Shown in pieces: positions 1 to 45,160 of a DNA stretch of 45,160 nucleotides. This stretch comes from Microbacteriaceae bacterium (GTDB lineage Bacteria > Actinomycetota > Actinomycetes > Actinomycetales > Microbacteriaceae). Location: assembly GCA_025464895.1 (NCBI GenBank), contig JAODMG010000130.1, forward strand, positions 1-45,160, given 5' to 3'. Positions within the stretch are counted from its first letter, which is position 1. Each line of letters begins with the position of its first letter. A program made the position numbers and the translations under genes. Below the pieces are notes generated by a model. That model worked only from the letters and a program-made list of their open reading frames with translations, made no database searches and had not been told where the DNA came from.

Positions 1-581
1 GGACGGATGAGGTACGGGGTCGCGATCGTGTTGTCGACGATGAGCGGGATACCGTTCTCGTGCGCGACATCCGCCACCAGGGTGATGTCGAGCACGTTGA
101 TCTTCGGGTTGCCGATCGTTTCGGCGAAGAACAGCTTCGTGTTCGGGCGTACCGCGTTGGCCCACTCGTCCGGGTCATCCTGGTTCTCGACGAAGGTGGT
201 TTCGATGCCGAGCTTGGCGAGCGTGTACTTGAACAGGTTGTACGTTCCGCCGTAGATCGATGACGATGCGACGATGTGATCACCCGCTCGTGCGATGTTC
301 AGCACGGAGAAGGTCGTCGCGGACTGTCCAGAGGAGAGCAGCAGCGCTGCTGTTCCGCCCTCAAGCGCTGCGACGCGCTGTTCGACGACATCCTGGGTCG
401 GGTTCTGGATGCGGGTGTAGATGTTGCCGAACTCGGCGAGGGCGAAGAGGTTCTGGGCGTGCTCGGCGTTTTTGAACACGTACGCCGTGGTCTGATAGAT
501 CGGCGTGGCGCGGGCATTGGTGACCGGGTCGGGCTGTGCGCCGGAGTGGATCTGCTTTGTCTCGAATTTCCAGTCGCTCAT
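1..581 (-). CDS. metY: O-acetylhomoserine sulfhydrylase, 5' part only
   Basis: N-terminal 193 residues of a Cys/Met-metabolism PLP-dependent enzyme; the rest, including the expected PLP-lysine, lies beyond the window edge. The family makes homocysteine from O-acetylhomoserine and sulfide in the cytoplasm (direct sulfhydrylation). The protein begins MSDWKFETKQIHSGAQPDP and has the family's substrate-entry segment (TPIYQTTAYVF), the YTRIQNPT motif, the LEGG turn (ALEGGTAAL), the SSGQSA phosphate-binding stretch and the DNT aspartate motif that contacts the PLP ring. The start at 581 has an AAGGAGA Shine-Dalgarno sequence a few bases upstream. A good promoter lies at 651-679 and a tandem 10-bp repeat sits in the leader. 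Cystathionine gamma-synthase is less likely because of the YTRIQNPT motif. Family assignment is firm; metY rather than a close paralogue is likely. Confidence 0.9.
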   Translation of the reverse strand, partial: MSDWKFETKQIHSGAQPDPVTNARATPIYQTTAYVFKNAEHAQNLFALAEFGNIYTRIQNPTQDVVEQRVAALEGGTAALLLSSGQSATTFSVLNIARAGDHIVASSSIYGGTYNLFKYTLAKLGIETTFVENQDDPDEWANAVRPNTKLFFAETIGNPKINVLDITLVADVAHENGIPLIVDNTIATPYLIR

Positions 582-600
582 TGTGACATCTCCTTGGTTG

Positions 601-622
601 GAACGAATTCTCGAACGAATTC
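601..622. repeat. Tandem 10-bp repeat in the metY leader
   Basis: GAACGAATTC occurs at 601-610 and again, perfectly, at 613-622, one helical turn plus two bases apart. It lies between the predicted transcript start and the start codon of metY, so it could be a repressor site or simply a small slippage duplication. Confidence 0.5.
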
Positions 623-650
623 CTGGGCCGGCGGGTTGCGGCGACATTTG

Positions 651-679
651 AGCTTAGAAACATGCTGCTGAACGGTCAA
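651..679 (-). promoter_or_regulatory. Promoter of metY
   Basis: On the minus strand a -35 box TTGACC (674-679) is followed by a 17-bp spacer and a -10 box TAAGCT (651-656). This predicts a transcript start near 644 and a 5' leader of about 60 nt before the metY start codon. Spacing and both boxes fit a housekeeping sigma promoter. Confidence 0.65.
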
Positions 680-709
680 TGGGAGCCGAAATACGACGTA
701 ACCACGGGT

Positions 710-744
710 TTGACGTTCGCGACTAGTCCTGCGAGAGTAGTTCC
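710..744 (+). promoter_or_regulatory. Leaderless promoter of the PadR gene
   Basis: A -35 box TTGACG (710-715), a 17-bp spacer and a weak -10 box GAGAGT (733-738) are followed by six bases and then the GTG start. The spacing predicts a transcript that begins at or next to the start codon. Confidence 0.45.
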
Positions 745-1314
745 GTGTCATCCATCCGCCTCTTCATTCTCGGCTCTCTCGCCGAACGTGGGCCGATGCA
801 CGGCCACGGCCTGCTCCTGCTCGCGGAAGAAGAGCACATCGACCTCTGGACCGACTTCGCGGCGAGTGCGGTGTACGGCGCGATCAAGCGGCTCGCGGCA
901 GAGGGCCTGATCAGCGATGAGCGGGTCGAGAAACACGGCAACTATCCCGCGCGGCAGGTCTTCCGGATCAGCGACTCCGGCCGGAAGACACTCGATGACC
1001 TCCGCGAGCAGGCGCTGACCGAGATCGTCATCAAACCCGACCCGCTCGATCTCGCGCTGGCCAGGCTCGATCCGGATCGGCTCGACGACCTTCCAGGACT
1101 CATCCAGGGTAGGCTCTCCCAGCTTCGCGAAAGCTACGAATCCGACGGGGCTCGCCTGGAGGAGATCACGCAGCACCTGACCATCGCGGAACGCTGGGCC
1201 ATGCTCCACGAACTCTCCCGCCTTCGAAGCGAAATCGGCTGGCACGAAGAACTTCTCGCGGCACTTCCCGACATCATCAGTGACGAACGGTCACGAAAGG
1301 AACACTCCCCATGA
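745..1314 (+). CDS. PadR family transcriptional regulator
   Basis: 189-residue PadR-type repressor. Residues 3-80 form the winged helix (LFILGSLAERGPMHGHGLLLL...VYGAIKRLAAEGLI), with the HGxxL and YxxIxRLxxxGLI signatures of the family; the rest is the helical C-terminal dimerisation region. PadR proteins normally sense small aromatic or drug-like molecules and repress an adjacent efflux gene. The stop codon overlaps the start of the DHA2 exporter (ATGA at 1311-1314), so the two are translationally coupled and the exporter is the obvious target. The GTG start was chosen because the protein begins directly with the HTH and a promoter is spaced for a leaderless transcript. The inducer cannot be inferred. 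Confidence 0.93.
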   Translation: MSSIRLFILGSLAERGPMHGHGLLLLAEEEHIDLWTDFAASAVYGAIKRLAAEGLISDERVEKHGNYPARQVFRISDSGRKTLDDLREQALTEIVIKPDPLDLALARLDPDRLDDLPGLIQGRLSQLRESYESDGARLEEITQHLTIAERWAMLHELSRLRSEIGWHEELLAALPDIISDERSRKEHSP

Positions 1315-2810
1315 CAGAGAACACCCTCGCTTCGCCGGGAGCTGTCACGGCGCCCCGCGCGGCCTGGCGGGCACTGATCGTGCTGCTCGTCGGCATGTTT
1401 ATGGCACTGCTCGACACCACGATCGTGAACGTCGCACTTCCGACGATCAGAACCAGCCTCGACGCATCGGAGTCGACGCTCTCCTGGATCATTTCCGGCT
1501 ACGCGCTCGCCTACGGGCTCGCCCTCATCCCGGCGGGACGGCTTGGCGACCGGTTCGGTCACAAGTGGGTGTTCTTCAGCGGCCTCGCCCTGTTCACGGT
1601 GGCGAGCCTGGCCTGCGGGCTCGCACAGGACAGCACCCAACTGATCGTCTCCCGCGTCGTGCAGGGGCTCGCCGGCGGCATCTTCTTCCCAGCGGTGACG
1701 GCATTCATCCAGTTGCTGTTCCCCGGGCGGGTACGTGGCAAGGCATTCGCGATCATGGGGGCGGTGATCGGATTCTCGACCGCGGTCGGGCCGATCGCCG
1801 GAGGTCTCATCATCCAGACCATCGGGGACAAGGAGGGCTGGCGCTACGTCTTCGACGTCAACGTTCCGATCGGTGTCATCGCTCTCGTGGCCGCCGCGAT
1901 CATCCTTCCGAAGGGAGAGGGCCGTGCCAAGGCGGGCGGAGTCGACTGGCTCGGGCTGCTGCTCATCTCCGCCGGCCTGATCGCCATCCTGGTTCCGCTG
2001 ATCGAGGGCCAGCAGGACGGATGGCCGCTCTGGACCTACCTGTCGATCGTCGGTGGCCTCGTGCTTCTCGCGCTGTTCTCGTTGTGGGAGGTGCTGTACA
2101 GCAGGCGTGGCAGGAGCCCTCTGGTGCCGCCGCACCTGTTCTCGCACGCGTCATTCACCGGGGGAACGATCCTCGCGCTGGTCTACTTCGCCGCGTTCAC
2201 GAGCATATTCTTCACGATCTCGATCCTCTGGCAGTCCGGGCTCGGCCACACCGCGCTCGAATCAGGGCTCGTCTCGATCCCGTTCGCCATCGGCAGCATC
2301 GTCGGGGCATCGCAGAGCAACCGACTGGCCGCTCGCCTCGGCCGCACCGTGCTCGTCATCGGCACCGCCATGGTGACGGCCGGGCTCGCGGCACTGTGGC
2401 TGATCCTCGCGCTGGTGCCGTCCACCGACCTCACCAATTGGGACCTGCTGGTGCCGCTCCTCGTGGCCGGTATCGGTAGCGGCATGTTCATCGCCCCGAA
2501 CGCCCAGTTCATCGTCGCGACTGTCGATCCGCAGGAGGCCGGAGCGGCCAGCGGTGTCATCGGCACCATGCAGCGGGTCGGCAGCGCGATCGGCATCGCC
2601 GTCATAGGAAGCGTGCTGTTCGGAACGCTCACCATCCCGAAGCCGGTGAGCACCGGTCGACCGACGGCAGCCGAGATCGCGACCAGCGTCGGGATCGGCT
2701 TCTCCCACAGCGCCGCGGTGGCGCTCGCGGTGAGCGCGGCGTTCGCCCTCGTCGCGTTCCTCCTGGTGTTCACCCTGCCGAAGAAGATCGATCGCGGTTA
2801 CGGCGAATAG
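1311..2810 (+). CDS. DHA2-family (14-TM) drug/proton antiporter
   Basis: 499-residue inner-membrane exporter of the EmrB/QacA (DHA2) branch of the major facilitator superfamily. It has about 14 hydrophobic segments. The first helix contains LDTTIVNVALPTI, diagnostic of DHA2 exporters; motif A (GRLGDRFGHKW) follows helix 2, and an antiporter motif C-like stretch (STAVGPIAGGLI) is in helix 5. It presumably expels a hydrophobic drug or toxic metabolite in exchange for protons. It starts inside the stop codon of the PadR gene, so expression is likely controlled by that regulator. The substrate is unknown. Confidence 0.94.
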   Translation: MTENTLASPGAVTAPRAAWRALIVLLVGMFMALLDTTIVNVALPTIRTSLDASESTLSWIISGYALAYGLALIPAGRLGDRFGHKWVFFSGLALFTVASLACGLAQDSTQLIVSRVVQGLAGGIFFPAVTAFIQLLFPGRVRGKAFAIMGAVIGFSTAVGPIAGGLIIQTIGDKEGWRYVFDVNVPIGVIALVAAAIILPKGEGRAKAGGVDWLGLLLISAGLIAILVPLIEGQQDGWPLWTYLSIVGGLVLLALFSLWEVLYSRRGRSPLVPPHLFSHASFTGGTILALVYFAAFTSIFFTISILWQSGLGHTALESGLVSIPFAIGSIVGASQSNRLAARLGRTVLVIGTAMVTAGLAALWLILALVPSTDLTNWDLLVPLLVAGIGSGMFIAPNAQFIVATVDPQEAGAASGVIGTMQRVGSAIGIAVIGSVLFGTLTIPKPVSTGRPTAAEIATSVGIGFSHSAAVALAVSAAFALVAFLLVFTLPKKIDRGYGE

Positions 2811-2852
2811 CCGGGGGCCGTCCCGAATCCCCCTCGTAGCTGAATGCCGGCT

Positions 2853-2871
2853 CGATTCCTGCTGGGAATCG
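2853..2871 (+). terminator. Hairpin after the DHA2 exporter
   Basis: A perfect 7-bp inverted repeat (CGATTCC, loop TGCTG, GGAATCG) lies 43 bases after the exporter stop codon. There is no U-run, so it may be a weak terminator or an mRNA-end stabiliser. Confidence 0.35.
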
Positions 2872-2973
2872 GTGGGAAGTGCGGTGTTCGGCGCCAATGA
2901 GGAGGCACGGCTGCCGGTACGGTCTTAACTGCGGCAAACCGAGTCGCCGCAGGAATTGAATGGAAGAGGGCTA

Positions 2974-3750
2974 GTGAGCGCGAGACGAGTGGTGGTGACC
3001 GGGGCGAGCTCCGGAATCGGAGCGGCGACCGTGCGGTTGTTCCGCCAGCGCGGCTGGGATGTCGTCGGAGTCGCCCGTCGCACCGACCGGCTCGAGGCGC
3101 TCGCTGCCGAGACAGGCGCGGACGTCTTCACGGCAGACCTGACCGACCAGCAGCAGGTCGACGCGTTGCGCGACCACCTCCGCTCAACCGGCGCGGTGCA
3201 CGCGCTCGTCAACAACGCCGGTGGCGCCTTCGGACTCGCCTCGGTCGAGGACGGCGATCCGGATGACTGGGCACGCATGTACGACGTGAACGTGATCGCG
3301 GTGAAGCGGGTCACCAGCGCGCTCCTGCCACTGCTGCGCTCGGCGGCAGTGGACGGCGGGCACGCCGACATCCTCACGGTCACCTCCATCGCCGGGCACA
3401 TCGCCTATGAGGGTGGTGGAGGATACAACGCGGCCAAGTTTGCGGCCCACGCCATGGTCGGCGTGCTGCGGCTCGAGTTGGCCGGAGAGCCGATCCGCGT
3501 CATCGAGGTCGCGCCGGGCATGGTCAAGACCGACGAGTTCTCGCTCGTGCGCTTCGCAGGCGACCAGTCGAGGGCCGATGCCGTCTACGCCAACGTGCCG
3601 AATCCGCTGTACGCGGAGGACATCGCCGAGTCGATCGTGCACGCCCTCGAGCTTCCCGGGCACGTGAACCTCGACCTGGTCACGATCAAGCCGGTCGCGC
3701 AGGCTGCGCCGCACAAGGTGATCCGCGGAGAGCTCGCCCCGAAGCTCTAG
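2974..3750 (+). CDS. SDR family NAD(P)-dependent oxidoreductase
   Basis: About 258-residue classical short-chain dehydrogenase. The Rossmann glycine motif TGASSGIG is at the N-terminus, followed by the NNAG motif (LVNNAGGAFG), the catalytic serine (TVTSIAG), the catalytic YxxxK (YNAAK) and the cofactor segment PGMVKT. An arginine pair after beta-2 (VARRTDRL) suggests NADP preference. The GTG at 2974 was chosen because GGAAGAGGG lies at a proper distance upstream; a TTG at 2956 in the same frame is an alternative. The C-terminus (ITIKP-like) resembles the YdfG/serine-dehydrogenase-like SDR subgroup, but the substrate is not determined. Its stop is only 2 bp from the stop of the convergent M20 gene. 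Confidence 0.92.
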   Translation: MSARRVVVTGASSGIGAATVRLFRQRGWDVVGVARRTDRLEALAAETGADVFTADLTDQQQVDALRDHLRSTGAVHALVNNAGGAFGLASVEDGDPDDWARMYDVNVIAVKRVTSALLPLLRSAAVDGGHADILTVTSIAGHIAYEGGGGYNAAKFAAHAMVGVLRLELAGEPIRVIEVAPGMVKTDEFSLVRFAGDQSRADAVYANVPNPLYAEDIAESIVHALELPGHVNLDLVTIKPVAQAAPHKVIRGELAPKL

Positions 3751-3752
3751 CG

Positions 3753-4994
3753 TTACTCGGAGCGGGTTGCCGCGGCGATTTCGTCGAGGCGGGCGAAGGC
3801 CAGCGCGGCGAGGTAGGCGGCGGCATCCGGCAGCACGCTGTCGTCGAACAACGCCAGGTTGGAATGGTTGTACGGCGCGGTCGCCGGGTCGAGCTCCGGC
3901 GGGCAGGCTCCAATGAAAATGAACGCACCCGGAACGGCGTGCAGCACAGCCGCGAAGTCTTCAGCCCCACCGATCGGCGTCGGGGCGATGGTGAATCGCT
4001 CGGTGCCGAACATCTCTATCGCGACCCGTCCGGCGAGGTCGGTATGCCGCTCGTCGTTGATCACCGGGGCGGTGACCGAGAGAAAAGTCGACTCGGCGGT
4101 GAGCCCGTGCGCGTCGGCGATGCCGTCGACGAGTGCGATGCTGTGGCGCTCGATGGCGGCGAGCGATGCATCCGAGAATGTACGGATGGTCGCGCCGAAC
4201 GACGCCGTGTTCGGAATGACGTTGTTGGTGCCGACCTCTCCTCCTCGGATCCACCCGACGGTGAGGATGACCGGATCGAACGCGCTGAACCGGCGGGTGA
4301 CCATCGTCTGCAGGCCGGCGATGATCTCCGCGGCGACCTGGATCGGGTCGAGGGCGAGGTGCGGGGCAGAACCGTGGCCGCCGCGTCCGTTGACGGTGAC
4401 ATCGAGCGTCGCCGAGCCTGCCATCAGTGGTCCCGGCTTCGTCCAGACGGTTCCGAGGGGCTGGGATGTGGTCACGTGCAGCGCGTACGCCCCGACCAAC
4501 TCACCACCGGCTAGTTCCAGTGCGCCTTCATCGAGCATCCGATCCGCGCCGTTGTCGCCCTCCTCGCCCGGTTGGAAGAGGAACAGGACCTCGCCGGCCA
4601 GGCGGTCCTTGTGGGTGGCGAGGAGGTGGATGGCACCGACGCCGATCGCAGCGTGCAAGTCGTGGCCGCAGGCGTGCATCCTTCCCGGAATCTCACTCGC
4701 GAAGTCGAGCCCGGTGTCCTCGTGCAGCGCGAGGGCGTCGAGGTCGGCTCGCAGCACGACGGTCGGGCCCGGCAGATCTCCGACTATTCGGACGACGGCG
4801 GACGAAATCGTCGAAGAGCGGGTGATCTCGAGGCCGAGCTCCTCGATCGACGCGAGCACCCGATCGAGGGTCTCTGGCAGATCCAGCCCAAGTTCCGGCC
4901 TGCGATGGATGTCGCGGCGAACCTCTCGAAGCGGTGCCAGGTAGCCCTGAGCCTCGTCGGCCAACTCTCGTAACTGCATCCGCTCGGAACCCAT
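3753..4994 (-). CDS. M20 family metallo-amidohydrolase
   Basis: About 413-residue cytoplasmic amidohydrolase of the M20D (hippurate/IAA-amino acid hydrolase, AmhX-like) group. Metal and catalytic motifs are visible: MHACGHDLHAAIG, FLFQPGEEGDNGA with the metal-binding glutamates, the lid-domain GGHGSAPHLALDP, and the C-terminal GGAEDFA and YNHSN motifs. Such enzymes hydrolyse N-acyl amino acids or amide conjugates. The ATG at 4994 has GGAGAG 10 nt upstream; ATG 4979 is a possible alternative. It begins 34 bp after the MFS gene stop and the two probably form an operon for import and deacylation of a conjugate. Confidence 0.9.
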   Translation of the reverse strand: MGSERMQLRELADEAQGYLAPLREVRRDIHRRPELGLDLPETLDRVLASIEELGLEITRSSTISSAVVRIVGDLPGPTVVLRADLDALALHEDTGLDFASEIPGRMHACGHDLHAAIGVGAIHLLATHKDRLAGEVLFLFQPGEEGDNGADRMLDEGALELAGGELVGAYALHVTTSQPLGTVWTKPGPLMAGSATLDVTVNGRGGHGSAPHLALDPIQVAAEIIAGLQTMVTRRFSAFDPVILTVGWIRGGEVGTNNVIPNTASFGATIRTFSDASLAAIERHSIALVDGIADAHGLTAESTFLSVTAPVINDERHTDLAGRVAIEMFGTERFTIAPTPIGGAEDFAAVLHAVPGAFIFIGACPPELDPATAPYNHSNLALFDDSVLPDAAAYLAALAFARLDEIAAATRSE

Positions 4995-5028
4995 AGCAGC
5001 CAGTCTCTCCGGTCGGGGCGCCGCAGCG

Positions 5029-6462
5029 CTACTCGACGGCATCCGCGAACGCGAGCTTCGGCACGAAGAACAGCAGCACGGCGGCGATGAGCGCACCGAC
5101 CCCGCAGATCACCCAGACCGTCATGTAGCCGAGCAGGCTCGACGCGGTGCCCGCGGCCGCAGTCAGGACGCCAGCCGCGAGCACGATGCCGAAGACGGCG
5201 GACGCGAACGAGCCGCCGATGGTCTTGGTCGTGTTGGTCAACGCGGCCGCGATGCCGGTCTGGCCATGGGGTGCCGCCGCTGCGGCCGCTGCGGGCATTG
5301 CGCCGACGAGGGCGCCGGAACCGAGTCCGACCACGATCATGTTCAGGAAGACCTGCCAGACCTGCAGGTGGAATGGGATGAAGAGCAGGTATCCGACGGC
5401 GACGAAGAACGCGGCGACGATGAGGGTCGCCCGCGGCGACAGCCGCCTGGACAGCAGCGGGAACAGTACAGCGCCGACGATCATCGAGATCAGGTAGACG
5501 CCGATGAGCGTCGAGCGATCGCCAGAGTCGAGCCCGAGACCGTAGCCGTTGGACGGATCGGTTCCGGCATAGGTGCTGAGTGGGGCCTGCGCGCCGAGCA
5601 GGCTGATGCCGATCAGGCCCGCGGTGAGTTGGACCGGCCACATGGTCGGTTGGCGCAGCACCCTGACGTCGATCGCCGGGTCATCCTTCGTTAATTCGTA
5701 TCGTCCGAACGGGATGAACACCAGGACGCCTGCGGCTATCAGCAGGTAGACCCACCAGGCGTCCGGGCCGTCGATTCGCAGGAAGGTGAGCCCTGAGGTG
5801 ATGAGCAGCAGGCCGGTGGTCAGGATGCCGAAGCCGACGATGTCGAGTGATCGCCCCCGGATCGGGGTGGACTCTGGGACTCCGAACAGGATCGCGAAGA
5901 ACACCAGGGTAACCGCGATGGCCGGAACGGTGAGCGTGAGCGGAACATTGTCGCCGAACCAGCCGAAGACGCGTCCGCCGAGGAGGGCGCCGATGATCGC
6001 GCCGGCCTCCAGGGCGACGACCAGGAAGGCCGCGGCCTTGCGTGTCTGGGATGCTCCGGTGCCGGTCCGCCGGCCCCGGTCGAAGATGAGTGCGACCTCG
6101 AGCGGCAGCCAGACGACATAGAAACCCTGAAGCGCCCAGGCGATCAGGAAGGTGGTGAAGTTGTCCGCGAAGACGAGCGCCCAGCTGGCCGCGGCGGTCA
6201 GCACGGTCGACACCAGCAGGATGCGCTTGTGGCCGTACATGTCGCCGAGCTTCGCGAGGATCGGGACGACGAGGGCCGACAGGAGGAGTTGCGCCGCCTC
6301 AAACCAGTTGAAGTCGGCGTCCTTGATACCCAGGTAGTGCACCAGGTCGCTGATCAGCGGCACGTAATAGCCCTGCAGGATGCCGCTCACCAATTCCACC
6401 AGGAACAGGTATCCGATCAGGCCGATGGTGATCGCGCCGGCCTTGCCGCGAAGGAGTGTCAT
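5029..6462 (-). CDS. MFS transporter
   Basis: 477-residue multi-spanning membrane protein with 12-14 predicted hydrophobic helices. Motif A is present as AKLGDMYGHKR, and the helix-5 region carries GAIIGALLGGRVFGWFG. The first 30 residues run straight into TM1 (GLIGYLFLVELVSGILQGYY). It lies directly upstream of the M20 amidohydrolase on the same strand, so the substrate could be an acylated amino acid or small peptide; this is an inference from neighbourhood only. A TAGCAT box six bases before the start codon predicts a leaderless transcript. Confidence 0.9.
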   Translation of the reverse strand: MTLLRGKAGAITIGLIGYLFLVELVSGILQGYYVPLISDLVHYLGIKDADFNWFEAAQLLLSALVVPILAKLGDMYGHKRILLVSTVLTAAASWALVFADNFTTFLIAWALQGFYVVWLPLEVALIFDRGRRTGTGASQTRKAAAFLVVALEAGAIIGALLGGRVFGWFGDNVPLTLTVPAIAVTLVFFAILFGVPESTPIRGRSLDIVGFGILTTGLLLITSGLTFLRIDGPDAWWVYLLIAAGVLVFIPFGRYELTKDDPAIDVRVLRQPTMWPVQLTAGLIGISLLGAQAPLSTYAGTDPSNGYGLGLDSGDRSTLIGVYLISMIVGAVLFPLLSRRLSPRATLIVAAFFVAVGYLLFIPFHLQVWQVFLNMIVVGLGSGALVGAMPAAAAAAAPHGQTGIAAALTNTTKTIGGSFASAVFGIVLAAGVLTAAAGTASSLLGYMTVWVICGVGALIAAVLLFFVPKLAFADAVE

Positions 6463-6474
6463 GATCGGATGCTA
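6463..6474 (-). promoter_or_regulatory. Leaderless -10 element of the MFS/M20 operon
   Basis: On the minus strand TAGCAT (6469-6474) is followed by exactly six bases and the ATG. No Shine-Dalgarno sequence is present. This fits the TANNNT-N6-start pattern seen at many genes in this window. Confidence 0.55.
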
Positions 6475-6549
6475 GCGGCAGCCGAAGGCCCTCGCCGTCG
6501 CCGCACGGTCGTGGTGCGCTCGCGCGCGCGCACATCCGCCGCTCGGCCA

Positions 6550-6561
6550 TAGTCTCGTTGG
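6550..6561 (+). promoter_or_regulatory. Leaderless -10 element of ung
   Basis: TAGTCT (6550-6555), six bases, then ATG. No clear -35 box and no Shine-Dalgarno sequence. Confidence 0.5.
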
Positions 6562-7281
6562 ATGAACGCTGATCCAGACCGAAGGCCGATGGGCGAACTG
6601 GTCGAGCTGGTCGAGCCTGGGTGGGCGGCCGCGCTCGAACCCGCGGAGGGCACGATCGCGGCACTCGGCGACTTTCTCCGGGCGGAATCCGCGAGTGGCC
6701 GGGGCTATCTTCCGAAGGGCGACCAGGTGCTTCGCGCCTTCGGCTACCCGCTGGCGGATGTTCGGGTGCTGATAGTCGGGCAGGACCCGTACCCGACGCC
6801 GGGACATCCGATCGGCCTGTCCTTCGCCGTGAACAGGGCGGTGAGGCCCCTGCCGCGAAGCCTGCAGAACATCTACCGCGAGTTGAGGGACGACCTGGGG
6901 TTGGCCACCCCTCCGCATGGTGATCTGAGCGCGTGGGCCGAAAACGGGGTGATGCTACTGAACCGAGTGCTGACCGTTCAGCCCGGCCGATCCGGTGCCC
7001 ATCGTGGGCGTGGCTGGGAGTCGGTGACCGAGCTGGCGATCCGCTCACTGGTCGCCCGCGGAACTCCTCTTGTCGCGATCCTGTGGGGAAAGGATGCGCA
7101 GTCGCTCGCGCCACTGCTCGGCAGCACACCGGTGATCGCCTCCGCACATCCGAGTCCGCTGTCGGCGTCCGGCGGATTCTTCGGGTCGAAGCCGTTCAGC
7201 CGGGCCAATGCTGCGCTCGGGCAGCTCGGCGCTCCTCCGGTCGACTGGTCGCTCGACCCGCGAACGGCCGTCACGGAGTAA
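6562..7281 (+). CDS. ung: Uracil-DNA glycosylase (family 1)
   Basis: 239-residue base-excision-repair enzyme that removes uracil from DNA. The water-activating loop GQDPYP holds the catalytic Asp (about residue 75), the uracil-binding region includes GLSFAV, and the minor-groove intercalation loop [13 protein letters not shown] carries the conserved His (about 196). The length is normal for Ung. It appears to be a single-gene unit between the leaderless MFS operon and the leaderless GNAT gene. Confidence 0.97.
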
Positions 7282-7301
7282 CGTTTTCGTGGGGACGAAA
7301 G

Positions 7302-7313
7302 TAGGCTCGGAGA
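7302..7313 (+). promoter_or_regulatory. Leaderless -10 element of the GNAT gene
   Basis: TAGGCT (7302-7307), six bases CGGAGA, then ATG. The six bases also contain GGAGA, too close to the start to act as a normal Shine-Dalgarno sequence. Confidence 0.5.
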
Positions 7314-7892
7314 ATGCTCGAAGAGGAATACCAGGCGACTCACCGACCAAAAGAGGCTCTGCGCAATCATCCTCCGTTGGCGACGCCGTTCGAGTACACG
7401 ATCCGGGATGCTCGCCCGGAAGACCTCCCGAACGTTCGCGAGATCTACAACCACTACGTCGCGAACTCGACCGTGACCTTCGACGAGATCCCGATGACAC
7501 TGAAGGGGCTGCGGTCGAAGTTCCAGCACCTGACCAAGCTCGGGATGCCATTCCTGGTGGCGGAGAGTCCGAGTGGGCAGATCCTCGGGTACGCCTACGT
7601 CTATCCGTGGAAAGAGAAGGCGGCGTACCGCTACACGGTCGAGAACTCGATCTACCTCGGACCGGCAGCGACCGGCAAGGGTCTCGGCAACGCCCTTCTC
7701 GCCGAACTGATCACCCGCTCAAAAGAGGCCGGACTCAAAGAGATCATCGCGGTGATCGCCGACAAGGGCGCCGAGGCGTCCATCGCGATGCACAGGAACT
7801 TCGGTTTCAAGGAGATCGGGCACATGGGCAAGGTCGGCTTCAAGTTCGGCCGCTGGCTCGGAACAGTGCTTATGCAGAAGTCGCTCAAATAG
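7314..7892 (+). CDS. GNAT N-acetyltransferase, phosphinothricin acetyltransferase-like
   Basis: 192-residue acetyltransferase. After a variable stretch of about 30 residues it shows the Pat/Bar/MnaT pattern: IRDARPEDLPNVREIYNHYV, TFDEIP, GYAYVYPWKEKAAYRYTVENSIYL, the acetyl-CoA loop in the degenerate form TGKGLGNALL (usually R/QxxGxG), and HRNFGFKEIGHMGKVGFKFGRWLG near the end. Family members N-acetylate phosphinothricin, methionine derivatives or other amino acids. The natural substrate here is unknown. The gene is monocistronic and convergent with the SMR gene 19 bp downstream. Confidence 0.9.
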   Translation: MLEEEYQATHRPKEALRNHPPLATPFEYTIRDARPEDLPNVREIYNHYVANSTVTFDEIPMTLKGLRSKFQHLTKLGMPFLVAESPSGQILGYAYVYPWKEKAAYRYTVENSIYLGPAATGKGLGNALLAELITRSKEAGLKEIIAVIADKGAEASIAMHRNFGFKEIGHMGKVGFKFGRWLGTVLMQKSLK

Positions 7893-7911
7893 CCGATCGG
7901 TCAACGCTTTC

Positions 7912-8238
7912 TCAGTGCTTACCGCCGAGTTCGAGGAGACCGACGCCGAGGATCACCAGGGCCATCCCGGCGATCTGCGTCCAGGTCAGCGACTCCTTGA
8001 ACAGCAGCCAGCTGATGACGACGACGAGGACGACACCGACTCCGGCCCAGATGGCGTAGGCGATTCCGAGTGGAACCCCCTTGGCCAGCGACTGCGCCAG
8101 CATGGCGAATGCCAGGATGTAGCCCACCCCGACGATGGCATATGGCACGACCTTGTTGCCGTCGCCGGTGGTGAACTTGAGTGCGGTCGTCGCGAAGACT
8201 TCCGCGACGATGGCGATGGCGAGGTAGAGGTAACCCAT
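7912..8238 (-). CDS. SMR family small multidrug transporter
   Basis: 108-residue, four-helix inner-membrane protein of the EmrE/SugE/QacE family. The essential membrane glutamate is present in helix 1 (AIVAEVFATTALK, Glu13), and helices 2-4 carry the YxxxFxxLxxxLxxxPLGIAYAIWAGVG and GMALVILGV motifs. SMR dimers exchange protons for quaternary ammonium compounds or, in the Gdx branch, guanidinium; the PLGIAYAIWAGVGVV sequence favours the EmrE/QacC-like branch. A GGGGA stretch sits upstream of the ATG. Confidence 0.94.
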   Translation of the reverse strand: MGYLYLAIAIVAEVFATTALKFTTGDGNKVVPYAIVGVGYILAFAMLAQSLAKGVPLGIAYAIWAGVGVVLVVVISWLLFKESLTWTQIAGMALVILGVGLLELGGKH

Positions 8239-8331
8239 CAGCTGCCGTCCCCGCTGCGCGCTCGTTCATCGATCATGACGATTGCTTTCGTTCCTGCGCG
8301 TCGAACCTCATGGTCCGACGCTACCCGGCGG

Positions 8332-8343
8332 TACAGTCGATTC
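8332..8343 (+). promoter_or_regulatory. Leaderless -10 element of the gene at 8344
   Basis: TACAGT (8332-8337), six bases, then ATG; no Shine-Dalgarno sequence. Confidence 0.5.
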
Positions 8344-8709
8344 ATGCCAGAAGCACCGCGCAAGCGGCCAGACAACTACTCGGTGCTCCTTACCCTCCGC
8401 GGGCACGTCAAGGCGCGACCGAAGGCCGCCTACGACGCCATCGACGCGAACCTGAGGTCGAGAGGGCACTCCAGAGGCGGGTATCTCGCCGATCCATCCG
8501 CCTTCCTGGTCATCGTGCAGGGCGGCTGGTGGTATCGCGGCGAGTATCGGGTGGTCCCGGACGCGACCGGCTCCCACGTCGAGCACACCATCCTCAACGT
8601 CGCGCAGCGCGCGAAAGCGTTGAGCGGCCGGCCGGCCAAAAGGGCGATCAAGGCGGCACCCGGCGAATTCGCGAAACTCATGAAACGGCTGCGCGCCGAG
8701 GTTGAGTGA
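8344..8709 (+). CDS. Small hypothetical protein
   Basis: 121-residue basic, soluble protein without signal peptide or membrane segment. It has alternating strand-like stretches (YSVLLTLRGHV, FLVIVQGGWWYRGEYRVV, HVEHTILNV) and a lysine/arginine-rich C-terminal helix. The pattern is loosely like an SRPBCC (START-like) lipid- or ligand-binding fold, but no diagnostic motif is seen and no function is assigned. The start is fixed by the TACAGT-N6-ATG arrangement; upstream codons run through the complementary SMR gene and are not coding. Confidence 0.7.
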   Translation: MPEAPRKRPDNYSVLLTLRGHVKARPKAAYDAIDANLRSRGHSRGGYLADPSAFLVIVQGGWWYRGEYRVVPDATGSHVEHTILNVAQRAKALSGRPAKRAIKAAPGEFAKLMKRLRAEVE

Positions 8710-8730
8710 CGCCGCTCGAGTGGCGCAGCG

Positions 8731-10008
8731 CTATCCCGCTCGCTGGCCCTTCGTGCAGGTCTGTTCTGCGGCGGTCTGACCCTGGATGGCACTCGGCAGC
8801 TCCACCACAGGGCCGGAGGCCGGCGCGCTTGGATCGGCCGAAGCGGTCGGTGCGGCGCTAGCCGGTGGGGCGGCGCTGGCGGGTGGCGCAGCGGGAGCGG
8901 CCGGTGTCGTTGGATCGACCTTCGTGCCGACTCCGGTCGAGCCGGTGAGCGCGATCGGTTGGTCGGACTTCAGAGCGTCGAAGAGGACCCTCGCGGCGCT
9001 CGGCACCGGGAGCACACCGTTGTAGCCGCTAAGCGATCCGTAGACGGTCGGGTATTGCACGAACACGACATCCTGGAACGGGATGTTCTTGACCGCGACA
9101 GCCATCGAGGCCATGGTCGCGATGTTCGCGAGGCTGCTCGACAGCGTCATGTTCGCGGCGGCCGCCTTGGCGAGCGCGTAGACCGTCAGGGGGTTGCCGA
9201 GGGTCTCGGGGGTCTTAATCTTTCGCACCAGCGCCGAGAGGAACAGCTGCTGGTTGCTGATCCTGCCGAGGTCGCTTCCGTCGCCGAGGCCGTAGCGCAC
9301 GCGGAGGAACTGTACTGCCTGAGAGCCGACGAGCGTCTGTTGTCCCGCGTCCAGGTTGAACGGGATCTGCAGGTCGTGGATGGGGGTCGCGACACACACG
9401 GTCACCCCGCCGACCGCGTTCGACATCCCGACGACGCCCTGGAATTCGGTCAGCGCGGCGTACGGAATCGTCATCCCGGTCAGGTTCTCGACCGTCTTCA
9501 CGATGCAGGGCAGTCCGCCGTAGGTCAGTGCCGTGTTGATCTTGTTCGTCTGTGCCGGGAAGTTGCCGCCCTTGTCGTTCGGGCAGGAGGCGATCGGCAC
9601 GATCATGTCTCGGGGGAAGCTGACGACAGTGGCACGTTTGTGATCGGCTGAGACGTGGACGAGCATGGTCACGTCGTTGAGGTGTTCGCCGCGTTTGCCG
9701 TAGGCGGCAACATCCCCGCCGCCGCTGTCGCTCGCAGCGATGAGGAAGTTGATCTCGCCCTCCGTCGCCCCGATGGACGGCGGTGGACCGTCGGTGGCGC
9801 CGATCAGGTTCACACCCGGTTTGATGCTGCTGGCAACATCCAAGACCGCGAATGCGGCAACGGAGGTGCCGCTGACGATGAGCACCGCGAGGGTCGCCGC
9901 GAGGATTTTTCCCGCGGTCGCCCAGGCGTGGGATCTGCGGAGCATGCCATGCCGCGCAATCGGCGGCTGGCGCACCGGTCCGCGCAGGCGCGGGCGTAGA
10001 TCGCTCAT
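8731..10008 (-). CDS. LytR-CpsA-Psr (LCP) family ligase
   Basis: 425-residue membrane-anchored protein that attaches secondary wall polymers from undecaprenyl carriers to peptidoglycan. One N-terminal helix (about residues 32-58) is preceded by an arginine-rich cytoplasmic tail. The LCP domain follows with the conserved LIAASDSGG, VSFPRDMIV (catalytic Arg/Asp), TNKINTALTYGG, FQGVVGMSNAVGGVTVCV and LRVRYGLGDGSDLGRISNQQ. The tail of about 75 residues is Ala/Pro/Ser-rich low-complexity sequence ending in a cysteine-containing segment. It is divergent from the amidase gene. Confidence 0.93.
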   Translation of the reverse strand: MSDLRPRLRGPVRQPPIARHGMLRRSHAWATAGKILAATLAVLIVSGTSVAAFAVLDVASSIKPGVNLIGATDGPPPSIGATEGEINFLIAASDSGGGDVAAYGKRGEHLNDVTMLVHVSADHKRATVVSFPRDMIVPIASCPNDKGGNFPAQTNKINTALTYGGLPCIVKTVENLTGMTIPYAALTEFQGVVGMSNAVGGVTVCVATPIHDLQIPFNLDAGQQTLVGSQAVQFLRVRYGLGDGSDLGRISNQQLFLSALVRKIKTPETLGNPLTVYALAKAAAANMTLSSSLANIATMASMAVAVKNIPFQDVVFVQYPTVYGSLSGYNGVLPVPSAARVLFDALKSDQPIALTGSTGVGTKVDPTTPAAPAAPPASAAPPASAAPTASADPSAPASGPVVELPSAIQGQTAAEQTCTKGQRAG

Positions 10009-10186
10009 CTGGGCAGTTCTTCCTTCGCTAGGCGTTCACTCACTGGGTGGCGACGGTAGTCGGGGACATCCGCACATAAAGAGGGTAGTTAACCATGTGA
10101 GCCTGAACGTTTCCGCAGTGTCGTTCCAGAATACCAACCAGGACGGCCATGGTCACGCTCGTCCTGGCTGGGCGGACTTCTCGGCC

Positions 10187-10198
10187 TAGGCTCGAGGG
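10187..10198 (+). promoter_or_regulatory. Leaderless -10 element of the amidase gene
   Basis: TAGGCT (10187-10192), six bases CGAGGG, then the GTG start. Confidence 0.5.
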
Positions 10199-11629
10199 GT
10201 GTTCGAACTCCATCACCTGACAGCGCAGGAGCAGTGGGACTGGCTGCAACGCGGCGACATCACCCCGACAGAACTCACAGAACACTACTTGGCGCGGATC
10301 GAGCGACTCGACGGCGTGAATTCACCCGGCCAACTGGGTGCCTTCGTCACAGTGACCGCGGATGCCGCTCTCGAGCGGGCGCAGAGGCTCGGTGCCGCGG
10401 GTCCCACCACCGCAGCGCTGTGGGCGCTCCCGTTCGCGGACAAGGATCTCACCCTCCGCGCTGGGGTCCCGGCGAAATTCGGGTCGCGGCTGATGGCCGA
10501 CTTTGTCCCCGATACCTCGGACGAGCTCGTTCGGGTGCTGGATGACGCCGGCGGGATCAGTCTCGGCAAGACCAACGCCCCGGAGTTCGGGCTTCCCTCC
10601 TACACCGAGAGCCTGGTCGCGCCACCGGCGAGGAATCCGTATGACCTCTCGCTCGGCGCGGGCGGATCGAGCGGAGGGGCCGCAGTCGCCGTTTCTGCCG
10701 GTCTTCTGCCGTTCGCCCCAGGATCCGACGGCGGAGGCTCGATTCGCATCCCGGCCGCCGCGACCGGGCTGGTCGGTCTCAAACCGTCCCGTGGGCTCAT
10801 TCCGAGCGGCTCCGGAATCGACAAGCTCGCGGGCCTCGCCGTTCCAGGGCCGTTGGCACGCACCGTCGCCGACGCCGCCATGCTGCTCGACGCGATGATC
10901 GGGGAAGGCCCGTACCCGTTCACGCTGCGGACGCCGAAGTGGGACGGTGGTGCGCTGCTGAACGCGGCAGTGCGGGGCGAGGGCCGCTACCAGCTCGGCG
11001 TGATGACGAGTTCGCCGTGGGACGGTGCCTACGACATCGAGATCTCGGCCGAGGCATCCGCCGCTCTCTCGCTCGCGGTGTCGGAGCTGAACGCGCTCGG
11101 GCACGGCGTCGAAGAGATCGCACTCGAACCGGACGACAGCTACGGGCCGAACTTTCGCACCATCTGGCAGGCGAGCGCGGCGAACATCCCCGCGGAGGGG
11201 GATCAGCTCGAATTGCTCGAGCCACTGACCCGCTGGCTGGTCGAGCGCGGTCGTGCGCTTTCTGCGCGGCAGCTGATGTCCGCGCTCACCGCCCTCGCGC
11301 TGTACGAGAGGTCGATCATCCGCCAGTTCGCGGCCTACGACGCAGTGCTCACCCCGGCCCTCGCCATGACACCGAGGCCGATCGGGTGGTACGACAGCGA
11401 GGACGGGGAGCGCAATTTCGAACAGCAGGTCCAGTACACGCCGTTCACCTCGTTCGCGAACGTGACCGGGCTGCCGGCCATCGCGCTGCCGGTCGCGGTG
11501 ACGGATGCCGGACTCCCGATGGGCGTGCAGCTGGTCGGCCGCCCGGGTGGGGAGGCCGCGCTGCTGTCGATCGGCGCCCAGCTGGAGCGGCGATTCCAGT
11601 GGCAGAAACGGCACCCGGCTCAGTGGTGA
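10199..11629 (+). CDS. Amidase-signature family amidase
   Basis: 476-residue amidase. The Ser-cisSer-Lys triad regions are visible: the lysine in PFADKDL, and the Gly/Ser-rich signature (SLGAGGSSGGAAVAVSAGL, then GSDGGGSIRIPAA) with the cis-serine and nucleophile serine, followed by GLVGLKPSRGLIPS. The C-terminal PFTSFANVTGLPAIALPV is typical. The family hydrolyses amides including acylated amino acids and nitrile-derived amides; GatA is unlikely because no gatB or gatC is adjacent. The GTG start is supported by the leaderless -10 box. Confidence 0.93.
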   Translation: MFELHHLTAQEQWDWLQRGDITPTELTEHYLARIERLDGVNSPGQLGAFVTVTADAALERAQRLGAAGPTTAALWALPFADKDLTLRAGVPAKFGSRLMADFVPDTSDELVRVLDDAGGISLGKTNAPEFGLPSYTESLVAPPARNPYDLSLGAGGSSGGAAVAVSAGLLPFAPGSDGGGSIRIPAAATGLVGLKPSRGLIPSGSGIDKLAGLAVPGPLARTVADAAMLLDAMIGEGPYPFTLRTPKWDGGALLNAAVRGEGRYQLGVMTSSPWDGAYDIEISAEASAALSLAVSELNALGHGVEEIALEPDDSYGPNFRTIWQASAANIPAEGDQLELLEPLTRWLVERGRALSARQLMSALTALALYERSIIRQFAAYDAVLTPALAMTPRPIGWYDSEDGERNFEQQVQYTPFTSFANVTGLPAIALPVAVTDAGLPMGVQLVGRPGGEAALLSIGAQLERRFQWQKRHPAQW

Positions 11630-11669
11630 CGCCCGGCGCTCTCTCGGCGCCCTGCTGCTTTCCAGCGGC

Positions 11670-12521
11670 TTAGGCGGCGAGCTTCCCGGCAAGCCCGACC
11701 AGCTCGACGCTCCGCTCCCAGAGCGCGCTGGCTAGTCCCGGTTGGTCGGCCTGCCTGTTGGTCGCGCCGTTCGCTTTCATCCGATCGAAGTACGCGCCGT
11801 TCGTTGCCTTGACCGGGTCCGCGGAGGCCAGGTAGACGAGTGGCGCAGCGCCCTGTTCCGGACGGAGCCCGAGGCGGCCTGCGCTGATGAAATTCGCAAT
11901 CTTGAGCGGTGCGGCGTCTGCGCCGAAACTGGTCGCGACGAACCCGGGATGGAACGAGTACGCCGCGATCCCGGTGCGCCGCGCAAGCTCTTCGATAAAC
12001 AGGATCGTTTCGAGCTTCGTGGTGCCGTAGGCCTGCCAACCGCCGAACCACGCCCGCTTCTCCCAGTTGAGATCGTCCAGGTCGAGTCGGCCCATCAGGT
12101 TTGCGCCGCTCGCGGTCGAGATGACCCTGCCACCGGTCGATACGAGCAGGGGCAGGAGCAGATTGGTGAGCAGGAATGGTGCGAGATGGTTGGACTGGAA
12201 GGTGCGCTCGAAGCCGTCGACCGTGATCGCCCGCCGGGAGACGAGACCGCCGGCATTGTTCGCGAGTACGTCGATCCGGTCGTAGCGGGCGAGCAGATCA
12301 TCCGCGAGGGTGCGCACCTGGTCGAGGTGGTCGAAATCGGCGAGAAACGCCGAGCCGCCGATGGCCTCGGCTATCGCTTTGGTGCGCTCCGGGTTGCGAC
12401 CGACGACCGCGACCTCTGCCCCGCGGGCGGCCAGTTCGATCGCCGCGGCCCTTCCGAGGCCGGAACTGGCGCCGGTGAGAACGATCGTCTTGCCAGTCAG
12501 GTCGTCATCGGGAGCAGTCAT
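11670..12521 (-). CDS. SDR family oxidoreductase, retinol dehydrogenase-like
   Basis: 283-residue short-chain dehydrogenase. N-terminal TGASSGLG, NADP-type arginine after beta-2 (VVGRNPERT), NNAGG, catalytic serine (VISTASGAN), YGTTK as YxxxK, and the HPGFVAT loop. The layout resembles the retinol dehydrogenase/WWOX-like group of SDRs common in actinobacteria. Substrate unknown. A TAGAAA box six bases upstream of the ATG and the lack of a Shine-Dalgarno sequence suggest a leaderless transcript; the gene is divergent from the glycosyltransferase with 72 bp between them. Confidence 0.92.
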   Translation of the reverse strand: MTAPDDDLTGKTIVLTGASSGLGRAAAIELAARGAEVAVVGRNPERTKAIAEAIGGSAFLADFDHLDQVRTLADDLLARYDRIDVLANNAGGLVSRRAITVDGFERTFQSNHLAPFLLTNLLLPLLVSTGGRVISTASGANLMGRLDLDDLNWEKRAWFGGWQAYGTTKLETILFIEELARRTGIAAYSFHPGFVATSFGADAAPLKIANFISAGRLGLRPEQGAAPLVYLASADPVKATNGAYFDRMKANGATNRQADQPGLASALWERSVELVGLAGKLAA

Positions 12522-12581
12522 GGGTTGTTTCTAGCACCTTTGCGCGCTCGGTATTCACCGCTGGCGCAAAGCCACGGGGAA

Positions 12582-12593
12582 TAAAGTGAACCC
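12582..12593 (+). promoter_or_regulatory. Leaderless -10 element of the glycosyltransferase gene
   Basis: TAAAGT (12582-12587), six bases, then ATG; no Shine-Dalgarno sequence. Confidence 0.55.
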
Positions 12594-13826
12594 ATGCCCA
12601 GCACACCGAGTCGAGTCGCGATGGTGTCGATGCACACCTCGCCCGCGGCGATTGCGGGCAGTGGCGACGCCGGCGGGATGAATGTGTCGATCCTGGCGAC
12701 CGCCAGGCAACTCGCCGCGCGCGGAGTCGAAGTGGATCTCCTGACCAGGGCAGTCGGCGCCCCGATGGTGACCGAGCTGGCCGACCGGATCACGCTCAGG
12801 GAGCTGGCCGCCGGGCCGCCGACGGAGCTGCCGAAGAGCCAGCTGCGTGAATTTGCGGATGAATTCGGGGAGGGCGTCGCGGACCTCGCGGGCAGGAGGG
12901 GCACCCGCTATGACCTGATCCACGCCCACTACTGGCTGAGTGGGATCGCAACGCTGCCGGTCACGCTGGAATTCGGCATACCGCTCGTGCAGAGTTTCCA
13001 CACGCTCGCCGCGATGAAGAATCGCGTGCTCGCGTCGGGACAACCCGCGGAGCCGGAAGCCAGGTTGCGGTCGGAGATGTTCCTGTCGAACCAGGCGGCG
13101 GCGATCGTGGCCGGTTCGACCGCGGAGATCGATTGCCTCATCGACGAGGTGCGTGCGCCCGCGGAACGAATCTGGATCATTCCGCCCGGAGTCGACATCG
13201 AGCTGTTCCGCCCGGACCGCTCGGCCGCTGACCGACGGATGCGGACGAGGCTCGGAATCGATGATGCCCGCCCGATAATCGCGACGGCCGCCCGCATCCA
13301 ACCGCTCAAAGACCAGGAACTGGCGATCCGCGCGCTCGCCGAACTGCACGCGCTGAGCGGATGGGCGCCGGTGCTCGTCATCGCCGGTGCGGAGACGCCA
13401 GGCGACGAGGCCTATGGCGCTGCGCTGCGTGCGCTCGCGGCGGAGCTCGGCGTCGGAGGCGACGTTCGTTTCGCTGGCGCGTTGGGGCGGGACGAGCTCG
13501 CCGACCTGTTCGCGATCGCGAGCGTCACGCTCATACCGTCGCACTCCGAGACCTTCGGGCTGGTGGCCCTCGAATCCGCTGCCAGCGGCACGCCGGTGGT
13601 CGGTTACCACGGCAGCGGCCTGCTCGAGTCGATCGCCGACGGGGTGTCCGGGGTGTTGGTCGACTCGCGCGACCCGAGGGAATGGGGCCGCACCATCGCG
13701 GAGCTGCTCACCGGCGGCAGCGAGCTGCGGCGGATGGCCGTATCGGCCAGGGACCACGCGCTCGGCTACACCTGGGGCGCGACAGCTACTGCTCTGCTCG
13801 GCGTCTACGGGAGCCTGATCGACTGA
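12594..13826 (+). CDS. mshA: GT4 glycosyltransferase, MshA-like
   Basis: 410-residue GT-B glycosyltransferase. It matches the MshA pattern: VAMVSMHTSPAA with GDAGGMNV at the N-terminus (UDP-GlcNAc/inositol-phosphate loop), HAHYWLSG, SFHTLAAMKN, PPGVDIELF, a sugar-nucleotide segment ARIQPLKDQELAIRAL, and the ESFG-like ETFGLVALESAASGTPVV with the GT4 E-x7-E motif. MshA joins GlcNAc to inositol-3-phosphate in the first step of mycothiol synthesis, the actinobacterial thiol. No other msh genes are in the window, so the exact acceptor is an inference; the alternative is a general GT4 enzyme. Confidence 0.82.
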   Translation: MPSTPSRVAMVSMHTSPAAIAGSGDAGGMNVSILATARQLAARGVEVDLLTRAVGAPMVTELADRITLRELAAGPPTELPKSQLREFADEFGEGVADLAGRRGTRYDLIHAHYWLSGIATLPVTLEFGIPLVQSFHTLAAMKNRVLASGQPAEPEARLRSEMFLSNQAAAIVAGSTAEIDCLIDEVRAPAERIWIIPPGVDIELFRPDRSAADRRMRTRLGIDDARPIIATAARIQPLKDQELAIRALAELHALSGWAPVLVIAGAETPGDEAYGAALRALAAELGVGGDVRFAGALGRDELADLFAIASVTLIPSHSETFGLVALESAASGTPVVGYHGSGLLESIADGVSGVLVDSRDPREWGRTIAELLTGGSELRRMAVSARDHALGYTWGATATALLGVYGSLID

Positions 13827-13927
13827 GCGCGGTCGCCCTATTTACGGCTTCGGTTTGGGGCTTCCCGATTGCTGCATCCGGCCTTTGCATCTTGGCTTTG
13901 GCCTATTCCGGACTTCGGACCTCTGAC

Positions 13928-15346
13928 TTACGGCCGGCCGTAGGTCTCGAGAAGTCGCAGCCAGACCTCGTTCATGGTCGGATACGGTGGAACGGCATGC
14001 CAGAGCCGGTCGATCGGAACTTCGCCGACGATCGCGATCGTCGCCGCCTGGATCATCTCCGCGACATCCTGGCCGACGAAGGCGACGCCGAGGACCACCT
14101 TGCGTTTCTCGTCCACCACCATGCGCGCTTTGCCGGTATAGCCGTCGGCCTGGAGTGAGGCGCCGGAGACGTCGCCGAGCTCGTAGTCGACCACCCGGAT
14201 GTCGTACCCTGCTTTCTCGGCCGCCCGAGCGGTCAGACCGACCGCCGCAACCTCTGGGTCGCTGAAGACGACCTGCGGAACCGCCTCGTGATCGGCGGTG
14301 GCAACGTGGCTGCCCCACGGCTTGTCGTCGACCGGTTTGCCGGTCGCTCGTGCCGCGATCACGTCACCGGCGGCCCTCGCCTGGTACTTGCCCTGGTGAG
14401 TGAGCAGGGCGCGGTGGTTGACGTCGCCGCAGGCGTAGAGCCAGTCGAAGCCGTTCACGAGCAGCGTGTCGTCGGTCTGCAGCCAGTCGCCGGGAGTCAG
14501 TCCGATCGTCTCCAAGCCGAGGTCGTTCGTGCGCGGGGCGCGACCTACTGCCACGAGAACCTCGTCGGCCGTGACGGTGCTTCCATCGTCCAAGCTGAGC
14601 TCGACGGTCGAGCCGTCACGAGTGATCGACGTCGGGGACACGCCGAGCCTGACGGTCGCGCCCAGCTTGCGCAGGGCATCCGCCACCATTTCGCCGGCGA
14701 ACGGCTCGTTCCCGGAGAGCAGGCCGCCGCGGGACAGCAGAGTCACCTCGGTTCCGAAGCTGGCGTAGGCGGTGGCCATCTCGACCCCGACGACCCCGCC
14801 GCCAAGGATCGCGAGCCTGCCGGGGGCTTTCTGGGCGCTGGTCGCGTCGCGGCTGGTCCATGGACTGGCGTCTTTGAGTCCGGGGATGTCGGGGAGGATC
14901 GGGTCGGAGCCGGTGCTCACGGCGACCGCGCTGGTCGCTTTCAGTATCGTGACGGTGCCGTCATCCGCTGTGACGGTGACCTCCTTCTCGCCGGTGAAGC
15001 GGGCCTGGCCGCGCAACAAGTCGATGTTCGCGCCCGCGACCCAATCGACCTGGCTCTGGTCGTTCCAGTCGTGGGTGAAGCTGTTGCGGCGCCTGAAGAC
15101 CGCGGCGACGTCGAGCGTTCCGGTCACCGCCTGCTTCGCCCCATCGAGGTTCTGGGCCGCCCGAAGAGCGATGCCGCTCCTGAGGAGAGTCTTCGACGGT
15201 ATGCAGGCCCAGTACGAGCAGTCGCCGCCCACCAGTTCGCTCTCCACCAGGACCACGGTCAATCCACCCTGAACGGCGCGATCGGCGATGTTCTCGCCCG
15301 CCACTCCTGCTCCGATAACGATGAGGTCGTACTCGCGAGTCGTCAT
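13928..15346 (-). CDS. Pyridine nucleotide-disulfide oxidoreductase
   Basis: 472-residue homodimeric FAD enzyme of the lipoamide dehydrogenase/mercuric reductase family. FAD-binding GAGVAGENIA is at the N-terminus, the redox disulfide is in GGDCSYWACIPSKTL (CxxxxC), the NAD(P) domain has GGGVVGVEMA, the second FAD motif is YACGDVN, and the C-terminal HAVPPYPTMNE supplies the His-Glu pair. No lipoyl-complex genes are near, so it may be a mercuric reductase-like, mycothione reductase-like or NADPH:quinone-type enzyme rather than a true Lpd. A TAGCTT box is six bases before the ATG; four copies of a 17-bp element lie just upstream. Confidence 0.92.
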   Translation of the reverse strand: MTTREYDLIVIGAGVAGENIADRAVQGGLTVVLVESELVGGDCSYWACIPSKTLLRSGIALRAAQNLDGAKQAVTGTLDVAAVFRRRNSFTHDWNDQSQVDWVAGANIDLLRGQARFTGEKEVTVTADDGTVTILKATSAVAVSTGSDPILPDIPGLKDASPWTSRDATSAQKAPGRLAILGGGVVGVEMATAYASFGTEVTLLSRGGLLSGNEPFAGEMVADALRKLGATVRLGVSPTSITRDGSTVELSLDDGSTVTADEVLVAVGRAPRTNDLGLETIGLTPGDWLQTDDTLLVNGFDWLYACGDVNHRALLTHQGKYQARAAGDVIAARATGKPVDDKPWGSHVATADHEAVPQVVFSDPEVAAVGLTARAAEKAGYDIRVVDYELGDVSGASLQADGYTGKARMVVDEKRKVVLGVAFVGQDVAEMIQAATIAIVGEVPIDRLWHAVPPYPTMNEVWLRLLETYGRP

Positions 15347-15358
15347 CGTTCAAAGCTA
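15347..15358 (-). promoter_or_regulatory. Leaderless -10 element of the flavoprotein reductase
   Basis: On the minus strand TAGCTT (15353-15358), six bases TGAACG, then ATG. The expected -35 region (around 15376-15381) lies inside the first copy of the 17-bp repeat. Confidence 0.55.
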
Positions 15359-15364
15359 CTCCGG

Positions 15365-15559
15365 CCTGCTTTCGGAAATTCAGGAGTTCTCTGAATTTCG
15401 GCCGCCGGGCTAGTCCTGACTGAAGTTGCATCCTGCTTTCGGAAATTCAGGAGTTCTTTGCAAAATGGCCGGTCCGCCGGGCAATTGTGCGGCCGATTCG
15501 GGCGGAAGTCCTGAATTTCCGAAAGGACGGTGCCGACGAAGTCCTGAATTTCCGAAAGG
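15365..15559. repeat. Four-copy 17-bp element, two direct plus two inverted
   Basis: The core TCCTGAATTTCCGAAAG (or its complement) occurs four times without mismatch in this 195-bp stretch. Two copies in one orientation share 26 identical bases (15365-15390 and 15432-15457); two in the opposite orientation share 22 identical bases (15505-15526 and 15538-15559). At the first copy an extra half-arm (CTGAATTTC at 15391-15399) makes a 9-bp hairpin with a 7-base loop. The stretch is otherwise non-coding, lies between the enoyl-CoA hydratase stop and the flavoprotein start, and covers the promoter of the latter. Confidence 0.85.
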
Positions 15560-15612
15560 GGGCGAGGGCCGGCGTCGCGGAAGGCGGGACGGCAGCGCGC
15601 GGGACTGACGGG

Positions 15613-16398
15613 TCAGCGGCCGACGAACCTGGCAGGCTGGCGCGTCAGGAACGCCTCCATGCCGATGCGAGCGTCTTCACTCGACGCGAGTCGCACGAGC
15701 TCCGGTTGGAGCTTCGCCTCGGCCGCGGCATCGCCATCCCGAATCGCCAGCCGCGCGTTGGCGATGGCCGCCTGGACGGCGAGTGGCGCCTGGGCGGCGA
15801 CGCGTTTGGCGAGCTCGAGGCCGCGAGCGTACTGCTCGCCATCCGGCACCACCTCCTGAACAAGTCCGATTCGATGCGCCTCCGCCGAGTCGAAACTGTC
15901 GCCGGTGAGGATCCAACGCATGGCATTGCCCCAGCCCACCGCGCGCGGGAAGCGAATGGTCGCGCCGCCGAACGGCAGGATGCCCCTGGCGACCTCGATC
16001 TGCCCAAAGGTGGTCGACTCTGCCGCGACGGCGATATCGCTGGCGAGGATCAGCTCGATGCCGAGTGTCAGGCAGGTGCCGTGCACGGCGATCACCACAG
16101 GCTTGCTCAGCTGGCGGCCGGACACCTGCCACGGGTTGATTCCGCCGTCCGGAACGATGTCCAGACCGTCCGGACCGATTCGCGGTCCGACGTCCGCGAG
16201 GTCGAGCCCGCCGGTGAAATGGTCGCCGTGGGCGTAGACGAATCCGACGCGGAGCGACGGGTCCCGCTCGAGTTCGCCATACGCGAGCGACAGCTCGTTC
16301 AGCAGCTGCAGGTCAGCCGCGTTGCGTTTGGCCGGGCGATCGAACCCGATGAGCAATACCTGGCCGTCGCGATCAACAGTGATCCGTGCATCCGTCAT
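15613..16398 (-). CDS. Enoyl-CoA hydratase/isomerase family protein
   Basis: 261-residue crotonase-fold protein acting on acyl-CoA thioesters. The N-terminal strand GFDRPAKRNA, the first oxyanion-hole region (AHGDHFTGGLDLADVGP), the second (VHGTCLTLGIELILASDIAVA) and the FGQIEVARGILPFGG segment with one catalytic-position glutamate are clear. It lacks the usual PGGGGTQRL after this motif (PFGGATIRFPR instead), as seen in several actinobacterial paralogues, so the precise reaction is open. It is transcribed divergently from the epimerase with only 37 bp between the start codons. Confidence 0.92.
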   Translation of the reverse strand: MTDARITVDRDGQVLLIGFDRPAKRNAADLQLLNELSLAYGELERDPSLRVGFVYAHGDHFTGGLDLADVGPRIGPDGLDIVPDGGINPWQVSGRQLSKPVVIAVHGTCLTLGIELILASDIAVAAESTTFGQIEVARGILPFGGATIRFPRAVGWGNAMRWILTGDSFDSAEAHRIGLVQEVVPDGEQYARGLELAKRVAAQAPLAVQAAIANARLAIRDGDAAAEAKLQPELVRLASSEDARIGMEAFLTRQPARFVGR

Positions 16399-16435
16399 GC
16401 AAGCAGCCTATGGTGCGGGTTTCTAGACTGGCCGG
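16399..16435. promoter_or_regulatory. Compact divergent pair of leaderless -10 elements
   Basis: For the minus-strand hydratase TAGGCT (16405-16410) lies six bases before its ATG. For the plus-strand epimerase TAGACT (16424-16429) lies six bases before its ATG. The whole intergenic region is 37 bp, so each polymerase must contact bases inside the other promoter or gene. Confidence 0.6.
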
Positions 16436-17236
16436 ATGACGCACTCACCCGATACGGAAACCTGGGCGATCACCGGTGCGGCTGGCCGGATCGGGACGAC
16501 GCTGCGAGCGGGACTCTCCGGCAAGGTCGCCGGGCTCGTCTTGATCGACCGCCGAGAGGTCTCCGACCTGCGATCCGGTGAGACTGCCGTGCTCGCCGAC
16601 CTTGCCGATCCGCTGGCATTGCGGGACGCACTCGACGGGGTCGACGGCGTCATCCATCTTGCGGCGATTGCCGACGAGGCCGACTTCCACGACCTGGCCG
16701 AGGTGAACATCGTGGGCACCTGGCACCTACTCGAAGCGGCCAGGCAGGCCGGGGTCACCCGGGTGGTCTACGCCAGCACCGGGCGAACGATTGGCATGTA
16801 CGACGTGAGCGTCACCGTGACTACGGAGATGGCGACTCGTCCGGACGGCCTCTACGCGGTGAGCAAAGTGGCGGGGGAGGCGCTCTGCCGGCTCTATGCC
16901 GACAAGTTCGGTTTCACCGCGACCTGCCTGCGAATCGGGGCGTTCAAGGCCGCGCCGCAGGACGATCGGGACCTGAGCGTCTGGCTGAGCCCGGAGGATG
17001 CGGTGGCCGCGGTGCTCGCCGGAATGGCACAGGACGGCCCGTCCTTCAACGTTGTGTTGGCATACTCGGACAACGAGCACTCCTGGGTAGACCTTCGCGG
17101 CGGTCGCGAACTCGGCTACTCGCCGCAGGACAACGCCAGTGATCACCTGCGTGGAACGCCGATCACCCAGGGAAGGCAGGCCGGCGCGCTCGGCGACGCG
17201 AGCTTCACGCTGGACCGGCAGCGCCCGTTCCGGTAG
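16436..17236 (+). CDS. NAD-dependent epimerase/dehydratase, uronate dehydrogenase-like
   Basis: 266-residue extended-SDR protein. TGAAGRIG at the N-terminus, VIHLAAIAD, the catalytic serine in YASTGRTIG and YAVSK as YxxxK are visible, and the C-terminal NASDH ending resembles bacterial uronate dehydrogenases, which oxidise glucuronate or galacturonate to the lactone with NAD. No uronate-catabolic genes are next to it, so the substrate is not certain. The N-terminus is fixed by the TAGACT-N6-ATG arrangement. Confidence 0.85.
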   Translation: MTHSPDTETWAITGAAGRIGTTLRAGLSGKVAGLVLIDRREVSDLRSGETAVLADLADPLALRDALDGVDGVIHLAAIADEADFHDLAEVNIVGTWHLLEAARQAGVTRVVYASTGRTIGMYDVSVTVTTEMATRPDGLYAVSKVAGEALCRLYADKFGFTATCLRIGAFKAAPQDDRDLSVWLSPEDAVAAVLAGMAQDGPSFNVVLAYSDNEHSWVDLRGGRELGYSPQDNASDHLRGTPITQGRQAGALGDASFTLDRQRPFR

Positions 17237-17270
17237 GCGGCGCAGTGCTGCGGCAGTTCCAGCCGGGCGA

Positions 17271-18092
17271 CTACGCGGTCAGCGCGCCGAGGATTCGCAG
17301 GATGCTGCCGAGGTCGTCGCCAGCCTCCTCGATGGATGCCGGGGCGAACTCGGTGATCGCCGCTCCGACCAGGGGGAGGGCCGCCTTGATAGCCGTGATC
17401 ACCTCGAGCAGAGCGCCGAGCTCGACGCCGAACGGTTCCGGATAACCGATCCCGGCGATCTCCCCCGGGTCGAGGACGTCGAGGTCGATGTGCAGGTAGA
17501 CCGAGGTGGCTCCGGTCGAGAGGAGGGCGTCCGTGATCGCGCCCGGCGTGAGTTCGGTCGGCGACAGGATGCGGACACCCGAGTCTTCGAGCCAGGCTGC
17601 CTCCACGTCGTCCTGGGCGCGCGTGCCGCCGAGGATGACACGCTGCGGGGCAAGCGGGACCTGCGGGACCAGTTCAGGTGTCCCATCGCCGAGCAGGGTG
17701 CGAAGCACCATGCCGTGGAATGCCCCGGACGGCGATGATTCCGGCGTGTTCGCGTCCGGGTGGGCATCCAGCCAGACGACAGCCATCGACTCGTTTGCCG
17801 CGTTCGCGTGGGAGACTCCGGCGAGATCTACTCCACAGTCGCCGCCGATGGTGATCGCGATTCCGTCGACCGTCTCCAACTCCAGCAGGAGCGTGTCACG
17901 CACCTGGATCAACGAACTCAGCCGCTGGACAAGGGTTCCCTGGTCATTTCCGGCACCGAGCGGAATGTCCACGGCGATGGTGGATGCCGACGGCAGGTCC
18001 CCGCGGATCGCCGCGGCACCGTCGACCAGCCGCATCGCTCGCGAAGACCCGGAACCCTGCCACTGCGGAACGACGAGGAAAGTTGACTGCAC
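17271..18092 (-). CDS. Arginase/agmatinase/formimidoylglutamase family protein
   Basis: 273-residue ureohydrolase-fold protein. Metal-site motifs are DAHPD (VVWLDAHPDANTP) and the HIDLDVLDP stretch corresponding to SxDxDxxDP; the first motif, normally GGDH, reads GGDCGVDLAGVSHAN with Cys in place of His. The family hydrolyses guanidino compounds such as arginine or agmatine. The GTG at 18092 was chosen because the protein then begins VQSTFLVVPQWQGSGSSRAM, the usual start in this subgroup; an in-frame ATG at 18143 would add 17 residues without similarity. The altered metal ligand leaves its activity uncertain. Confidence 0.85.
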   Translation of the reverse strand: MQSTFLVVPQWQGSGSSRAMRLVDGAAAIRGDLPSASTIAVDIPLGAGNDQGTLVQRLSSLIQVRDTLLLELETVDGIAITIGGDCGVDLAGVSHANAANESMAVVWLDAHPDANTPESSPSGAFHGMVLRTLLGDGTPELVPQVPLAPQRVILGGTRAQDDVEAAWLEDSGVRILSPTELTPGAITDALLSTGATSVYLHIDLDVLDPGEIAGIGYPEPFGVELGALLEVITAIKAALPLVGAAITEFAPASIEEAGDDLGSILRILGALTA

Positions 18093-18149
18093 GCTAACCA
18101 GTGTGCACGCTGGCGCGGCATTTTGGGGTAAGCGAATCCCCATGCACTC

Positions 18150-18211
18150 GCCGAATTGCGGGCTTTTGCCGCATCATCCGCGCGGATGACGACAAAAGAC
18201 CGCAACTCGGC
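18150..18211. repeat. 62-bp imperfect palindrome
   Basis: Two arms, 18150-18181 and 18182-18211, are complementary except for two mismatches and two short offset bases; the centre TCATCCGCGCGGATGA is perfect. It stands between the arginase-family gene and the stop of the upstream-numbered oxidoreductase (18235). As RNA it would form one long hairpin without a U-run; it may act as a terminator or mRNA-end structure, or be a copy of a dispersed palindromic element. Confidence 0.8.
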
Positions 18212-18234
18212 GGCCGTGAATGGGTCGGTTGTGG

Positions 18235-18876
18235 CTAGGCGATCGGCTTCGCCAGGGCCAGATTGGCCTTCAGCTCGTCCGCGTTCTGCCGCACGACGTA
18301 TGCCGGCTGGTCCCGCTCGAAACGCCAACCTTCGGCGAGCGCTCCTGCGTTGACGGTGTCGAAGCCGAACTGGTCATAGAGGTTGGTGACCGCGGCGACG
18401 GCGTCCGAGTGGTCACCGGCCGTCGCGAGAGCGCGGCGGTTGTCCGCCCCGGTCGGCTTGGCGTCGTCGGTGATGTCGGAAGCCATGATGTGGTTGAAGC
18501 CCTTGGCCACCTTCGACGTTGGCAGGTGTTCCTGGAGCAGCCCGCTGACCGTGGCCGTTCCGTTGTCGAGCTCGGGGATGTGGCCATCCCGCTCCCAGTA
18601 GTAGTTGTTGGTGTCGATGACGATCTTGCCTGCGAGGGGTTCGACCGGGATGTCCTTGTATGCCTTGAGCGGAACCGTGACCACGGCGATGTCGGCGGCA
18701 GCAGCGGCCTCCGCGGCGGTCGCCGCCCTGGCCTTCGGGCCGAGCTCCGCTACCAGCTCGGTGAGGGTCTCCGGTCCGCGCGAGTTGCTGATGACCACGT
18801 CATAGCCGTTCGCGATCGCGGCCCGCGCGACCTGGCTGCCAATGTGTCCTGCACCGATTAATCCAATAGTTGTCAT
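18235..18876 (-). CDS. NADP-binding oxidoreductase, F420-dependent NADP reductase-like
   Basis: 213-residue Rossmann protein. N-terminal GLIGAGHIGSQVARAAI, the adenosine-phosphate-binding stretch ISNSRGPETL, a VTVPLKAYKDIP region and VIDTNNYYWERDG follow the Fno/NADPH-dependent F420 reductase and reductase-like (YrpG/COG2085) pattern. The family transfers hydride between NADP and a partner such as F420 or acts on small substrates. The ATG at 18876 starts directly at the first beta-strand; an in-frame upstream extension gives an arginine-rich tail without support. Confidence 0.88.
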   Translation of the reverse strand: MTTIGLIGAGHIGSQVARAAIANGYDVVISNSRGPETLTELVAELGPKARAATAAEAAAAADIAVVTVPLKAYKDIPVEPLAGKIVIDTNNYYWERDGHIPELDNGTATVSGLLQEHLPTSKVAKGFNHIMASDITDDAKPTGADNRRALATAGDHSDAVAAVTNLYDQFGFDTVNAGALAEGWRFERDQPAYVVRQNADELKANLALAKPIA

Positions 18877-18967
18877 GGTCGGTGAAACGCGGCGGGTGCG
18901 GCGAGTCATTCCTGATCGCCGGAACTGTCAGCGAATCCATAGCCGCGAGCGGCGGCGGCCCGTATCG

Positions 18968-19705
18968 CTACTCGCTGGTGACCGCGCGCTGCGTCGGCCC
19001 GGCCTTGAGGGCGGCGAGTCGCGCGTCGAGCTCGACCTGCACGTCCGAGGCATCCAGTTGCTCGAATTGGGCGTCGAGGCTTGAGGATGCGAGTTCCTGC
19101 TGACCGGCGACCTTCGCCTCTTCTCGACGGATCTTGCTCTCGAACCGGCTGATCTCGCTGGTCGGATCGAGCAGGTCGATGCTCTTCACCGCATCCAGCA
19201 CCTGACTCTGCGCCTGCGCCGTCTTGGCGCGGGCGACGAGCTCGTCGCGCTTCGAGGACAGCTGGCTCAGCTTGCCCCGCATGGCATCGAGGCCGCTCTT
19301 GAGCTGGGCGACGACGACCGTCTGGGATGCGATGGTCGGCTCGGCGGCCCTGGCCTCGTTCTCCGCGGAGAGCTGGCGACCGAGTGCGACCTTGGCGAGG
19401 TTGTCGAACTTGTCGGCGTCGGCACTGCTGCCTGCGGCACGAAGCTCGTCGCCCTTGCGGCTGGCGGCCACGGCCTTGCGGCCCCAGTCATCCGCGTTGG
19501 CGACGTCCTCGGCGTGATCCTGCTCCATCAGCCGGAGGTTGCCGATGGTTTGCGCGATGGCGCTCTCGGCCTCGGCGATGCTGTTCGTGTAGTCGCGAAC
19601 CATCTGGTCGAGCATGACGGCCGGGTCCTCAGCCGAGTCGAGGAGTGCGTTGATGTTGGCCTTGGCGAGCTGGGAGATTCGGCCGAAGATCGACTGCTTG
19701 CTCAT
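18968..19705 (-). CDS. pspA: PspA/IM30 family phage-shock protein
   Basis: 245-residue, largely alpha-helical coiled-coil protein starting MSKQSIFGRISQLAKANINALLDSAEDPAVMLDQMVRDY, the PspA/Vipp1 amphipathic helix and ESCRT-III-like core. It binds stressed membranes and oligomerises to stabilise them; in actinobacteria it responds to envelope stress. Long heptad regions (residues about 30-220) and an alanine-rich composition are visible. The ATG at 19705 has AAGGA upstream. It lies 163 bp downstream of the sigma/membrane partner pair on the same strand, a plausible functional link to envelope stress. Confidence 0.95.
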   Translation of the reverse strand: MSKQSIFGRISQLAKANINALLDSAEDPAVMLDQMVRDYTNSIAEAESAIAQTIGNLRLMEQDHAEDVANADDWGRKAVAASRKGDELRAAGSSADADKFDNLAKVALGRQLSAENEARAAEPTIASQTVVVAQLKSGLDAMRGKLSQLSSKRDELVARAKTAQAQSQVLDAVKSIDLLDPTSEISRFESKIRREEAKVAGQQELASSSLDAQFEQLDASDVQVELDARLAALKAGPTQRAVTSE

Positions 19706-19839
19706 GGTGGTCCTTCCGCTGACCGGACAGTGACCCGCGAGTTCGGGCCTCGAGTCTTTCTGGGATTCTATCGATGCAAGGTTTGCGCACACAGGGCCGG
19801 CCGCGGGATGGTGGGCCGGGCGGCGGACCAGCCGTGGAC

Positions 19840-19884
19840 CAGCGCAGCGCGGGTCAGTGCAGCGCGGGTCAGCGCAGCGTGATG
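19840..19884. repeat. 15-bp tandem repeat at the end of the gene at 19869
   Basis: Three copies of a 15-bp unit (CAGCGCAGCGCGGGT at 19840-19854, one mismatch at 19855-19869, diverged at 19870-19884) span the stop codon of the sigma-linked membrane protein. The unit repeats the last coding bases plus the stop, giving further in-frame stops beyond it; typical of slippage. Confidence 0.7.
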
Positions 19885-20651
19885 GTCTGCGTCGGTCCGA
19901 CGACCAGCTCGCTCGATCCGCCGGGGGTGGATGCCTCGCGGCTGAGGTCGATCGCTGCCGAGACCCGATAGTCGCCGGCCGGTAGCGCCGGCAGGTCGGC
20001 GCGGAAACCCTCGGCCAGGTCATCCGCGGGCTCGCAGCGCACGGGGGTGAACGACGCCTGGTACTGCATCGACGCGCCGGGGGCGAGGTCGACGACGGCG
20101 GCCATCATGATCATCGGCCCATTGCTGTGCCAGAGCACCGTGCCATCCGCCGAAACGGTGATCGCGGGGGAGGCCGCCGTCGTTCCCCTGATCGTCTCCG
20201 TCCCGGTGTTGGTGAGGGTGACCGTTCCGGCGACCGGTCGGCCGTCGGCTAACGCGCTCGCCGGAAAATCCGGTGTCAGGACGAGACCGGATGCCGCCGG
20301 CGCGACGTCGGCGACCGCCGCTCCGCAGAGGTTGATGCGATTCGCGGGTGCGCGCTTGATTCCCTGGTCGGTGAGCGGCCCGTCCGAGCTGGATGAGCCT
20401 TCTCCGTCCGATCTCATCGGCCCGACCGCGGATCCCGCCGTGTTGGCTCCCGGCATGAACGACTGCAACACCGAAACGCTTCCGACGCCGATCCCGGCGA
20501 TCGCGAGAGTTCCGAGGCCGCCGACCGCGAGCTGCTGCGGAACCCGGCGGCGCTTGCTGCGACGGATGACGGATGCCGCATCCAGCGTCGAGGACGACAG
20601 CTCGGCGGCGCTCGACCGGAACAGGTCCCGGAACTCAGATTCGGTCGGCAT
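19869..20651 (-). CDS. Membrane protein partner of the ECF sigma factor, probable anti-sigma-like
   Basis: 260-residue protein with a cytoplasmic N-terminal segment (about residues 1-38, rich in Ser then Arg/Lys), one membrane helix (about 40-62) and an exported region of about 190 residues with beta-sandwich-like strands and two cysteines (NLCGAA and PVRCEP). It overlaps the 3' end of the ECF sigma gene by 17 bp, the usual arrangement for a sigma/anti-sigma or regulatory pair. The N-terminal segment has no zinc-binding HxxxCxxC motif, so if it is an anti-sigma factor it is not of the ZAS type. The start ATG at 20651 has GAGGGAGTACCCC upstream. Confidence 0.75.
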   Translation of the reverse strand: MPTESEFRDLFRSSAAELSSSTLDAASVIRRSKRRRVPQQLAVGGLGTLAIAGIGVGSVSVLQSFMPGANTAGSAVGPMRSDGEGSSSSDGPLTDQGIKRAPANRINLCGAAVADVAPAASGLVLTPDFPASALADGRPVAGTVTLTNTGTETIRGTTAASPAITVSADGTVLWHSNGPMIMMAAVVDLAPGASMQYQASFTPVRCEPADDLAEGFRADLPALPAGDYRVSAAIDLSREASTPGGSSELVVGPTQTITLR

Positions 20652-21243
20652 GGGGTACTCCCTCGTGTGGATTTCGTGGCGCCGAGTTTCGTGGCGCGGG
20701 TGCTCGTGTGTCTGATCCGGTGTCACCATCCGGGTCCAGGGCGACGGCCATTTTCGCGAGGCCGTCGCTCAGGTACCGCTTGACCGCGCCCGCGCTGATC
20801 CCGAGGTCCACGGCGATGTCGTCGACCTTGAGGTCGTCGTAGTACCGCAACACTAGGCAGGCTCGTTCCCGCGGCGCGAGCTTCTTCAGCTCGCCCTGCA
20901 GGTCGATTCTGCTGTCGGTGCCCGGAGCGGACGATTCGGTGAGCTCCGGCACCGCCTCGAGGTGCACGATCTTTCTCCAGCGCGTTCTGCGACGACCGCC
21001 GTCGAGGTAGCCGTTGAGAATTGCGCGGCGCACGTAGGCCTCAGCGCTCGTGACGGTGAACCCGTTCCGCAGGCGCCCGAAGGTGTGGACCAGGGCATCC
21101 TGCACCAGGTCGGCAGCATCATCCGCGCTGCCGGTGAGGAGGTAGGCGTAGCGGGTGAGGGCGTCACCGCGCTCGGCAACGAGGTCGGTGACGACTCGTT
21201 GCCAACCCGCGGGCGTCGCCTTCGCGTTCCCTGTCGTAGCCAA
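20635..21243 (-). CDS. SigE-family (ECF) RNA polymerase sigma factor
   Basis: About 202-residue sigma-70 family ECF factor. Region 2 is seen as LTRYAYLLTGSADDAADLVQDALVHTFGRL and the Y/R-rich 2.4 stretch (AYVRRAILNGYLDG); region 4 contains LAPRERACLVLRYYDDLKVDDIAVDLGISAGAVKRYLSDGLAKM. Between them is the acidic linker typical of the SigE-like actinobacterial group. A TTG at 21243 with AGGAGG four bases upstream was preferred over a GTG at 21282, which would add an arginine-rich extension. It overlaps the downstream membrane partner. The stimulus is unknown. Confidence 0.92.
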   Translation of the reverse strand: MATTGNAKATPAGWQRVVTDLVAERGDALTRYAYLLTGSADDAADLVQDALVHTFGRLRNGFTVTSAEAYVRRAILNGYLDGGRRRTRWRKIVHLEAVPELTESSAPGTDSRIDLQGELKKLAPRERACLVLRYYDDLKVDDIAVDLGISAGAVKRYLSDGLAKMAVALDPDGDTGSDTRAPAPRNSAPRNPHEGVPHADRI

Positions 21244-21275
21244 TCGGCCTCCTCGCGCGACTCTGCCTCGCCAAC

Positions 21276-21305
21276 GCGCCACTTAACTGCGCGCCACTTA
21301 ACTAC
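21276..21305. repeat. 15-bp tandem duplication upstream of the sigma gene
   Basis: GCGCCACTTAACTGC (21276-21290) is followed directly by GCGCCACTTAACTAC (21291-21305), a 15-bp unit with one difference. It is about 33 bp upstream of the chosen sigma start and may be part of its promoter or leader. Confidence 0.6.
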
Positions 21306-21386
21306 TCAGACGCGCGACCGCACGGAAACGTTGTGCTGTCGTCAAGTATTGGGGCAGGTGAGGCCGGCCGGGCCGATTCTCCTAGG

Positions 21387-23249
21387 TCAGTTCTCGATCG
21401 ACAGGTGCACGCGGCGTCGGATGTCTGCGAGCTGTTCGGTGAGCTCGGCCGGCAGGCGCTCGCCGAACTCGGAGAAGAACCGCTCGGTCGCGTCGAGTTC
21501 GGCGAGCCAGGAATCCTGGTCCAGCTCGAACAGCTCCCGCCAGTGCTTGCCGGTGACGTCGGTGCCATTGAGGTTGATCCCGCCGGCGACCGGCTTCCAC
21601 CCGAGCGGAGAGTCCTCGGCGGGGGCCTTGCCGTCGACCCGCTCGAGAATCCATTCGAGCACGCGCGAGTTCTCGGCGAATCCGGGCCAGAGGAATTCGC
21701 CATCGGATCCCTTGCGGAACCAGTTGACCTGGAAGATCTTCGGCGGGGTGCCGTATTCGCTCAGACGCTCGCCCACTTTGAGCCAGTGCGACCAGTGGTC
21801 GGCCATGTTGTAGCCGCAGAACGGCATCATCGCGAAGGGGTCCCGGCGCAGTTCGCCGACCGTTCCTTCCGCCGCGGCGGTGCGCTCGGAGGAGACGGTC
21901 GCTCCGACGAAAACGCCGTGCTTCCAGTCCCGCGCCTCGACGACCAATGGAACGTTGCTGGCCCGGCGGCCACCGAAGATGATCGCATCGATGACCACGC
22001 CATCCGGATCGTCCCAGTCCGCAGAGATCGACGGGCACTGCGCCGCCGCGACGGTGAAGCGGGAGTTCGGATGCGCGGCCGGGGTGCCGGATGCCGGCGT
22101 CCAGTCGTTGCCCTTCCAATCCACCAGGTGCTCCGGGGCCTTCTCGGTCAACCCCTCCCACCACACGTCCCCGTCGTCGCGAAGGGCGACGTTGGTGAAG
22201 ATGGCATTGCCCCAGAGCGTGTCTACCGCCGTGGCGTTGGTCGCCGTCCCGGTGCCCGGGGCGACACCGAAGAATCCGGACTCGGGATTGATCGCGCGAA
22301 GGCGCCCATCCGGTCCGGGGTACATCCAGGCGATGTCGTCGCCGATCGTCTCGACCGTCCAGCCGGGGATGGTCGGTCGGAGCATCGCGAGGTTGGTCTT
22401 GCCGCAGGCCGACGGGAATGCCGCGGCGACATGGAAGACGCGGCCGCGGGGGTTCGTCACCTTGAGGATGAGCATGTGCTCCGCGAGCCAGCCCTCATCC
22501 CGGGCGATGACGGAGGCGATGCGGAGGGCGAACGCCTTCTTCGGGAGCAGAGCGTTGCCGCCGTAGGCAGAACCGAACGACCAGATTTCGCGTGATTCCG
22601 GAAAGTGCGAGATGTACTTGGTGTCGTTGCTCGGCCACGGCACGTCGTTGTCGTCGGCCTCGAGCGGGGCGCCGACGCTGTGGACGGCGGGAACCCACTG
22701 GGTCTTCTCGGTGATCAGGCGCAGCGCATCCGAACCCATCCTGGTCATGATGCGCATGCTCGCGACGACATAGGGGGAGTCGGTGATCTGCACTCCGAGG
22801 CGCGAGTACGGGCTGCCGAGCGGGCCCATCGAGAACGGCACGACGTACAAGGTGCGGCCGTGCATGCTGCCGGCGAAGAGCTCGCGAAGGGTCGCTCGCA
22901 TCTCGTCCGGCTGTCGCCAGTTGTTGGTCGGGCCGGCGTCGTCCGGATCCTTCGAGCAGATGAACGTGCGTTCCTCGACCCGCGCGACGTCGCTCGGGGC
23001 GCTCCTGGCGAGAAAGCTGTACGGACGGAATTCGGGGTTCAAACGGATGAGTGTTCCGGCGGCCACCATCTGGTGGGTGAGCAGGTCGAACTCGGTGGCT
23101 GAGCCGTCGCACCAGAGAATATGATCTGGTTCGGTGAGTTCGGCTATCGAGTCGACCCAGGCGAGAACCGCGGGTGCGATCTTCTCCTGGTCGATCCCGT
23201 GGTCGCTGCTGTCGCTCGTGCGGTGGGGGCTGACGGGTGTGAGGGTCAT
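21387..23249 (-). CDS. pckG: Phosphoenolpyruvate carboxykinase (GTP)
   Basis: 620-residue GTP-dependent PEPCK, converting oxaloacetate and GTP to PEP, CO2 and GDP in gluconeogenesis. The N-terminus has [17 protein letters not shown]; the hyper-reactive-cysteine P-loop is [13 protein letters not shown], the kinase-2 motif is GDDIAWM, and the PEP-binding RDP and GFNMAD-like segments ([14 protein letters not shown]) are present. Length and motifs rule out the ATP-dependent form. The start at 23249 has AGGAGG upstream. It is divergent from an ScfR/RamB-type regulator, as expected for acetate or short-chain fatty-acid growth. Confidence 0.97.
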
Positions 23250-23264
23250 GGTGTACCTCCTGCT

Positions 23265-23279
23265 AAGAATCGTGTTCTT
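23265..23279. promoter_or_regulatory. Inverted repeat near pckG, possible operator half
   Basis: AAGAA, five bases, TTCTT. It resembles the inner arms of the longer palindrome at 23325-23346 in the same intergenic region, but with a five- instead of six-base spacer, so it may be a second, weaker site. Confidence 0.3.
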
Positions 23280-23324
23280 CATCCAGAATGCGCGCCTTTT
23301 CGCCGTGAATCCCCAAAAAGTACT

Positions 23325-23346
23325 CGAAAGAAGTCGCATTCTTTCG
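23325..23346. promoter_or_regulatory. Palindromic operator between pckG and its regulator
   Basis: Perfect 8-bp inverted repeat CGAAAGAA, six-base spacer, TTCTTTCG. It occupies the expected -35/spacer region of the regulator's leaderless promoter (-10 TATGGT at 23348-23353) and lies about 75 bp upstream of the pckG start on the other strand. The likely protein is the regulator itself. Confidence 0.6.
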
Positions 23347-23347
23347 C

Positions 23348-23359
23348 TATGGTGAATTC
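23348..23359 (+). promoter_or_regulatory. Leaderless -10 element of the ScfR-type regulator
   Basis: TATGGT (23348-23353), six bases, then ATG. Confidence 0.55.
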
Positions 23360-24793
23360 ATGACCGATCTTGCGACCCTGGGCCAGCGCATCCGCCACTT
23401 CCGCACGTCGGCCGGGCTCACCCTCGACCAGCTCGGCGCGCGCGTCGGCATCGCCGGAAGTCAGCTCTCGCTCATGGAGAACGGGCGCCGCGAGCCGCGA
23501 CTCTCGCTGCTGCAGTCCATCGCGACGGCGCTCGGCGTCCAGGTGTCCGAACTATTGGATGCGCAACCGCCGACGCCGAGGGCGGCACTGGAGATCGAGC
23601 TGGACCGGATGCAACAGGGCGCGGTGTACGCGGGGCTCGGGCTCCCCGCGATCCGTCCGAGCCGTTCGATGCCGGATGACACGCTCGAAGCACTCGTCGG
23701 GCTGCACCACGAGCTCGGCCGTCGCGCGCGGGAAGCGGTCGCGACGCCGGAGGAAGCGCGGCGCGCCAACACCGAGCTGCGCCAGTACATGCGCACCCAG
23801 GACAACTACCTTCCCGAGATCGAGAAGTTGGCGGAGGACCAGCTGCGGAGCGTCGGCCACAGCACCGGCGCGCTCACCCATCGTTCGGTGAGCCTGATGG
23901 CGAAGAAGCTCGGTTTCGAGCTGATCTTCGTGGGCGACCTTCCGCACTCCACCCGATCGGTCACCGACCTCGAGACCGGGCGCATCTACTTGCCGCCCGC
24001 GTCGATTCCCGGCGGTCACGGGCTCCGGTCGATGGCGCTGCAGGCGCTCGCGCACCGCCTGCTCGGCCACACGGAGCCGGCCAGCTACGCCGAGTTCCTG
24101 CGGCAGCGGCTCGAGATCAACTACTTCGCGGCGGCCTGCCTGATGCCGCTGCGGCAGTCGGTCGAATTCCTCACCGCGGCCAAGAACGACCGCAACCTGG
24201 CGATCGAGGATTTCAGGGATGCGTTCGGCGTCACTCACGAGGCCGCGGCGTTGCGGTTCACCAACCTCGCGACGACGCATCTCGGAATGACCGTGCACTT
24301 TCTGCGGGTCGGCGAAGACGGCGCCCTCTACAAGGGATACGAGAACGACGGCCTGCCGATGCCGACGGATGTGACCGGCTCGACCGAAGGGCAGTTGGTC
24401 TGCCGTCAGTGGAGCGCGCGCGGGGCATTCTCCCGGACCAACCGCACCACGGAGCTGTACCAGTACACGGACACTCCGGCCGGAACGTTCTGGTGCTCGA
24501 CCCAGACGGGCACCGGCTCGCAGGAGGAGTTCTCCATCACCTCGGGCGTGCCGTTTGCCGATGCGAAATGGTTCAGGGGCAGGGAGACCACCACCCGGAA
24601 CGTCTCACGTTGTCCAGACGCGAGCTGCTGCCGACGTCCGGCCGGCGAGCTGACCAAGCGCTGGGAGCACAAGGCCTGGGCGAGCGCGCGGCTGCACGCG
24701 CACATCCTCTCGCCGCTGCCATCCGGAACCTTCCCCGGCGTCGACGACAGCGAGCTCTACGGATTCCTGGAGGCGCACTCGGCCGAGCGTTGA
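23360..24793 (+). CDS. Short-chain fatty acyl regulator family XRE protein (RamB/ScfR-like)
   Basis: 477-residue regulator. Residues about 8-62 are an XRE helix-turn-helix (LGQRIRHFRTSAGLTLDQL, SQLSLMENGRREPRLSLL). The middle has an ImmA/IrrE-like region in which the expected HExxH reads LAHRLLGH, so no protease activity is expected, followed by FAAACLMP. The C-terminus has the DUF2083-type segments VCRQWSARGAF and CPDASCCRRP. Known relatives (RamB, ScfR) sense acyl-CoA and control acetate, glyoxylate-cycle and gluconeogenic genes. The divergent pckG and the shared palindrome make pckG the probable target. Confidence 0.93.
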   Translation: MTDLATLGQRIRHFRTSAGLTLDQLGARVGIAGSQLSLMENGRREPRLSLLQSIATALGVQVSELLDAQPPTPRAALEIELDRMQQGAVYAGLGLPAIRPSRSMPDDTLEALVGLHHELGRRAREAVATPEEARRANTELRQYMRTQDNYLPEIEKLAEDQLRSVGHSTGALTHRSVSLMAKKLGFELIFVGDLPHSTRSVTDLETGRIYLPPASIPGGHGLRSMALQALAHRLLGHTEPASYAEFLRQRLEINYFAAACLMPLRQSVEFLTAAKNDRNLAIEDFRDAFGVTHEAAALRFTNLATTHLGMTVHFLRVGEDGALYKGYENDGLPMPTDVTGSTEGQLVCRQWSARGAFSRTNRTTELYQYTDTPAGTFWCSTQTGTGSQEEFSITSGVPFADAKWFRGRETTTRNVSRCPDASCCRRPAGELTKRWEHKAWASARLHAHILSPLPSGTFPGVDDSELYGFLEAHSAER

Positions 24794-24811
24794 GTCGTGC
24801 TCGTGGAGCGG

Positions 24812-24860
24812 TTCAGCGGCTGTCGCCGAGCGCCCGGGCCGCCGCCTCCCCGCCCCGGCG
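24812..24860. repeat. Duplicated fragment of the glycerate kinase 3' end
   Basis: The bases here repeat the last about 40 bases of the glycerate kinase gene at 25046, with few differences. On the minus strand they encode AAARALGDSR followed by a stop, against AAARALGDGR and stop in the intact gene. No upstream kinase sequence is left, so this is a remnant of a lost tandem copy or a local duplication about 235 bp downstream. Confidence 0.75.
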
Positions 24861-24893
24861 AGGTGACGGTGGCGTGGTGGCGGGAGAACGGTA

Positions 24894-25023
24894 CTCGCGG
24901 CGGGAGTTAGCTACTCGCGGCGGGGGTTAGGACTCCCTCCGCGAGTCATTTAGTCCCTCCGGGAGCTACTTCGGCGCGCTTGAGCCGGGAGCGACGGGAC
25001 TAGACGGGAGCGACGGGACTAGG
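24894..25023. repeat. Short tandem repeats and hairpin between convergent genes
   Basis: Two 20-bp units (TACTCGCGGCGGGAGTTAGC, then one with two changes, from about 24893) are followed by a 12-bp stem with one mismatch (24913-24924 with 24935-24946) and later by two 19-bp units starting CGGGAGCGACGGGACTAG (24986-25004 and 25005-25023). The 252-bp gap between the regulator and the glycerate kinase gene holds no credible gene; the hairpin could end transcription in both directions. Confidence 0.55.
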
Positions 25024-25045
25024 CGGGCGCGGTAGGGGGTAAGAC

Positions 25046-26140
25046 TCAGCGGCCGTCGCCGAGCGCCCGGGCCGCCGCCGCCCCGGCGGTTTCGAGCCAG
25101 CGCGCCGTGTCCGCCATCGCGGCATCCACCGACCCGGCGAGGTCGACGAGGGATGCGGACCACAGGGCGGCGCCGTTCCGCGAAAGCGGTTCGGCGCTGA
25201 CCTGGCCGGCGATGATGCCGACACTCACGTCGTGCTCGCCGGCGATGCCGATGAGCTGCCCCACGAGCTTTCCCGTACCGGATGTCGCGTCGAAGCGGCC
25301 CTCGCCGGTGAGCAGCACGTCGGCGTCTGCCACGGCATCCGGAAGCCTGCTCAGCGTCGCGAGGTAGTCGGCGCCCGGCTCGATGCGAGCACCCCAGGCC
25401 GCGGCGAAACCGTAGCCGGTGCCGCCGGCGGCGCCAGTGCCTGGGAGCGTCGGATCGCCGCCGAGCAGGTCCGCGAACCTGCAGAGGGCGGCATCCAGGG
25501 CCGCGATGTTTTCGGGGGTCGCACCCTTCTGCGGCCCGAACACGGCGGCCGCTCCCGTCGCCCCGAGGAGCGGAGCGGAGACATCGGTGAGCAGGATGAC
25601 GCCTCCCGGCGGCGGCGCGAGCATGGCGCTCCGGTCGATGGCGGTGATACGTGCGAGCTGGTTGGTGCGCAGGTCGCCGCCCTGTGCGGTGAGGCCGAGC
25701 GCCGCGAGAGCCCCGGCGCCGCCGTCGGTGGATGCTGAGCCGCCGAGCCCCACCAGCAGTTGTCGTGCGCCGGAGGAGAGGGCGGAGCGGATGACCTCGC
25801 CGAGGCCGTAGGTCGTCGCGCGGAGCGGATCGAGCGCGTGCATGAGCGGGAGTCCGGACATCTGCGCGAGCTCCACGACGGCGATCCCGCCGGGCAGCTC
25901 GAGCCAGACGCCGGGCGTCGGCCGCCCATCCGGCCCGGTCACCGCACCAACGTCGTGCCTGATCGAGCCCGGCACCGCGGCCTCGATCGCGTCGAGGGTT
26001 CCTTCTCCGCCGTCCGCTTGCGGAATGAGCGAGATGCTGTCACCCGGGCGCACGGATGTCCATCCGGTGGCGATGGCCTCGGCGACATCCAGTGCGGCCA
26101 TCGACCCCTTGAACGAGTCGGGCGCGATGACGACCTTCAT
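25046..26140 (-). CDS. Glycerate kinase (GarK/GlxK type)
   Basis: 364-residue glycerate kinase 1 family protein, phosphorylating glycerate with ATP, generally to 2-phosphoglycerate. The N-terminus VVIAPDSFKGSMAALDVAEAIATGW, the PQADGGEGTLDAI stretch, VGLGGSASTDGGAGALAALGL and GEGRFDATSGTGK are family signatures. Its ATG overlaps the stop of the LacI gene (ATGA at 26137-26140). With the divergent dehydrogenase/aldolase/isomerase operon it likely handles a three-carbon product of that pathway. Confidence 0.94.
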   Translation of the reverse strand: MKVVIAPDSFKGSMAALDVAEAIATGWTSVRPGDSISLIPQADGGEGTLDAIEAAVPGSIRHDVGAVTGPDGRPTPGVWLELPGGIAVVELAQMSGLPLMHALDPLRATTYGLGEVIRSALSSGARQLLVGLGGSASTDGGAGALAALGLTAQGGDLRTNQLARITAIDRSAMLAPPPGGVILLTDVSAPLLGATGAAAVFGPQKGATPENIAALDAALCRFADLLGGDPTLPGTGAAGGTGYGFAAAWGARIEPGADYLATLSRLPDAVADADVLLTGEGRFDATSGTGKLVGQLIGIAGEHDVSVGIIAGQVSAEPLSRNGAALWSASLVDLAGSVDAAMADTARWLETAGAAAARALGDGR

Positions 26141-27222
26141 GGACGAGCCTTCGGTGGGGCGGCGGATGCGCGAACGACGAGTTCGTGTCCTGTGGTCTTT
26201 CGCCGCGGCCGCGATGCCGGTTCGAGCATGGCCATGCGTAGTGCGGCCGCCCCGAGCTCGGCCATCGGCAGACGCACCGTCGTGAGGGCGACGTCGGCGG
26301 CAACCGGAATGTCGTCGAACCCTACGACCGAAACATCGTCGGGGACTCGGATGCCTCGCTCCCGGAGTTCCGCGAGAACGCCGAGCGCCATGACGTCGCT
26401 GAGCGCGATGATCGCGGTGACCTCGCCGCCGCCGTCACCGCCTAGTAGCCCGGCCTCGACCAACGCGGCGACTCCCGCGGCGCCTCCCGCCCTGGTGAAT
26501 TCGTGGTGGGTCACCGAGACCGAGGCCCCCGGGGATTCGAGGGCCCCGGGCTTTTCGAGGGACCCGAGCGTTTCGATAGTCCCGAGCGCTTCGAGGGTTC
26601 CTGCGACGCGGTCGGCGACCGAGTTGAGCGTCGCAGGTCCCGCGACGATCGCGATCCGCCGGTGTCCGAGCCCGAGCAGATACGTCCCGATGGATCGGCC
26701 GGCGGCGACATTGTCCGGGAGCACGGCATCCGCGCTGATGTGGTGGCGGCCGATGACCGCGACCCGTCCTCCCGAGGCCTGGAACGACGCGAGTTCCGCG
26801 TTCGCTGCCGCTTCGAGTGCCGGGTCGGAGAATCCGGAGCCGGCGAGCACGATCGCGCCGACCCGGTAGGCCCGCAGCAGCCGGATCTGGGCGAGCACGG
26901 CATCCGGATCCCCGGCGTGGCTGATCTGCACCATTCGCTGGTGTTCGGTGGCGACGCCGATCAGTCCGCTCGCGATCTCGGAGAAGTACGGGTCGCCGAT
27001 CTCGCTCACGATGAGGCCGATCGAGGATGCGATGCCCCCGGCGAGCGAGCGGGCGTGCATGTTGGTGACGTAGCCCATCTCCTGGGCGATGCCGCGCACG
27101 TGGCCGGCGACGGCCGCGCTCACCCCCGGCGTTCCGGTGAGCGAGCGGGATGCCGTCGCCAGCGAGACTCCGGCGCGGGCAGCGACGTCGGACAGTCGGA
27201 GGGGAGCGACGCGCTCTGCCAT
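26137..27222 (-). CDS. LacI family transcriptional regulator
   Basis: 361-residue repressor. Residues 8-60 form the LacI HTH and hinge (LRLSDVAARAGVSLATASRSLTG...), followed by a periplasmic-binding-protein-like effector domain (about 65-340: IGLIVSEIGDPYFSEIASG, VAVIGRHHISAD, VVGFDDIPVA). Between residues about 215 and 235 a short Glu/Leu/Gly/Ser repeat is inserted (EALGTIETLGSLEKPGALESPG) in what is usually a loop. The gene is divergent from the sugar operon across a 28-bp palindrome of LacI-operator type, and overlaps the glycerate kinase gene, making it the local regulator. Confidence 0.95.
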   Translation of the reverse strand: MAERVAPLRLSDVAARAGVSLATASRSLTGTPGVSAAVAGHVRGIAQEMGYVTNMHARSLAGGIASSIGLIVSEIGDPYFSEIASGLIGVATEHQRMVQISHAGDPDAVLAQIRLLRAYRVGAIVLAGSGFSDPALEAAANAELASFQASGGRVAVIGRHHISADAVLPDNVAAGRSIGTYLLGLGHRRIAIVAGPATLNSVADRVAGTLEALGTIETLGSLEKPGALESPGASVSVTHHEFTRAGGAAGVAALVEAGLLGGDGGGEVTAIIALSDVMALGVLAELRERGIRVPDDVSVVGFDDIPVAADVALTTVRLPMAELGAAALRMAMLEPASRPRRKTTGHELVVRASAAPPKARP

Positions 27223-27274
27223 CGGACGCCCCTCTCGAAGTCGCTTGCGAGGTCCTTCATCGCACTATAGAGTA

Positions 27275-27302
27275 ACGAAAGCGCTTACGTAAGCGCTTTC
27301 GT
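27275..27302. promoter_or_regulatory. Perfect 28-bp palindrome, LacI-type operator
   Basis: A perfect 28-bp palindrome with its centre between 27288 and 27289. Each half contains AAAGCGCTT, matching the GAAAGCGCTTTC style of LacI-family operators, so the site reads as two overlapping operators, GAAAGCGCTTAC and GTAAGCGCTTTC. It sits midway between the LacI gene and the dehydrogenase gene and can control both. Confidence 0.85.
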
Positions 27303-27331
27303 AAGTCATCCTGCAACGGCGAAGGAGCCCG

Positions 27332-28519
27332 ATGTCGACCCGCACCGTACGAATCATCATGAACGGCATCACCGGGCGGATGGGCTACCGCCAGCACCTG
27401 GTGCGCTCGATCCTCGCGATCCGAGAGGACGGCGGCATCCGCATGCCGGACGGCTCACGGATCCAGGTCGAGCCGATCCTGGTCGGCCGCAACGCGGAGA
27501 AGATCGAAGAACTCGCAAAGCTGCACGGTGTGGAGGAGTGGACCACCGACCTGGATGCCGCTCTCGCCGACGAGACCGCCACCGTCTACTTCGATGCGGC
27601 GCTCACGAGCGCGCGCAAGCAGGGCATCCTGAAGGCGGTCGCGGCGGGCAAGCACGTCTACACCGAGAAGCCGATCGCGGAATCGGTCGCCGATGGCCTC
27701 GACCTCGCCAGCGCGGCGGAACAGGCCGGCGTGATCAACGGCGTCGTGCACGACAAGCTCTACCTTCCCGGGCTGCTGAAGCTCAAGCGCCTGATCGACT
27801 CCGGATTCTTCGGCCGGATCCTCAGCGTGCGCGGCGAATTCGGCTACTGGGTGTTCGAGGGCGACCTGATCCCCGCCCAGCGACCCAGCTGGAACTACCG
27901 CAAAGAAGATGGCGGCGGCATGACGCTCGATATGTACTGCCACTGGAACTATGTGCTCGAGAACCTGTTCGGCAAGGTGCAGGCCGTGACGAGCAAGTCG
28001 GTCACCCACATCCCGGACCGTTTCGACGAACAGGGCAACCACTACCGGGCGACGGCGGATGACGCGGCCTACGGCATCTTCGAGCTCGAGCACGACATCG
28101 TCGCGCAGATCAACTCGAGTTGGGCCGTTCGGGTGGATCGCGAAGAACTGGTCGAGTTCCAGGTGGACGGCACGCACGGCTCGGCCGTCGCCGGGCTGTT
28201 CGGATGTCGCATCCAGCCTCGCGTGTCGACCCCGAAGCCGGTGTGGAATCCCGACCTGAAGACCGACCAGGACTTCCGCGCCCAGTGGGAGCAGATCCCG
28301 GACAACCAGGTGTTCGACAACGGGTTCCGATCCCAGTGGGAAGAGTTTCTGAAGGATGTCGACGCCGGTCGCCCGCACGCGTACGACTTCATGGCCGGGG
28401 TGCGCGGACTGCAGCTGGTCGAAGCCGGGCTCACTTCCTCCGCCGAGGGCCGCCGGGTCGAGATCGGCGCCGTCGCGTCCGCCGGATCCGCGACAACGCG
28501 GGGGAGCGCCGCATCGTGA
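27332..28519 (+). CDS. Gfo/Idh/MocA family sugar dehydrogenase
   Basis: 395-residue NAD(P)-dependent oxidoreductase. The N-terminal nucleotide-binding loop reads MNGITGRMGYRQHL (a variant of GxGxxG), the family lysine motif is present as TEKPIAES, and the C-terminal domain has the DMYCHWNYVLENLFG stretch that contains the usual histidine. Family members oxidise or reduce C-3 hydroxyls of sugars, inositols and sugar acids. A clear GAAGGAG is upstream of the ATG. The stop overlaps the next start (GTGA at 28516), so this is the first gene of a three-gene operon controlled by the divergent LacI. Confidence 0.94.
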   Translation: MSTRTVRIIMNGITGRMGYRQHLVRSILAIREDGGIRMPDGSRIQVEPILVGRNAEKIEELAKLHGVEEWTTDLDAALADETATVYFDAALTSARKQGILKAVAAGKHVYTEKPIAESVADGLDLASAAEQAGVINGVVHDKLYLPGLLKLKRLIDSGFFGRILSVRGEFGYWVFEGDLIPAQRPSWNYRKEDGGGMTLDMYCHWNYVLENLFGKVQAVTSKSVTHIPDRFDEQGNHYRATADDAAYGIFELEHDIVAQINSSWAVRVDREELVEFQVDGTHGSAVAGLFGCRIQPRVSTPKPVWNPDLKTDQDFRAQWEQIPDNQVFDNGFRSQWEEFLKDVDAGRPHAYDFMAGVRGLQLVEAGLTSSAEGRRVEIGAVASAGSATTRGSAAS

Positions 28520-29667
28520 GCGTCCCGATCCCCACGACGGACGGCTGGCGGAACATCGAGCTCAAGGCACCGCGCGAGTGGCGCGATCATCCGGGGCAGT
28601 ATCGGTCTCGGGTGGCCTTTGCCGCGGCCCACGTCGTCGCCGACCCCCGCGGCGAGAACGTGCCGGGTGCCCCGGCCGTCATCGACTGGGAGTCAACCCT
28701 GGCGTTCCGCCGCGAACTGTTCCGCTACGGCCTCGGCGTCGCAGAGGCGATGGACACCGCCCAGCGCAACATGGGGCTCGACTGGCCCGCCGTCCAGCAA
28801 CTGGTGTCGCGCAGCGCCGCCCAGGCCGCGGAGTTCGGCGCCAGGATCGCGAGTGGGGCAGGCACCGATCACCTTCCGGAAGCGGCGAGTCTCGCCGAGG
28901 TGACGAACGGCTATCTCGAGCAGGTCGCGTTCGTAGAATCGACCGGATCGCAGGTCATCGTGATGGCGTCCAGGCAGCTCGCGCGGGCGGCACGGAGCGC
29001 GGACGACTACCGGGCCGTCTACGACGCCATCCTGTCCCAGGTGAGTGCGCCGGTCATCCTGCACTGGCTGGGCGAGGCGTTCGATCCGAAGCTGGCCGGC
29101 TACTGGGGGAGCGCGGATGTCGCTGCCGCAACCGACACCTTCGTCGAGTTGGTCGGCGCCCACGCCTCCAAGATCGACGGGGTCAAGGTGTCGCTGCTGT
29201 CCGCGGAACACGAGGTCGGACTGCGGGCGAGGCTCCCACACGGCGTCCGGATGTACACCGGTGACGACTTCAACTATCCGGAGCTGATCCGCGGTGACGA
29301 GGCGCGACATTCGGACGCGCTGCTCGGTGCATTCGCGGCGATCGCGCCCGCGGCATCCGCTGCGCTGTCGGCCCTCGACGATGGGGATCTGGCGCGTTAC
29401 GACGCCGAAATGGCGCCAACCCTCGAGCTCTCGCGGCACATCTTCGAGCGGCCGACGTTCTACTACAAGACCGGGATCGCGTTCCTGTCCTGGCTGAACG
29501 GATACCAGCCGGGGTTCACGATGGTCGGCGGCCTGCAGTCGGCGCGCGGCATCGTGCACCTGTCGAAACTCTTCGCGCTCGCGAACGATGCGCAGCTTCT
29601 GGCGGATCCCGAGCTCGCGGCCAGGCGGCTCCGGGTTTTGCTGGAGTCGGCCGGGGTTGTGCGATGA
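28516..29667 (+). CDS. DUF993 dihydrodipicolinate-synthase-like protein
   Basis: 383-residue TIM-barrel protein of the DUF993 group, related to class I (Schiff-base) aldolases such as dihydrodipicolinate synthase. The likely Schiff-base lysine is in the short strand KIDGVKVSLLS near the barrel centre, and a YTGDDFNYPELI segment follows at the position where DHDPS has its GxD loop. No member's reaction is established to my knowledge, so the predicted role, aldol cleavage or condensation of an oxidised sugar, is inference. GTG start at 28516 with the 4-bp overlap; the stop overlaps the next ATG (29664). Confidence 0.88.
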   Translation: MSVPIPTTDGWRNIELKAPREWRDHPGQYRSRVAFAAAHVVADPRGENVPGAPAVIDWESTLAFRRELFRYGLGVAEAMDTAQRNMGLDWPAVQQLVSRSAAQAAEFGARIASGAGTDHLPEAASLAEVTNGYLEQVAFVESTGSQVIVMASRQLARAARSADDYRAVYDAILSQVSAPVILHWLGEAFDPKLAGYWGSADVAAATDTFVELVGAHASKIDGVKVSLLSAEHEVGLRARLPHGVRMYTGDDFNYPELIRGDEARHSDALLGAFAAIAPAASAALSALDDGDLARYDAEMAPTLELSRHIFERPTFYYKTGIAFLSWLNGYQPGFTMVGGLQSARGIVHLSKLFALANDAQLLADPELAARRLRVLLESAGVVR

Positions 29668-30602
29668 GCGGCCAGGTTCCGGGGGCTCCTGGTGGGCCGG
29701 ATGTCGGGACCGAGCTCTCCTGGCACGACGTGCCGAGCGGGCTGCCGGCGCGGATCGAGACGCCACGACCCGGTGACCCTCGGCTCGTCAGGCTTTCGCT
29801 CAACCAGCGTACGGTCGCCGGATGGTCGCTCGCCGAGGCGGTGACCGGAACGATCAAGGCCGGGCTCGGCTCGATTGGGGTGTGGCGTGAACCCCTCGCC
29901 GACATCGGGCTTTCCGCCGGCAAGAAACTGTTGGACGACTCCGGCCTTCGGGTGTCGTCGCTCTGTCGCGGTGGCTTCTTCACCGACCCGTCGACCTTCG
30001 CCGCAGCCATCGCCGACAACCGTGCGGCGATCGATGAGGCCGCGGCACTCGGTGCCCCGACCCTCGTCCTCGTCGCGGGCGGGTTGCCGGGTGGCGACAG
30101 GGACATCGCCGGCGCGAGGTCCAGGGCCGCAGATGCGATCGCGGAACTGGCCCCGTATGCGCATGAGCGCGGCGTCACCCTCGGCATCGAGCCGATGCAT
30201 CCGATCTTCGCCGCCGACCGCGGGGTCATCTCGACCCTCGAACAGGCGCTCGATATCGCCGAGCAATTCGATGCCTCGGACGTCGGGGTGGTCGTCGACA
30301 GTTTTCACGTCTGGTGGGAGCCGGATGTCCTGGCCCAGATCGCCCGCGCGCGCGGCCGCATCGTCAGCTACCAGGTCTGCGACTGGATCACGCCATTTCC
30401 GTCGGACGCGCTGCTCTCCCGCGGCATGATGGGCGACGGGCACGTGGATTTCGCGGCGCTCACGGCGGCGGTCTCCGCTGCGGGGTATACCGGGGACGTC
30501 GAGGTGGAGATCTTCAACGCGGACGTGTGGGCCGCGGATGGCGACCAGGTTCTCGCGACGATGGCCCGCCGCTACGTGGAGCTCGTGCAGCCGTACCTGT
30601 GA
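29664..30602 (+). CDS. Sugar phosphate isomerase/epimerase (xylose isomerase-like TIM barrel)
   Basis: 312-residue AP-endonuclease-2/xylose-isomerase-like TIM-barrel protein. Metal-site residues appear in GIEPMHP (Glu), VVVDSFHVWWEP (Asp, His), GRIVSYQVCDW and DGHVDFAALTAAV, with VEVEIFN supplying the last glutamate. Such proteins isomerise or epimerise keto-sugars, inosose or sugar acids. It is the third gene of the operon with 4-bp overlaps throughout, suggesting stoichiometric expression and a three-step pathway. Confidence 0.92.
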   Translation: MSGQVPGAPGGPDVGTELSWHDVPSGLPARIETPRPGDPRLVRLSLNQRTVAGWSLAEAVTGTIKAGLGSIGVWREPLADIGLSAGKKLLDDSGLRVSSLCRGGFFTDPSTFAAAIADNRAAIDEAAALGAPTLVLVAGGLPGGDRDIAGARSRAADAIAELAPYAHERGVTLGIEPMHPIFAADRGVISTLEQALDIAEQFDASDVGVVVDSFHVWWEPDVLAQIARARGRIVSYQVCDWITPFPSDALLSRGMMGDGHVDFAALTAAVSAAGYTGDVEVEIFNADVWAADGDQVLATMARRYVELVQPYL

Positions 30603-30616
30603 GGCCGCGCCGCCGC

Positions 30617-32158
30617 TCAGTACCCCTGCGGCTGGGTGAACATGCCGCGCGGGTCATACTTCTTCCGGATGCTCGCGAGCCTGTTCGCGTTGTCGCCGAA
30701 GTAGGCCGTCGCCGGGTCCTGCAGGCTCGCATCCGCATAGTTGACGTACGCGCCGTTGCCCCACTTCGGCACGAGGGCCGCCCGGAATCCGCGCACGTAC
30801 GCCTCGTACGGGGCCGGGTCGGCGCCGTCCGAGAACGTCGCGGTGTACTGCACGGTCATCAGCGCCTTGCGGTGGGGGAACGCCGTCGCGTCGGGGGCGA
30901 GCGTCCCGACCGCGCCACCCAGGGCATCCATCGATATTCCGCCCTCAGTGATTCCTGGAACTGCGGAGACCGCGGTGACCTTCGCGATGATGGTGGCGAT
31001 TCCCGCGTCATCCAGTGCCAGGTACGGCACGTGGGACGTCGCGGCAGACGACACGCGGAGCAGCGTTCCGCCGGCACCGGTTTGGCATTGCGCGAGCGGG
31101 ATGGCCGCGCAACCGGCGTAGCTCATCATCGCGGCGAGGTAACTCAGCGTCGCCGAGCCGTTGTGTGACGGGGCGGCGCCGACGGCACGCAGAAACGGCG
31201 CGAGTTGGCTCGTGAGGGAGGACTTCTCGCCCAACCAGGTTCCGGCGAGGTAGACGCCGGGGCCGGATGGATGGGTTCCCCCTCCGAGAAGTTTGAGCGT
31301 CGACCACAGCTGAGGGTCGGCGGTCGGCGCCCAGGCCTGCCAGGCCTTGATGACGGCGGCGGCGGCCGCGAACGGCCAGCGAAGCGAAAACGTCGTGACC
31401 TGAGGCGCCGGCCGGGTGCTCAGCGTGATGGCGGTGACGACGCCGAGATGACCACCGCCCCCGCCGCGGCAGGCCCAGAACAGATCGGCGTCGGTGCTGG
31501 CATTTGCCGTTCGGACGGTGCCGTCAGCCGTGACGATCTCGACCTCGGTGAGCTGATCGGATGAGAGCCCGAACGCCCGCACGAGCACGCCCACCCCGCC
31601 GCCGAGGGTCAGTCCGGTAGCGCCGACGGTCGCGCACGAGCCGGCACCGATCGCCCGGCCCGCCGTGCCGACGGCGGAGTACACCTCGGCAAGGGACGCC
31701 CCGGCACCGATCCGAACCGTGTGGTCCGGGTTCAGCGTGATCGCCGTCATCCCGCGTGTGTCGATCACGAGCGATGCGGGCATCCCCGTGCCGGTGGCCC
31801 CGCCGGACGACCACCCGGTGTAGCTGTGGCCGCCGGATCGAAGCGCGAGCGGCACGGCGTATTTGGCGGCGAATGCGAGTCCGGCGGCGACATCCGCAGC
31901 GGATGCCGCGGTCAGGATCGCCAGCGGACGGGCGCTGTCGTAGCGCGGGTTCTCAACCAGCCGGGCGATGTCGTAGCCGACGTCGCCGGGACGGAGGAGC
32001 TTTCCGGTGAGCGCGGTACCGAGTGCCGCCCAGTCCGGCGGACCGATCGGGGTCGCGCTCGGCGACTTCGTCGGGGTGGGTTCGACCGGCGCACAGCCGG
32101 CCGCGACGAGACCGACCGCGGCCATGGCGAGAAGGTGGCGACGAGAGAGCGAGGTCAC
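30617..32158 (-). CDS. FAD-binding oxidoreductase, berberine-bridge type, Tat lipoprotein
   Basis: 513-residue exported flavoprotein. The N-terminus has a Tat motif (SRRHLLAMAAV) and a lipobox (VAAGC) placing the mature protein as a lipoprotein on the outer face of the membrane. The PCMH FAD domain has RSGGHSYTGWSSG (histidine for 8-alpha linkage) and GSCATVGATGLTLGGGVG (cysteine for 6-S linkage), so the FAD is probably bicovalent; the C-terminal BBE motif is YVNYADASL. Family members oxidise sugars, alcohols or alkaloid-like substrates. GTG start. Confidence 0.93.
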   Translation of the reverse strand: MTSLSRRHLLAMAAVGLVAAGCAPVEPTPTKSPSATPIGPPDWAALGTALTGKLLRPGDVGYDIARLVENPRYDSARPLAILTAASAADVAAGLAFAAKYAVPLALRSGGHSYTGWSSGGATGTGMPASLVIDTRGMTAITLNPDHTVRIGAGASLAEVYSAVGTAGRAIGAGSCATVGATGLTLGGGVGVLVRAFGLSSDQLTEVEIVTADGTVRTANASTDADLFWACRGGGGGHLGVVTAITLSTRPAPQVTTFSLRWPFAAAAAVIKAWQAWAPTADPQLWSTLKLLGGGTHPSGPGVYLAGTWLGEKSSLTSQLAPFLRAVGAAPSHNGSATLSYLAAMMSYAGCAAIPLAQCQTGAGGTLLRVSSAATSHVPYLALDDAGIATIIAKVTAVSAVPGITEGGISMDALGGAVGTLAPDATAFPHRKALMTVQYTATFSDGADPAPYEAYVRGFRAALVPKWGNGAYVNYADASLQDPATAYFGDNANRLASIRKKYDPRGMFTQPQGY

Positions 32159-32171
32159 CCTTCACATGCTA
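32159..32171 (-). promoter_or_regulatory. Leaderless -10 element of the flavoprotein gene
   Basis: On the minus strand TAGCAT (32166-32171), seven bases, then the GTG start. The box overlaps the stop codon (TAG, 32169-32171) of the upstream hypothetical gene. Confidence 0.45.
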
Positions 32172-32519
32172 CAAACCGACGAACGAAAACACGGGACCTG
32201 TCGTGATGAAGGTGCCGGTAGGCAGCGGAGGCTCCGGCTTCGACGGGTGCTCGACCGGGTGCTCGGGCTTATCCACGATCGACAGGGCCGGTCGAGTGAA
32301 CACCGAGACTGCTTCATCCATAGAACTGACCAGCACGGCTCGCATCGGGTCGCCGAACTCGAGGACCTCGTAGGTTCCACCGGCTTTGCCGATGAACCCG
32401 ATGAGCGCGTACGGGCTGTCCCACGGCTCCCTCAAGTCGCTCACCCTCCACTCGTTGTCCGAGAGCGGTGTGAGCTTGACGTCGAGCGGCTTGCGCGAAC
32501 CGCGATCATGTCGGGTCAT
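32169..32519 (-). CDS. Small hypothetical protein
   Basis: 116-residue soluble protein starting MTRHDRGSRKPLDVKLTPLSDNEWRVSD, with a beta-rich middle (ALIGFIGKAGGTYEVLEFGDPMRAVLVSSMDEAVSVF) and a proline-rich tail (EHPVEHPSKPEPPLPTG). No motif of known function is recognised. A GAGAG stretch precedes the ATG at 32519; longer in-frame extensions upstream run through GC-rich non-coding sequence. Ten bases separate it from the flavoprotein gene on the same strand, so they could be co-transcribed. Confidence 0.65.
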   Translation of the reverse strand: MTRHDRGSRKPLDVKLTPLSDNEWRVSDLREPWDSPYALIGFIGKAGGTYEVLEFGDPMRAVLVSSMDEAVSVFTRPALSIVDKPEHPVEHPSKPEPPLPTGTFITTGPVFSFVGL

Positions 32520-32668
32520 AGTCTCTCGGGTTCCTGTCCGGGTGGATGCGGATGAGGCGGACGAACGACATCGTCCGCGGAACCATGGTGCGACCGCACC
32601 GCCATGGACTACAGGGTCGAAGGTCCCGAGGCCGGGGCGCGGGGTCGCAGCGCCGTCGGCACCGAACG

Positions 32669-32701
32669 CCCAGAACGGGGGGTCCTCGTCCCCCTTCTGG
32701 G
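32669..32701. terminator. Hairpin in the 267-bp gap before the exported-protein cluster
   Basis: CCCAGAA plus GGGGG (32669-32681) pairs with CCCCC plus TTCTGGG (32690-32701), a 12-bp stem with one bulged C. No U-run on either side. The remainder of 32520-32786 shows no credible gene; another weak dyad lies at about 32583-32606. Confidence 0.4.
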
Positions 32702-32786
32702 AATTGCCGACAGCGACGGTGAGGCCCATTGTTGGGCACGGCAGGATCGGCATCCGGATAGCAGGGCCGACGAGTGGGGGCGCTCA

Positions 32787-33290
32787 ATGTCAAGGCTCAA
32801 ATTACATAGGGGACGAGTCGCATCGGGTGGCAGACGAATCGCTACCCTGTCGGTCGTCGCAGTGCTGGTAGCGGGGGGCGGTGGCGCGGCGCTCGCCTAC
32901 TGGACTTCAACGGGCACGGGCACCGGTGCGGCCACCACCGGAACAAGTACAGACTTTACGGTCACGAGCGGGGCGGCGACCGGTGATCCGCTGACTCCTG
33001 GCACCGAGCAATCGGTGCCGTTCACCGTCACCAATGTCGCCACTAGTACGCAACAGCTGTCGTCGGTGGATGTCACGGTCGCGGAGCCCGACGGGACACT
33101 GTGGGATAGCGGCGCAGGATGCACCTACGCGGATTACACCGTGACCGTGGACACGCCGCTCCAGCCGTATGGCGCGATCGCGGCCTCCGGAACCGTCGAT
33201 GGGACGGTGACGGTGACGATGCTGGACGCGGCAGGCAATCAGGACGCGTGCCAGGGTGAGAGCGTTCCGTTGCATTTCGTCGCGAGTTGA
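32787..33290 (+). CDS. Exported protein with SipW-type signal peptide
   Basis: 167-residue secreted protein. A basic n-region (SRLKLHRGRVASGGRR) and hydrophobic core lead to ALAYWTSTGTG, the AYW(T/S)xT context of SipW-dependent-type signal peptides. The mature part is a small Ser/Thr-rich beta-type domain (FTVTNVATSTQQLSSVDVTV...) with one cysteine pair (AGCTYADY and NQDACQG). The C-terminal NQDACxGxxVxL pattern recurs in the protein at 35381, so the two share a domain. It is the first gene of a three-gene run with the ice-binding protein. Confidence 0.82.
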   Translation: MSRLKLHRGRVASGGRRIATLSVVAVLVAGGGGAALAYWTSTGTGTGAATTGTSTDFTVTSGAATGDPLTPGTEQSVPFTVTNVATSTQQLSSVDVTVAEPDGTLWDSGAGCTYADYTVTVDTPLQPYGAIAASGTVDGTVTVTMLDAAGNQDACQGESVPLHFVAS

Positions 33291-33353
33291 GGCATCGGCA
33301 TCCGAACTCATGCAGGCGCAGGCATATCCAGGAAGTCGGGATGTGAACCATCG

Positions 33354-35363
33354 ATGCACATAGTCACCGAGTCGCGCCGCAGTGGTCGCCGGAGTGGTCG
33401 CCGGAGTGCTCGCCACCGAGGTCATAGCCGTGGAAGTCATAGCCGCGGGGGTGGGCTGCTCCTTCACGCCCCGCGGAATGTCGTCATTCTTGTCACGCTG
33501 CTCTCCATTTTGATGACACCCGTGGTGCCAGCGCTGGCATATTGGACCGCGACCGGTGCTGGGGACGGGATGGCGGCCACCGGCGTGCTCGCTCCTCCGA
33601 TCGACGTCCAGGTTCCGACCTCTGCCAGTACCTTGACCGTGCCGGTCGTGTGGGCGGTGCCGGCGGGGGGCACCGTGCCGGATGGCTACTACATCACCCG
33701 CACCGCGGGGGGCGTCACGACCGCGGCCTGCGGGAGCAGTGCGGCTTCTCTCGTCCATGGCGAGTCGTGCACCGACCTGGTGCCGCTCGACGGCACCTAC
33801 ACCTATACGGTCACCGCGGTCTATCGATCCTGGGCCGCCACCAGCGCGATCAGCGGGAGCGTCGTGGTCGACACCTCCTATCGCGGACCGGACCTGGGCG
33901 AGGTCGGGAGCTATTCCATACTGTCCGGTTCCGGCGGGATCGTGAGCACGGGCGCGACCACGATCAGCGGCGACGTCGGAGTCAGCCCGGGCACCGCGAT
34001 GACCGGATTCCCGCCGGGCACTGTCGGAGGGTTCATCCATGCCGGCGACTCGGATGCCGCGGCCGCCCAGACCGCGCTGGCCTCGGCCATCGCGGAGACA
34101 ACGGCCCTCACGCCGACCGTGCAGTTCACCGGCGATCTGAACGGCCGCACCTTCCACCCCGGAGTGCACCACACCGACGCCGCCTTGGCGCTGACCGGCA
34201 CCATGATCCTCGACGCCGGAGGCAATCCGAATGCCGCCTTCGTCTTCCAGGTCGACGCGGCCCTGAACACCGCGGCCAACAGCATCGTGTCGCTGGTCAA
34301 CGGTGCGATGGCGTCGAATGTGTACTGGCAGGTGGCCGGAGCTGCGGGGACCGGCGGCTCGTCGTCATTCTCCGGCACGATCATGGCCGCAGGAGCCATC
34401 ACAATCGGTGGCGGCGCCGTGTACATCGGTCGCGCCTTGTCGCAAACCGCGGTCACGCTCGAAGGCAACGCGATCAGGTTCACGGTGGCGCTACCGCCGA
34501 CGGGCGCGATCGATGGCGGAGCCACCACTGTGACCAAGAATGCGACCCCGACCATTTCCGGAACGACCGACGCCGCAGTGGGCAGCCTCGTCCTGGTGAC
34601 CATCGCGGGGCAGGCCCTGTCGTCCACCGTGCAGACGGGTGGCACCTGGGATGTGACGGTTGCCGCCATCGACGCCGGCACCTACACCGTCGTCGCCAGG
34701 ATCAGGGACGCAGCAGGTAACTACAGCAGAGCGACCCAGCAGCTCACCGCACAACTTATTCCGCCCACGGTGGTCCTCGGTCTTGCCGCGAGCTTCTCCG
34801 TGTTGGGTACCGGGGTCACCGGCACCGGCGTGACGACGATGACCGGGGACCTCGGCGTGAGCCCCGGCACCGGGGTGACCGGATTCCCGCCGGGCACGGT
34901 CGGCGGCGTCATCCATGCCGGGAACCCGGATGCCGCGGCAGCCCAGGCAGCGCTGCTGGCGGCGATCACCGACGCCGCCGGTCGGACGCCCCACACCCAG
35001 TTCTCGGGGGACCTGATCGGGCGCACCTTCCACTACGGGGTGCACCACAGCGCTGCCGCGGTGGCGCTTACCGGCACGGTGACCCTCGATGCCGAGAACG
35101 ACCCGGATGCGGTCTTCATCTTCCAGGTCGACGCGGCGCTCGACACGGCGGCCGGAACCACAGTGCTGCTGGTAAACGGTGCCAAGGCGTCAAACGTGTT
35201 CTGGCAGGTGACCGGCGCTGCGGGAACCGGAGGGCTGTCGTCGTTCTCCGGCACGATCCTGGCCACCGGCGCGATCACCCTCGGTGCGGGTTCCACGCTG
35301 GTCGGTCGCGCACTCTCGCGCGGCACAGTGACACTCGCCGACAACACGATCACGACGCAGTGA
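33354..35363 (+). CDS. Tandem ice-binding (DUF3494) surface protein
   Basis: 669-residue exported protein. An unusually long basic N-terminus (about residues 8-42, RRSGRRSGRRS and HSRGSHSRGG) precedes a hydrophobic segment ending ALAYWTATGAG, the same SipW-type signal context as the upstream gene. Residues about 85-175 are an Ig/FnIII-like domain; about 180-378 and 474-669 are two homologous DUF3494 beta-solenoid domains with the repeated motifs GDVGVSPG/GDLGVSPG, GFPPGTVGG, GRTFHxGVHH, FVFQVDAAL and SNVxWQVxGAAGTGGxSSFSGTI; about 380-470 is a bacterial Ig-like linker. DUF3494 proteins bind ice, inhibit recrystallisation or attach cells to ice. There is no C-terminal sorting signal or membrane anchor. 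Confidence 0.95.
   Translation: MHIVTESRRSGRRSGRRSARHRGHSRGSHSRGGGLLLHAPRNVVILVTLLSILMTPVVPALAYWTATGAGDGMAATGVLAPPIDVQVPTSASTLTVPVVWAVPAGGTVPDGYYITRTAGGVTTAACGSSAASLVHGESCTDLVPLDGTYTYTVTAVYRSWAATSAISGSVVVDTSYRGPDLGEVGSYSILSGSGGIVSTGATTISGDVGVSPGTAMTGFPPGTVGGFIHAGDSDAAAAQTALASAIAETTALTPTVQFTGDLNGRTFHPGVHHTDAALALTGTMILDAGGNPNAAFVFQVDAALNTAANSIVSLVNGAMASNVYWQVAGAAGTGGSSSFSGTIMAAGAITIGGGAVYIGRALSQTAVTLEGNAIRFTVALPPTGAIDGGATTVTKNATPTISGTTDAAVGSLVLVTIAGQALSSTVQTGGTWDVTVAAIDAGTYTVVARIRDAAGNYSRATQQLTAQLIPPTVVLGLAASFSVLGTGVTGTGVTTMTGDLGVSPGTGVTGFPPGTVGGVIHAGNPDAAAAQAALLAAITDAAGRTPHTQFSGDLIGRTFHYGVHHSAAAVALTGTVTLDAENDPDAVFIFQVDAALDTAAGTTVLLVNGAKASNVFWQVTGAAGTGGLSSFSGTILATGAITLGAGSTLVGRALSRGTVTLADNTITTQ
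33381..33416 (+). repeat. 12-bp tandem repeat in the ice-binding protein N-region
   Basis: AGTGGTCGCCGG at 33381-33392 and 33393-33404, with a third diverged copy to 33416, encodes the GRRSGRRSAR repeat that lengthens the basic signal-peptide n-region. Confidence 0.75.
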
Positions 35364-35380
35364 CGAGGGAGGTGGATCCG

Positions 35381-35959
35381 ATGACCTGCAGCGCCCTGGC
35401 CAGCACCGGCCTGGAGTTCGTGCCGACGCTGGTGCTCCTCTTGGCCGCGGTCGGCCTCTCGACAGTCGGCATACTGCTGTTGTCGAGGCGAAGGATCCAT
35501 CACGGCAGACGGCTCGTCGTCGTTTGCCTGTTGTTGCTCGTGGGCGGAACGCTGTTCGCGGACGGGAAGGGGGCGATGGCCGCGACATCCGGATGTGTGG
35601 ATTCGCCGACTGGGAATCGAACCCTGACGATCACCCAGACCTCGACGCTCGCGGGGCTGGCTCCGAATCTCGCTCCGGCCGCGATCGCCGGTGTCGTCAC
35701 CAACAACAGCACCGACAGCACCTTCGTTGTCGCGATAGCGGTGAGCATCGATGCGGTCACCAAGCGTGTCGGTGTCGTCGGTGTGTGTGAGGCCGACGAC
35801 TACCTGCTGCTCTCCCCGCGGATGCCGGTCGGGTTAGCCCTCCGGGGTGGCGGTTTCGCGGTGTTCGGCGGGGCGTCGATCGGCTTCAACGACAGATCGG
35901 TCAACCAGGATGCCTGCAAGGGCGCGACGGTCACGCTGCGCTACCTGACGGTCGATTGA
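35381..35959 (+). CDS. Exported membrane protein with an N-terminal LASTG-TM-RRR segment
   Basis: 192-residue protein. Residues 6-10 are LASTG, followed by a hydrophobic helix (13-35) and SRRR, exactly the order of a sortase (LAxTG, class-E-like) C-terminal sorting signal but placed at the N-terminus. A second helix (about 45-60) ends FADGKGAMAAT like a signal peptide, then comes an exported domain of about 120 residues with cysteines at GCVDS, VCEADD and NQDACKG, related at its end to the protein at 32787. GGAGG lies upstream of the ATG; an alternative GTG at 35360 overlaps the ice-binding stop codon (GTGA). The function is unknown; it probably partners the ice-binding protein at the cell surface. 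Confidence 0.78.
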   Translation: MTCSALASTGLEFVPTLVLLLAAVGLSTVGILLLSRRRIHHGRRLVVVCLLLLVGGTLFADGKGAMAATSGCVDSPTGNRTLTITQTSTLAGLAPNLAPAAIAGVVTNNSTDSTFVVAIAVSIDAVTKRVGVVGVCEADDYLLLSPRMPVGLALRGGGFAVFGGASIGFNDRSVNQDACKGATVTLRYLTVD

Positions 35960-36043
35960 GCCGAGCTGGCCGCCGTGCGCGTCGCCGATCTGCCCAGGAC
36001 GGATGCTTGCGACATCCGCTCCGCATCTGGGAGTCTGGTCGGC

Positions 36044-36634
36044 GTGATCGATGCGACTCCGAAAGATCTGCTGCAGCGCTACCTTCAAACGGGACGCGAC
36101 GCGTTGCTGTGGAAGCTGGATGGGCTGTCCGAGTATGACGTCCGCCGTCCGCTGGTGCCTACCGGCACCAATCTGCTCGGCCTGATCAAGCATCTGGCTG
36201 GCATCGAGGCTGGATACTTCGGCTCAACCTTTGGCCGGCCGTTCGAGGAGCCGCTGCCGTGGATGGATGGCGATGCAGAACTGAACGCCGACATGTGGGC
36301 TACCAGGGACGAGTCCCGCGGGTGGGTGGTGGACCTCTACCGGAGGGTAACGGCACACTCCGACGCCACGATCGACGCGCTCACGCTGGATTCCGCCGGC
36401 CGCGTGCCCTGGTGGCCGGATGAGCGTAGCAAGGTCACGCTGCAGCAGATCCTGGTGCACGTCATCGCCGAGACCCATCGGCACGCCGGGCACGCCGACA
36501 TCGTCCGCGAGCTGATCGACGGCGCCATCGGACTGCGGAAGGGCAACGAAAATCTGCCTCCGGGCGACCGCGAGTGGTGGGAGTCCTATCGTGCCCGGCT
36601 GGAAGAGACGGCTGCGGAGTTCGGGACGAACTAG
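36044..36634 (+). CDS. DinB family protein
   Basis: About 196-residue four-helix-bundle protein of the DinB/DUF664 group. The pattern LLWKLDGLSEYDVRRPLVPTGTNLLGLIKHLAGIEAGYF, with the first metal-ligand histidine in KHLAG, and VHVIAETHRHAGHADIVRELIDG with two further histidines fits the usual three-His metal site. Some relatives are thiol (mycothiol or bacillithiol) transferases or maleylpyruvate isomerases; others are uncharacterised. The GTG at 36044 was chosen by comparison with typical DinB starts; an in-frame GTG at 35975 would add 23 residues. The gene is convergent with the ABC-F gene, 14 bp apart. Confidence 0.87.
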   Translation: MIDATPKDLLQRYLQTGRDALLWKLDGLSEYDVRRPLVPTGTNLLGLIKHLAGIEAGYFGSTFGRPFEEPLPWMDGDAELNADMWATRDESRGWVVDLYRRVTAHSDATIDALTLDSAGRVPWWPDERSKVTLQQILVHVIAETHRHAGHADIVRELIDGAIGLRKGNENLPPGDREWWESYRARLEETAAEFGTN

Positions 36635-36648
36635 GCATCGGATGCGCG

Positions 36649-38304
36649 TTAGACGCTTTCGGTGAGCCCTCCCGAACGGTCGAGGGCCAGGGTCGTGGTG
36701 AGGCCGAGCCTCGCGAGGAACGCGTCGTCGTGGCTGACCACGATGAGGGCGCCGCCGTAGGCGCGGAGAGCATCCACCAGCTGGTCGATGCTTCGCAGGT
36801 CGAGGTTGTTGGTCGGTTCGTCGAGCACCAGCAGCTGCGGCGGAGGATCCGCGAGGAGAAGACGGGCGACGGCGACCCGGAATCGTTCGCCACCGGAGAG
36901 GCTGCCGACCAGACGTTCCACCGTTGCGCCCCTGAGCAGGAACCGGGCGAGCTGGTTCCGGATGATGCCCGCGGCGACGCTCGGCGCGGCGGACTGTACA
37001 TTCTCGAGCACCGTCCTGGTGTCGTCCAGCCCGTCGAGACGTTGCGGCAGATAGCCGACGCGGTCGGTCAGGAGCACCGCGCCGGTCCTACCTGGCAAAC
37101 GAGTGCTGCCCGGCAAACGATCCCGGTCCGGCAGCCGGTGCTGGCCGGGCTGCAGCTCGGCGCCGTAGACGAGCGCTTCGAGCAGGGTGGTCTTGCCGAC
37201 GCCGTTCGGGCCGACCAGCGCGATCCGTTCCGGACCCTGCAGCACGAACGACCGGTCCCCGTCGTACAGCTCCGCGATCCGTCGTCCGTTCGCGACATCC
37301 GGATCGCGGAGGTCGACGTGGATGCGCACCTCCTCGCGCACGCGCGCATCCGCCGTGTCGAGCGCCGACTGTGCGGACTTCACCTTATGGTCGAGCTCGG
37401 TGCGGAGCTTTCCCGCCGACACCTGGGCCTTGGACTTCTTGCCATTCATCACAATCTTCGGCATCCGCTTGTTCAGGTAATCCGTGCGCGCCTTGGTCGA
37501 CCGGTGGGCCAGCTTCGTCTCGGCCTCGATGCGCTGCCGCTTCTCGGTCTTCACGACTTGCTCTGCCGATCGTGCGGCCTGCACGGCGGCGGCCTGTTCC
37601 TGGTCGAGGTGTGCGCGCCACTCGCTGTACGGACCGCCGAAAACGGTGAGTCGGCCGAAGTGCAGCTCGGCCGTGTCATCCATGATCTCGAGGATGGCCG
37701 TGTCGTGACTGACCACGACGAGAGTGCCGGGCCAGGAACGCAGCATCTCGGCGAGCCTGGCGCGGGCGTCCCGGTCGAGGTTGTTGGTCGGCTCATCCAG
37801 CAGGGTGATCGACGCGCGCCGAAGGCGCAGACCCGCGATGGCGACGAGCATGGTCTCTCCGCCGGAGAGTTCGTCGACGCGCCGATGGAGGTCGGCCGCC
37901 GTCAGCCCGATGTGGCGGAGCGCGTCGTCGGCCCGCGTTTCGACGTCCCAGTCGTCGCCGATGGCGTCGAAGTGCCGCTCGGAGACGTCACCGTTCTCGA
38001 TCGCGCGCAGGGCGGCGACTTTGTCGGCGATGCCGAGCAGGCCGGCGACCGTCGCCGCGGTGCCGAGGGTGAGCGTTTGCGGCAGGTAGTCGACGTCACC
38101 GGAGGCGATAACCCGCCCCGTCGTCGGCGTCAGCTGCCCGGCGATGATGCGCAGCAGGGTCGATTTTCCCGACCCGTTCGTTCCGACCAGGCCGGTGCGG
38201 CCGCCGCCGAATGTGCCGGTGATGCCGACGAGTGCGGTCGAACCATCAGGCCAGGTGAGGCCGACATCGGACAGTGTTATTGATGAGTTCTTGGGCGTGG
38301 ACAT
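36649..38304 (-). CDS. ABC-F family ATPase (possible antibiotic ribosome-protection protein)
   Basis: 551-residue cytoplasmic protein with two ABC domains and no membrane segments. Domain 1 has Walker A VGTNGSGKSTLLRIIAG, signature LSGGETMLVAIAGL and Walker B ITLLDEPTNNLD; domain 2 has VGPNGVGKTTLLEAL, LSGGERFRVAVARLL and LLVLDEPTNNLDL. Between them is a long charged linker (about residues 235-325, KTEKRQRIEAETKLAHRSTKART...KAQVSAGKLRTE), the region that reaches the ribosome in ABC-F proteins. Some members displace macrolides, lincosamides or pleuromutilins from the ribosome. An upstream leader that can sequester the Shine-Dalgarno sequence supports an antibiotic-inducible member. Confidence 0.9.
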   Translation of the reverse strand: MSTPKNSSITLSDVGLTWPDGSTALVGITGTFGGGRTGLVGTNGSGKSTLLRIIAGQLTPTTGRVIASGDVDYLPQTLTLGTAATVAGLLGIADKVAALRAIENGDVSERHFDAIGDDWDVETRADDALRHIGLTAADLHRRVDELSGGETMLVAIAGLRLRRASITLLDEPTNNLDRDARARLAEMLRSWPGTLVVVSHDTAILEIMDDTAELHFGRLTVFGGPYSEWRAHLDQEQAAAVQAARSAEQVVKTEKRQRIEAETKLAHRSTKARTDYLNKRMPKIVMNGKKSKAQVSAGKLRTELDHKVKSAQSALDTADARVREEVRIHVDLRDPDVANGRRIAELYDGDRSFVLQGPERIALVGPNGVGKTTLLEALVYGAELQPGQHRLPDRDRLPGSTRLPGRTGAVLLTDRVGYLPQRLDGLDDTRTVLENVQSAAPSVAAGIIRNQLARFLLRGATVERLVGSLSGGERFRVAVARLLLADPPPQLLVLDEPTNNLDLRSIDQLVDALRAYGGALIVVSHDDAFLARLGLTTTLALDRSGGLTESV

Positions 38305-38308
38305 GCGT

Positions 38309-38343
38309 CTCCGGAAGTGTCAGTGGAAGCACTGACTCCGGAG
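38309..38343 (-). promoter_or_regulatory. Hairpin sequestering the ABC-F ribosome-binding site
   Basis: In the minus-strand RNA, CUCCGGA GUCAGUG (loop CUUC) CACUGAC ACU UCCGGAG forms a 14-bp stem with one 3-nt bulge. The right outer arm contains the GGAG that lies four bases before the ABC-F AUG, so the folded form hides the ribosome-binding site. There is no following U-run, so it acts on translation, not as an intrinsic terminator. Confidence 0.8.
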
Positions 38344-38368
38344 CCGAGAAACGGCGGATCGACGGACG

Positions 38369-38407
38369 TCAGTGCGCGGACTGCGCGAAACCGTTGACGA
38401 TCTTCAC
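38369..38407 (-). CDS. Candidate 12-codon leader peptide of the ABC-F attenuator
   Basis: GTG-started ORF encoding MKIVNGFAQSAH, with GAGG eight bases upstream. Its last codons and stop contain GCACTGAC (38368-38375), which is complementary to the arm GTCAGTGC (38329-38336) of the hairpin covering the ABC-F start. A ribosome paused early in the leader would leave this strand free to open the hairpin. Whether the peptide is made is not shown. Confidence 0.55.
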   Translation of the reverse strand: MKIVNGFAQSAH

Positions 38408-38422
38408 CGGAGAAACCTCACA

Positions 38423-38453
38423 CTGGGAGACAAGAACCCGTCCAGCCTCCCAG
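38423..38453 (-). promoter_or_regulatory. Second hairpin in the ABC-F leader
   Basis: CTGGGAG (38423-38429) pairs with CTCCCAG (38447-38453) across a 17-base loop, directly before the Shine-Dalgarno sequence of the leader peptide. A further dyad, CCCGCTCG (38480-38487) with CGAGCGGG (38500-38507), lies upstream of it in the transcript. Both belong to the 258-bp non-coding gap. Confidence 0.5.
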
Positions 38454-38562
38454 ACGAAGCCGGGTCGCGCAATCCTTGACCCGCTCGTGCTCGCTACAGC
38501 GAGCGGGCGCCACCCAGTCATCCGGATTTGACCGGTGCTGCGACGTGCACTTGTCTGGTGCA

Positions 38563-38900
38563 ATGACGACAAATGCTCCGCACGATTTATACCTGATCCG
38601 GGATGTTGAGTCGGGCGATGCCGGGGCCTGGTCGGAGCTGTACAACGGCTATCGCGAGTTCTACGGCGTGCCGGCCGACGACGTCGCAGTTGCGACCACC
38701 TGGGCCTGGATGATCGGTCGCGAGTTCGGTCTCCGCGGTATTGTCGCCACCGACGAGCGAGGCCAGGTCATCGCGTTGGCGAACCTTCGCCTGTTCGCTC
38801 GCCCTTCCGTCGGCAGGATGGGGCTGTACCTCGACGCGTCTACGACGCGCACGCGACGGCAACACCGTGGGTGACCTACGACATGCCGCCGAAGGAGTAG
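38563..38900 (+). pseudogene. GNAT acetyltransferase with internal out-of-frame deletion
   Basis: From ATG 38563 the first about 92 codons encode a typical GNAT N-terminal half (LYLIRDVESGDAGAWSELYNGYREFYGV...ALANLRLFARPSVGRMGLYLD). Directly after, the acetyl-CoA-binding loop and following strand-helix region are missing and the frame breaks to a TGA at 38872. In another frame, 38838-38900 encodes VYDAHATATPWVTYDMPPKE and a stop, which is the usual C-terminal end of this subfamily. The gene therefore looks like a fusion of both ends after loss of about 45-55 codons, and cannot make an active enzyme. Confidence 0.8.
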
Positions 38901-38989
38901 GGCGCGCCAGAAGCACCGGTCGTTGGCCCTCGTCTTGCCCCAAGTATGGTGGTGACAACGGGAGTCGACGGTTGACGACGGAGGTGCCG

Positions 38990-40267
38990 ATGGACCGCGA
39001 TGGGGCGAAGTCACCGGACGTCTTCCGCATTCCGGGATACTTGGCGTTCTGGTCCGCTTACACCGTTTCCGGGTTCGGGACCTACGTCACGACGCTCGCC
39101 CTCCAAGTGCTGGTTGTCCTGACGCTGAGCGGAACAGCTGCGGATGTCGGGCTCCTCAACGCCGCCCGATGGCTGCCGTACCTCCTGCTCGGCTGGGTCG
39201 CCGGCGCCCTCGTGGATCGTCGGAAGCGCAAGCCGATACTGGTCGGAAGCGACCTCGCACGTGCCGTGTTGCTCGCCGCGATACCCGCCATGTGGCTTCT
39301 GGGATGGCTGAGCCTGCCCGTCTTGCTGGTCTTCGTCGCGTTTTTTGGTGTCTTCTCGCTGTTCGGCGACTCCGCATCGCAGTCGTTTCTTCCTCGAGTG
39401 GTTGCCAGGTCGTCGCTTCTCGCGGCACATGCGCGCATGGACCAGAGCGACGCTGTCGCGCAGACCACCGGCCCGCTCGTCGCAGGCGGTCTGATCACGC
39501 TCCTCGGTGCTCCGATCGCCGTGCTCGTCGATGCAGCGTCCTACCTCGTCTCCGCGATATCCGTCTCACGCATTCGGGTCTCGGAACCGCGGTCGAGCGG
39601 CGATCGGCCGTTCAACCTCCGCCATGAGATCGGGGAGGGTCTTCGCTGGGTCTACCGGCACAAGACGTTGGCCCCGATGGCGTTCGGCTCGCACGCCTGG
39701 TTCTTCTTCAACAGCATGCTAGGCACGGTGTTTGTGTCGTTCGCATTGCTGGAGTTGCACCTGACGGCATTCCAGCTCGGGGTCACGCTGGCCGCTGCCG
39801 GCGTGACAGGGCTCGTCGGCAGCATCATCTCTACCCGGATGGGCCAGCAATGGGGTGCTGGACGCATCGTGATCTTCTGCAATGCGCTGATGCCGATCGC
39901 CTGCGCGGTGATCGCGCTGGCCCCGTCGGGCGCCGATCACACCTGGGTAATCGTAGTGCTCGCTGCCGGTCAGGGAGTCTACGGTTTCTCCCTCGGATTG
40001 AGTAATGCGAACGAGATGGGTTACCGCCAATCCGTCACTCCTGACCATCTGCAGGGTCGGATGAATACGATGCTGCGATCCGGCAATCGCGCAATGATCG
40101 TCGTGGGCGCGCCCCTCGGCGGTTTTCTCGCGGTGACTATCGGATACCGGCTGACCTTGTGGGTCGCGGTCGTCGGCTTCATCGCGATTGTCGTTTACCT
40201 ATCGGCCTCGCCGTTCCGGCATGCGCGCCACGGTGACCTGCCTGAGCAAGCGAGCGCCACGAGCTAA
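38990..40267 (+). CDS. MFS transporter, EntS-like
   Basis: 425-residue inner-membrane protein with about 12 hydrophobic helices of the MFS_3/EntS-like group. The N-terminus FRIPGYLAFWSAYTVSGFGTYVTTLALQVLVVL and the loop-2 motif GWVAGALVDRRKRKPILVGSDLARA are characteristic, as is LPRVVARSSLLAAHARMDQSDAVAQTTGPLVAGGL. Relatives export siderophores, macrolides or other drugs. GGAGG upstream fixes the ATG at 38990. It is about 90 bp after the GNAT pseudogene and 690 bp from the ABC-F start; the three could form a resistance neighbourhood, but no ligand can be named. Confidence 0.92.
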   Translation: MDRDGAKSPDVFRIPGYLAFWSAYTVSGFGTYVTTLALQVLVVLTLSGTAADVGLLNAARWLPYLLLGWVAGALVDRRKRKPILVGSDLARAVLLAAIPAMWLLGWLSLPVLLVFVAFFGVFSLFGDSASQSFLPRVVARSSLLAAHARMDQSDAVAQTTGPLVAGGLITLLGAPIAVLVDAASYLVSAISVSRIRVSEPRSSGDRPFNLRHEIGEGLRWVYRHKTLAPMAFGSHAWFFFNSMLGTVFVSFALLELHLTAFQLGVTLAAAGVTGLVGSIISTRMGQQWGAGRIVIFCNALMPIACAVIALAPSGADHTWVIVVLAAGQGVYGFSLGLSNANEMGYRQSVTPDHLQGRMNTMLRSGNRAMIVVGAPLGGFLAVTIGYRLTLWVAVVGFIAIVVYLSASPFRHARHGDLPEQASATS

Positions 40268-40321
40268 CCTCGAGTCCGCGACATCCGACCCCTATTCAGG
40301 CCGGAGTGGATGCCTCGACCT

Positions 40322-40630
40322 CTAGTCACGATGGCCGAGTGCCTCTATCAGTTGGTCGATCGTGGGCAGCCCAGCGAAACCGGTTGGTGTTTGGTAGATC
40401 CGGCAGGCAAGATCCGATATTCGGTCCGCACCAGGGAACAAGTCGCGGCCGTCGACAATGATCGTCGGAGACCCGGCAAAGAGAACCGTCGCCGTATCTT
40501 CCGCCGTCGAGAGCAACGTGTAGCTGACAGCAGCGTCAGGATGTCCTGTCAGCGCCAACGCGGCGCCCATCCGGCCGCCGGCCTCCTGCCAGTTGGGACA
40601 ATCGTCGATGTGCAGGATCTCCACGTTCAT
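40322..40630 (-). CDS. Small thioredoxin-fold-like protein
   Basis: 102-residue soluble protein with an N-terminal beta strand and EILHIDDCPNWQEAGGRM, a single cysteine in the CPNW motif in place of a CxxC pair, and the cis-proline region AGSPTIIVDGRDLFPG. The pattern is that of small thioredoxin-like proteins found near mercury or metal resistance genes and in many actinobacteria. With a single cysteine it cannot work as a simple dithiol oxidoreductase. The TCAATTGACGT leader has GAGAG 9 bases upstream of ATG. Function unknown. Confidence 0.78.
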   Translation of the reverse strand: MNVEILHIDDCPNWQEAGGRMGAALALTGHPDAAVSYTLLSTAEDTATVLFAGSPTIIVDGRDLFPGADRISDLACRIYQTPTGFAGLPTIDQLIEALGHRD

Positions 40631-40735
40631 ACGTCAATTCTCTCGCCTAATCCACGTTGACTGTTCGTGCTATTCGGGACTTTCGACCCTTCCGGCGGCC
40701 CTCCACTGAACAGTAAATGGAGAGAGGAACCGAAC

Positions 40736-40759
40736 ATGCCATTCGGCGACGCGATCTAG
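40736..40759 (+). other. Short 7-codon ORF in frame with the gene at 40823
   Basis: ATG with GAGAGGAAC upstream encodes MPFGDAI and then a TAG. The same frame stays open after the TAG for 21 codons and runs directly into the ORF starting at GTG 40823. It is either a short leader, or the real start of the downstream gene interrupted by an amber mutation. Confidence 0.35.
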
Positions 40760-40822
40760 GACCTCATTCCGAAAGCACGTTCGATTCGGGACGGGTCCAG
40801 TCAGTCATGGAAGGGAAACATC

Positions 40823-41077
40823 GTGATCATTCACGGCACGCGTGCGAGAGCGAGGAAACCCCGTCGATTGGCGCCTGCTCAGGCCGATGTTTCGCGCATC
40901 GACGACGACCTTTACGCGGTTCTCGGTGCGAAGCATCTTCTCGGGTTCGTCCAACGGGTCGGCAATGTGTTCGTGGCCCTCAGGGGGAAGACGTACTCCT
41001 ACGCCGTCGAGGTGGGCCAATCCCTCAGCTTCGACAACTCCGTCGCGATGGTTCGCCGAAGCTCCGCATCGAATTGA
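40823..41077 (+). CDS. Small hypothetical protein
   Basis: 84-residue protein, basic at its N-terminus (IIHGTRARARKPRRL) and with a beta-type centre (LLGFVQRVGNVFVALRGKTYSYAVEVGQSLSFDNSVAMVRRS). GAAGGG lies seven bases before the GTG. It has no motif of known function. The frame is open upstream to an amber codon at 40757-40759 (see the short ORF at 40736), so the present start may be a restart after a nonsense mutation. The 190-bp gap before it holds only a distant inverted repeat ACTGTTC/GAACAGT (40660 and 40708). Confidence 0.5.
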   Translation: MIIHGTRARARKPRRLAPAQADVSRIDDDLYAVLGAKHLLGFVQRVGNVFVALRGKTYSYAVEVGQSLSFDNSVAMVRRSSASN

Positions 41078-41085
41078 TCGCAGGA

Positions 41086-41121
41086 TAGACAGTTCCACTA
41101 TCCGATAGTTACACTATCCGT
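41086..41121 (+). promoter_or_regulatory. Leaderless MerR-type promoter with operator dyad
   Basis: A -35-like TAGACA (41086-41091), an 18-bp spacer and a -10 TACACT (41110-41115) are followed by six bases and the ATG. The spacer contains the perfect dyad ACTATC-C-GATAGT (41097-41109), and ACTATCCG recurs at 41113-41120. A dyad between the promoter boxes is the standard site for MerR-family autoregulators. Confidence 0.7.
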
Positions 41122-41772
41122 ATGAAGATTTCGGAACTGGCTTCCACAAGCGGCGTGGCCGTGCACACGATCAAGTACTACTTGCGGGAGGGGCTGCTGG
41201 CCGCGGGGGAGCGCTCGAGCGCGAACCAGGCGAGCTACGGGGATGGCCACCTGCAGCGGCTCAAGCTGATCAGGGCGCTGCTCGACACGGGCGGCTTGCC
41301 GGTCGCGACCGCGCGCGAAGTGCTCGCGGCCATCGACAACCCCAACCTTCCGCTGACCTGGATTTTTGGCGTCGCCCAGCACGCCATCTCGGATGCGGGT
41401 CTGTACGCGCCGACCGCCGAACCGACGCCGGGCCTGGAGAAAGTGGATGCCTTCCTCAAGAGCAGCGGATGGCACGTGTCGCCGGAGAACCCGGGACGAT
41501 TCGGCGCCGCGCGGGTGCTCGACAGCTACGAGAGTGCTGGGCATCCGGAGCTCGCTGAGATCTGGGACGGCTACGCGGCGGGCTCGGAGCTCATCGCCCA
41601 GGCCGATCTCGCCACTGTCGGCCGCAACTCCGATGTGGAGTCCATGGCTGAGACCGTCGTGGTCGGAACGGTCCTCGGTGACGCCATGCTCTCCTCCCTG
41701 CGCCGCATGGCCCAGGAGCACGTCTCCTCCCAGCTGTTTCCCAGCCCACCCGAAGAACGGAGCGCATCGTGA
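41122..41772 (+). CDS. MerR family transcriptional regulator
   Basis: 216-residue regulator. The N-terminal MerR winged helix is clear (MKISELASTSGVAVHTIKYYLREGLLAAGERSSANQASYGDGHLQRLKLIRALLDTGGLPVATAREVLAAI), followed by an effector region without metal-binding cysteines, so it is a drug- or metabolite-type MerR rather than a metal sensor. Its stop overlaps the start of the next membrane protein (GTGA at 41769), and the promoter has a dyad in the spacer, so it likely controls its own operon. Confidence 0.93.
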   Translation: MKISELASTSGVAVHTIKYYLREGLLAAGERSSANQASYGDGHLQRLKLIRALLDTGGLPVATAREVLAAIDNPNLPLTWIFGVAQHAISDAGLYAPTAEPTPGLEKVDAFLKSSGWHVSPENPGRFGAARVLDSYESAGHPELAEIWDGYAAGSELIAQADLATVGRNSDVESMAETVVVGTVLGDAMLSSLRRMAQEHVSSQLFPSPPEERSAS

Positions 41773-42707
41773 CCACCCATCAGCTTGACGCCGTCCGCTG
41801 GCACCGTCCCCTCCTCGCGCTCGGCGTCGCGATGGCGCTGCTCGCCCTGTTCTGCATCGGCGGGCTGATCTTCGACTCGCGGCAGGTGCTCGGAGTGAAC
41901 GTGTGGGAGAAGCCGCTGAAATTCGCCATCTCCACCGTCATCTACGCCGTGACCTGGTCGTGGCTTCTCGCTCAGCTGCGACGGTTCCGGCGGCTGGGGT
42001 GGTGGGCAGGCACGATCTCCGCGACGCTGCTCGCGATCGAACTCATCATCATTGTTGGCGCGGCCGCCGCTGGCGTGACAAGTCACTTCAATGTGTCGAC
42101 ACCTTTGGCGACCACGCTCTGGGCGATCATGGCGTTCTCCATCTCGGCGCTCTGGATCGCGACCTTTGTCGTGAGCATCCTGCTGTTCCGCAACCCGCTC
42201 GGAGACCGTGCGCGTGCCATCGCGATCCGCTCAGGGGCGATCCTGGCCCTGGTCGGAATGGGGCTCGCCTTTCTCATGACCGGCCCGCAAGGCGACCAGA
42301 TCAGCGACTATCGCGGGGTCATGGGCGCGCATTCGGTCGGCGTCGATGACGGCGGGCCTGGACTCCCGCTGCTTGGATGGAGCACGATCGGCGGTGACCT
42401 GCGCATCCCGCACTTCGTCGGAATGCACGCCCTGCAGGTCATTCCGCTAGTGATCATCGTCATCGAACTGCTGTCCAGCAGGATCGCGGCCTTGCGCGAC
42501 CTGACCGCGCGGTTCCGGATCATGGTCATCGTCGTGGTGAGCTACGCATCAGTGCTCGCGCTGCTCACCTGGCAGGCGCTTCGAGGCCAATCGATCGTGC
42601 AACCGGATGCCGCGACGCTCGCCGTCGCGGCATCCATCGCAGTGGCATCCATCGCCGCGGTACTCGTGGTCGGCCGCCAACGCTCGGGGACCGGCGCCCC
42701 AGCGTAG
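41769..42707 (+). CDS. Multi-spanning membrane protein
   Basis: 312-residue integral membrane protein with about eight hydrophobic segments. The region GVNVWEKPLKFAISTVIYAVTWSWLLAQLRR after helix 1 and the long loop about residues 170-210 (MTGPQGDQISDYRGVMGAHSVGVDDGGPGLPLLGWSTIGGDLRIPHFVGMHALQ) contain several His, Asp and Gln residues in a row of short conserved-looking motifs, a pattern compatible with a metal or cofactor site. The family is not recognised. It is translationally coupled to the MerR gene (GTGA overlap) and is the likely target of that regulator. Confidence 0.85.
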   Translation: MTTHQLDAVRWHRPLLALGVAMALLALFCIGGLIFDSRQVLGVNVWEKPLKFAISTVIYAVTWSWLLAQLRRFRRLGWWAGTISATLLAIELIIIVGAAAAGVTSHFNVSTPLATTLWAIMAFSISALWIATFVVSILLFRNPLGDRARAIAIRSGAILALVGMGLAFLMTGPQGDQISDYRGVMGAHSVGVDDGGPGLPLLGWSTIGGDLRIPHFVGMHALQVIPLVIIVIELLSSRIAALRDLTARFRIMVIVVVSYASVLALLTWQALRGQSIVQPDAATLAVAASIAVASIAAVLVVGRQRSGTGAPA

Positions 42708-42711
42708 GGCG

Positions 42712-44781
42712 CTACCGCGTCACGACGGCGAACCCGCCCGGCCGAAGTGTGATCGTCTGCGGCGCACCGAGAGTCAGCGATTGCACGAGCCGCCCCTGGT
42801 CGTCGTAGGAGCGCACTGTCGCACCAGCTGATCCGACCAGGGTTGCCTCAGGGCTAAGCGAGGTCGACTGGACGAGTTCGGTGGAGGCCGTGCCGCTGCC
42901 GGTAAGCACGACGCGCGCGACAAGCGGCCGCACGAGGAGCGCGTCGACGTCGGTAGTGCCGCTCCGGGCCTTCACCGAGACGGAGGTCGCGGATGCTGCG
43001 AGCGCAACCGGCAGCGGTTGCGGCAGCAGCGCTCCCGGCACGGGTGTCACGCCCTGGGCGCCGACCGACGACCGCAGGACGCCGAGACTCGACCAGTCCG
43101 ACACGGCCCCGGTCCCGGTGGGTTCGTCGATCACCGGGTCGACGTGGCGCGGCCCGGAGCCTGCGGGCACCGCGAAGGTCGCGTTCTGTCCCGGAGCCAG
43201 CCGCAGCAATGATCCGCCACTGAGCTGAGCCTCGCCGTTGTAGGCCGAAGCCGGCGTGACGACCGTGCCCGTCGTGGAGGTCGCCTTCTCGGCCTCGACC
43301 ACGGTGAGTCCGTCGCGCGAGGTGAGCTGCGTCGCCGACTGGGCGAGGGCCGAGACCGTCGGATGCGCATCCAGTGCCAGCATCGACAAGAGACCGTGGA
43401 TGGTGCTCTCGGCCCCGCTGCCGGTGTTCACGGTTCCATTGGCCTGCACGCCGTCGAAGGTCACACCGGTTGCCGGGTCGTAGGTCGGCTTGCCTGAGGT
43501 GTTGTTGCCGAAGTACCAGCTGCCCATGATCCCGGCGAGCTGGTCGATGCCCTGGCTGCCGGAAACGTCGCCGACGGCGAGAAGCGATTGGAGCCGGGAG
43601 TCCACGCCGTAGGCGATCTGCGTTGTGTCGGTCGGCGTTGGTGACAGCCCGTTGATCGGCCCGGTCGAGGTGAGGAGTGTCGTGCTGAACGCGACCGAGT
43701 CGGTGACGGCGGGCTTGAGGAGCGCCGGGCGCTTCAGCACCACCGAGGCGCGGGCGAGCGCGGCCGGCATTTGCGACGACCAGGAGTGGAACTGCGAACG
43801 CGATTTGGTCGACGGCAGTATTGCTCCATAGGGCCAGCTCTGCGCGGCGGTGGCCGCCGAGCCGGTCGAGCCCATGTCGGCGATGCCATCCGAGAGTTCC
43901 GAGAGCGCCGTGCGTGCTGCCTTGTCGGTCGGAGCCGCCGCCGAATAGGCCGCGAGCCCCAGCACCGCTTCCGCCGAGGCGTCCGCTCCTCCGACGATCA
44001 ACCAGCTCGGCACGCGCGCGCCGTCGGCGACGTCGAACTTCCCGTAGGACGCTAGCGTCTCGCGATCCAGCGCCGCCACGCCGAGCTGGAGCCGTTGCTG
44101 CAGGAACGCGGCGAACGCGGGATCGCTCTGCTTGAACGCGGCGTAGCCTTCGCCAAACGCCCAGATGCTCCTGGCGAGCCAGTAGCTGTTGCCGCTGTCC
44201 GACGGGTTTGGCAGCTCGACCGGCACCGGGCTCGGGTTGAGCGTGCCATCCGGCTGCATCCAGAGCACGACATTTCCGGCATCCGGTCCCGTCGTCGTTT
44301 GGAAGTAGGCCGTCGAACGCAGCAGCTCGTAGGCCTTCTGCCGACTCGAAACCGATCCGGTCTGTTGCCAGTCGCGCAGGTAGACAACGGCTGCGCGCGA
44401 CACGTCGTCGGCGTCGTACGATCCCTGACCCCAGTGGCCGGTCGCGGGATCAAGTGGGCCGCCTCCGACCCTGGCGAACGTTCCGCCCGGCCTGGCATCC
44501 GCGTAGACCCACGGCATCGTCAGCGTCGGCTGGGTGTCAAGAGCATAGGTCGTGTGGCCGGCGACGGCCGCGGGGGTCGCCTGGTCGAGCAGGTAGTCGA
44601 GGTGCGCCAGGTTTGTCAGCCGCGCGGGATCGGATGCCGCCGCCGCGATCGTCTTCGTGGCCGCGAGCGCCGGGGAGGCGGATGCAAGACCGAGGGCGCC
44701 AGCCAGGGCGACGATGGAGACCGTCGCCATCAGTCGCTTGAGACTCGAGGACCTGGTGCCGTGCTGAGTGGATTTCGTCAT
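42712..44781 (-). CDS. Large secreted protein, probable glycan-acting alpha-toroid
   Basis: 689-residue exported protein with a Sec signal peptide (basic RSSSLKRL, hydrophobic core, cleavage near SASPALA/ATKT). The mature N-terminal two thirds are helical, with repeated Trp/Tyr-rich segments (TMPWVYADARPGG, GSYDADDVSRAAVVYLRDW, NSYWLARSIWAFGEGYAAF, QSWPYGAILPSTKSRSQFHSWSSQMPAALARA) as in six-hairpin glycosidases; the last about 200 residues are beta-rich with a low-charge Ser/Thr/Ala composition, likely a carbohydrate-binding or wall-interaction region. No glycoside hydrolase family is assigned. It starts 27 bp after the GH130 gene on the same strand, so the two are one operon. Confidence 0.83.
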   Translation of the reverse strand: MTKSTQHGTRSSSLKRLMATVSIVALAGALGLASASPALAATKTIAAAASDPARLTNLAHLDYLLDQATPAAVAGHTTYALDTQPTLTMPWVYADARPGGTFARVGGGPLDPATGHWGQGSYDADDVSRAAVVYLRDWQQTGSVSSRQKAYELLRSTAYFQTTTGPDAGNVVLWMQPDGTLNPSPVPVELPNPSDSGNSYWLARSIWAFGEGYAAFKQSDPAFAAFLQQRLQLGVAALDRETLASYGKFDVADGARVPSWLIVGGADASAEAVLGLAAYSAAAPTDKAARTALSELSDGIADMGSTGSAATAAQSWPYGAILPSTKSRSQFHSWSSQMPAALARASVVLKRPALLKPAVTDSVAFSTTLLTSTGPINGLSPTPTDTTQIAYGVDSRLQSLLAVGDVSGSQGIDQLAGIMGSWYFGNNTSGKPTYDPATGVTFDGVQANGTVNTGSGAESTIHGLLSMLALDAHPTVSALAQSATQLTSRDGLTVVEAEKATSTTGTVVTPASAYNGEAQLSGGSLLRLAPGQNATFAVPAGSGPRHVDPVIDEPTGTGAVSDWSSLGVLRSSVGAQGVTPVPGALLPQPLPVALAASATSVSVKARSGTTDVDALLVRPLVARVVLTGSGTASTELVQSTSLSPEATLVGSAGATVRSYDDQGRLVQSLTLGAPQTITLRPGGFAVVTR

Positions 44782-44808
44782 CGAATTGCTCCTGTCGTTG
44801 GGTGGAAC

Positions 44809-45160
44809 TCAGACGTGCTCGAGGCGCGCGACGCCGATCTTCGAGTCGGCCATGCCGTAGAAGACGAAGAGCGCGCCGTCGATCTCCTCGATTGCCGTGG
44901 GGAAGACGACGTTGGGCACGATGCCGCCGCGTTCGTCTTCGGTTGCAGGTTCGAGCAAGGGGACGGCCGTGCGATCGAGCACGACGGAGGGATCGTCGGC
45001 GTCGAGAATCATGGCGCCGGCCGCGTAGTTGACGTTCTGCTGCTGGGCGAAGGCGCTGTCGATGGTGCCCGTCACACCGTGATGCAGCAGCAGCCAGCCC
45101 TCCGGGACGCGGATCGGCGCTGGACCGCCGCCGATCTTGAGCTCTTCGAAGGCGAATTCC
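44809..45160 (-). CDS. GH130 family glycoside phosphorylase, 3' part only
   Basis: C-terminal 117 residues of a GH130 (mannosyl-phosphorylase type) protein; the N-terminus lies beyond the window. Visible family landmarks are KIGGGPAPI, GWLLLHHGV, YAAGAMILDADDPSVVLDRTAVPLLEP, RGGIVPNVVFPTA and FYGMADSKIGVARL. GH130 enzymes cleave beta-mannosides by phosphorolysis or hydrolysis. A cytosolic GH130 with a secreted helper protein suggests utilisation of a mannan- or N-glycan-derived saccharide. Confidence 0.92.
   Translation of the reverse strand, partial: EFAFEELKIGGGPAPIRVPEGWLLLHHGVTGTIDSAFAQQQNVNYAAGAMILDADDPSVVLDRTAVPLLEPATEDERGGIVPNVVFPTAIEEIDGALFVFYGMADSKIGVARLEHV

Follow-up and report, generated by a model that had tools for sequence, protein, structure and literature searches.

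A putative ribosome-operated translational attenuator ahead of a predicted antibiotic-resistance ABC-F gene in Microbacteriaceae

In the 45,160-nucleotide stretch of Microbacteriaceae DNA analysed here (the window), an ABC-F gene of putative antibiotic-resistance type is preceded on the minus strand by a leader that is probably a cis-acting, ribosome-operated translational attenuator, turned on by a kinetic route when a drug traps a ribosome on or close to the first codon of a short upstream open reading frame (uORF). Attenuators of this kind are known, but this form of it appears to be undescribed, and the comparison with related genomes shows that the element is real and conserved. With less confidence, we favour the view that it represents a class-wide RNA family that would read only the holding of a ribosome at the uORF start codon, through a fixed helix spacing and regardless of peptide or uORF length, and that would form a portable module also present 5' of a Cfr-like gene. 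That the ABC-F gene is under translational attenuation had been proposed in a first-pass annotation, and this part of the proposal is supported by the parts found, their conservation and the covariation of the hairpin enclosing the Shine-Dalgarno (SD) sequence.

All leader parts lie on the minus strand, directly ahead of the ABC-F gene. A tentative promoter can be read from the sequence at 38444-38472 (TTGCGC at 38467-38472, a 17-nt spacer, GAGGCT at 38444-38449); a sigma-70 consensus search of the window gave no match, and 26 of 35 homologues have a TTG..TANNNT-like pair 5' of the uORF, counted with a loose pattern and no shuffled control. The SD of the uORF (GAGG, 38416-38419), with an SD-like purine run at the same place in homologues, is followed by the uORF itself, 12 codons from GTG at 38407 to TGA at 38369 (38369-38407) encoding MKIVNGFAQSAH, which is backed by sequence and homologues and confirms the 12-codon frame with its own GAGG annotated just 5' of the hairpin. 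Within the uORF, covariation in homologues places the 5' side of a helix that we call helix A at 38391-38402 (GATCG at 38398-38402 and ACGG at 38391-38394; uORF nt 6-17), and strand 1 (GCACTGAC, 38368-38375; GCGCTGAC in nearly all homologues) contains the stop codon. There follow the 3' side of helix A (CCGTCGATC, 38357-38365), placed by homologue comparison, and a small spacer hairpin B (GCCG-loop-CGGC, 38343-38355), weakly supported by folding and alignment. The remaining parts are the anti-SD arm (CTCCGGA, 38337-38343), strand 2 (GTCAGTGC, 38329-38336), which by complementarity and pair counts can partner either strand 1 or strand 3, strand 3 itself (CACTGAC, 38319-38325) and the ABC-F SD (GGAG, 38309-38312), buried in the hairpin according to sequence, folding and pair counts.

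The ABC-F gene (36649-38304, minus strand, ATG at 38304) encodes 551 amino acids with two ABC ATPase domains and no transmembrane domain: PF00005 is matched in two stretches, the Walker A and LSGGE motifs each occur twice and no transporter membrane family is matched. The best NCBIfam model is that of ribosomal protection-like ABC-F proteins, at 303.8 bits and below its cut-off of 380, and the best solved structure is 7nhl, a lincosamide-streptogramin A resistance protein. From these matches the product is a putative ABC-F protein of the antibiotic-resistance type, predicted to act by ribosome protection. It shares 45-48% identity with proteins whose leaders are MLV or GDDDISG, from which a 100/100 branch separates it in a tree built without other ABC-F subfamilies. 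On the plus strand of the window, a divergent open reading frame (38563-38874) resembles the N-terminal part of a GNAT-type protein and then ends, with no Pfam match, and an MFS transporter gene (PF07690, 38990-40267) also lies near the ABC-F gene.

Relatives of the protein are present in 106 of 400 family genomes at E<=1e-100 and also occur throughout Actinomycetota. Upstream of them, 39 regions share one order of parts, namely an SD and a uORF of some 8-14 codons with (G)CGCTGAC where it stops, then a spacer, CAGYG and a short loop, and finally a right arm, GGAG and the start codon. The covariance model R1, which was built with helix B paired one column off, finds one copy in the window's own genome and, at E<=0.01, single copies in 54 of 400 family genomes and in 18 of 395 class genomes, other families and orders included, the weakest matches being doubtful. 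Strong matches whose surroundings were examined adjoin an ABC-F gene, with the Cfr-like gene of genome G100 as the one exception. Weak matches with E between 0.001 and 0.01 (L183-L186, L188 and L189) were taken as chance, as the adjoining stretch examined contains no ABC-F match; for L181 and L187 it contains only a partial one, possibly from divergent or truncated genes behind an attenuator. Rfam 15, searched at the gathering threshold, gave no match in the window, and the element was not found in the literature on ABC-F leaders or on leaders of Microbacterium, Microbacteriaceae or Leifsonia, which is weak evidence of novelty as subscription journals were mostly uncovered.

A different class of leader stands before the same ABC-F gene in one clade of the tree (97/94; L095, L097, L099, L105, L112, L119, L124 and L126). 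These leaders encode MEIEVDRx or MLIDEIDRA, end in TAG and are followed by a CCACCG..CGGTGG hairpin; some of their uORFs have a -10-like sequence right before the ATG, as if leaderless.

Folding of the window leader places the hairpin CTCCGGAGTCAGTGCTTCCACTGACACTTCCGGAG 30 nt past the uORF, with about 7+7 bp separated by a 3-nt bulge and a lower stem, CTCCGGA/TCCGGAG, that includes the GGAG, in agreement with the 14-bp hairpin around the ABC-F SD described before. Strand 1 and strand 2 are complementary at 8 of 8 bases, also as claimed. Dinucleotide shuffling of the 137-nt region, repeated 20,000 times, produced a hairpin whose left arm in addition exactly matches an upstream segment in 8 cases. 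When pairing partners were swapped among 30 non-redundant homologues, with 2000 permutations and relatedness only partly corrected for, the SD hairpin (strand 2 and anti-SD against strand 3 and SD) scored -20.77 kcal/mol with its own partner vs -18.15 kcal/mol with swapped ones, and none of the 2000 swaps was as good; the same test was weaker for strands 1 and 2 (40 of 2000 permutations).

Pair counts were taken from alignment A2 (22 sequences), since alignment A1 misaligns L064 and L150 past the stop, and are likewise only partly corrected for kinship. In them the anti-SD:SD stem is paired in 94% of cells and the upper stem of the SD hairpin in 93%, with exchange between U-A and C-G; one pair between strands 2 and 3 is U-A in 11 and C-G in 8 of the sequences. 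Strands 1 and 2 are paired in 94% of cells vs 18-43% in slid versions, but they vary at essentially one pair (G-U or G-C, and A-U in the window only). Covariation within strands 1, 2 and 3 had been put forward as a check on the design: it is found in the SD hairpin (2:3), whereas the 1:2 pairing is conserved but without strong independent covariation.

Absent from the earlier account is helix A, which joins uORF codons 3-6 to the segment just past the uORF stop. It is paired in 86% of cells in the same counts, and on the 30 non-redundant homologues its own partners gave -11.46 kcal/mol vs -10.34 kcal/mol after swapping, with 0 of 2000 swaps as good. In the median homologue its 5' side corresponds to uORF nt 11-17, and its letters change on both sides among relatives (TCTTCGAG/CTCGAAGA in L138, AGAAAG/CTTTCT in L149, TCGTC/GACGA in L150 and ACGAC/GTCGT in L008); the window's own version, GATCG/CGATC and ACGG/CCGT with a 3-nt bulge, is among the weaker ones. 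The competition of strands 1 and 3 for strand 2 is conserved in 36-39 relatives, but it does not involve three strands only: because helix A covaries besides them, the design is one of four segments, like that of ermC.

With regard to the uORF, its position is kept and its peptide seems not to be. Among homologue uORFs, taken by an extraction anchored on the element, 37 of 39 end at strand 1 by script and the remaining two by eye; the last codon is CGC in 32 of 33, CAC being found only in the window. The nonsynonymous/synonymous difference per site in the leader is 0.86, a ratio to be read with caution as RNA pairing lowers the synonymous rate too. The leaders of L084, L087 and L100 carry a one-base shift near their beginning, so that they read MKISTVSR..., and in each of them a new stop codon, TAG or TAA, stands exactly 8 nt ahead of the former one, whereas simulated deletions in the 33 unshifted leaders placed a stop within -12..+3 in none (0/33). 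Three changes on the ABC-F tree are required to explain these frameshifts, even if poorly supported branches are disregarded, but the three could be one gain and two losses. Furthermore, TTG ATC TGA, a frame of two codons, is what we read as the uORF in L109, L111, L113, L115 and L120. Measured from the beginning of this frame, helix A (TCGTCG/CGACGA) still starts after 10-12 nt and strand 1 is reached after 34-37 nt, distances also seen in the long leaders, which share little beyond their RNA-constrained end. The distance from the uORF start is what stays roughly fixed. The leader peptide, on the other hand, seems not to be the conserved element, given the ratio, the frameshifts with compensating stops and the two-codon uORFs; constraint on its amino acids appears weak, and it is the place where the ribosome comes to a halt that seems to matter. 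The new leader peptide noted earlier, whose conservation among homologues was to be the check, thus seems not to be the sensor.

Most likely, what the switch senses is that a ribosome has been kept on the uORF start codon or close to it. Toeprinting has established that the mRNA is covered up to about nt +16 when a start codon occupies the ribosomal P site. Without drug, ribosomes would translate the uORF to its stop in strand 1, and the terminating ribosome would cover strand 1 together with the post-stop segment, leaving strand 2 and the anti-SD arm to pair with strand 3 and the ABC-F SD. We infer that a drug at the peptidyl-transferase centre would instead arrest the ribosome on the uORF start codon or close by. 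There it would occupy uORF nt 11-17, the 5' side of helix A, and keep strand 1 and the post-stop segment free; once strand 2 and the anti-SD arm had been transcribed, and before strand 3 existed, these free stretches would pair with them, so that the ABC-F SD would stay open and control would be exerted at translation. With nascent RNA folded to the end of strand 2 and a ribosome on the start codon, the 1:2 pairing had a probability of 0.70-1.00 in 36 of 36 homologues, and with a terminating ribosome a probability of 0, by construction, as strand 1 was masked. The nascent RNA of the window also forms 1:2 without any ribosome (P=1.00), and the OFF state there should therefore depend on translation of the uORF. 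When the full-length leader was folded at equilibrium with the start-codon ribosome masked, the hairpin remained closed in most homologues (probability of an unpaired SD in the window 0.02); the switch, if working, should therefore be kinetic and set during transcription. The idea that an early stall frees strand 1 and exposes the start is thus in line with the geometry and the nascent folding, but not with equilibrium folding, and the opening would have to be kinetic.

Equilibrium folding, which favours the hairpin in all states tried for most homologues, would suit a plain SD-sequestering hairpin that sets a low constitutive translation or mRNA stability, with the uORF incidental. A uORF with its SD is nevertheless found in essentially all homologues, the stop at strand 1 is kept even after a frameshift and the spacing between helix A and the uORF start is steady, and we regard this reading as the least probable of those considered. 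Hardly more credible is a peptide-specific arrest, in which the nascent chain and a drug (e.g. a macrolide) would stall the ribosome in the manner of ErmCL, whose stalling depends on the macrolide and on the nascent peptide. The leaders of close relatives are indeed alike (e.g. KFFDGFAQSAR), but the ratio of 0.86, the compensating stops of the three frameshifted leaders, the two-codon uORFs and the dissimilarity of the long leaders all speak against it.

Transcription attenuation, whereby the hairpin or a Rho-dependent event would end transcription before the ABC-F gene unless prevented by a stalled ribosome, as proposed for Streptomyces are5sc, is unlikely. It can draw on the closest studied relatives, at least are5sc, being described as transcription attenuation (PMC12421871), and on the strength of the SD hairpin in folding. 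However, the hairpin is followed by ACGC and ATG and not by a T run, as an intrinsic terminator would be, the sole terminator-like match lies upstream of the uORF, and the conserved lower stem is the anti-SD:SD pairing itself.

Assuming that translational attenuation by a start-codon ribosome is indeed the mode of action, the device predicts inducible intrinsic antibiotic tolerance in an actinobacterial family for which literature searches found no such switch. The natural series of leaders (13 codons, frameshifted, two codons) allows one to ask whether leader attenuators of this type need a leader peptide at all, and further copies can be sought with the covariance model.

In G100, the attenuator lies 5' of a gene for a Cfr-like 23S rRNA methyltransferase (L182:150-1829, G100:C80; element E 1.8e-8; uORF MRIVLSVPASAPLSAR). 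The protein scores 370 bits to the Cfr model, below the Cfr cut-off of 550, vs 209 to RlmN, and its gene is the only Cfr-like one among 250 family genomes. From the element's own ATG, read by eye, runs another short frame, whose end coincides with the Cfr-like start; from position, our guess is that the attenuator controls this gene. A Cfr-like enzyme is another defence against peptidyl-transferase drugs, and its element suggests that such switches are exchangeable between resistance genes.

Among known systems, the Streptomyces ARE5 leaders of tiaA (MVGDDDISG) and are5sc (MLV) likewise combine a related ABC-F family with a short uORF. On both uORFs, stalling at the start codon is reported with lincosamides, pleuromutilins and streptogramin A but not with erythromycin (PMC12421871); by analogy, we infer that the first three would be likely triggers here. 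The systems differ in that a terminator/anti-terminator is proposed for tiaA and are5sc, whereas the present leader has an SD hairpin and helix A in place of a terminator, with another uORF and another RNA, and the two types of protein fall on opposite sides of the 100/100 branch. In the cplR leader of Clostridioides (uORF MRI), a start-proximal stall likewise frees the SD of an ABC-F gene, and translational attenuation alone is sufficient; that leader also has a poly-U terminator and a three-codon uORF, and by description we see no RNA similarity to the window leader (PMC10201436). For vmlR of Bacillus subtilis (uORF MIN), the ABC-F gene is described as likewise being under uORF-dependent transcription and translation attenuation (PMC9226507), but its uORF is different and the uORF sequence is reported, as quoted in PMC10201436, to matter for induction. 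With ermC/ermCL the leader would have in common that segments pair in two ways and the SD of the resistance gene is hidden until a leader ribosome stalls (PMC10219788), and the ermC-type traits seen here are a leader frame with its own SD and a main-gene SD in a hairpin, besides conserved strands that may compete with each other, to judge in silico from nascent but not from equilibrium folding; the difference is that ermCL needs its peptide, whereas the window-type leader seems to be peptide-independent.
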